Shown: positions 1-34,271 of the stretch, one piece after another | Numbering within the stretch: position 1 is the first letter of the stretch | Layout of the letters: each line of letters opens with the position of its first letter | DNA from: Myxococcales bacterium | GTDB taxonomy: Bacteria; Myxococcota_A; Polyangia; GCA-2747355 | Assembly (NCBI GenBank): GCA_020431405.1 | Contig: JAGQIK010000477.1 | Coordinates: forward strand, 1-34,271 | DNA: 34,271 bases | Direction: 5' to 3' | Made by a program: the position numbers and the translations under genes | Notes under the pieces: model-generated | Told to the model about the DNA's origin: nothing | The model's input: only the letters and a program-made list of their open reading frames with translations | Databases searched by the model: none

Positions 1-1
1 C

Positions 2-1867
2 AAGGCTCGCGCGGCCGCGCGCCGCAGGCTGACCGGCGCCCGTCCGTTGCCGCTGCGCCCGCTGGCGCAGCGGCCGAGTGCGCTGGCGCACCAGGGCAGC
101 CACGTGACCTTGGCGCCGCTCGACGCCGCGCGTGGCTTCGCCTCGCTGACGGTGCAGCGCCGCGTGGCGGCCTACCACATCGCGCAGGCCGCCGAGGCCG
201 CCGACCGCGTGCTGTGGCTGCAGCACCAACGCGACGCGCTGGCGCTCAAGGATCTGCTCGAGACGCTGCTGTTGGTGCCCGGCGCCCTCGAGGGCGAGAC
301 GCGCCGCGCCGTGACGCGCTGCCTGTCGCGCCAGTGGCTTCACCACGGGCCCTACGATCTGGCGCGCAGCAGCAAGCGCGTCTGTCGCGGCTTCGACGTC
401 GCGGCGCTGCAGGCCGCCATGACGCGCGCCGACAGCGACGGCTACGACGTGCCCGCGCGCACGCCGGTCGCCGTGGCGGCGCTCTTGCGCCGCAGCGGGG
501 CGCTGCTCTTCGATCCGACCTACGCATTTCGCCTGACGGTGGACTTCTATCGCGGCGTCACGCTCGACCAGGCACGCAGCTTTCCGGCCAAGCACCCGCA
601 CCAGGCGCTGCTCGCCAGCGGGCCGAGCGGCATCACCGAGCACCCCTTCCGCTCGGGACGCGGCGCGGTGCGCGAGGGCTTCTACGTCAACGAGCTTCAT
701 CACGCGGTCAAGCACCTGGTGCGTGCCAAGCCGCTGCTCGAAGGGGACGAGCGTGCCGCGCTCGAGGCGACGATCGACTTGCTGCAGCTCGCCGATCCGG
801 CCGCCCGCCGGCGCCTGGAGCGGCTGCTGCTGTCGGACAAGGTCGAGCTCATGCCGCTGGTGGGCTTCTTTCCGACGCTGCGCGATCCCCTCGACCAGCG
901 CGCGATCTACGCCGGCGGCGTGGCCATCGCCGACGCCGAGCGTACCCGTGCGCTGCAGGCCGCGCTGCGATTGGGCGGCGCGCTGGCGTCTCGGCTGCCG
1001 GGCACGCCGCGCAGCAAGGTCTGGCCGCGCGGGCGCGCGGTGCGACTGCTCTACGCCGCCGGCGCGCTGGGACCGCTGAGCCACGGCGCGGCGCTGTTCG
1101 TGCCGGGCACGCCGACGTTTCTGTTGCTCGACACGCCCGGCCCGCTGCTGTGGCGTTTGCAGCGCAAGATCGAAGGGCCGCTCTGCAAAAAGCGCATTGG
1201 GCCGATGTGGGTCGGGCTGCGGCAGTCGCTGGGCACGGCCCTGGCGCGCAGCGCGCCGGGCGGCAAGACCCTCGCGCATCTGCCCAGCGACGGGCGAGCG
1301 CAGGCGCGCGCCGACGCGGCGCTGCTGTGGCTCGCCGAAGGCGACAAGACGCTGCAGCAGCGCATCGGTGGCCGCTGCGCCGAGCAGCTGCTGCCGGCGT
1401 ACGTCGCGGCCTGCGCCGAGATCGAGCGTGCCGCCTGCGCGCCGGTGCTCGAGGCGCTGCGGCAGGCAGGGGCGCTGTCGGAGGCGCAGCGCGCGACGGC
1501 GAGGCCGCGCGCACGTCAGGCGCTGCGCGCGCTGGTGCTCGGACACTCGGCGCAGCTGCAGGGCAAGGCCGCGTCGCAGCCCGCGTCGCGCCCCGCCGCG
1601 CGGCGCGGGCCCATCGAGCGGCGCGCGATCCTCTCGCCGGTGCTCATCGCGGTGCGCGAGAAATCGGGGCTCGTCCGCGACGTGCAGGTGCGCTGGCCGC
1701 GCGATTGGGTCGCCTACAACCTCGCGCGCGCGCGCGCCTGGCGGCTGCAGAGCGGGCGCCCGCTCAAGCGCGGCAAGACGGTCGTGCTGCCGTCGCGCGC
1801 GGGGCGCTTTCCGGGGCGCGTGCCGTTGCGGTTGCTGCGGCGGTCTAAGACCAAGACCACGAAGTAG
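2..1867 (+). CDS. Dipeptidyl-peptidase III (M49)-like protein lacking zinc ligands, 5' partial
   Basis: The reading frame is open to the left edge, so the true start is probably outside the window; the first in-window start codon is TTG at 47 (606 aa from there). I recognise the M49 fold by order of motifs: an N-terminal stretch like GF.SL..Q...A...DR.LW.Q..R..L (residues about 30-70), a WLHHGPYD segment in place of the family's N-G-I-H-H-H-Y, the GFYVNELHHAVKHL region, and a C-terminal SPVLIAVREKSGLVRDVQV / PRDWVAYNLARAR block typical of bacterial DPP III. The zinc motif HEXXGH is missing: the aligned segment is RQSLGT (392-397). The second motif EEcRAd reads AQARAD (418-423). Both histidines, the catalytic Glu and the Glu ligand are therefore replaced, so peptidase activity is unlikely. 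No signal peptide can be judged. The alignment is from memory, so family membership is likely but not certain. Confidence 0.6.
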   Translation, partial: KARAAARRRLTGARPLPLRPLAQRPSALAHQGSHVTLAPLDAARGFASLTVQRRVAAYHIAQAAEAADRVLWLQHQRDALALKDLLETLLLVPGALEGETRRAVTRCLSRQWLHHGPYDLARSSKRVCRGFDVAALQAAMTRADSDGYDVPARTPVAVAALLRRSGALLFDPTYAFRLTVDFYRGVTLDQARSFPAKHPHQALLASGPSGITEHPFRSGRGAVREGFYVNELHHAVKHLVRAKPLLEGDERAALEATIDLLQLADPAARRRLERLLLSDKVELMPLVGFFPTLRDPLDQRAIYAGGVAIADAERTRALQAALRLGGALASRLPGTPRSKVWPRGRAVRLLYAAGALGPLSHGAALFVPGTPTFLLLDTPGPLLWRLQRKIEGPLCKKRIGPMWVGLRQSLGTALARSAPGGKTLAHLPSDGRAQARADAALLWLAEGDKTLQQRIGGRCAEQLLPAYVAACAEIERAACAPVLEALRQAGALSEAQRATARPRARQALRALVLGHSAQLQGKAASQPASRPAARRGPIERRAILSPVLIAVREKSGLVRDVQVRWPRDWVAYNLARARAWRLQSGRPLKRGKTVVLPSRAGRFPGRVPLRLLRRSKTKTTK

Positions 1868-2896
1868 GTGTTGCTGGTTAGTACCGAGCTCGGGTTGTAC
1901 TGCGAGGCGGGGGGGTTTTACGTCGATCCCCACGGGGCGGTGGAGCGCGCGATCATCACCCACGCCCACGCCGATCACGCGCGGCGGGGCAGCGCGCGCT
2001 ATCTGACGGCCGCCGCGGGCGAGGCGCTGCTGCGGGCGCGGCTCGGCGGTGGCGTGATCGAGACGCTGCGCTACGGCGAGCGGCGGCGCGTCGGCGACGT
2101 CGATGTTTCGCTGCACCCCGCCGGGCACGTGCTTGGCTCGTCACAGGCGCGGCTCGAGCACCGCGGCGAGGTTTGGGTGGTCACGGGTGATTTCAAACGC
2201 CAGGCCGATCCGACCTGCGCCCCGTTCGAGCCGCTCGCCGCGCACACGCTGGTCATCGAGTCGACCTTCGGGCTGCCGATCTTTCGCTGGCCTGCTGCCG
2301 AGCGCGCGGTCGGCGAGATCAGCGCCTGGTGGCGCGCTTGCGCCGAAGCGGGCCAGACGGCGGTGCTCTACGCCTACGCGCTCGGCAAGGCACAGCGGCT
2401 GCTGGCGAGCCTTCCGCGCGACCTGGGGCCGATCTACACGCACGGCGCCGTAGAGCGGCTCTGCGCGGTGTATCGCGGGCAGCTTCCCGAGCACACGCTG
2501 CCGCCCACGCAGGTCGCCGTCGGACTGGCGCGCGACGCCAAGACCGACGGCGCGTTGGTGATCGCGCCGCCTTCGGCACATGGCTCGCCGTGGCTGCGTC
2601 GCTTTGGCGCGATCTCCACCGGCTTCGCCTCGGGGTGGATGCGCGTGCGCGGCATGCGGCGCCGGCGCGCCATCGATCGCGGCTTTGTCATCTCCGATCA
2701 CGCCGACTGGCCGGCGCTGCTCGACACCGTGCAGCAGAGCGGCACCGAGCGCGTGGTCGTGACGCACGGCTACGTCGAGGTGCTGGCGCGCTGGCTGCGC
2801 GAGCAGGGCCGCGAGGCCCTGGTGGCGCGCACGGCGTTCGTCGGCGAGGTCGAAGAGCCCGAAGGCGCCGACGAGGCGGACGACGGAGCCGAGTGA
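1868..2896 (+). CDS. Ligase-associated DNA exonuclease, metallo-beta-lactamase fold
   Basis: A 342-aa protein with the HxHxDH zinc motif (THAHADH, residues 31-37), then HPAGHVLGSSQ, TGDFKRQ and ISDHADW, the ordered metal-binding motifs of the beta-CASP/CPSF-like nucleases. The family known as ligase-associated exonuclease sits beside ATP-dependent ligases and usually an Lhr-type helicase in a bacterial DNA-repair cassette. Here it lies directly upstream of such a ligase. The chosen start is GTG, immediately after the stop of the preceding gene; TTG one codon later is possible, and no clear Shine-Dalgarno is visible, so translational coupling is likely. The last ~15 residues are acidic (EEPEGADEADDGAE). 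Confidence 0.85.
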   Translation: MLLVSTELGLYCEAGGFYVDPHGAVERAIITHAHADHARRGSARYLTAAAGEALLRARLGGGVIETLRYGERRRVGDVDVSLHPAGHVLGSSQARLEHRGEVWVVTGDFKRQADPTCAPFEPLAAHTLVIESTFGLPIFRWPAAERAVGEISAWWRACAEAGQTAVLYAYALGKAQRLLASLPRDLGPIYTHGAVERLCAVYRGQLPEHTLPPTQVAVGLARDAKTDGALVIAPPSAHGSPWLRRFGAISTGFASGWMRVRGMRRRRAIDRGFVISDHADWPALLDTVQQSGTERVVVTHGYVEVLARWLREQGREALVARTAFVGEVEEPEGADEADDGAE

Positions 2897-2898
2897 GA

Positions 2899-4557
2899 AT
2901 GCGCCGCTTCGCCGATCTCTACGCCGCGCTCGATGCGACGACCAAGACCTCGCTCAAGCTGGCCGCGCTGGCGCGATATTTCGCCAGCGCCCCCCACGAG
3001 GACGCGGCCTGGGCGGTGCACTTTCTTTCGGGTTGGCGCCTGACGCGCCTGGTCGGCTACCGCAAGCTCGCCGGCTGGGCGATGCAGCAGGCTGCGCTCT
3101 CGGAGTGGCTGTTCGGCGAGTGTTATGACTCGGTGGGCGATCTGGCCGAGACCATCGCGCTCGTGCTGCCGCCGCCCGCGCGCCAGCACGAGCGCGGCCT
3201 CGCAGAGACCGTGCGCGAGCGCTTGCTGCCGCTGCGCGGGCTCGACGACGACGCCGCGCGCGCGCTGATCGTCGAGAGCTGGGACGAGCTCGACGAGCAC
3301 CAGCGCTTCGTCTTCAACAAGCTGCTCACCGGGGCGCTTCGCGTGGGCGTCTCGCAGCGGCTCGTCACGCGCGCGCTGTCGCTCGCCAGCGGTGTGCCCG
3401 TCGACGCCATCGCCCACCGTCTGATGTGCGCCTTCGAGCCGAGCGCTGCGGCCTACCGCGCGCTGATCGACGCCGACACCGAGGACGCCGACCAGAGCCG
3501 GCCCTATCCGTTCTTTCTGGCCTCGCCGCTCGAAGGCGATCCAGCCGAGCAGCTCGGCGAGCGTGCGCTGTGGCAGGCAGAGTGGAAGTGGGATGGTATT
3601 CGCGCGCAGCTGATCCGGCGCGCGGGCGCGACCTACATCTGGTCGCGCGGCGAGGAGCTCGTCACCGAACGCTTCCCCGAGCTCGACGAGATGGCGCGCT
3701 CGCTGTCCGATGGCTCCGTGCTCGACGGCGAGATCGTCGTCTGGCGTGATGACCTGGGCGGCGTGCAGCCGTTCTCCGAGATGCAGCGCCGCATCGGGCG
3801 CAAGAAGCTCGGAAAGAAGCTGCTCGCCGAGGTGCCCGTGGCGCTCGTCGCGTACGATCTGCTCGAACGCCCGCGGTCGCGAGGCGGCGCCCGCGGCGAC
3901 GATCTGCGCGACGTGCCGCAGCGCGAGCGTCGCGAGGCCCTCGAGGCCGTGGTCGTCGCTGCCGCGCATCCACGGCTGCGCCTCTCGCCGCTGGTGGAAG
4001 CGCCCGATTGGCCTGGCCTCGCCGCGCAGCGCGAGCGCGCCGAAGACCGCGGCGTCGAAGGGCTGATGCTCAAGCGACTCGACGCCAGCTACGGCGTCGG
4101 TCGCAAGCGCGGGGGCTGGTGGAAGTGGAAGGTCGCGCCCTACACCATCGACGCCGTGCTGACCTACGCGCAGCGCGGCAGCGGGCGGCGCGCTCGCCTC
4201 TACACCGACTACACCTTCGGTGTGTGGCGCGATGGCGAGCTGGTGACCATCGCCAAGGCGTACTCGGGTCTCAGCGACGACGAGATCCGCCAGGTCGATC
4301 GCTTCGTGCGCGACAACACGCTCGAGCGCTTCGGCCCGGTGCGCCAGGTCAAAGCCGAGCTGGTCTTCGAGCTTGCCTTCGACAGCATGCAGCGTTCGAA
4401 GCGCCACAAAAGCGGCGTCGCGGTGCGCTTTCCGCGCATCGCACGCTGGCGACACGACAAACCGGCCGCCGAGGCGGACAGCCTCGAGACCATCGAGGCG
4501 ATGCTGGCGCGGCGCGAGCAGCGCGCGCAGGCCGACGCCGACGAGGTAGGCGCGTGA
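2899..4557 (+). CDS. ATP-dependent DNA ligase
   Basis: A 552-aa ligase that seals nicks using ATP. The N-terminal ~200 residues are the helical DNA-binding domain. Nucleotidyltransferase motif I is EWKWDGIR, with the adenylated lysine at K230. Motif III is LDGEIVVW (275-282), motif IV EGLMLKR (E387) and motif V WWKWKV (K411). A C-terminal OB domain follows (YTDYTFGVWRDGELV, then AKAYSGLSDDEI). The ATG start follows the previous stop by 2 nt; an in-frame GTG at 2893 overlaps that stop and is an alternative. Length and context fit the bacterial ligase that works with the upstream exonuclease. No Lhr-type helicase or phosphoesterase partner is in the window; one could lie off the left edge. The cell also has an NAD-dependent ligase further right. 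Confidence 0.92.
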   Translation: MRRFADLYAALDATTKTSLKLAALARYFASAPHEDAAWAVHFLSGWRLTRLVGYRKLAGWAMQQAALSEWLFGECYDSVGDLAETIALVLPPPARQHERGLAETVRERLLPLRGLDDDAARALIVESWDELDEHQRFVFNKLLTGALRVGVSQRLVTRALSLASGVPVDAIAHRLMCAFEPSAAAYRALIDADTEDADQSRPYPFFLASPLEGDPAEQLGERALWQAEWKWDGIRAQLIRRAGATYIWSRGEELVTERFPELDEMARSLSDGSVLDGEIVVWRDDLGGVQPFSEMQRRIGRKKLGKKLLAEVPVALVAYDLLERPRSRGGARGDDLRDVPQRERREALEAVVVAAAHPRLRLSPLVEAPDWPGLAAQRERAEDRGVEGLMLKRLDASYGVGRKRGGWWKWKVAPYTIDAVLTYAQRGSGRRARLYTDYTFGVWRDGELVTIAKAYSGLSDDEIRQVDRFVRDNTLERFGPVRQVKAELVFELAFDSMQRSKRHKSGVAVRFPRIARWRHDKPAAEADSLETIEAMLARREQRAQADADEVGA

Positions 4558-5939
4558 GCGACGACCTGTCAGCGCGCGAGCGCGAGCTCATCGCCGCCGT
4601 GCGCGCCGCGCCTGACGACGACGCGCCGAGGCTGGTGCTCGCCGACTTCTACGCCGAGCGCGGCGACCCTCGCGGAGAGCTGATCCCTATCGCGTGCGCG
4701 CACGCGCGCGCCGAAGATGCCGCGCAGCGAGAGCAGCTGCGGCAGGGGCTCGCCTCCGTGCTCGAGCGCTACGACCACGGCCCGTCGCTTCATGGGCCCA
4801 TCAGCCGCTTCGTCGACCTGGCGATCAACGTGCGCGGGCTGGTCGAAGAGGTCACGCTGAGCCTCACGCAGCTCGCCGTCGCCGGCGGGCGGCTCTTCGA
4901 GATGGCGCCGATCCGCGAGATGCGGCTGCAAGGTGCGGCCGAGACCGACGCCTACACGCGCGCGCAGCTGCTGGCGGCGCTGGCCGCCGAGCCGGGCCTC
5001 GCGCTCGTCAGGCGGCTCGATCTTTCCGACGACGACTTCGGCGCGCGGGCCATCGGCGAGCTTCTGGCGTCGCCACATCTGTCGAGCTTGCGCGAGCTGC
5101 GCTTCGGCGACCGCGACAGCACCGTCGAGCTCGCCGAGCTCGTGGCTGCGGCCGCGCCGGCGCGGCTCGAGTCGTTGATGTGCTTTGGCTGGCACCACGC
5201 GACGCTCGGCGATGCGGGTGCGCGCGCCCTGGCCGCCAGCGAGCGGCTGCACAACCTGCGCGAGCTGCAGCTGATCAACATGCGCATCGGCGACGCGGGC
5301 GCCGAGGCGCTCGCCGGCTCGGAGAGCTACGGGGCCACGCTCGAGGTGCTCGACCTCGGCGATGGTCGCGAATCGCGCAACGTGATCGGGCCCCGTGGCG
5401 CGCGGGCGCTCGGCAACGCACGCCAGCTCGAGCGGCTGCACACCTTGCGCCTGCGCGCCAATCCCCTCTTCGACGAGGGCCTCGCCGGGCTGAGCGAGGG
5501 CCGCGGCCTACCGCGCCTCGCCACGCTGCACGTGGACAGCTGCGGCATCGGCGACCAGGGTGTGATCGCGCTGGCGCGCGCGCCGCGGCTCGCGTCGCTG
5601 ACGCGGCTCGAGCTGTCGCGCAACCGCGGCATCGGCGCCCGCGGCGTGCGCGAGCTGGTCTACGCGCCGCGGGTCGCGCACCTCGAGCAGCTCGACCTCA
5701 ACAGCACGCAGCCCGAGCTCGAGGGTGTGCAGGCGATCACAAGCTCGCCGCACCTCGCCAGCCTGAAGAAGCTAAGCTTGTACGGCTGCGAGCTCGGCTA
5801 CGCCGCCGGCGACGCGCTCTGCCAGTGGCCAGGGCTCGAGCAGCTCGCATTGCTCGCCGTCGGCTTCAACAGCTTCTCACCGCACGCCGTCAAGCACCTC
5901 AAGCAGACGCTCGGACAGCGCGTCATCATCGACGACTAG
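4554..5939 (+). CDS. TIGR02996 domain leucine-rich-repeat protein
   Basis: A 461-aa protein starting at GTG inside the stop of the ligase gene (GTGA overlap), so the two are probably cotranslated. The N-terminus (ERELIAAVRAAPDDDAPRLV followed by LADFYAERGDPRGE) is the TIGR02996 repeat-companion domain found in Myxococcota and Planctomycetes ahead of repeat regions. From about residue 115 onward there are RNI-like leucine-rich repeats with the pattern L..L.L....IGD.GA.ALA (e.g. LRELQLINMRIGDAGAEALA). There is no signal peptide, so it is probably cytoplasmic, with a protein-binding role. Its place after the exonuclease and ligase may be chance; I cannot assign a partner. Confidence 0.85.
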   Translation: MSDDLSARERELIAAVRAAPDDDAPRLVLADFYAERGDPRGELIPIACAHARAEDAAQREQLRQGLASVLERYDHGPSLHGPISRFVDLAINVRGLVEEVTLSLTQLAVAGGRLFEMAPIREMRLQGAAETDAYTRAQLLAALAAEPGLALVRRLDLSDDDFGARAIGELLASPHLSSLRELRFGDRDSTVELAELVAAAAPARLESLMCFGWHHATLGDAGARALAASERLHNLRELQLINMRIGDAGAEALAGSESYGATLEVLDLGDGRESRNVIGPRGARALGNARQLERLHTLRLRANPLFDEGLAGLSEGRGLPRLATLHVDSCGIGDQGVIALARAPRLASLTRLELSRNRGIGARGVRELVYAPRVAHLEQLDLNSTQPELEGVQAITSSPHLASLKKLSLYGCELGYAAGDALCQWPGLEQLALLAVGFNSFSPHAVKHLKQTLGQRVIIDD

Positions 5940-5967
5940 CGATTCGAGCAGAGACTTCGAGCAGCGA

Positions 5968-6894
5968 CTACGCGTCGCTCTCGAACAGCGGCGTGCTCGG
6001 CGGCAGCATCAACACCGACTCCAGCCACATGCGCGAGATGCGGCTCAGCTCGTCGAAGCGCACGCCCATCCCGCTCGGCTGCTTCGAGCCGGGCTGCGAG
6101 CGCACGTGCGCCACCACGCCCGACAGCGGGATCGCCGGCGCGCCATCGGGCAGCACCGTCACGGTGCAGCGCGTGCCCGGCGGGTCGAGCAGGTCGCACG
6201 CGATGAACATCCCGCCGAGGCTGATGTCGCGCGCGCCGGCTTCGATGGTCAGCGTCTCGCTGTCGTAGATCACCGGCATGCGATGCGGCACGCGCACGTG
6301 CTCGCGGCGCTCGTCGTGTGCCTTGTGAAGCGCCTCTAGGTCGAGGCGCAGCGTGTTGGCGGTGGCGCGACCTGCGGGCCATTCGAAGCCGCACTGGTCG
6401 CAGGCGCCGAGCGACTCTTTGACCTGCGCTCGACAGCGCGGGCAGGTCTTTCGCTCGAACACCGGCGCGTCGAGCTTCTGCAGCATCGGCGCGCCCATCA
6501 TGCGCCGAACGCGCGGCTGCTCCTCGACGTTGGGCTCGAGGCCGGGCGACGTCTCGATCTCGCCCTCGCTGCCGTCTTCGATGCGTACGCGAAACCAGAC
6601 GTTGCCGGCGCTGACCACGTCGCCATCGCCGACGCGTGTCTCGGCGCTGATCATCGAGCCATTGACGCTGGTGCCGTTGGTGCTGCCGAGGTCGCGCACG
6701 ATCACGTGCTCGCCGATCTGGATCGCGAGGTGCTCGCGCGAGACGCTCTCGTCGTTGAAGCGGATGCGGCAGCGGACGCTGCGCCCCACGTGCGTCGAAC
6801 CCTCGGGCAGCTCGATGCTGCCGCCGTGATATTCGATGCGTACCCGCTCGACCGCCACGACTAGAGAATGCCTAACGTGGCGGCCGAGGTCCAC
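5968..6894 (-). CDS. FHA - zinc ribbon - PilZ domain protein
   Basis: A protein of up to 308 aa with three modules. The FHA domain (about 15-105) has GRS, SREHLAIQ and STNGTSVNG motifs for phosphothreonine recognition. A zinc ribbon follows (CPRCRAQV, CDQCGFEW, about 150-170). The PilZ domain (about 195-300) keeps both c-di-GMP motifs: RREHVR and DISLGG, with GMGVRF near the end. The protein could therefore couple a Ser/Thr-kinase signal to cyclic-di-GMP; that link is inference. The GTG at 6894 gives the longest form; a GTG at 6858 (VAVERVRIEYHG) is an equally good start. It converges on the LRR gene with a 28-nt gap, and a triple 14-bp repeat lies just upstream. Confidence 0.9.
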   Translation of the reverse strand: MDLGRHVRHSLVVAVERVRIEYHGGSIELPEGSTHVGRSVRCRIRFNDESVSREHLAIQIGEHVIVRDLGSTNGTSVNGSMISAETRVGDGDVVSAGNVWFRVRIEDGSEGEIETSPGLEPNVEEQPRVRRMMGAPMLQKLDAPVFERKTCPRCRAQVKESLGACDQCGFEWPAGRATANTLRLDLEALHKAHDERREHVRVPHRMPVIYDSETLTIEAGARDISLGGMFIACDLLDPPGTRCTVTVLPDGAPAIPLSGVVAHVRSQPGSKQPSGMGVRFDELSRISRMWLESVLMLPPSTPLFESDA

Positions 6895-6896
6895 CC

Positions 6897-6938
6897 GCTT
6901 ACGGTGCGGGACTTACGGTGCGGGGCTTACGGTGCGGG
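6897..6938. repeat. Three tandem 14-bp repeats placing a stop codon in every frame
   Basis: Three adjacent copies of GCTTACGGTGCGGG at 6897-6910, 6911-6924 (first base A instead of G) and 6925-6938. On the minus strand each copy carries TAA. Because 14 is not a multiple of 3, the three TAAs (6927-6929, 6913-6915, 6899-6901) fall in three different frames. The first is the stop codon of the SPFH gene. The repeat sits between that gene and the downstream FHA-PilZ gene. Confidence 0.9.
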
Positions 6939-8144
6939 GGGCTCCGCGCCGGGCGGAGGCGGAGGCGCTTGCAGCCCCTCGCCGAAGAGCTCTGCGAGCT
7001 CGGGCTGCGAGCCAGCCGTCGCCCAGGACTGCATACCGGGCTTCCAAACCATGGTGTCTTTGGTGAACTGGCCCGACTCCACGCCCTGGCGCAGCACGTC
7101 GAGACCGTACGGACCCATCTGCTGGCCGTTGAGGTGGATGTGGAAGCTCACCGCCACCGGCGGCGTTTGGGCGAACGGGTTGGCCGGTCCCTGATGCACC
7201 GGCGGTGGCTGCTGCATCGGCGGCGCCTGCTGATAGCCGCCACCGCCCTGCGCCATCGAGCCCTGGAACATGCTCGCCATACCGAAGCCCACGCCGAGGC
7301 CTGCGCCACCGAGCAGCGCGCCGCCGCCGCCACCGCCGCCGCCCTTGGCCATGCCTTCGCCGGCACCCATGATCGCCTTGCCCGCGGCGAACTGCTGATA
7401 GCCCTGCATGCCGCCAGCCATGCGCACGTAGGCGGCGTCGGTGTAGAGCTTCTTGAGGTTCTTTTCGTCCTCGTCTTTGATCGAGACGACGAAGTTGCCG
7501 ATGCGCACGATCTGAAGCCCGTAGCTGTCCACGTGCTTCTTGATGCCGGCCATCACCTCTTCTTCGATCTCTTCGGTGTAGGCGCCCGAGGTGACGTCGA
7601 GGAGCGGCCACTTCTTTTTGACGAGCAGCTCGGCGATGCGGTCGCGGATCACCTTGAGCAGCTGGTCGCGGAACCACTGCACGAACGAGTTGCTGTCGGC
7701 CTTCTGCATGCCGACCAAGCCGAGCACCAGCCGCTGCGGATCGGTGACGCGCAGCGAGTAGCTGCCGTGCACCATCGTCTCGACGGGGATGCCCGACTTC
7801 GGATCTTCGACGGATCCGATGCGGCCGCCGAACTTGAGGCCGGCCATCTCGCGCATGGTGACGAAGAAGACCTCCGCCATCAGCACGTTGCCGCCGGTGA
7901 AGCTGTCGATGAGGTTGGAGAGGAACGGGATGTTCGAGGTGTCGAGCGTGTGTCGACCTGGCTGAACGATGCCGACGATGCGACCGTCGCGGAAGAAGAG
8001 CGCGACCTCGTCCATGTCGACGGTGAGCTGCGACTTGTTGGGGATCGTCTTATCGGGATGCTTGTAGATGATCAGCCCTTTGGCCTCGTCGGGCCGGGCA
8101 ACCATCATCTCGGCTACGCCGCGTTTGATGAATCCGAAGACCAT
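6927..8144 (-). CDS. SPFH-domain protein with C-terminal GYF_2 domain
   Basis: A 405-aa protein. The N-terminal ~270 residues resemble the SPFH (band 7)/virion-core-like family, beginning MVFGFIKRGVAEMMVARPDE with a DEVALFFRDGRIVGIVQPGRHTL segment. A glycine-rich linker follows (about 275-315), then a Pro/Gln-rich stretch. A C-terminal GYF_2-type domain (FHIHLNGQQMGPYGLDVLRQ ... TMVWKPGMQSW) is a predicted peptide-binding module. SPFH proteins assemble into oligomeric scaffolds at membranes, but I see no clear transmembrane segment here. The start has a good Shine-Dalgarno (AGGAGA before ATG at 8144). The stop TAA lies in the 14-bp tandem repeat. Confidence 0.87.
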   Translation of the reverse strand: MVFGFIKRGVAEMMVARPDEAKGLIIYKHPDKTIPNKSQLTVDMDEVALFFRDGRIVGIVQPGRHTLDTSNIPFLSNLIDSFTGGNVLMAEVFFVTMREMAGLKFGGRIGSVEDPKSGIPVETMVHGSYSLRVTDPQRLVLGLVGMQKADSNSFVQWFRDQLLKVIRDRIAELLVKKKWPLLDVTSGAYTEEIEEEVMAGIKKHVDSYGLQIVRIGNFVVSIKDEDEKNLKKLYTDAAYVRMAGGMQGYQQFAAGKAIMGAGEGMAKGGGGGGGGALLGGAGLGVGFGMASMFQGSMAQGGGGYQQAPPMQQPPPVHQGPANPFAQTPPVAVSFHIHLNGQQMGPYGLDVLRQGVESGQFTKDTMVWKPGMQSWATAGSQPELAELFGEGLQAPPPPPGAEPPAP

Positions 8145-8391
8145 GATCTCTCCTACTCGTTCGCGGCGGCTAGGCGCCGGAGGGTCGCACGCTTTCGACG
8201 GCTCAGCTTAAACGAGGAGCAGCTGTCATGCCAGGGGCGCCGCCAGTGATATCGAGCCGCTAGGGTTGCTCCCGGTGTCATACGCCGCGCGGCGGCGATT
8301 ATCACCAAACACGATGCTTTGTGGTCGTCGATGTCGCGACGTGCGGCTGTGCGCTGATGTAGGAGAGAGACGCGCGCAGGCCTCGTCGCAG
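8145..8391. other. Intergenic region upstream of the SPFH gene
   Basis: No gene recognised in 247 bp. On the minus strand there is a GATAAT that could be a -10 element near 8298-8303, with no good -35. On the plus strand an AGGAG precedes ATG at 8228, but the frame stops after 11 codons. Confidence 0.35.
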
Positions 8392-9342
8392 CTAGTCGCA
8401 GCTGCTGTCACAGCTGCCGTCGCGACGCCGGCGACGATGACGGCGACGGCCATGTTGCTCGCGCTCGGCGACGCTCACGTGCAGCGTCTTCTGCTCGCCG
8501 CCGCGCGCGTAGGCCAGCTCGACGCGCTGCTCGACGCTGCGCGAGAGCGCGCCGACCAGTGCGCTGTGTGACTCGAGCCGCACGCCGTTGAGCTCGAGCA
8601 AGATGTCGCTGACCTCGACGCCGGCGTTGGCGGCCGGCGAGCCAGGCGCGACGCTGCTGACGAGCAGCCCCTGCTTTTGATCTCGCGCCTCGGCGATCGC
8701 TGCCGGCAGATCCACCGCTTGGAAGGCCACGCCGAGATAGCCGCGGCGCGAGCCCTCGCGCGAGGCGGCTTCGACGACGGCCTGCACGGTGGCGATGGGC
8801 AGCGTCGCGCCGCCGCGGTTGAGCAGCGGCGTGTTGAGGCCGACGACCTCGCCATCGACGTTGATCAGCGGGCCGCCAGCGAATCCGCGCGGCAGCGAGG
8901 CGTCGACCTCGAGGTAGGGCTCGATCTCGAGGCCGTGGCGCGAGCGCCAGCCGGCGCCTTTGGCGCTGACCATGCCGAGCGTGGCGCGCAGGCTCTCGCC
9001 GGGTCGGCCCAGCACGAGCACCAGGTTGCCGACGCGCAGCGCGTGGGCGTCGCCGAAGGGCGGCGCGGCGAGGCCGCCTTCCTCGACACGCAGCACGACG
9101 AGGTCGGTGCTCATGTCGCGGCCGACGACGTCAGCGCGGCGCTCTTTGTTGTCGTGTGTGTGGATGGTGGCTTGATCGGACCAGCGCACGACGTGCAGCG
9201 CGCTGACCACGGTGTGCTCGTCGAGCACGAGGCCGGTACCGCGTCGTCGGCGTCCGCTGACGCCCACGATGGAGGGGGCGAGCGCTTCGACGGTATCGGC
9301 CAGCTGTTGGGATAATGTTTGAATCGTCATGCTCGACAGCAT
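8392..9342 (-). CDS. HtrA/DegP-like trypsin fold with PDZ domain, catalytic serine replaced by Ala
   Basis: A 316-aa protein with a trypsin-like domain (about 15-190) and a PDZ domain (about 200-295: RRGYLGVAFQ, SVAPGSPAANAGVEVSDILL). The catalytic His (SALHVVRW, H50) and Asp (MSTDLVVL, D80) are present. The nucleophile motif G-N/D-S-G-G-P reads GFAGGPL, with Ala155 encoded by GCT (agc at 8878-8880 on the plus strand). The protein is thus probably a non-proteolytic scaffold or chaperone-like binder. No signal peptide or membrane anchor is seen, unusual for the family. The C-terminus is a basic tail (GRRRHRRRRRDG) followed by SCDSSCD. ATG at 9330 is an alternative start. It is divergent from the LuxR-type regulator. 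Confidence 0.85.
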   Translation of the reverse strand: MLSSMTIQTLSQQLADTVEALAPSIVGVSGRRRRGTGLVLDEHTVVSALHVVRWSDQATIHTHDNKERRADVVGRDMSTDLVVLRVEEGGLAAPPFGDAHALRVGNLVLVLGRPGESLRATLGMVSAKGAGWRSRHGLEIEPYLEVDASLPRGFAGGPLINVDGEVVGLNTPLLNRGGATLPIATVQAVVEAASREGSRRGYLGVAFQAVDLPAAIAEARDQKQGLLVSSVAPGSPAANAGVEVSDILLELNGVRLESHSALVGALSRSVEQRVELAYARGGEQKTLHVSVAEREQHGRRRHRRRRRDGSCDSSCD

Positions 9343-9482
9343 GGCGCCTGGCGCGCGCTGGCGAAATCGGCGAGCTGGGCAGGGCGGAGGCTGGTCGATC
9401 GGCGAGGTGCCCGACCGATCGGGTAGGTCGGCGGCAGGCGGCCTTGCGAAGGCGCGCCATCGGATGCAGGTTGTCCCGGTCT
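9343..9482. promoter_or_regulatory. Divergent intergenic region between HtrA-like and LuxR-type genes
   Basis: 140 bp between divergent starts, so promoters for both genes should lie here. An inverted repeat CCGACC-N9-GGTCGG lies near 9410-9430 and overlaps the palindrome CGATCG. No convincing -10/-35 pair was found. Confidence 0.35.
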
Positions 9483-10118
9483 ATGCCCTCTGACGATCCA
9501 CGCGCGCCGCTGAAGCTGCTGATCGCCGCGCCCGACACGCTCGTGCGCGCGGGCCTGACCGCGCTGCTCGCGGGCGAGCCCGACGTCGTGATCGTCGAGG
9601 CGGCCAACGAGGCCGACGTGGTGGTCGCCGACGCGGCGGCCGAGCTCGACGGCGGCGAAAGCGATCTGACCGACAACCCGGCGAGCACGCCGCTGCTCGC
9701 GCTCTGCGAGGACATCGAGCAGGCGCGACTGGCGCTGCAGGATGGTGCGATGGGCGTGCTGTCGCGCGACGCGAGCGGCGAGCGCATGGTCGCCGCCGCG
9801 CGCGCGCTGGCTAGCGGGCTGTCGGTGGTCGATCCGGCGTTTTGCGGCGAGCTGCTCGACGTCCCGGCGCGAGCGCCAACCGAGGCGCCCGAGTCGCAGC
9901 CTGACGCGACGGCGAGCGTCGAGAGCCTCACGCCGCGCGAGCACGAGGTGCTTTCGCTGCTGGCCGAAGGGCTGAGCAACCCCGAGATCGCCGAGGCGCT
10001 CGACATCAGCGCGCACACCGCGAAGTTCCACGTGAACGCGATCCTCGACAAGCTCGACGCGCGCACCCGCACCGAGGCTGTCGTGCGCGCCGCGCGGCTG
10101 GGGCTGCTGCTGCTCTAG
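9483..10118 (+). CDS. LuxR/NarL-type regulator with degenerate receiver domain
   Basis: A 211-aa protein. The C-terminal LuxR helix-turn-helix is clear (LTPREHEVLSLLAEGLSNPE, then IAEALDISAHTAKFHVNAIL, about 142-200). The N-terminal half aligns with a receiver domain (LLIAAPDTLVRAGLTALL) but the acidic pair that binds Mg2+ is replaced by AP, and the conserved Lys region reads LSRDAS. An Asp in ADVVVADAA may match the phospho-site. The receiver is short and Ala/Asp-rich, so regulation by ordinary phosphotransfer is doubtful. The start is ATG; frames upstream are open but lack family similarity. No kinase is adjacent. Confidence 0.82.
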   Translation: MPSDDPRAPLKLLIAAPDTLVRAGLTALLAGEPDVVIVEAANEADVVVADAAAELDGGESDLTDNPASTPLLALCEDIEQARLALQDGAMGVLSRDASGERMVAAARALASGLSVVDPAFCGELLDVPARAPTEAPESQPDATASVESLTPREHEVLSLLAEGLSNPEIAEALDISAHTAKFHVNAILDKLDARTRTEAVVRAARLGLLLL

Positions 10119-10418
10119 CGCGTCGCGCCATCCAACGAAAACAGATACTTGTCAGGTGGCCGATCCGCCTTTGGCCGCCCCCACCCGTGCAGCTACGCGG
10201 GTCCGATCCGCGAGTTTTTCCTGCCCGTGGACCGCGCTCGTCGCGGCGTCGTCGCGCGCTCATTCGCGTAGCCCGAGCCGCGGGATAATCGTCTAATTTT
10301 CGGGAGTTTCTCGAATTGATGCGGCGTGCCGCCAGAAACTAGCATGCATAGAGTTGTTTGGTAGCTAACCCCAAAACCAGTCAGTAAGCGGCACGCGATG
10401 CCGCGCAGGAGAGCACGG
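10119..10418. other. Intergenic region before the Roadblock-like gene
   Basis: 300 bp with no recognised gene. It holds a candidate terminator at 10196-10219 behind the upstream regulator. Nearer the next gene, TTGATG and TAGCAT are separated by 18 bp (about 10316-10345), a possible sigma70-type promoter. The stretch from about 10285 to 10380 is visibly less GC-rich than its surroundings, as expected for a promoter region. Confidence 0.4.
10196..10219 (+). terminator. Candidate Rho-independent terminator
   Basis: CGCGG (10196-10200) pairs with CCGCG (10208-10212) across a 7-nt loop, followed by AG and five T's. The 5-bp stem is short, so this is tentative. It lies about 80 nt after the stop of the LuxR-type gene. 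Confidence 0.35.
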
Positions 10419-10781
10419 ATGGCGAACATCAAACAGTCCCTAGCTCAAGCGATGCGGATCGACGGCTCGGTGGGCGTGGCCCTGGTCGACTTCACCTCGG
10501 GCATGTGCCTCGGGACCGAGGGCGGCGGCAACATCGACCTCGACCTGGCGGCGGCCGGCAACACCGAGGTCGTGCGCGCCAAGAAGAGCATCCGCGACAA
10601 GCTGGGGCTGGAGGACAAGATCGAGGACATCCTCATCACCCTCGACAGTCAGTACCACCTCATCCGCATGCTCAAGAACAACATCAACATCTTCCTCTAC
10701 CTGGTGCTCGACCGTAAGAAGAGCAACCTGGCGCTGGCGCGTCGCGAGCTGGCGCAGATCGACGACAACCTGCAGGTCTGA
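10419..10781 (+). CDS. Roadblock/LC7-like small protein
   Basis: A 120-aa protein beginning MANIKQSLAQAMRIDGSVGV. The pattern IDG..GVALVD..SGM.LG, followed by a helical centre and a C-terminal strand region (IEDILITLDSQYHLIRML, NINIFLYLVLDRKKSNLALA), resembles Roadblock/LC7 folds, which include MglB-type regulators of small GTPases. ATG at 10419 was chosen because AGGAG lies 7 nt upstream; an in-frame ATG at 10398 has no ribosome site. It is a single-gene unit converging with the esterase gene (17-nt gap). It may be functionally tied to the GTPase cluster at 12-20 kb; that is inference. Confidence 0.7.
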   Translation: MANIKQSLAQAMRIDGSVGVALVDFTSGMCLGTEGGGNIDLDLAAAGNTEVVRAKKSIRDKLGLEDKIEDILITLDSQYHLIRMLKNNINIFLYLVLDRKKSNLALARRELAQIDDNLQV

Positions 10782-10798
10782 GGCTCACCTGACGCGGC

Positions 10799-11929
10799 TC
10801 AGTAGGGGAACAGCTCGCTGTAGCGGTCAGCAAAGCGCTCGCGCCAGTACTTCTCCTTGTGCGCGTGCCCGCGCGCGGTGAAGTGCGTGTAGTCGGTGCC
10901 GAAGCGCATGCCTTTGGCGACGAAGATGTCGCGCAGCGCCTCGGTCTGTTTCACGCCGTCGGTGGCGCCGTTTTCGCCGCTGTCGCCGCTGTCGAAGATG
11001 ATGCGCGCGCGCGGCTTGTGCCGATCGTTGCGGAATGCGTGCAGCATCTCTTCGTTGTTCCACCACAGCGAGGGCGACATGGGCAGCACGCCCCCGAACA
11101 CGTCGGGGCGCGTGCGCGCCGCGTAGAGCGCGAAGAGGCCGCCGAGCGACGAGCCGCCGAGGGCGGTGTTGTCACGGTCGGCGAGCGTGCGGAAGTGGCG
11201 ATCGATCTGCGGCTTGAGCTCGCTGACGATCGCGCCGAGGAACTTCGACGCACCGCCGCCGCCGCCGACGCTCGCGTCGAATGACGGCGTGAGGTCATGG
11301 ATGCGGTTCTTGGCGGTGTGCACGGCGACGACGATGGCCTGGCGCGCGCGGCCAATGGCGGTGGCGTGCTCGATGGCGCGGTTGACGTGCCAGCCGCCGC
11401 CCACGCCGCCGACGAAGGCGTTCTGCCCGTCGGTCATGTACAGCACCGGGTAGCGCTTGTTCGGGTTCTGGTCGTAGCCGGCGGGCAGATAGACGCTGAT
11501 CGGGCGGCTGTCGTTGATGCCGTGGAAGAAGAAGTTGTTGGTCTGCAGGCGGCCGGCGCCGGGCGGCGCGTAGTGCACGAAGCCGCCTTCGACCCATACC
11601 TCGCGGCCGTTGGGCTTGATGCGGTAGTTGCCGCCGCCAGCGGGCTTGTCCCAGGCCTTGTCACCGTTGTTGAAGAGCAGCTGCAGCGCGCCGCGCGCCT
11701 GCGTTTCGGTGCGCCACCATTGGTGCGTCTGATGCGACAGGCCCACGCCGGGCGTGCGCGTCCAGCCGCTTTGGGTGCGGATGTGCGCGTGCGGCCGCTG
11801 CCAGCCGCTCTTGTAGTTGATGATGACTTTGCGGCCGTGCTCGCGCGCGCGCGCTGGTGTCGCCGAGGCGGTGACGAGCACGAGGGCGGCGAGGCAGACC
11901 GATCCGGTTGTGAACGCGTGGCGGCTCAT
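10799..11929 (-). CDS. Secreted esterase with N-terminal CBM25-like domain
   Basis: A 376-aa protein from ATG at 11929; a TTG at 11947 would add six residues. A signal peptide is evident (GSVCLAALVLVTASATPARA). It is followed by a carbohydrate-binding module resembling CBM25 (starch/glycogen type): VIINYKSGWQRPHAHIRTQ, then LLFNNGDKAWD. The rest is a Fes/esterase-D type alpha/beta hydrolase: RPISVYLPAGYDQNPNKRYP, nucleophile elbow GGSSLGG, acid in DSGDSGENG, and a final histidine in RGHAHKEKYW. The substrate could be an acylated polysaccharide, but nothing in the sequence fixes it. Whether it shares a transcript with the gene upstream is unclear (126-nt gap). Confidence 0.85.
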   Translation of the reverse strand: MSRHAFTTGSVCLAALVLVTASATPARAREHGRKVIINYKSGWQRPHAHIRTQSGWTRTPGVGLSHQTHQWWRTETQARGALQLLFNNGDKAWDKPAGGGNYRIKPNGREVWVEGGFVHYAPPGAGRLQTNNFFFHGINDSRPISVYLPAGYDQNPNKRYPVLYMTDGQNAFVGGVGGGWHVNRAIEHATAIGRARQAIVVAVHTAKNRIHDLTPSFDASVGGGGGASKFLGAIVSELKPQIDRHFRTLADRDNTALGGSSLGGLFALYAARTRPDVFGGVLPMSPSLWWNNEEMLHAFRNDRHKPRARIIFDSGDSGENGATDGVKQTEALRDIFVAKGMRFGTDYTHFTARGHAHKEKYWRERFADRYSELFPY

Positions 11930-12055
11930 CAACGCGACGTCGTGCAACCTCGATGCCGCCGCTGAGGGTGCGCAAGCACGCGAAGTTGCGCTGCTGTAGC
12001 GGCGTCGCGACTCTCGAAATCGGAGGGTGCGCCGTCGGGGAGGTCGGTCAGCGCG

Positions 12056-12703
12056 CTAGCGCTCGAAGTCAGCTTCCCAGCGTTCGGGATCGAAGCCCAT
12101 CAGACGCAGGCCGTGGCGCAGGTGATCGAGATCGAACGCCGGCGTGCACTGGATGATGGCGCGGATGGCCGTCTCGAGCGGCACGACGGGTTGCTCGAGG
12201 CTGGCGGCGAGCTGCTCTCCGCGGGCGGTCATGCGGTTGCGGGCGAGATCGCGGAACGGCAGCGGCACGTGCTTGAGGATCGCCTGCACCGTCTTTTCGG
12301 CGCGCGGCTCCCAGATGGCGGTCGTGGGCAGGTCGGGCGTTACGCCGAGCTCGTCCTCGTTGTAGTCGCGCGTGAGGCTGAGCCGGATGCCGTGCGGCGC
12401 CTCGAGCGCGACGACCTCGCGGCGCTTGGAGACCCACGAGCGGTCGCGCGAGACCTGCACGCCGTCGAAGGCGAGCAGCTCGGCGAGCGACGCCTCGAGC
12501 TCGAGGGTGGTCAGCTCGAGGTGCAGCTCGTCATCGGCGTCGGCGGCGACGAGGCGCACGCCGACGGCCCCGTTTTCGAGCAGCACGCCGTGCTCGTCGC
12601 TGCTCTTGAGCTTCATCTCGAGCGCGGCGCCGAGAAAGCGCGTCGCCGCGGCGAGGTCAGCGACGCGGTGAACCAGACAGATCGCGAAGAACGAGGTCAC
12701 CAT
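12056..12703 (-). CDS. VOC (glyoxalase-like) N-terminal domain protein with helical C-terminal region
   Basis: A 215-aa protein. Residues 1-110 resemble a vicinal-oxygen-chelate half-repeat (FAICLVHRVADLAAATRFLG, VLLENGAVGVRL, VVALEAPHGIRLSL). The C-terminal ~85 residues (IWEPRAEKTVQAILKHVPLP and FRDLARNRMTARGEQLAASL) have a weak likeness to the PCP_red module at the end of light-independent protochlorophyllide reductase subunits. That second call is low confidence. It follows the GTPase gene by 37 nt on the same strand and is probably the last gene of that transcript. No enzyme activity can be assigned. Confidence 0.6.
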   Translation of the reverse strand: MVTSFFAICLVHRVADLAAATRFLGAALEMKLKSSDEHGVLLENGAVGVRLVAADADDELHLELTTLELEASLAELLAFDGVQVSRDRSWVSKRREVVALEAPHGIRLSLTRDYNEDELGVTPDLPTTAIWEPRAEKTVQAILKHVPLPFRDLARNRMTARGEQLAASLEQPVVPLETAIRAIIQCTPAFDLDHLRHGLRLMGFDPERWEADFER

Positions 12704-12740
12704 CGGAGAGGCCTTTCTGCTCGGGTGGTGGCGAACGCGG

Positions 12741-14408
12741 CTAGGCGCGACCGAAGAGCCGCAGGATGAAGGCCCAGATGCGGGCAAGGAGACCGATCGG
12801 CGATTGCTCGAGGCGCGCGTCGCCCGCGGTGGGGACCAGCGCTTCGGATGCTGAGGGGCCCGCGCTGATCCGCTCGGCGCTCGGCGGCGGCGGCGAACGT
12901 CGGAGCGAGGGCGAGCGAGCGGGCTGCGCGTCGTGCGTCGCCTCGTGGCCGGCAGCGGGCTCGGGCGCGCGCGGCTCGGGCGCGCGCGGCTCGGCCTCGG
13001 CGCGCGCGGCGTTGTCAGCGCTCGCCTTGGCCTGCGCTGGCTGCGTCGGTGCGGAGGCGCGCTGCTCGGCAGGCGGCTCCGGTACGGGCGGCAGCGGCGG
13101 GGCTTCGACCTCGACCGCCTCGCTCTCGACGTCGACGATCTCGGTGGTGACACGCGCGCGCCGAGCCTCTGGTGTGGGGTCTTCGCGCGGCGTGCTCTCG
13201 GGTTCGACGTCGGCTCGCGCCGTCGCCGCCGGTGGCTCGGGGTCGGGCTCGGGCTCGGGCTCGGCTCGAGGCGCGGGCTCGGCCTGCTTGGCGGCCACGG
13301 GTGCGCTGTCGTCGGACGTGTCGAAGCTCGGCGCCGATTCCGCCGCTGCGTCGCTGCGTCCAAGCGCCTTGAGCGCCGCGCGCAGGTTGGCCGAGCTGCT
13401 CTTGGCCGGCGCTTCGAGCTGGCGCGCCTTGCGCCGCGCTTCTTCGCGCGCTTTGCGCCGCGCGTCCTCGCGCACCTGGTCTTTTCGCTCGGCCTTCTTC
13501 TTGGCTTCGGCCTTCTTCTTGGCTTCGGCCTTCTTCTTGGCTTCGGCCTTCTTCTTGGCTTCGGCCTCTGCCTCTTCACGCGCCTTCTTGGCCTTTGCCT
13601 CTGCCTCTGCCTCTGCCTCTTCGCGCGCCTTCTCGGCCTTGGCTTTGGCCTTGGCCTCCGCCTCGGCCTCGGCTTTCTTCTTCGCTTCGACCGCCTCTGC
13701 CTCTTCGCGCGCCTTCTTGGCCTCGGCTTCGGCTGCCGCGCGGGCCTTGGCGTCGAGCTCGGCGAGGGTGGCACCGAGCAGGCGCCGTTCGAGGTCCGCG
13801 TCGCTCGGCTCGCTGGCAAGGCTCTCCACGCCGCCGTCGATGATCGCGCGCTGCACGTTGTTGGCCGCCGCGCGGATCGCGAGCACCGTCGCCTCGCGCA
13901 CGCCGATGCCCTTGACCGCCGTCGCGCCGACGGTCTCCACGTTGTCGTCGAAGCCCAGCGACGAGGCGACGTGTCCCGGCTCGAAGGCCTGTGGCAGGTC
14001 CTGCTTGTTCGCCTGCACGACCACGGGCAGGCTGCGCTCGGCGATCAGCTGGCGCAGCTCGTCGCCCAGCGCGCGCGCGGCGTCGACGTCGTCGGCGGTG
14101 CTGCCGCAGACAAAGACCACGGCGTCGGCGCTGTCGAGCAGCTTCTGGCGGCTGTCGTCGCTCTGGCCCAGCACGACGACGACCTGCGAGCGCAGCTGGT
14201 AGCCGGCGACAAGACCGCCCTCGAGATAGAGGTACTCGGCGATGGTGTCCTTGCTCGCTTTGTCGGTCACGCGCACCACGTCGGTGCGCCGCCGCTCTGA
14301 AAAGAAGCTGCACAGCTGGCGCAGGTTGGTCATCTTCCCCGCGCCACCCGCGCCTTCGTACACGAGCCTGACAACGACCTGGTGTCGAGCTCCGTCGTAA
14401 AACGCCAC
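12741..14408 (-). CDS. MglA-like small GTPase with long Glu/Ala/Lys-rich helix and hydrophobic C-terminal tail
   Basis: A 555-aa protein. The GTPase domain (1-190) has P-loop GAGGAGKMT (19-27), a VVVLGQSDDSRQKLL segment aligning with the TVPGQ switch-II region of MglA, G4 NKQD (134-137) and a G5-like GATAVKGIG. Its closest family is probably the MglA/Arf-like group that sets cell polarity in myxobacteria. Residues about 210-350 are almost pure A/E/K/R, a predicted single helix or coiled coil, partly from four perfect 18-bp DNA repeats. A disordered Pro/Glu/Ala region follows. The tail (IGLLARIWAFILRLFGRA) could insert in or lie on the membrane. The GTG start is fixed by a perfect AGGAGG 6 nt upstream. 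The gene starts 2 nt after the phosphatase-fusion gene. The DxxG Asp of switch II is not conserved. Confidence 0.82.
   Translation of the reverse strand: MAFYDGARHQVVVRLVYEGAGGAGKMTNLRQLCSFFSERRRTDVVRVTDKASKDTIAEYLYLEGGLVAGYQLRSQVVVVLGQSDDSRQKLLDSADAVVFVCGSTADDVDAARALGDELRQLIAERSLPVVVQANKQDLPQAFEPGHVASSLGFDDNVETVGATAVKGIGVREATVLAIRAAANNVQRAIIDGGVESLASEPSDADLERRLLGATLAELDAKARAAAEAEAKKAREEAEAVEAKKKAEAEAEAKAKAKAEKAREEAEAEAEAKAKKAREEAEAEAKKKAEAKKKAEAKKKAEAKKKAERKDQVREDARRKAREEARRKARQLEAPAKSSSANLRAALKALGRSDAAAESAPSFDTSDDSAPVAAKQAEPAPRAEPEPEPDPEPPAATARADVEPESTPREDPTPEARRARVTTEIVDVESEAVEVEAPPLPPVPEPPAEQRASAPTQPAQAKASADNAARAEAEPRAPEPRAPEPAAGHEATHDAQPARSPSLRRSPPPPSAERISAGPSASEALVPTAGDARLEQSPIGLLARIWAFILRLFGRA
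13491..13562. repeat. Four perfect 18-bp tandem repeats inside the GTPase gene
   Basis: The unit GGCCTTCTTCTTGGCTTC is repeated four times without mismatch at 13491, 13509, 13527 and 13545. On the coding strand each unit encodes EAKKKA. The copies preserve frame, so the number could vary between strains without breaking the protein. Confidence 0.92.
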
Positions 14409-14410
14409 GC

Positions 14411-15700
14411 CTATCCTCCTGCGCTTGCGGCGAGGTATTGGCCAAGCTGGTCGATGAACGCCAGCTGGGACTCGCTTTGGATGTAGTAGGGGTTGACCGA
14501 ACGAACGCGGTCGATGGCGCGCACCACGTTCTCTCCGCGATAGACCAGAACACACGCCAGCATCGTGCCCGTGCGGCCGAGGCCGGCGCGACAGTGCAGC
14601 ACCGTGCTCTTGCCGTCGCCGAGCCAGCTGTCGATCTCGCGGCACAGATCAGCCGCGGCGGTCAGCTCGGGCACGCCCATGTCCTCGATCGGAAAATGCA
14701 CGCTGCGCATGCCGTAGCGCGCCAGCTCCTCGGCGTCGGGCGGCTCTTCGGTGAGCGTGACGAGCACCGCGCAGAGGCGTCCGAGCGCCTGCAGCTCGGC
14801 CTGCCGGTCATAGAGCAGCCCCGGCTGCTGGGTGCCGCCGAGCTGTCGCGGCAGGATCCAGTGAAAGCCGCCCGGCTGCACGCGCCGCTCGAAGGCGTCG
14901 TCGGCGATGGCGGCGAGCTCGCTTGGCGGCGTGGGATTTTTGGGCCAGCAGTTGCCGTAGCGCCGAAAGTCGCGCGCCAACGAGCTGGTGGGCGTCTCGA
15001 AGAACACCTCGCGCGGGTTCTGCTCGACGATGACGCCGTCGGCGAGCAGCGCGACCTCGTCGCACAGACGCTGCGCCACGCCCTGGTCGTGCGTCACGAT
15101 CAACAGCGGCCAGCGGCGCTGCAGGCGCTCGAGCATCTCGCACAGCTGCTCGGCCTCCGCCTCGCTGAGATCGCGCAGCGGCTCGTCTGCCATCAAGCAG
15201 CGCGCGCCCCCTGCGACGAGGCGCGCCAGCGCGAGCATGCGCTGCTCGGCGAGCGACAGCGCGACCACCGGCTCGTCGAGCCGCTCGCCGAGGAGCTCCT
15301 CGAGCCCGACGCGCGCTAGCACCTCGAGCGCCAGGCTGCGCTTGTCTTCGCGCGAGAACCTACGCTCGCCGACCACTTCGGCGATGGCGTTCTCGAGCAC
15401 GCTGCGCGTGAACAGCCGCGCCTTCTGGGCCAGCAGCGGCAGCTGGCGGCGCACCGCGTCGCTCGACTCGCCGGTGAGCAGCTCGCGAGCGCCGAGAAAC
15501 ACGCTGCCGCGGCGCCAGAACGAGGGCAACGGCTCGTTGAGCCGCGCCAGCGCGCGAAGCAGCGTGCTCTTGCCGCTGCCGGCAGGCCCGAGCAAGCCGA
15601 CGATCCCGCTGCTGGGTACCGTCAGCGACACATCTCGCAGCACCACGCGCTGGCCGAAGCCGGCGGCGAGGCGGTCGACGCGCAGCAACGGCTCGCTCAT
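14411..15700 (-). CDS. PstB-like ABC ATPase fused to a dual-specificity protein phosphatase
   Basis: A single 429-aa frame encodes two enzymes. Residues 1-245 form an ABC ATPase: Walker A GPAGSGKST (38-46), Q-loop Gln92, a degenerate signature LSLAEQ (148-153, normally LSGGQ), Walker B CLMADEP with E173, and switch His204. The layout is most like PstB. Residues about 275-425 form a cysteine-based phosphatase: a candidate general acid D340 (HFPIEDMGVP), and the P-loop HCRAGLGRTGT, in which C370 and R376 satisfy CX5R. The start ATG overlaps the stop of the MFS gene (ATGA), and the GTPase gene begins 2 nt after its stop. I do not know a described protein with this architecture. No matching ABC permease is nearby. 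Confidence 0.85.
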   Translation of the reverse strand: MSEPLLRVDRLAAGFGQRVVLRDVSLTVPSSGIVGLLGPAGSGKSTLLRALARLNEPLPSFWRRGSVFLGARELLTGESSDAVRRQLPLLAQKARLFTRSVLENAIAEVVGERRFSREDKRSLALEVLARVGLEELLGERLDEPVVALSLAEQRMLALARLVAGGARCLMADEPLRDLSEAEAEQLCEMLERLQRRWPLLIVTHDQGVAQRLCDEVALLADGVIVEQNPREVFFETPTSSLARDFRRYGNCWPKNPTPPSELAAIADDAFERRVQPGGFHWILPRQLGGTQQPGLLYDRQAELQALGRLCAVLVTLTEEPPDAEELARYGMRSVHFPIEDMGVPELTAAADLCREIDSWLGDGKSTVLHCRAGLGRTGTMLACVLVYRGENVVRAIDRVRSVNPYYIQSESQLAFIDQLGQYLAASAGG

Positions 15701-16971
15701 GAACGACGCTCTGCCGCGGCCGCAGCTGGCCCCGCAGCCCCGCTCGTCGCAGGCGTCGTCGTCGCCGCCGCGCTGCGCCACCAGGCGACGCCCCAAGGCA
15801 TCCACACGAGACACGCGCCGGCGGCGACCGCGAAGACGACGCGATAGCCCGCGCTGGGGTCGGCTGGTTGGCGCAGCAGCGCGCCGAGCACGCCGGCCAC
15901 CGCCGGTCCGAGCAGCATGCCGAGACAGCCCGCCACGTTGAGCAGCGCCATGGCGCTGCCGCGCGCGTCGCGGCCCAGCTCGGCCGTCACGTGCAGCAGC
16001 GCGGCGAAGATCAGCGCCGAGCCAAGGCCCGCGCAGACCATCAGCATCGGCAACGCCCCACGCGCCGCGTGCGGCAGCAGCAGCAGGCACACGCCGTAGG
16101 CGCCCACGCCGACGACCAGCGCCGCGCGCGCCGAGACGCGATCGGTCAGCCACCCCGCGGGCAGCGTGGCGAGGGCAAACGGGAACGTCAGCAGCGCGAA
16201 GCAGCCGCCCACCGCCGCGTCGCTCATGCCGTGCACTTCGCGCGCGAACAGCGCGAAGGTCACGACGATGCAGCCGATGGTGAAGCGCGCCACGAACGCC
16301 GCCGCCAGCGGCGCGCGCAGCGCCGGCACCTCGCGCAGCAGACCGAAAGCGAGCCGCCGCCGCCGCTCGCGCGGCTCGCCTAGCTCGCCCGCCGGCGTCC
16401 CTGTCGACAGCTCGCGCGCTGCGAAGCACGCGACGCCGACGGCGAGCAGCGCGCCGGCCCACAGCGGCGCGCGCGCATCGAAACCGAGGAGCAGCGTGCC
16501 GAGGCCGCTGCCACAAGCCACGGCGAGGATCAGCGCAGCGCCCGCTTCGCCCATGGCGCGCCCGCGCTGCTGCGTGGTGCTGCGTCGCGCGATCTCGGCG
16601 AGCAGCAGCGTCGTGGTGCTGACGTGTGCTGCGCCCTCGAGCGTGCGCAGCGCGAGGATCAGCGCCGTCGGCAGCCGCGCGGCGAGCAGCGCCAGCAGCG
16701 CCGCGTCGGCCAAGGCCAACCACATCACGGCGCGCCCGAGACGCAGGCCGCGATCGGCGGCGGCGCCGACGAGCGGCACGGCGACGGCGGCACCGAGCAT
16801 GTTGAGGGCCATGAACGCGTGCATCGCGCCGCGGCTTGCATGATGCACCTCGGCAAACAGCGGACGGATGGCCGGGATCAGCAGCGTCGCGGCGAGCATC
16901 TGCAGCGCGATGACGACCGCGATGCGATGCAGCGACTGCGCGCCGCGCTCAGGCCCGGGCATGAGGTGCAT
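15697..16971 (-). CDS. MFS transporter
   Basis: A 424-aa integral membrane protein with about 12 hydrophobic segments in two halves separated by a charged loop (ELGEPRERRRRLAFGL, about 200-220). The segment GAAADRGLRLGRAV between helices 2 and 3, and GWLTDRVSARAALVVG in the second half, match the MFS loop motif G..(A/T)DR.GRR. The closest kind is the drug/multidrug-type exporter; the substrate is unknown. ATG at 16971 was chosen for the GGAG 6 nt upstream; ATG at 16962 is possible. It overlaps the previous gene by 23 nt and the following gene by ATGA. The C-terminus is an Ala/Thr-rich tail. Confidence 0.88.
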   Translation of the reverse strand: MHLMPGPERGAQSLHRIAVVIALQMLAATLLIPAIRPLFAEVHHASRGAMHAFMALNMLGAAVAVPLVGAAADRGLRLGRAVMWLALADAALLALLAARLPTALILALRTLEGAAHVSTTTLLLAEIARRSTTQQRGRAMGEAGAALILAVACGSGLGTLLLGFDARAPLWAGALLAVGVACFAARELSTGTPAGELGEPRERRRRLAFGLLREVPALRAPLAAAFVARFTIGCIVVTFALFAREVHGMSDAAVGGCFALLTFPFALATLPAGWLTDRVSARAALVVGVGAYGVCLLLLPHAARGALPMLMVCAGLGSALIFAALLHVTAELGRDARGSAMALLNVAGCLGMLLGPAVAGVLGALLRQPADPSAGYRVVFAVAAGACLVWMPWGVAWWRSAAATTTPATSGAAGPAAAAAERRS

Positions 16972-17839
16972 GACGTGCTCCGTGGTTGCCGCCGGCGCTG
17001 TTGCCCAGTCCGCCGATGCTGCCGATCTCGCGGTAGCGCGAGAGCAGTCGGCCGAGCGCGGTGCTCTCGAAACACATCGCGCCGTAGACCAGTCGCGGCT
17101 CGGCGGGGTCGCGCCAGGCGACGACGCCGCGGCGTCTTTCATCGGTCGCCGCCACCAGCTCGGTGGGCTCGCCGGTGGCGTGCGATGACAGCTCGATGGT
17201 GTCTGCTGCCCAGGCGCCGAGCGTCAAGAGATCGCGCAGCTCCCAATCGCCCTGCAGCCAGATCGGCAGCAGGTATCCGCGGTCCGCGACAAAGGCGGCG
17301 CTGTGCAGCGCGACGGTGATGCGCTCGAGCACGCGCCAGGCGCGCACCTGCAGCGCGGGAACGACCTGGCTCGCGACGGCGAGCAGCAGCTCCGAGTTGT
17401 TGAACGAAAAGCGCGCGTCGTAGCGGCTGTTGCGATGCTCGCGCCACCTCGGCGCGCGCTCGCGAGCGCCGCTGAGCACCACCAGCGCGTTGGCTGTGTG
17501 CTCGAGCAACGCCTCGCGCAGCTGTTCGACGCTGAGCAGCGCCTCGTCGACGAGACATTCGCCGAGGGGGCGCCCTTCCTCGCGGCAACGTTGATATCGG
17601 TTCTCGAGCACGTCGCGCGCCAGCCCGAAGCGCTCGCAGAGGATGCGCGTCAACGGGCGCATGCCGGCCGCCGCAGCCCAGCACGTCTGACCGCTCTCGA
17701 CTAGCACGGCGCCCACGGGCGCTTCGTCCGGTCCGTAGGTCAGCGCGCCGGTGGCGGCGGGCTCGAGGGCTGCCACGTCCTCGAGCACCGCCAGCAGGCC
17801 CAACGTGTCCAGCGCGAACATGTTCGGGTCGAACAGCAT
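16949..17839 (-). CDS. Signalling protein of unknown function with MshEN-like segment
   Basis: A 296-aa protein from ATG at 17839 (TTG at 17842 is an alternative). The first part (TGALTYGPDEAPVGAVLVES, then GQTCWAAAAGMRP) resembles DUF4388/PATAN-type effectors. Next comes a segment (GRPLGECLVDEALLSVEQLR EAL, about 95-118) like the MshEN/GspE N-terminal domain that binds c-di-GMP in some ATPases; key binding residues cannot be checked here. The second half is not recognised. It lies 23 nt after the Roadblock gene and overlaps the MFS gene, so it belongs to the signalling cluster. The function is unknown. Confidence 0.6.
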   Translation of the reverse strand: MLFDPNMFALDTLGLLAVLEDVAALEPAATGALTYGPDEAPVGAVLVESGQTCWAAAAGMRPLTRILCERFGLARDVLENRYQRCREEGRPLGECLVDEALLSVEQLREALLEHTANALVVLSGARERAPRWREHRNSRYDARFSFNNSELLLAVASQVVPALQVRAWRVLERITVALHSAAFVADRGYLLPIWLQGDWELRDLLTLGAWAADTIELSSHATGEPTELVAATDERRRGVVAWRDPAEPRLVYGAMCFESTALGRLLSRYREIGSIGGLGNSAGGNHGARHAPHARA

Positions 17840-17862
17840 CAACGTTGCCGCGAGGGCCGCGA

Positions 17863-18264
17863 CTAGGCCGCCGACTCGACTTCGTCGAGCAGGCCGCGTG
17901 ACTTGGAGATCACCATGCCGAGGTTGGCGGAGATGCGGCAGACGACGACCATCACGAGGTCCTCGTTCTTCTTGCAGCGCTGGAAGACGTGGATCAGGTT
18001 CTCCGAGTTGATCAGGATCTCGCGGAAGTAGTGCCCGTCGTCGCGCACGCCGCGCACCTTCTTGAACATCTGCTCGATGGCCGAGACGTTGGCGCCCTGG
18101 AAGATCTCGCCGGTGGCCGCGGCGACGAGATCGAGCACCTCCTGCGGGTGGCTGTCGACGGTCTTGACCGCGAGCAGCATGCCCGTCTTCATGTCGACCA
18201 ATCCGGTGGCCACGCACTCGGGGACCGTGCGCTGCACTTTGTTGAGGGTGTTGTCCAAGCTCAT
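17863..18264 (-). CDS. Roadblock/LC7-like protein
   Basis: A 133-aa protein beginning MSLDNTLNKVQRTVPECVAT. The pattern of helix, then GLVDMKTGMLLAVKTVD, a central helix pair, and NLIHVFQRCKKNEDLVMVVV with a final helix fits the Roadblock/LC7 fold. Such proteins dimerise and often act as activators or exchange factors for MglA-type GTPases. AGGAG lies 7 nt before the ATG. It sits between the Roadblock-containing response regulator (47-nt gap) and the MshEN-like protein. It is a likely partner of the GTPase encoded downstream; that is inference from context. Confidence 0.75.
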   Translation of the reverse strand: MSLDNTLNKVQRTVPECVATGLVDMKTGMLLAVKTVDSHPQEVLDLVAAATGEIFQGANVSAIEQMFKKVRGVRDDGHYFREILINSENLIHVFQRCKKNEDLVMVVVCRISANLGMVISKSRGLLDEVESAA

Positions 18265-18311
18265 CTGTGTGCTCCTGTTCGAATGGGTGGTGCGCGGTAG
18301 CGCGGTTTCAC

Positions 18312-19532
18312 TCACGGCACGTGCGTCTCGATGCTCGGGATCGCGCTCTTGAGCAGCGCCCAACCCATTCCGATGCTCGTGCCCTTGCTAGTCACCAGCA
18401 CGACGACGGCCCTCTGGCCCTTGATCGCCTTGCAGAAGTGCAGATTGAAGCTGGTGCTGAAATGGACCTCCTCGATGAAGCTCTCGTCGCCGCGAGCGCT
18501 GCCTTGGTCGTGCAGCGCTCGCTCGAGGCGCTTGAGCGCTCTGCTGCGGAACATCTCGAGCGCCGCCTCGGCCATCAGCTCGCTGAGCGCCTCGGTCGAC
18601 GCCGGTCCGACCTTGTGCAGGCCGAGAACCTGGCCAGCGTCGAGCACCACGACACCGGCGGCGACAGCGCCGTCGACCTGCGCGACCAGCTCGCGACAGG
18701 TCTTCTCGATCTGCGGGTTGTCCGTCGCCACGAAGCTGGCCGCGTCGAGCTGCTTGGACGCCGCCTCGACGGCCTCGCTGAAGCTGACGTCGATGTCGAC
18801 CTCGACGGTGGCGGGTGGCGTGATGATCTCGATCGCGTCGCTGGTCGGGCGCGAGCCGCGCGGATCACGCGCCGTCTCGTCCAGCGTGCGCAGCGTGTCG
18901 AGCAGCAGGCGCTCGAACGGTGCGTCGATGGTCTGCTTGACCTTGGAGACAGGCGACGTCGTGATCGTGCCCGCCGGCTTGCGCAGAATGCGCAGCAGCG
19001 CGTCGGTGCCGCGCGCCCGACCGGAGCGCGCGTCGACGATCTCGCCGTTCTGAAAGACGATCGTCCCGCCGCGCCGGCCGCCGATCAGCACGGCGATCGA
19101 GCGGCGACCGAGGTGAAACATCTGCAGCATGTCGACGAGCGACAGGCCGTGCACGGTGCCGTGAAAGCCGTCCGTGCACTCGCTGGCGTGGCGGATCGCT
19201 TCGAGCAGCTCGCCTGGCGTAAACGGCTTACACAGCACGCGCACGGCGCCGAGCTCGGTGGCGCGCTGGCTGTCGCGCGCGCTGGCAAACGCGCTCATCA
19301 GCACCGGTCGCGCGTCGATGCGTCGCTCGCGCAGCTCGACGAGCAGGTCGATGCCGTCGCGGCTGCCCATGCGCAGATCGGTGAGCACCACGTCGACTGC
19401 GCGCGCGTCGAGCACGCGCAGCGCGTCGTCGACGCTGCCGACGTGCTCGACCTGGTAGCCTTGCGCGTCGAGCTCGCGTGCTACAGACCGGCGCAGATCG
19501 GGCTCGTCGTCGACGATGAGGACGAAGGTCAT
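18312..19532 (-). CDS. Response regulator with DUF4388 and Roadblock domains
   Basis: A 406-aa three-module protein. The receiver (1-118) has acidic pair D8-D9, phospho-acceptor D52 and K102. A DUF4388/PATAN domain (about 122-220) reads FHGTVHGLSLVDMLQMFHLG and GGTIVFQNGEIVDA. A C-terminal Roadblock-like domain (about 285-400) has VAAGVVVLDAGQVLGLHKVG and FNLHFCKAIKGQRAVVVLVT. There is no DNA-binding domain, so the output is probably protein-protein contact. The start ATG overlaps the histidine-kinase stop (ATGA), so the pair is almost certainly cognate. A phosphorylation-controlled Roadblock module could regulate the GTPase encoded in the same cluster. Confidence 0.85.
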   Translation of the reverse strand: MTFVLIVDDEPDLRRSVARELDAQGYQVEHVGSVDDALRVLDARAVDVVLTDLRMGSRDGIDLLVELRERRIDARPVLMSAFASARDSQRATELGAVRVLCKPFTPGELLEAIRHASECTDGFHGTVHGLSLVDMLQMFHLGRRSIAVLIGGRRGGTIVFQNGEIVDARSGRARGTDALLRILRKPAGTITTSPVSKVKQTIDAPFERLLLDTLRTLDETARDPRGSRPTSDAIEIITPPATVEVDIDVSFSEAVEAASKQLDAASFVATDNPQIEKTCRELVAQVDGAVAAGVVVLDAGQVLGLHKVGPASTEALSELMAEAALEMFRSRALKRLERALHDQGSARGDESFIEEVHFSTSFNLHFCKAIKGQRAVVVLVTSKGTSIGMGWALLKSAIPSIETHVP

Positions 19533-20566
19533 GCGGCCTTGGCCCTCGCCGATAGCAGCTTGATGACGAAGCGGGTGCCCACGCGATGTGACGTATCGAG
19601 GCGCAGATCGCCGCCCATGTCGCGCGCCGCCTCGCGCGCGATGGTCAGCCCGATGCCTGTGCCCGATGCTTTGGTCGAAAAGAACGGCTCGAAGATCTGT
19701 TCGGCGATCTCGTCGCCGATGCCTTCGCCGTCGTCGGTGACGGCGATCTCGACGGCTTCGTCGCTGGCCGCGGAGGCTGTCGTGATCGTGACGTTGACCG
19801 AGCGCTCGGATGACTGCACCGCGTTGGCCAACAGGTTGAGCAGGATCTGCTCGATGAGCAGCGGGTTGCCGCGCACCTCGTCGAGGTCGGGGTCGAGCCG
19901 CGTCCTGACGGTGTGGTTTCCCCGGCGCAGCATCGGCCGCAGCAGGCCGTTGACCCGCTCGAGCACCACGGCCAGCGATACGTTGCGAAACGAGCTCGAG
20001 GTGCCCGTGGCGTAGTCGAGCAAGCCGTGCATGAACTCGCGCATGCGCGACGCCGCGGTGCGGATGTCGCTGACCAGCTCGGCGACGTCGGTGGGGCTGA
20101 GACGATCGAGCCGCTCGTGAAGCACGGCGGCGTTGAACATCACGCTCGCCAGCGGCGCGCCCAAGTCGTGGGCGATGCCCGAGACGAGCCGGCCGATGGA
20201 CTCCCAGCGCTGGCGCTGCAGCCGCCGCGAGATGTCCTCCTGTTTGCCCGAGACCTCGCGCATCAACACCAGCGCGCGGTTGGGGCCGAGCGGATACCAA
20301 GTGCAGCCGATGCAGAACTCGGGGTCGTTGTCGGGGCGCCACGAGATCGCCTGGCCCGCCTCGACGGCGAACAGGCGCCGCGTCAGCGGGCCCGGCATCA
20401 GCGAAGCCTCCCTGGCGCAGCGCCCGAGCAGCCCTGCAGCTTCCGGGGTGGCGATCTCCACCACACCGGCGAAGGTGCAGGCGAGCACGGCTCCACCAAG
20501 CTGCGAGAGATCGATCCATCGACCCTCTCGCGTCACGTCATTGTCTGTGGCAGCGCACATGTACAT
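19529..20566 (-). CDS. Soluble histidine kinase
   Basis: A 345-aa protein. The N-terminal ~105 residues look PAS-like (LACTFAGVVEIATPEAAGLL, CTWYPLGPNRALVLMREVSG) and contain three cysteines at 85, 88 and 30 that might bind metal or sense redox. The HisKA phospho-site is IAHDLGAP with H133. The HATPase_c domain has N-box LLNLLANAVQSS, G1 DDGEGIG, F-box FEPFFSTK and G2 GTGIGLTIA. No transmembrane helix is present. ATG at 20560 is an alternative start; no clear ribosome site was seen. It is the first gene of the leftward signalling cluster and overlaps the response regulator by ATGA. Confidence 0.88.
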   Translation of the reverse strand: MYMCAATDNDVTREGRWIDLSQLGGAVLACTFAGVVEIATPEAAGLLGRCAREASLMPGPLTRRLFAVEAGQAISWRPDNDPEFCIGCTWYPLGPNRALVLMREVSGKQEDISRRLQRQRWESIGRLVSGIAHDLGAPLASVMFNAAVLHERLDRLSPTDVAELVSDIRTAASRMREFMHGLLDYATGTSSSFRNVSLAVVLERVNGLLRPMLRRGNHTVRTRLDPDLDEVRGNPLLIEQILLNLLANAVQSSERSVNVTITTASAASDEAVEIAVTDDGEGIGDEIAEQIFEPFFSTKASGTGIGLTIAREAARDMGGDLRLDTSHRVGTRFVIKLLSARAKAA

Positions 20567-20847
20567 CCATTACTCGTCGTGCTGAACCTGTTAGCCGTCA
20601 TTCATCTCAGCACGCACGAATGCCTGCGCCCATCCGCAGTCGTCCTGAAATGCGGTGCGCGATTGCGTACTGACGCGCGCTAGATGCGCGCGGCGCTATG
20701 CTGCAGATGGAGGGCGCGGCACCAGTGGATGCACCCCCAGAGGACGAGGAATTTTTCCTATGCGGGATTCGCGAGATCGGTGATTGACGATCGCGCGGCC
20801 GATCGCGGCATAATGAGACGAGCGGGCGGCGGCTCGCAGGGAGCGGC
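20567..20847. promoter_or_regulatory. Divergent intergenic region between histidine kinase and NarL-type regulator
   Basis: 281 bp between divergent starts. For the rightward gene, TTGACG (20784-20789) and CATAAT (20809-20814) are separated by 19 bp, a usable though long spacing, and lie about 35-60 nt before the GTG. AGGAATTTTTCCT near 20748 is an inverted repeat that could be an operator. Nothing convincing was found for the leftward kinase gene. Confidence 0.4.
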
Positions 20848-21495
20848 GTGGGTCAACAAACGATATCCATTGTGGTCGCTGACGATCACGACATCGTCCG
20901 CAAGGGCTTCGTGCGTTGGCTCGATCAGTACGACGACATGCGTGTGCTCGCCGAGGCGCGCAGCGGCGTCGAGGTCATGCGGCTCGTCGAGCAGCTGCAC
21001 CCCGACGTGCTGATCCTCGACATCATGATGCCGGGGCGCGACGGGCTCGATATCGCGCGCGACGTCTGTACGCGCTTCTCGCGCACGGCCGTAGTGGTGT
21101 TTACAGGTTTTGTCGACGCGTACACGGCGCAGCGCGCCTTTCGCGCCGGCGCCGTGGGCTTCGTCGAGAAGACCGCGCCGGTGGAAGATGTCGTGACGGC
21201 GATCCGCTGCGTGGCGCGTGGGCAGCGCTACATCCCGCGCAGCCTCGAGGCTGTCTTCGCGCAGCGCTACCTCGGCGGCGGCGAGAGCGATCCGCTCGAG
21301 GCGGTGACCAACCGCGAGTTTCAGGTGCTGCGCTACCTCGCGCAGGGCATGACCAACGGCGAGATCGCCGAGAAGCTCACCATCAGCGTGCGCACCGTCG
21401 ACGGACACCGCCAGAATCTGCTTCGCAAGCTGCAGCTGCGAAACAACGCAGATCTGGCGCGTTTCGCCATCCGCGTGGGGCTCATCCAGGCCTAG
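20848..21495 (+). CDS. NarL/FixJ-family response regulator
   Basis: A 215-aa protein with a complete receiver (acidic pair D12-D13, phospho-acceptor D58 in LILDIMMPG, Lys in FVEKTAP) and a C-terminal LuxR-type helix-turn-helix (VTNREFQVLRYLAQGMTNGE, then IAEKLTISVRTVDGHRQNLL). It should bind DNA as a phosphorylation-dependent dimer. The start is GTG, preceded by AGGGAG. It is divergent from the histidine-kinase gene, which already overlaps its own response regulator, so this protein may be a second target of the same kinase or belong to an orphan kinase elsewhere. Confidence 0.9.
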   Translation: MGQQTISIVVADDHDIVRKGFVRWLDQYDDMRVLAEARSGVEVMRLVEQLHPDVLILDIMMPGRDGLDIARDVCTRFSRTAVVVFTGFVDAYTAQRAFRAGAVGFVEKTAPVEDVVTAIRCVARGQRYIPRSLEAVFAQRYLGGGESDPLEAVTNREFQVLRYLAQGMTNGEIAEKLTISVRTVDGHRQNLLRKLQLRNNADLARFAIRVGLIQA

Positions 21496-21543
21496 GTCAG
21501 CTCTCTAGAGCGCGTGTCGCGCAGCTAGAACCGAGAGTTTTTC

Positions 21544-24072
21544 CTATTCGGCATCGGTGTCGGAAGCGGGCTCGCTCGACGCCGGCGCGTCAGCGGCGCC
21601 CTTGTCCGGCCCCGCTTTGCGCATGCCGATCACCAGCGCCAGCCCGTAGCACGCGGCGCCGGTGAGTAGCGTCGTCGTGAAGCCCGAGTTGAGCGCGATG
21701 ACCATCGCCACCACCGAGCCGAGCACCGAGGCGGCGCCGTTGAGGCCCCAAGCCCAGGGCACGATCTCGTCGTGCCGGCGGCTGACCAGGCGGACGCCGG
21801 TGGGCAGGCACATGCCCATCAGAAACGCGGGCAGCGCCACCAGCGCGAGGGTGGCTGCGATGCGCGCGCCGTCGCTCATGCCGAGCATCGCGTGCAGCAG
21901 CTTGCCGAGCACCAGCGAGTAGGTGCCCACGACGAGGGCCGTGCCGCCGGCCGCCCCTGCGAGCACCCACAAGAGCTTGCTCGGCGTCTTGACGCGGCCA
22001 CTGACCAGCGATCCGACGCCGCCGAAGAACAACATGCCGAAGAACACGACGCGCAACGAGTGGATCGGGTGGCCGAGGTTGAGCGTGAAGCGCTGTAAGA
22101 GCCCGATCTCGACGAGGATGAAGCCGACGCCGATCGATATGAAGTAGAGCAGGTCGCGCAGCTTGCTGCCGGCGCCGCTGAGCAGCGCGCGCCGCTTGTT
22201 GATCACCAGCGGCACGACGATGGCGGCCAGCACCAGCAGCGTGACGACGACCATCAGCGCTGCGAGCACGCGCAGCGAGAAGCTGTTCATGCCCATGCGA
22301 TCGGTGGAAAACAGATTCGACCAGGCGCGCTCGGGTTTGACGGCGTAGAAGAAGAACGGGCGGTCGTCGTAGACCGGCCGCACGTCGATGGGAAAGCGCG
22401 CGTAGAACTTCTTCGGGTCGCGGCTGCCGAGCACCTGCCAAACGGGATTTCGCGAGCGACTCACCGGCGAGTAGAGGATGCCGTAGTTACGCTTGCGCGC
22501 TGTGAAGTGAAGCGCTTTGAGCTCGTCGAGGGTGAAGGGCGTGCGCTTGACCAGCAGCGTGGCGAGCGGCCCGAAGAACGCGGCGAAGGTGTGACGCTGC
22601 GGGTGCTTGACGCCGAGGCGATCGAGCGCGGTGCGCGCCAGGGCGCAGAGCCTGACGAACTCGAAGCCCGGTACGTGCACCCAGCGGCTCATCGTCAAGA
22701 TGCCCTGCGGCTTGAGGTGATGCAGGTAGTCCTCGAAGGCCTCGACGGTGTAGAGGTGATTTTCGGTGAGCGCGAACGCGCCGGACGCGTTGGCGGCCCA
22801 GGTATCGACCAGCGTCGCCTGGATCACGTCGAAGCGCTGCTTGCTGCGCCGTACGAAGCTGCGTCCCTCGGCGAGGTTCGGTTTGACGCGCGGGTGACCG
22901 TACAGATTGCCGGTCCACTTGCGGTAGCGGCCGAGCATCACGTCGTAGAGGATGATGGGGTTGATCTCGGCGAGCACGATCTCGCGATGTCCGGCCGTCA
23001 GCGCGTTTTTCACGTCGACGCCGCCGCCGGGGCCGATGATCAGCACGCGGCCGCTGTTGCGGATCACGTGCACCATCGCGGCCACCGAGTACATCTCGGC
23101 GCCGAGCGCGCCCGCTAGCCGCGGCGGATGTGCGGGGCGCGCGCGCGGTCGCATGGCGAGGGCCTTGCTCGCGGGCTGGCCCGACGGCTGGCTCGCCGCC
23201 GGCTGGCTCGCTGCCGGCTGACTCGCGGGCTTGGGCGGCGGCGTCGGCGGCGCGACGGGCGGGCGCTTCTTGGCGCCGCGCAGCGTGTGCAGCACCGTGC
23301 GCGCCATGCCGTCGATGGTCATGTCCGGCGGCTGCCCCGCGCGCTCTTGCACCTCGATGCGCGAAAAGGCGTTCCACTTGGAGAAGGCGAGCGACTGCAC
23401 GCGCACCCACTTGAACGAGCCGACGTCGATGGCGCCTACCACCGCGTTGACCATCAGCAGCACGGCTAGGCCAGCGCCGAGCCACACGGTGCGGCGATCG
23501 AGCTTGCTCTCGCTGAACAAAAGCCCCGCGGCGGCGACCAGGATCAACGCCAGCAGCACGCTGTTGGCGGCGCCGAATCTGCCGAGCAGCGGATCGAGCA
23601 CCAGGCAGGCCAGGCTGGCGCCGACGAGATCGAAGAAGTACAGCGTCGCCGCGTCTTCGCGGTAGTGGTAGAGCGCCAGCGACACCACCATGCCCGAGAA
23701 GTAGAAGGGCGCCGCCGTGATGATGTACAGGAAGCTGATCTCCCACAGGTTCTGCCAGGTGAAATAGCCCGGCTTGAGCACGTCGTAGTTGGTGGTGATC
23801 GAGTGGTTGAGCACGTACAGCAGCGCCACCAGCCCGCTCAGCGCGAACAGCTGGCAGTAGCGCACGAGCTGCTTCTGCAGCGCTTCTCTGGGATAGCGCT
23901 CGAGGCGCAGATACAGCCGCACGCCCGACAGACCGAGGCCGAAGAGCGCCACCGAGATGACGAGGAAGGCGAAGTGGTAGTAGAGCGTGACCGAGAAGAT
24001 GCGGGTCAGCAGGAGCTCGAGCAGCAGGGTCGCGAGCGTGACGAGCGCGACGCCGAGATAGATACGCTTCAT
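21544..24072 (-). CDS. Polytopic membrane protein with spermidine-synthase-like domain
   Basis: An 842-aa protein. There are about six N-terminal membrane segments (from MKRIYLGVALVTLATLLLEL), a Rossmann-fold spermidine synthase/methyltransferase-like domain (about 350-600: VLIIGPGGGVDVKNAL, then VLAEINP and GILTMSRWVHVPG), and further C-terminal membrane segments. Before the catalytic-type domain lies a low-complexity P/A/S/Q linker (ASQPAASQPAASQPSGQPAS). Proteins of this architecture are common in Myxococcota; the domain probably does not make free polyamines, and the true substrate is unknown. The ATG at 24072 fits the first membrane helix. It converges on the NarL-type regulator gene (48-nt gap) and lies 25 nt after ligA. 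Confidence 0.8.
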   Translation of the reverse strand: MKRIYLGVALVTLATLLLELLLTRIFSVTLYYHFAFLVISVALFGLGLSGVRLYLRLERYPREALQKQLVRYCQLFALSGLVALLYVLNHSITTNYDVLKPGYFTWQNLWEISFLYIITAAPFYFSGMVVSLALYHYREDAATLYFFDLVGASLACLVLDPLLGRFGAANSVLLALILVAAAGLLFSESKLDRRTVWLGAGLAVLLMVNAVVGAIDVGSFKWVRVQSLAFSKWNAFSRIEVQERAGQPPDMTIDGMARTVLHTLRGAKKRPPVAPPTPPPKPASQPAASQPAASQPSGQPASKALAMRPRARPAHPPRLAGALGAEMYSVAAMVHVIRNSGRVLIIGPGGGVDVKNALTAGHREIVLAEINPIILYDVMLGRYRKWTGNLYGHPRVKPNLAEGRSFVRRSKQRFDVIQATLVDTWAANASGAFALTENHLYTVEAFEDYLHHLKPQGILTMSRWVHVPGFEFVRLCALARTALDRLGVKHPQRHTFAAFFGPLATLLVKRTPFTLDELKALHFTARKRNYGILYSPVSRSRNPVWQVLGSRDPKKFYARFPIDVRPVYDDRPFFFYAVKPERAWSNLFSTDRMGMNSFSLRVLAALMVVVTLLVLAAIVVPLVINKRRALLSGAGSKLRDLLYFISIGVGFILVEIGLLQRFTLNLGHPIHSLRVVFFGMLFFGGVGSLVSGRVKTPSKLLWVLAGAAGGTALVVGTYSLVLGKLLHAMLGMSDGARIAATLALVALPAFLMGMCLPTGVRLVSRRHDEIVPWAWGLNGAASVLGSVVAMVIALNSGFTTTLLTGAACYGLALVIGMRKAGPDKGAADAPASSEPASDTDAE

Positions 24073-24097
24073 CAGAGGTGCTGCAGCTGCCGTGGGG

Positions 24098-26065
24098 TTA
24101 CGCGTCGTCCTGCTCGAGCATCTGCTTGAACTCGGACTCGCTGATGATCTTGAGCTCGCAGCCCTCGGCGACGTACTTCTCGGCCTTCTTCTGCTTGCTG
24201 CTCTTCTTGTCTTCCTTGCCGTCACCGACGACGAGGTAGCTCAGTTCCTTGGTCACGCCGGCGGGCGCCTCGCCGCCGCGCTCCTTGACCAGCTTTTGTG
24301 CCGTCTTGCGATCGAACGACTCGAGCTTGCCAGTAAAGACGAAGCTCTTGCCCCGAAGGGCGCTGCCGGCGGCGCCCTCGCCAGCGGCCGCCGCCGCCGC
24401 CGCCGCCGCCGCTGCGCCTTCGAGCAGCGTGACGTGCTCGAGCAGCGCGTCGATGATCTCGGCCTCGGCTGTCAGGCCGCTGACGATGTTGTTGGCCATG
24501 ATGTCGCCGAAGCCCGAGAGCGCCGCGACCTGCTCGCGCGTCGCCGCGCGCACGGCGGCGAGCGTCTCGAAGTGATCGGCGATGACGCGCGAGACCTGCT
24601 GGCCGAGGTCTTCGATGCCGAGCGCACGCAGGAACGTGGCGAGCTCGATCTCGCGATGGGCGTCGACCTGCGCGAGCAGGTTCTCGGCGGTCTTGTCGCC
24701 GACGCGCTCGATCTCGAGCAGCTTCTCGGCGCTGAGCGTATAGATGTCGACCACGCTGACGAGGATCTGCTTGTCGAAAGCCTCGGCGAGCAGCTTGTCG
24801 CCGAAGCCCTGGATGTCGACGACCTTGCAGAAGTGCTTGATCGTGCCGCGCTGCACGTCGGGGCACTTGAGCGGGTGCGAGCAGAACAGAAAGTCGTCGA
24901 CCTGCGTGACGTCCGAGCCGCAGCTGGGACACGTCTTTGGCGGCACGATCTTCTCTTCGCCCGGTTCGGCGACGAACTCCACGTGCGGGATCACGCCGCC
25001 GCGGCGCGTGACGACGATCTTGGCGCCGATGGTCATGCCGAGCTTCTGCAGGTAACCCCAGTTGTGCAGCGAGGCGCGGCGCACCTCGGCGCCCGAGAGT
25101 GTCACTGGTGCGATCAGCGCCACCGGCGTGATCGCGCCGCTGCGCGCGACGCTCCACTCGATGGCGTCGAGCGTGGTCGTGCCCTGGTCGCCCTGGAACT
25201 TGTAGGCCAGCGCGTAACGTGGGTGGTGGCCGGTGGCGCCGAGCCGCTCGTGCTCTGACAGCTCGTTGGCCTTGAAGACCACGCCGTCGATCTCGAAGTC
25301 GAGGCTGTCGCGCTTCTCGGCGAAGTGACGGTAGCCGCCGGTGAGCTCGTCCTTGTTGACGATCAGCCGCTCCATCTCGGGGAAGCCGAGCGCGATGATG
25401 CGCTCGAATTTCTCGGCCTCGGTTTTGGCGTCGCTGCCGAGCAGATCGTAGCCGGCGAACGACAGGCCGTAGGCGCGGCTCTTTTCGCTGTCCTTCTGCT
25501 TGATGGCGCCGGCGGCGAGGTTGCGCGGGTTGGCGAACTGATCCTTGTAGCGCTCGAAGACCGAGAGCTTCATGTAGATCTCGCCGCGCACCTCGAGCGG
25601 GCCGCCCTCGATGCGGTTGGGCACGTCGGCGATGGTCGCGACGTTTCGTGTGATGTCGTCGCCCACGGTGCCGTTTCCGCGCGTGGCGGCGATGGCGAGC
25701 CGGCCGCTGTCGTCGTAACGGATCGCGCAGGCCACGCCGTCCATCTTTGGCGTGACGGCGACGTCGCCTTCGAACTTGCTGGCCCAGCTCATCAGCTGCG
25801 CGTCGTCGTAGCACTTGTCGAGCGACAGCATCGGCGAGCTGTGCGCCACGTCGGCGCCGAAGCGCTCGGCGCCAAAATCGCCGAGCAGCGGCGAGTCGGG
25901 CCGTACCGCGCGCAGCCGCTCGATCAGGCGGTCGTAGTCGTAGTCCGAGATCTCGGGCTCTTGGCTGTCCCAGTAGAGCGTGTTGTGGCGCGTGATCTCG
26001 CCTTCGAGCTGCTCGGGGCTCATCGCTTCGATCTCTGTCGCGCTGATCTTCCTAAGCTGCGCCAT
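24098..26065 (-). CDS. ligA: NAD-dependent DNA ligase LigA
   Basis: A 655-aa replicative-type ligase. Domain Ia has YWDSQEPEISDYDYDRL (31-47). The adenylation motif KMDG gives K107, but the residue two before the lysine is Thr where most LigA have Glu. The OB fold is followed by a four-cysteine zinc finger (CPSCG ... CSHPLKC), helix-hairpin-helix repeats (about 430-560) and a C-terminal BRCT domain (LRGKSFVFTGKLESFDRKTA). An alanine run from a (GCC)8 tract joins HhH and BRCT. The start ATG gives the canonical N-terminus. The SMUG1-type glycosylase gene lies 48 nt upstream on the same strand. Confidence 0.95.
   Translation of the reverse strand: MAQLRKISATEIEAMSPEQLEGEITRHNTLYWDSQEPEISDYDYDRLIERLRAVRPDSPLLGDFGAERFGADVAHSSPMLSLDKCYDDAQLMSWASKFEGDVAVTPKMDGVACAIRYDDSGRLAIAATRGNGTVGDDITRNVATIADVPNRIEGGPLEVRGEIYMKLSVFERYKDQFANPRNLAAGAIKQKDSEKSRAYGLSFAGYDLLGSDAKTEAEKFERIIALGFPEMERLIVNKDELTGGYRHFAEKRDSLDFEIDGVVFKANELSEHERLGATGHHPRYALAYKFQGDQGTTTLDAIEWSVARSGAITPVALIAPVTLSGAEVRRASLHNWGYLQKLGMTIGAKIVVTRRGGVIPHVEFVAEPGEEKIVPPKTCPSCGSDVTQVDDFLFCSHPLKCPDVQRGTIKHFCKVVDIQGFGDKLLAEAFDKQILVSVVDIYTLSAEKLLEIERVGDKTAENLLAQVDAHREIELATFLRALGIEDLGQQVSRVIADHFETLAAVRAATREQVAALSGFGDIMANNIVSGLTAEAEIIDALLEHVTLLEGAAAAAAAAAAAGEGAAGSALRGKSFVFTGKLESFDRKTAQKLVKERGGEAPAGVTKELSYLVVGDGKEDKKSSKQKKAEKYVAEGCELKIISESEFKQMLEQDDA
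24387..24410. repeat. (GCC)8 trinucleotide tract inside ligA
   Basis: Eight uninterrupted GCC units on the plus strand, part of the codons for an 11-residue alanine run in the linker before the BRCT domain. It is in frame, so copy changes would only alter linker length. Confidence 0.85.
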
Positions 26066-26113
26066 CGGTGCCTTCTACCCTTGTGTGAGCTGAGAGAGCC
26101 GCATCGTAGCCGA

Positions 26114-26842
26114 TCACGCGCCGCAGAGGCCCAGCTCGCTGAGCTCGGTCTTGACGGTGCCAACCCAGTCCTTGTTGGCCTTGGGCGACGCCGGCGAAGG
26201 GTGCAGGATCCTGCCGATGGCGACGTCGTCGCGCCCGGCGGCCTCGAGCACGAGCTTGGCGCGCTCTTCGGCGAAGCCGCCGATGCCGACCACCATCTCG
26301 GGCGCGAGGTAGTCGATCACCGCGAGCAGGTGCTGGTCGCAGGCGGCGAGCAGCGGCTCGCGCTGCGCCTTGAGCAGGCGGTCGGGCGTGCGGTTGCGCC
26401 CGGTGTCCTCCATGAACATCAGCGGACAGTAGTTGGCGATGAAGAAGCGCTCGAAGAACTTGTCGGGCGTCTTGTAGTGCGCCTTGATCGCGCCCCACAG
26501 CCGGCTGCCGCTGACCTCTTTGCGCGGGCAGTCGAAGCCGAGCACGGCGCGCTTGGGATGCTCTTTTTTGGGCTTGCCGACGTGGCCGCGGATGCCGAGC
26601 CAGTCGCGCACCATCTGCGCGTCGCCGAACGGCACGCCGGTTTGCGCCATGCCCCACGGCCCCGGGTTCATGCCGATGAAGATCGCGCGCTTGCCCGGCT
26701 TGCCGAAGCGGTCGACGTACTGGGCGTAGTTTTCGAAGGCGTACTCGAGGGGGTTATAGACGTGCGTCACCGGCTCGTCGAAGGCGAGCTTGGCGAGCGT
26801 CTTGTTGAGCGTCTTGGCCGCATCCAGCATGGGGCGCAGCAT
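26114..26842 (-). CDS. SMUG1-type uracil-DNA glycosylase
   Basis: A 242-aa protein of the SMUG1 branch of uracil-DNA glycosylases, which remove uracil and hydroxymethyluracil in base-excision repair. Motif 1 is GMNPGPWGMAQTGVPFG with the water-activating N59. A second conserved block is VRDWLGIRGHVGKPKKEHPK. Motif 2 is HPSPASPKAN with H214. Length is close to bacterial and human SMUG1. ATG at 26830 is an alternative start. It lies just upstream of ligA in the same direction, pairing base removal with nick sealing. Confidence 0.93.
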   Translation of the reverse strand: MLRPMLDAAKTLNKTLAKLAFDEPVTHVYNPLEYAFENYAQYVDRFGKPGKRAIFIGMNPGPWGMAQTGVPFGDAQMVRDWLGIRGHVGKPKKEHPKRAVLGFDCPRKEVSGSRLWGAIKAHYKTPDKFFERFFIANYCPLMFMEDTGRNRTPDRLLKAQREPLLAACDQHLLAVIDYLAPEMVVGIGGFAEERAKLVLEAAGRDDVAIGRILHPSPASPKANKDWVGTVKTELSELGLCGA

Positions 26843-26845
26843 ACC

Positions 26846-28066
26846 TTAGAAACAGTTCACCACGGCGGACGTTGCCTTCCAGCTGCTCGTCGTCTCGGCG
26901 GTGTACTGCGTCAGAAAGAGCGCGTCGGCGCGCACGAGCGGGTGCGGCCGCCAGCCGAGGATGCTCGACGCGTAGGGCGTCGCGAGCAGCGGCGCACCGG
27001 TGCGATCGAGAAACTGCCAGTGGATCGTCGGTTCGGTGGCGGTGCCCTCGTAGTCGTTCCACACCACCCAGGCGCCCGCGCCCTGCGCCACCACGCGCGG
27101 GTTGATCGAGTCGTAGATGGTATTGGTCAGCCGGTTGGTGGCGGTGACCGCGCCCTGATCGTCGAGGCGGCTGCAATAGACCTCTTGGTTGGTCGGCGTC
27201 TCGCGCTGCTGGTAGCAGAGCATCGCGCCGCCGCCGAGCAGCGCCGCGGCGCTGGCGAAGCTGCCGCGCACCGAGGAGGCCGAGACCTGCGTCTCGTTGC
27301 CGAGCGCCTTGCCGTCGTCGCCGATGATGCGGGCGTAGACCAAAGGCGGCGACGCGCGCGCGTCGGTCCAGGCGACCAGCGTGCGGCCCTTGCCGAGCGG
27401 CGCGAGCGTCGGCTGCAGCGCGTTGAAGTCCACCGCGGGCACGACCGAGAGCGGGATCTGACCTTCGCCGCTCTGGTCGGTGCGCAGAAAGAAGACCATC
27501 GCCGCGTTGTCGTTGTTCTTGAGCGTCGCGGCGATGACAAAGCCATCGCCGTCGAAGGCGATGTCGAAGCCGCCGTCGAGCCCGTTGGTGACGGTCTTGC
27601 TGCCGACGAGCTTGCCGGCGTCGCCGAGCTCGCGCATCACGAGGCGGTCCTGCGCGTCGCGATAGAACAGCAGCCGTTTGCCCTGCACCGTCAGGATGTG
27701 CGGATAGGTACCGGCGGCGAGCTGCGTCGGTCCGGCGACCACCGAGCCCTTGCGCGCGACCTCGGCGTAATAGAGCGTGCCTTGGCCGCCGCTGGTGACG
27801 TCCTCCCAGACCATCGCCACGTTGTCGCCGACGCTGACCAGCGCGGCGCGCAGCGAGTCGACGCTGGCGTTGCCCAGCGGCTGAAAGGCGCGCACGGAGG
27901 TGCTCGTGCACTGCGGCGGCGCGACGGGGCCGTCGCTGGCGTCCGCGCCGTCGCCAGCGCGTGCGTCGGCGTCGGCGAGCGCCGCGTCGCTGAGCGGCTG
28001 AAAGCCTTTGCAGCCGCCGGCGAGCGCGCAGCACAGCGCCAGCAGCAGCGGCAGCGCCGGACGCAT
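26846..28066 (-). CDS. Lipoprotein, probably beta-propeller, function unknown
   Basis: A 406-aa protein with a lipoprotein signal (MRPALPLLLALCCALAGGC, lipidated C19). A short Asp/Ala-rich stretch follows. The rest consists of repeating beta-rich units of about 45 residues, e.g. LRAALVSVGDNVAMVWEDV, PTLAPLGKGRTLVAWTDAR, NPRVVAQGAGAWVVWNDYEG, suggesting a propeller. Such surface lipoproteins are plentiful in Myxococcota, with mostly unknown roles. The ATG overlaps the methyltransferase stop by one base (TGATG). The stop TAA is 3 nt before the SMUG1 gene. Confidence 0.78.
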   Translation of the reverse strand: MRPALPLLLALCCALAGGCKGFQPLSDAALADADARAGDGADASDGPVAPPQCTSTSVRAFQPLGNASVDSLRAALVSVGDNVAMVWEDVTSGGQGTLYYAEVARKGSVVAGPTQLAAGTYPHILTVQGKRLLFYRDAQDRLVMRELGDAGKLVGSKTVTNGLDGGFDIAFDGDGFVIAATLKNNDNAAMVFFLRTDQSGEGQIPLSVVPAVDFNALQPTLAPLGKGRTLVAWTDARASPPLVYARIIGDDGKALGNETQVSASSVRGSFASAAALLGGGAMLCYQQRETPTNQEVYCSRLDDQGAVTATNRLTNTIYDSINPRVVAQGAGAWVVWNDYEGTATEPTIHWQFLDRTGAPLLATPYASSILGWRPHPLVRADALFLTQYTAETTSSWKATSAVVNCF

Positions 28067-28635
28067 CAACCGCTCGGCTTCTGCGCGATCAGCTGCGCGA
28101 CGTGGCTGCCGTGAAATACGCCCTCGCGGTAGTGCAGAGGGCGCAGCGTGGGGAACCAAGCGAGCAGCTCGTTGCGCGCCACCAAAAAGCGGCGGCTGGG
28201 GTGCTTGTGCAGCTCGAGGTTGTCGACGGTGGCGATCTCTACGACCAGCACGCCGCCGGGCGCGAGCGCTTCGCTGATCGCGTCGACGAGGTCGCGCTGC
28301 TTGTAGTGGATGCAGAGCACCACGTCGAAGGGGCCCTCGGGCAACGAGCCTTGCTCGAGGTCGTGCAGGCCGACGCGGATCTCGACGCCGTTGCCCTCGG
28401 CGAGCTCTCTGGCCTTGCGCAGGCCCACGGCGGAGATGTCGATGGCGTCGACCTCGAATCCCTGCTTGGCCAGGTAGACGGCGTTTCGCCCTTCGCCGCA
28501 GGCGATGTCGAGCGCACGTCCGCCGTCAGGTAGAAGGGCACGCTGCTCGACGAGCAGCGGCGCGGGCTGCGCGCCATAGACGTAGTCGCCGGTGCTATAG
28601 CGCGCGTCCCATTTGAGACGGTCGGCCTCGCTCAC
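28066..28635 (-). CDS. Class I SAM-dependent methyltransferase
   Basis: A 189-aa protein with the SAM-binding motif I LDIACGEGRNAVYLA (about 43-57), the acidic residue of motif II in VDAIDIS, and LAPGGVLVVEIA at motif post-II. The N-terminal WDARYSTGDYVYG is typical of the TehB/YcgJ-like small methyltransferases that act on small molecules such as oxyanions or thiols. The substrate cannot be told. It is translationally coupled to the lipoprotein gene by the TGATG overlap. A pair of hairpin repeats separates it from the upstream cysteine-rich gene. Confidence 0.88.
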   Translation of the reverse strand: MSEADRLKWDARYSTGDYVYGAQPAPLLVEQRALLPDGGRALDIACGEGRNAVYLAKQGFEVDAIDISAVGLRKARELAEGNGVEIRVGLHDLEQGSLPEGPFDVVLCIHYKQRDLVDAISEALAPGGVLVVEIATVDNLELHKHPSRRFLVARNELLAWFPTLRPLHYREGVFHGSHVAQLIAQKPSG

Positions 28636-28658
28636 CGCGCGAGCATAGCGTACTCGCC

Positions 28659-28717
28659 GGCCGCGGAGCGGTCGTCCGCAGCGAATTTGCTGGCCGCGGA
28701 GCGGTCGTCCGCGGCGA
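28659..28717. repeat. Two direct 26-bp repeats, each forming a hairpin
   Basis: GGCCGCGGAGCGGTCGTCCG occurs at 28659 and 28692 and the match extends to 26 bp with one mismatch. In the second copy CCGCGGA and TCCGCGG form 7-bp arms around a 7-nt loop. The pair starts 2 nt after the stop of the leftward gene at 28720, so it may act as a terminator or mRNA 3'-end stabiliser ahead of the methyltransferase gene. There is no T-run. Confidence 0.75.
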
Positions 28718-28719
28718 GA

Positions 28720-29580
28720 TCAGCGGCAGGTCTTGCTGAAGGGTGGTCCCGAGCACAGTCGCGAGCAGCAGTCCGTCGCGGTGGTGCACGGCGCGCCGAA
28801 GCCGCCGGCGGTGCATTGATCGGGCGTGCCGACGTCGCGCGTGCTGTCGGCGAGCGGCTGCGTGTCGCGCGTGCTGTCGCGCTGAGGGCGCGCGTCGCGC
28901 GTGCTGTCGGCGCTCGGTCCGCCGTCGCGTGCGGGGCCGTCGGCGCCGGCGTCTGGTGGGGCGCTGTCGGGCGCCGGCGTGCCGGCGTCGCTTCCGGGGC
29001 CGGGTGCGACGATGCGGCCGTTGGCGCCGAGCTGGCCGTCGCGCGTGTGACAGAAGTTGCAGGAGCCGACGACCTGCGGATCGGGCATACGGATCTCGCG
29101 GCCGTTGGCGCGGATCGCCGCGGTGTAGGGCAGCTTGAAGCCTGGCGCCTTGTCGCGCTCGAGGCGGAAGTTGCCGGCGATGGTGGTGAGCACGCGATAG
29201 GTCGTGCCGGTGGCGTCGGTGATCGCCACCTCGACGTTCGGCACGCCGTAGCAGTCGTTGGCCTGACCGGGCGCGCCGTAGATCGTGCCCGCGACGATCA
29301 GCTGCGGGATCTGCGGGCTGCCAGACAGCGCGTGACAGCCGAGACAGTTGCGCCCGGGGTGCATGTCGAGCGAGCGTTGATGTACGCCGTCCCAAGCGAT
29401 CGGCGCGTTGCCAACCCAGCTCGTGTGCACGCCGGCCCAGCGCTTGCCGGCGGCGCAGCGCGGCTCGTCGATGCCGCCGAGGCCCTTGGGTGCGGCCGCG
29501 TCTTGCTCGCTGCAGCCGACGGTCGCGGCGAGCGCGATGGTGGCGACGAGCGCGAGCAGGTGAAGCGAACGGGAGCGCAT
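28720..29580 (-). CDS. Lipoprotein with two c-type heme motifs and cysteine-rich tail
   Basis: A 286-aa protein. The signal ends at ALAATVGC (C23), a type II lipobox. CXXCH motifs occur at CLGCH (79-83) and CNFCH (174-178); the region between (VPNVEVAITDATGTTYRVLT, TIAGNFRLERDKAPG) looks like a carboxypeptidase-regulatory-type beta domain. A low-complexity DSTRD-rich linker follows, from four short DNA repeats, then a C-terminal cysteine-rich module (GAPCTTATDCCSRLCS). It probably sits on the cell envelope as an electron-transfer or heme-bearing protein. The ATG overlaps the stop of the next upstream gene (TGATG). Confidence 0.78.
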   Translation of the reverse strand: MRSRSLHLLALVATIALAATVGCSEQDAAAPKGLGGIDEPRCAAGKRWAGVHTSWVGNAPIAWDGVHQRSLDMHPGRNCLGCHALSGSPQIPQLIVAGTIYGAPGQANDCYGVPNVEVAITDATGTTYRVLTTIAGNFRLERDKAPGFKLPYTAAIRANGREIRMPDPQVVGSCNFCHTRDGQLGANGRIVAPGPGSDAGTPAPDSAPPDAGADGPARDGGPSADSTRDARPQRDSTRDTQPLADSTRDVGTPDQCTAGGFGAPCTTATDCCSRLCSGPPFSKTCR

Positions 29581-30599
29581 CAGTTGTTCGGTGCTCCGGC
29601 GCAGATCCACGCCGCGATGGTGTCGACCTGTTGCTTGGCCAGGCTCACGCCGATCTTCGGCATCTGCGTGCCGCGGCAGAGGTTGATGCCGAGCAGCTTG
29701 TCGAGCAGGTAGCTGGAGGCGCCGGTGGTCGAGACCAGCTTGCGGCCGTCGGCGCATTGCTTCGACGTCACGCCGACGAGCTCTTGATAGGCGCGCGCGG
29801 TGCTCAGGTCGAGGCTCTCCTTGGGCACGATGCCGACGTGACAGCCGACGGTGGCGCACTGGCTGGAGAAGATCGGCTGCACGTCGCGCTTGAACGAGAC
29901 GCCGCTGATCGCGCACGTGCAGCTGCCGCCGTTGCAGCGCTGCGCCGCGCTGCAGGCCTTGTTGCAGCCGCCGCAGTGCTGATCGTTGCCCTGCGTGTCG
30001 ACGCAGGACTGACCGCACTGCGTCAGCGATCCGCAGTCCGCGGCACACGCGCCGTCGCGACAGACGGTGCCCGACGTGCACGGCTTGTTGCAGCCGCCGC
30101 AGTGGGCGCCGCTGGTATGCGTGTCGACGCAGCTTCCGCCGCACAGCGTCGTGCCGCTGGCGCAGAGATCAGGGCTCAGCGTGTCGACGCGGCTGTCGCT
30201 TGGCGGCGTTGGCGGTCCGTCGCCGCGCGGGCCGTCCACCGAGGCGTCGCTGCTCGGCGGCGATAGGTCTCGTACGTAGGCGCGAAGCAGCGCGAGCTGG
30301 CAACGCTCGGGCGCGGGCGGCGAGGGATGGGTTGCTTCGGCGAAGCGCTGCAGCGAGAGCGCGGCGAAGGGCGCGAAGCGCGCCTCGTCGTCGAAATCGA
30401 CGCCGCCCGGCGCGCCTTGCCGGGCGGCACCAGCCAGTGTGCTGGCGTGACAGGTGGTGCAGGTCGCTCCAAGGAAGGGACCGATATGATCGGCATATGT
30501 GACGCGAGCGGGCAGGGCGCAGTCAGGCGTGCTCGGAGCTGGGTCGTCGCTGCAACCGAAGGCTGTCAGCGCCGCCAGCACGAGACACGTCTGCCGCAC
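29580..30599 (-). CDS. Cytochrome-like lipoprotein with cysteine-rich repeats
   Basis: A 339-aa protein with lipobox LTAFGC (C16). A cytochrome-like CTTCH (47-51) lies in HIGPFLGATCTTCHASTLAG. Two Cys-rich repeats follow (about 146-185 and 189-228), each with the pattern CG.SCVDT......HCGGCNK.C, a duplication also visible in the DNA. Near the end, QPIFSSQCATVGCHVG has CX4CH (C248, C253, H254) rather than CXXCH; the following text (KIGVSLAKQQVDTIAAWICA) is typical of Myxococcota planctomycete-cytochrome-like domains. It is translationally coupled to the next gene, so both products probably form one envelope complex. Confidence 0.78.
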   Translation of the reverse strand: MRQTCLVLAALTAFGCSDDPAPSTPDCALPARVTYADHIGPFLGATCTTCHASTLAGAARQGAPGGVDFDDEARFAPFAALSLQRFAEATHPSPPAPERCQLALLRAYVRDLSPPSSDASVDGPRGDGPPTPPSDSRVDTLSPDLCASGTTLCGGSCVDTHTSGAHCGGCNKPCTSGTVCRDGACAADCGSLTQCGQSCVDTQGNDQHCGGCNKACSAAQRCNGGSCTCAISGVSFKRDVQPIFSSQCATVGCHVGIVPKESLDLSTARAYQELVGVTSKQCADGRKLVSTTGASSYLLDKLLGINLCRGTQMPKIGVSLAKQQVDTIAAWICAGAPNN

Positions 30600-30636
30600 G
30601 TTTAGGTCTGCGACCGACTGTGGTCTTGGATACGCA

Positions 30637-30660
30637 AAAGAGCCCCCGAGAGGGCTCTTT
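30637..30660 (-). terminator. Rho-independent terminator
   Basis: A perfect 9-bp stem, AAAGAGCCC (30637-30645) with GGGCTCTTT (30652-30660), and a 6-nt loop. Read leftward it is followed by a fourth T, then GCG. It would end the leftward transcript coming from the promoter at 31142-31170; read rightward it could also work. Confidence 0.75.
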
Positions 30661-30721
30661 CACGTCGAAAATCAGATTGATTGGACCGCTGACGCGGTCG
30701 ATGCAATTTGCGGGGACTAGC

Positions 30722-31087
30722 TCAGGGGACGCGCGCTGGATCGAAGGTGATGCAGCGATCGCTGGCATCGAGACGGCAGCATTGCAGAAACTGCTGCAGC
30801 GTGACCCCGGCGCGGCGAGGTTGGCGGTACCAGAAATCGAGGGCGCGACGCTTGGCGTCGACGCGGTCCTTACCCTCGAACGTGACTGGATGCTCTAGTT
30901 GGTACTTCCCACGGGAAAAACCCTCCCGGCAGCGATCGCCGGGATCCCGTAGGATCGTCGGGTGGCGCTACCGAAGCGCGCTCCCGATCGAGAACGCGCC
31001 AGAAAAAAGTGGTCTAGGCAGAAGCCTAGGCAGCGGTTCTAACGGCGGTTCTGGTTGATTGGGTTCCATCGGTCCTTGGCGTTCCAT
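30722..31087 (-). pseudogene. Small protein gene interrupted by one in-frame TAG
   Basis: From ATG at 31087, preceded by GAGG at 5-nt spacing, the frame encodes 39 residues beginning MERQGPMEPNQPEPPLEPLP. It then meets TAG (30970-30968) and continues in the same frame for 81 codons to TGA. The downstream part looks like real protein (RHPTILRDPGDRCREGFSRG and EHPVTFEGKDRVDAKRRALD), with codon use like its neighbours and no in-frame start of its own. I do not recognise the family. It is either a gene broken by a recent nonsense change, a readthrough site, or a sequence error. It has its own promoter and terminator. Confidence 0.5.
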
Positions 31088-31102
31088 CTGTTCCTCGACC
31101 CG

Positions 31103-31122
31103 GGCGGATCATCGGATCCGCC
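31103..31122 (-). promoter_or_regulatory. Leader hairpin before the interrupted small gene
   Basis: GGCGGATC (31103-31110) and GATCCGCC (31115-31122) form a perfect 8-bp stem with a 4-nt loop. In the leftward transcript it ends about 6 nt before the Shine-Dalgarno, so it could modulate translation. Confidence 0.55.
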
Positions 31123-31141
31123 ATCCCATCCTACATATATT

Positions 31142-31170
31142 CATATATTCGGGGGATTGGGAGCTGTCAA
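31142..31170 (-). promoter_or_regulatory. Near-consensus sigma70 promoter
   Basis: On the minus strand TTGACA (31170-31165) and TATATG (31147-31142) are separated by exactly 17 bp. The region is AT-rich in an otherwise very GC-rich window. Transcription should start near 31135 and run leftward into the small interrupted gene. It lies just behind the stop of murI. Confidence 0.7.
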
Positions 31171-31212
31171 GCTTTGGCCACGCGAGGGCGGACGTAACAG
31201 CCCTTACGCGAC

Positions 31213-32064
31213 CTACAGCTCGGCGGGCTCGCCGTCCACGCGACGGCCGAGAAAGCGCGTCGCCAGCTCGCCAAAGCGGCTGTCGTCGGTGACGAAGAAG
31301 CGCGAGCGCTGCGCGGGCGCGCCGCCGTCGCCGCCGCCGCCGCCGCCGTCGGCCGTCGCCGCATCGGCGCCGAGGCCGCGCTCGGCGAGGTCACGCACGA
31401 CGTCATCGGCGGCTGCGCTGGCGGAGTCGACGAGGTCGACCTCGCGCCCGAAGACCTCGCGCGCGGCGTCGGCGATGGCCTCGGCGAGCAGGGGGTAGTG
31501 CGTGCAGCCGAGCACCAGCGTGTCGAGCACGCCGCTGTCGCGCTGCAGCGCGCTCAGGTAGTGACGCGCCACCTGCGCGGTGACGGGGTGGTTGCCCCAG
31601 CCCTCTTCAGCGAGCGGCACGAACAGCGGGCAAGCCTGACTGAACACGACGAGCTCGGGCCGCAGCGCCTGCAGCGCGCGCTGGTAGGCGCGCGAGGCGA
31701 CGGTGCCGATGGTGCCGATGACGCCGACAGCGCCGAGCTCGGCGCGCTCGGCGGCCGCGCGCGCGCCGGGGGCGATCACGCCCATCAGCGGCACGTCGAG
31801 CTCCGCGCGCAGGGCGTCGAGGGCGTGCGCCGAGGCGGTGTTGCAGGCCACGACGATGTATTTGACGTCGTACGCCAGCAGAAAGCGCGCGATCTGTCGC
31901 GAGTAGCGAATGACCGTGTCGGCGGACTTGGTGCCGTACGGCACACGCGCCGTGTCGCCGAGATAGATCAGCCGCTCGTGGGGCAGGGCGGCCTCGAGGG
32001 CGCGCGCCACGGTCAAGCCACCGACGCCCGAGTCGAAGACGCCGATGGCTCGCTGGTCAGTCAT
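31213..32064 (-). CDS. murI: Glutamate racemase MurI
   Basis: A 283-aa enzyme that makes D-glutamate for peptidoglycan. The N-terminus has GVFDSGVGGLTVARAL. The two catalytic cysteines lie in VVACNTASA (about residue 74) and LGCTHYPLL (about residue 186), and YLGDTARVPYGTKS is the substrate-loop signature. A glycine-rich insert (DGGGGGGDGG, about 243-252) near the C-terminus is unusual but should lie in a loop. The ATG at 32064 gives the canonical start. The DUF1232 gene is 22 nt upstream on the same strand, so they are probably cotranscribed. Confidence 0.95.
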   Translation of the reverse strand: MTDQRAIGVFDSGVGGLTVARALEAALPHERLIYLGDTARVPYGTKSADTVIRYSRQIARFLLAYDVKYIVVACNTASAHALDALRAELDVPLMGVIAPGARAAAERAELGAVGVIGTIGTVASRAYQRALQALRPELVVFSQACPLFVPLAEEGWGNHPVTAQVARHYLSALQRDSGVLDTLVLGCTHYPLLAEAIADAAREVFGREVDLVDSASAAADDVVRDLAERGLGADAATADGGGGGGDGGAPAQRSRFFVTDDSRFGELATRFLGRRVDGEPAEL

Positions 32065-32086
32065 CCGTGGTGCAGCTGGGGCGCTA

Positions 32087-32674
32087 TCAGCGGCGCCCCT
32101 CTTCGAACTGGTGGCGCTTCTGGAAGGCTTCGAAGACCGGCCTGCCGCTCGAGAGCCGCTCGACTTCTTCGTCGTCGATCTCGTAGTCGGTGGTGAAGCT
32201 GAGCCCCTCTTCGTAGAGGTACTGGCCCGCTTCGTCGTCCTCGACGTACTCCCTGACGGTCTTGCCTTTGTAGCGGTCCTTGTGGATGGCCTCGAGGCTC
32301 ATGCGCCGTTCGAGCCAGCTCATGTTCTCGCCGAAGTACTCGCGAAAGAGCGCGAGGTCTTCGTCGAGGTTCTCGAACTGCTCGGGGAAGCGGGTGGGGT
32401 ACTCGCTGATAGCGTCACCGCCCATGTCGAGCAGCGCCTTGAGCGACAGCCGCAGCGCTACCACGTCGTCTGTGAAGCCGACGATGCCGATGTGGTCGGG
32501 GATCGGATCCGCCGGCGAGAGGCAGTAGATCACGGCGCCCGTCGCGAGGAAGCGGGCGTCAGCCGGTAGGTCTTCGTCGGTCATGGCCTCGAAGACAGCT
32601 TTCAGGTCGTAGGGCAGGTTCACCAACAGCTCACGCATTCGGCTGACAAACCGTTGCTCGAGCGACGCGCTCAT
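32087..32674 (-). CDS. DUF1232 (YkvA-like) protein
   Basis: A 195-aa protein. Residues about 36-85 form the DUF1232/YkvA domain (LPADARFLATGAVIYCLSPA, DPIPDHIGIVGFTDDVVALR), with the family's conserved Y..SP.D.IPD and G..DD signatures. The remaining ~105 residues are acidic and helical and are not recognised. The function of YkvA proteins is not established. AGAGGAG precedes the ATG. It is upstream of murI and divergent from the Ala/Gln-rich protein gene. Confidence 0.85.
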   Translation of the reverse strand: MSASLEQRFVSRMRELLVNLPYDLKAVFEAMTDEDLPADARFLATGAVIYCLSPADPIPDHIGIVGFTDDVVALRLSLKALLDMGGDAISEYPTRFPEQFENLDEDLALFREYFGENMSWLERRMSLEAIHKDRYKGKTVREYVEDDEAGQYLYEEGLSFTTDYEIDDEEVERLSSGRPVFEAFQKRHQFEEGRR

Positions 32675-32850
32675 CGTCTGTGACTCCTCTCGTAGCCAGT
32701 GAAGTGGAAGGGGTTTTGTAACACGCAGACGCGCTTGGCGATAGTGAGCACCCAGTGTTACGATTGTTCGCCCGACACGTGTATTTCCTCAGCGAAATCC
32801 CGCGATAGCGCGGCGTCGTGGTTCTTCAGAGCAGCCGAGAGGCGCGGTAG
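32675..32850. promoter_or_regulatory. Divergent intergenic region with an inverted repeat
   Basis: 176 bp between divergent starts. GTAACAC (32718-32724) and GTGTTAC (32755-32761) form a 7-bp inverted repeat spaced by 30 bp, about three helical turns, as expected for a looped or dimeric operator. No clear -10/-35 pair was identified. Confidence 0.4.
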
Positions 32851-34271
32851 ATGGCATCGCGGCCACCGCTACGTGGCTATAACCACAACATCCGATATCG
32901 AAATCGGATCTATCACGTCCAGACCGAAGACTCGGGCGTTGATACGCCGCATTTATTCACGCACCTCTATCACGGTGGCGTGATCATCGGCAGCTGCAAG
33001 AGTGACTACTCCGAGCTCGTGACGCAGGACGGCCACGAGCCGCGCGTCAAGAAGATGATGCAGGAGCAGCACAAGGCGCTGATGAAGGACCTGCGCCGCG
33101 GCGAGTTCGACGACAAGATCGTCGCCGTCTTCGGCGATCTCGACGGCGACGAGGCCGAGCTCGAGCGCAAGAGCAACAAGAAGAAGCGCACGGGCATCGA
33201 GCTCGATGTGCCCGAGGAGGTGGCGCGCGCCGCGCAGGCCGCCGCCGAGGGCATCGTCTCGCACGACACCGATCCCGACGCGACGATCGATGCCGCGGAG
33301 AAATCGTCGCAAGGGTCGGCGCCGAGCATCGACGAGGCTGCGGCGGCTGCAGCGGAGGCCGAGGCCGAGGCGCGCGAAGCCGAGGCGCGCGCGGCAGCAG
33401 CCGCCGAAGCGCAGGCGCAGGCTGCCGCGGCGCAGGCGCAGGCTGCCGCCGAGGCGCAGGCTGCTGCGGCGGCCGAGGCGCAAGCGCGAGCTGCCGCCGA
33501 CGCGCAGGCTGCCGCCGAAGCGCAGGCTGCTGCTGCGGCCGCGGCCGAGGCGCAAGCGCAGGCTGCCGCCGAGGCGCAGGCTGTCGCCGAGGCGCAGGCC
33601 GTCGCCGATGCGCAGGCTGCGGCCGACGCGCAGGCTTTCGAAGAGGCGCAGTCCGCGCGAGACACGATCCGTCCGCCGTCGCGGCCCCGCGTTCGCATCC
33701 GACCGCCATCGGTCGAAGGCGAGATGGTGCGCACGCCGCCCGACGGCACGCCCGCGGTCAAGCCGCGCCCGCGCCGTGACACCCTCGCCGATGACCTGCC
33801 ACCGGTGGTTCTGCCGCCGCCCGTGCCGGACGACGCGCCGCGCACCTACTCGGCACGTCTCAAGGCGCCCCCCAGCGTGGCGATGGAGCCCGATCTGCAG
33901 GTCGAGGTCTCGGCGCAGCGCGCCGAGTCGACGCCGCAGTTGCCCACCATCGCGCTCGACGAGGGCGCACCGGCGATCTCGCGCGAGCACCGCCAGGTCG
34001 ACGATGGCGTGACGTCGTACTCGATGAAGCCGGCGCGCGCCGAAGCGCCGTTTCGCACCGAGTCGGCGCGCATGCCGCAGGGGCGAACGCCGCAAGCGAC
34101 GCCGCGCGGCACGCGCCGCACGCCGCAGCCGCCCCGCGCCCAGCCGCGCGAGCGCGCGCACACGCGCGGCCGCGGCAGCAGCCCCTTCGATTCGCCGCTG
34201 CCGCGCGAGAGCCGCCTCGAGTCTCCGCAGCAGGTGATGGATCGCGCCGGGCGTAAGCGTGCTGGTGTGTA
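32851..34271 (+). CDS. Myxobacterial-type protein with conserved N-terminal domain and Ala/Gln/Glu repeat, 3' partial
   Basis: The frame begins at ATG (MASRPPLRGYNHNIRYRNRI) and is open to the right edge, 473 codons so far. Residues 9-85 carry a motif I know from many Myxococcota proteins: N..R...R.YHVQTED.G...PH..THL.HGG.II, followed by a helix rich in EQHKALMKDLRRG and FDDKI. From about 160 to 270 the chain is a regular A/Q/E repeat (AEAQAQAAAEAQA), probably a long helix. After that it is Pro/Arg-rich and likely disordered. There is no signal peptide. The function is unknown. It is divergent from the DUF1232 gene. Confidence 0.78.
   Translation, partial: MASRPPLRGYNHNIRYRNRIYHVQTEDSGVDTPHLFTHLYHGGVIIGSCKSDYSELVTQDGHEPRVKKMMQEQHKALMKDLRRGEFDDKIVAVFGDLDGDEAELERKSNKKKRTGIELDVPEEVARAAQAAAEGIVSHDTDPDATIDAAEKSSQGSAPSIDEAAAAAAEAEAEAREAEARAAAAAEAQAQAAAAQAQAAAEAQAAAAAEAQARAAADAQAAAEAQAAAAAAAEAQAQAAAEAQAVAEAQAVADAQAAADAQAFEEAQSARDTIRPPSRPRVRIRPPSVEGEMVRTPPDGTPAVKPRPRRDTLADDLPPVVLPPPVPDDAPRTYSARLKAPPSVAMEPDLQVEVSAQRAESTPQLPTIALDEGAPAISREHRQVDDGVTSYSMKPARAEAPFRTESARMPQGRTPQATPRGTRRTPQPPRAQPRERAHTRGRGSSPFDSPLPRESRLESPQQVMDRAGRKRAGV

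Follow-up and report, generated by a model that had tools for sequence, protein, structure and literature searches.

In prfB, the gene for release factor 2, translation begins in a short 0 frame with an early stop and shifts by +1, at about codon 26, into the frame of the functional protein; the site includes a Shine-Dalgarno element and is widely conserved, with losses. In Streptomyces, a rare UUA codon must be read for expression (UUA/bldA control), and in translationally coupled leader peptides a mini-ORF stops near the main coding frame. Described cases of programmed -1 ribosomal frameshifting in bacteria (dnaX, IS1/IS3-family elements and Bacillus cdd) combine a Z_ZZN-type tetramer with an upstream Shine-Dalgarno (PMC5009743, PMC4066793), for which one review gives a distance of 9-14 nt (PMC5009743). 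The review also describes an IS element in which one Shine-Dalgarno both initiates translation and stimulates frameshifting, and it associates transcriptional slippage with runs of 9 A or T (PMC5009743). According to a study of E. coli reporters, slippage on G_GG.G was not demonstrated and the G-run was suspected of acting as a Shine-Dalgarno (PMC4066793). Shifts in prfB that lie <50 nt from the start are said to have escaped a published frameshift scan (PMC3711429), and a supposed +2 frameshift at initiation is reported not to have been borne out by structures (PMC11497404). Judging by titles and the opening lines of abstracts, in a search that lay largely outside the subscription journals, we recognised no description of the gene presented here or of a bacterial -1 shift at codon 2.

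The gene lies on a 34,271-nt stretch of a contig of a Myxococcales bacterium (the window), and its start region recurs in 17 genomes. It resembles bacterial -1 frameshifting systems in the direction of the frame change, the Z_ZZN-type tetramer and, less clearly because it is also the initiation signal, a Shine-Dalgarno at about the -1 distance. It differs from them in that the proposed shift would occur at codon 2 on G_GGR, the initiating Shine-Dalgarno is the sole candidate for an upstream stimulator, the search for a 3' structure was negative and a sizeable protein is encoded in the shifted frame only. With prfB it shares the short 0 frame, the early stop, the functional protein in the new frame, the Shine-Dalgarno element and wide conservation with losses; whereas prfB shifts by +1 and further into the gene, the change here would be -1 at codon 2, with a third codon that is mostly a rare sense codon and a stop of any kind. 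The double use of the Shine-Dalgarno proposed here is the same as in the IS element, but that system is a mobile element. As in coupled leader peptides, a mini-ORF stops near the main coding frame, yet a standard main-frame start lies within 15 nt of the stop in only three of the 17 loci (L022, L026 and L082). Finally, a rare UUA in a high-GC genome could be a control point as in Streptomyces, except that reading UUA here would prevent expression.

Signals around the gene

The features of the unit are as follows.

31142 to 31170, minus strand: promoter-like TTGACA-N17-TATATG (direct reading)
30968 to 30970, minus strand: TAG that ends an unconserved upstream frame, outside the gene (frame reading and relatives)
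30922 to 30926, minus strand: Shine-Dalgarno GGAGG, 9 nt before GTG and 12 nt before GGA (sequence)
30895 to 30912, minus strand: 0-frame mini-ORF GTG GGA AGT ACC AAC TAG, five codons and stop (sequence)
30907 to 30910, minus strand: proposed slip site G_GGA, reading GGA in frame 0 and GGG one base back (sequence pattern)
30722 to 30910, minus strand: conserved family protein in the -1 frame, 62 codons from GGG and stop (comparison)
30632 to 30665, minus strand: terminator-like stem-loop (shuffle test)

The sequence-only reading had proposed a compact unit in which a promoter, a leader hairpin, a 120-residue frame with one internal TAG and a terminator follow each other, and the compactness of the unit is supported. 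The promoter-like boxes were confirmed by direct reading (TTGACA at 31170-31165, a 17-nt spacer and TATATG at 31147-31142). A consensus promoter scanner scored none in the region because it requires a T at the last -10 position. By eye, TTGAC[A/T]-N16/17 boxes likewise precede the gene in three order relatives. The leader hairpin GGCGGATC-CGAT-GATCCGCC is present at 31122-31103 but unremarkable against shuffled sequences (z -1.44), 15 of 200 of which fold equally well with DNA parameters. The terminator-like stem is strong by the same kind of test (z -6.76, 0 of 200 shuffles, DNA parameters). Between the gene stop and this stem (30701-30667, minus strand) lies a dispersed element of ~30 nt, a hairpin GACCGC-GTCA-GCGGTC followed by CAATCAATCTGATTTT. 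By hand count, 33 of the 41 own-genome matches to the DNA of the unit fall on it, some 100% identical, and it is possibly a recurrent terminator or a REP-like repeat. Rfam at gathering scores returned nothing in the window, and ARAGORN no tRNA.

The frame itself was also as described: ATG at 31087, 39 codons, the TAG, 81 codons and a stop at 30724-30722. Comparison with relatives does not bear out a single gene on both sides of the TAG. Similarity at the DNA level begins at ~30916 and covers the downstream part only. The stop that precedes this part differs (TAG in the window, TAA in G003), and in G001 and G002 the upstream mini-frame runs in a different register. Since the stop varies in kind and register among relatives, the TAG does not belong to the gene; the amber codon is incidental and marks nothing but the end of an unrelated upstream frame. 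Readthrough of the 120-residue frame, regulated or not, would account for the open frame that flanks the single TAG in the window. We rejected it as close to impossible, given that neither the upstream part nor the TAG is conserved and that pyrrolysyl-tRNA synthetase had no match above the family cut-off in the organism's own genome (two sub-cut-off matches only). The suspicion of unusual decoding is supported, in a form other than amber readthrough. What has to be explained is a -1 frame change beside a different start, ~60 nt past the TAG.

That start had been missed. The downstream part is coding and lacks an ordinary start, as had been proposed, but a better start, GTG at 30912-30910, is offset by one base from the frame of the conserved protein, and its own frame stops after five codons. 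Upstream of the corresponding start, all four order members carry a Pro-rich mini-frame (about E/D-D-x-K-P-P; 31087-30971, minus strand, in the window, and L010, L011 and L012). The nucleotides GGAAGAC..AAACCTCCG are found within or near this mini-frame in three of the four, and its ACCTCC could pair with a Shine-Dalgarno.

Distribution of the conserved gene

A DNA search of 39 genomes, the organism's own included, matched its own genome and G001, G002 and G003, the latter three in the downstream half only, and their downstream proteins are 56-63% identical to that of the window. Of 377 genomes sampled from the phylum, 43 had a match in a profile search; six of these matches were weak (G331, G064, G305, G198, G080 and G143; E 7.8e-4 to 9.1e-3) and were later dropped. 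By group, matches were obtained in 4/4 genomes of the order, in 6/317 of its class and in 30/57, 3/71 and 3/52 of three other classes, with one family match per listed genome. Two named Tectomicrobia records also carry the family; in the named-record search, 21 of 23 loci were dropped as having the same sequence as genomes already counted in the stretches compared by eye. A single-protein scan of genome contigs returned no relatives, and the L028 protein had no match among plasmid records. By sequence, the family that we label f29 takes in Lujinxingia vulgaris TMQ2 and a Lujinxingiaceae MAG. What is conserved is the downstream part, a gene that encodes a family of ~60 residues in Myxococcota.

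Reading of the ORFs placed a murI-like gene before the conserved gene in all four order members, the window's copy matching Asp_Glu_race (Pfam). The flanks of L090, L092 and L099 look different by eye, and because neighbours differ in this way the genomic context yields no function. On the same strand of the window (29583-30599), a neighbouring gene encodes a protein rich in Cys that contains STIG1-like repeats and weakly matches cytochrome c.

Two start states

The 44 distinct loci divide into 27 with an ordinary ATG in frame and 17, the window included, with what we call the shift layout: a Shine-Dalgarno, an NTG, a GGG or GGA codon, a rare or stop third codon, an early 0-frame stop and, in the -1 frame, the family protein. 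The shift loci come from 17 genomes, eight families and four classes. NTG-GGR in the -1 register occurs in 17/17 shift loci and in 0/27 in-frame loci, and an in-frame ATG is missing from all shift loci except that of G003. The rule was framed on the first 42 distinct loci (40 genomes, L103 and L105; 27 in-frame, 15 shift), and the two added by a later scan of the own class obey it (L135 and L137, with TTG GGG AGT TCA AGA TAG and TTG GGG AGT CGC GGC TAA). On a 56-column tree the start states require about six changes, in a poorly resolved topology with 17 of 40 inner branches open. In G003 (L011, 1438-1650), an in-frame TTG-ATG start precedes GGG by seven codons, and at the core a stop and a start overlap in GTGA; this locus possibly represents a state between shifted and ordinary expression.

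Recurrence of the arrangement bears on the earlier suggestion of a recently broken gene, and with it on sequencing error. Many of the genomes are draft assemblies, which would favour error or decay, but one and the same register is found in all 17 genomes, among them the one-contig G179 and the named strain record of L. vulgaris TMQ2 (L090), and the protein is conserved. A broken gene was therefore rejected, and error or decay as a whole is very improbable. We likewise rejected slippage by RNA polymerase. One G added in the G-run would restore the right frame in part of the mRNA, but the runs are just three (window, L025) or four G long, as against the 9 A or T of the review (PMC5009743), and we give this explanation little more credence than error.

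In 16 of the 17 shift loci the Shine-Dalgarno ends 8-12 nt before the GGR codon, but it is at the same time the signal for initiation. L053 (G231) is the exception: there, by eye, ATG GGG TTA stands five codons inside a 0 frame whose ATG lies further upstream behind a Shine-Dalgarno of its own, and the proposed slip site may work away from initiation. Downstream, the coding frame is -1 (equally +2) relative to the start. Judged by its distance from the core, NTG-GGR looks like the protein's own start and not a separate leader. All eight loci of the in-frame family f46 begin with ATG GGA/GGG 39-42 nt before the core, and in the related shift loci L028 and L025 the ATG lies 41 and 44 nt, and GGG 39 and 42 nt, before it.

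The preservation of NTG with its Shine-Dalgarno in 16/17 loci also speaks against direct initiation in the -1 frame at a non-standard codon (GTG or AUH, with the G-run as Shine-Dalgarno), for which the mini-ORF would be incidental. Such initiation could draw on an in-frame GTG or TTG in 10/17 loci besides G003, and on the remark about G-runs (PMC4066793). The positions of these codons are scattered, however, and 6/17 loci have none: no ATG, GTG or TTG precedes the core in the ORF2 frame of L023 (window), L021, L024, L025, L080 or L137. We regard this route as improbable.

Early stops and rare third codons

Every shift locus has a 0-frame stop, of any of the three kinds, after 2-10 codons, and in 13 of 17 it follows exactly five. 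The third 0-frame codon is TTA in eight loci, AGT in six, and TCA, TGT and TGA in one each. Codon use was taken from 400 kb of G000, G003, G049 and G179, four of the 17 shift genomes; in these, TTA ranks 60-61 of 61 and TCA and TGT rank 53-58, and AGT ranks 57 in G000, 54 in G003, and 50 and 48 in the two f29 genomes.

We obtained chance rates from the 717 NTGGGR sites in the same 400 kb. A 0-frame stop falls within 10 codons at 14.8% of them (17/17 shift loci) and after exactly five codons at 2.6% (13/17), and codon 3 belongs to the rare/stop set at 5.2% (17/17), a comparison to be read with the relatedness of the shift loci, which are not independent, and with the definition of the rare set after the loci had been seen. 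Counted as eight families, stops within 10 codons throughout would arise with a chance of ~0.148^8, or roughly 2e-7. The combination of a Shine-Dalgarno, NTGGGR and a stop within 10 codons occurred at five sites on both strands of 434 kb (the 400 kb plus the window), one being the window's own. On the other side, AGT as codon 3 arises without selection when Glu (GAG) precedes a T-initial codon, and this counts against slippage.

Where -1-frame coding begins

We next consider the substitutions. Translated from GGG, the first ten codons of f29 loci give GVIQLIGKVF, GVIQLITKPF, GVIKLIQEVF and GVYQLVGRVW. For five distinct f29 sequences, the mean BLOSUM62 score was 2.83 in the -1 frame against 0.54 in 0 and 1.57 in +1; differences fell on -1 positions 1-3 at rates of 0.33, 0.26 and 0.56. 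This strong signal comes from the stop onward: codons 7-11 scored 2.42 in -1 against -0.72 in 0 and 0.25 in +1 (differences 22, 19 and 33 of 50), and codons 3-5 (three distinct sequences) scored 2.33 in -1 against 2.67 and 2.67. Across all 17 loci, codons 3-5 averaged 0.78 in -1, 1.57 in 0 and 1.58 in +1; the five-codon pool behind the first f29 comparison had covered 11 of the then 15 shift loci. Loci of the GTT/GTG type had 16, 12 and 13 differences of 45 at positions 1, 2 and 3 of codons 3-5, with no preference for -1. Across families, -1 codons 3-6 encode similar residues (KYQL, EYQL, EYRV, VIQL, VIKL, VIEL, VYQL, VSEL, VTQV, EFKI and ESRL; less so EYRR in L022 and ITLN in L025), partly because the DNA is alike. 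The substitutions thus establish -1 coding from about the stop onward (codon 6-7 in f29), but not the point at which the ribosome changes frame. Clear coding from codon 6 that goes undetected at codons 3-5 lowers the odds for slippage.

The main and serious rival to slippage is termination followed by reinitiation. The mini-ORF would be translated to its stop (mostly codon 6), and the ribosome would restart nearby in the -1 frame at GTG or at a near-cognate codon (AUU, AUC, AUA or CUG), perhaps with GGGG(AG) as an internal Shine-Dalgarno. A stop after exactly five codons in 13/17 is easier to understand in this way than by slippage, and so is -1 coding that becomes evident only from about the stop onward. 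GTG overlaps the stop in L022 and L026 and lies 13 nt before it in L082, AUU or AUC shares one base with the stop in 7/17, and another AUH or CUG falls within 15 nt of it in five more loci besides L022. The suspected role of G-runs as Shine-Dalgarno in E. coli (PMC4066793) fits as well. Against these points, in 14/17 loci any ATG, GTG or TTG is more than 15 nt away from the stop, the window's locus and L053 offer neither these nor AUH or CUG near it, and AUH and CUG are probably common enough to occur there by chance. Reinitiation also leaves unexplained the rare third codon and the use of ATG-GGR as a real start in f46. We consider it a possible but rather unlikely account, ahead of the other alternatives.

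A proposed -1 slip at codon 2

The best single explanation, which we hold to be somewhat more probable than all others together, is programmed -1 ribosomal frameshifting at codon 2 by tRNA-Gly slipping on G-GGR. The ribosome would initiate at NTG behind the Shine-Dalgarno and add Gly at GGR. A rare third codon, or a stop, would then wait in the A site during the slip, with the duplex of the initiating Shine-Dalgarno, 8-12 nt upstream, perhaps still holding the mRNA. Peptidyl-tRNA-Gly would move one base back, from GGR to a GGG made up of the start codon's final base and the GG after it, and translation in the -1 frame would yield the conserved protein (M-G-K-Y-Q-L-E-H-P-V-T-F... in the window). 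Where no slip takes place, translation would end after 2-10 codons and leave a tiny peptide. The frame could also be reached by a +2 hop from the start codon, in which case the product would lack the Gly.

We prefer slippage because NTG-GGR is present in 17/17 loci with GGG always one base back and a rare or stop codon next, because NTG-GGR looks like the family's own start (f46, L028 and L025), and because the Shine-Dalgarno distance nearly fits the range of 9-14 nt given in the review (PMC5009743). Against it stand the E. coli reporters, in which slippage on G_GG.G was not demonstrated (PMC4066793), and stem-loop folding of the 55 nt downstream in the 17 loci, which found no 3' stimulator (z -1.90 to +1.53); L053, whose NTG-GGR has no Shine-Dalgarno nearby, and G003, with its in-frame ATG and GTGA overlap, count against it as well. 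The sequences show the conserved protein and its register, NTG-GGR, the rare or stop third codon and the early 0-frame stop; from these patterns we infer the slip, its place and its efficiency, the pull of the Shine-Dalgarno and any regulatory purpose. One such purpose, which we put forward as a doubtful extension, would be a conserved switch at the earliest codon that permits a -1 shift: the initiating Shine-Dalgarno would pull the ribosome back while a scarce tRNA (Leu-UAA at UUA) or a release factor is awaited, giving the protein when the tRNA is scarce and the five-residue peptide when it is plentiful, opposite to bldA-type control, and the device would have been kept across four classes.

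Protein and fold

Searches of Pfam, NCBIfam, PHROGs and PDB sequences revealed no convincing relative of the protein, the best NCBIfam match having E 0.0056 (in 1 of 27 members) and the best PDB match E 0.04. AlphaFold2, run on an alignment with L028 first and 35 members (35 of 38 references used), predicted a confident strand-helix-helix-strand-strand domain (pLDDT 91.4); the window's own copy, with 27 members, reached pLDDT 79.4. Foldseek returned nothing at E <= 0.001. The best VIA-align match, 2ebb (48 residues, 2.5 A), had a Z of 4.2, too weak for a fold to be named.

Significance for the family

Comparison of the genomes indicates that a conserved small gene is started out of frame in 17 of them. 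Related genes occur in both states, with an ordinary ATG or out of frame, and the gain and loss of recoding are therefore open to study. Under slippage and reinitiation alike, such genes look start-less and are liable to be missed or mis-started. If reinitiation is true, non-standard codons preceded by a conserved five-codon ORF serve as the starts of a widespread family. If slippage is true, the choice of reading frame would be programmable as early as the first round of elongation; the stimulator would be the initiation signal itself, and the glycine codon involved could be present in any gene.
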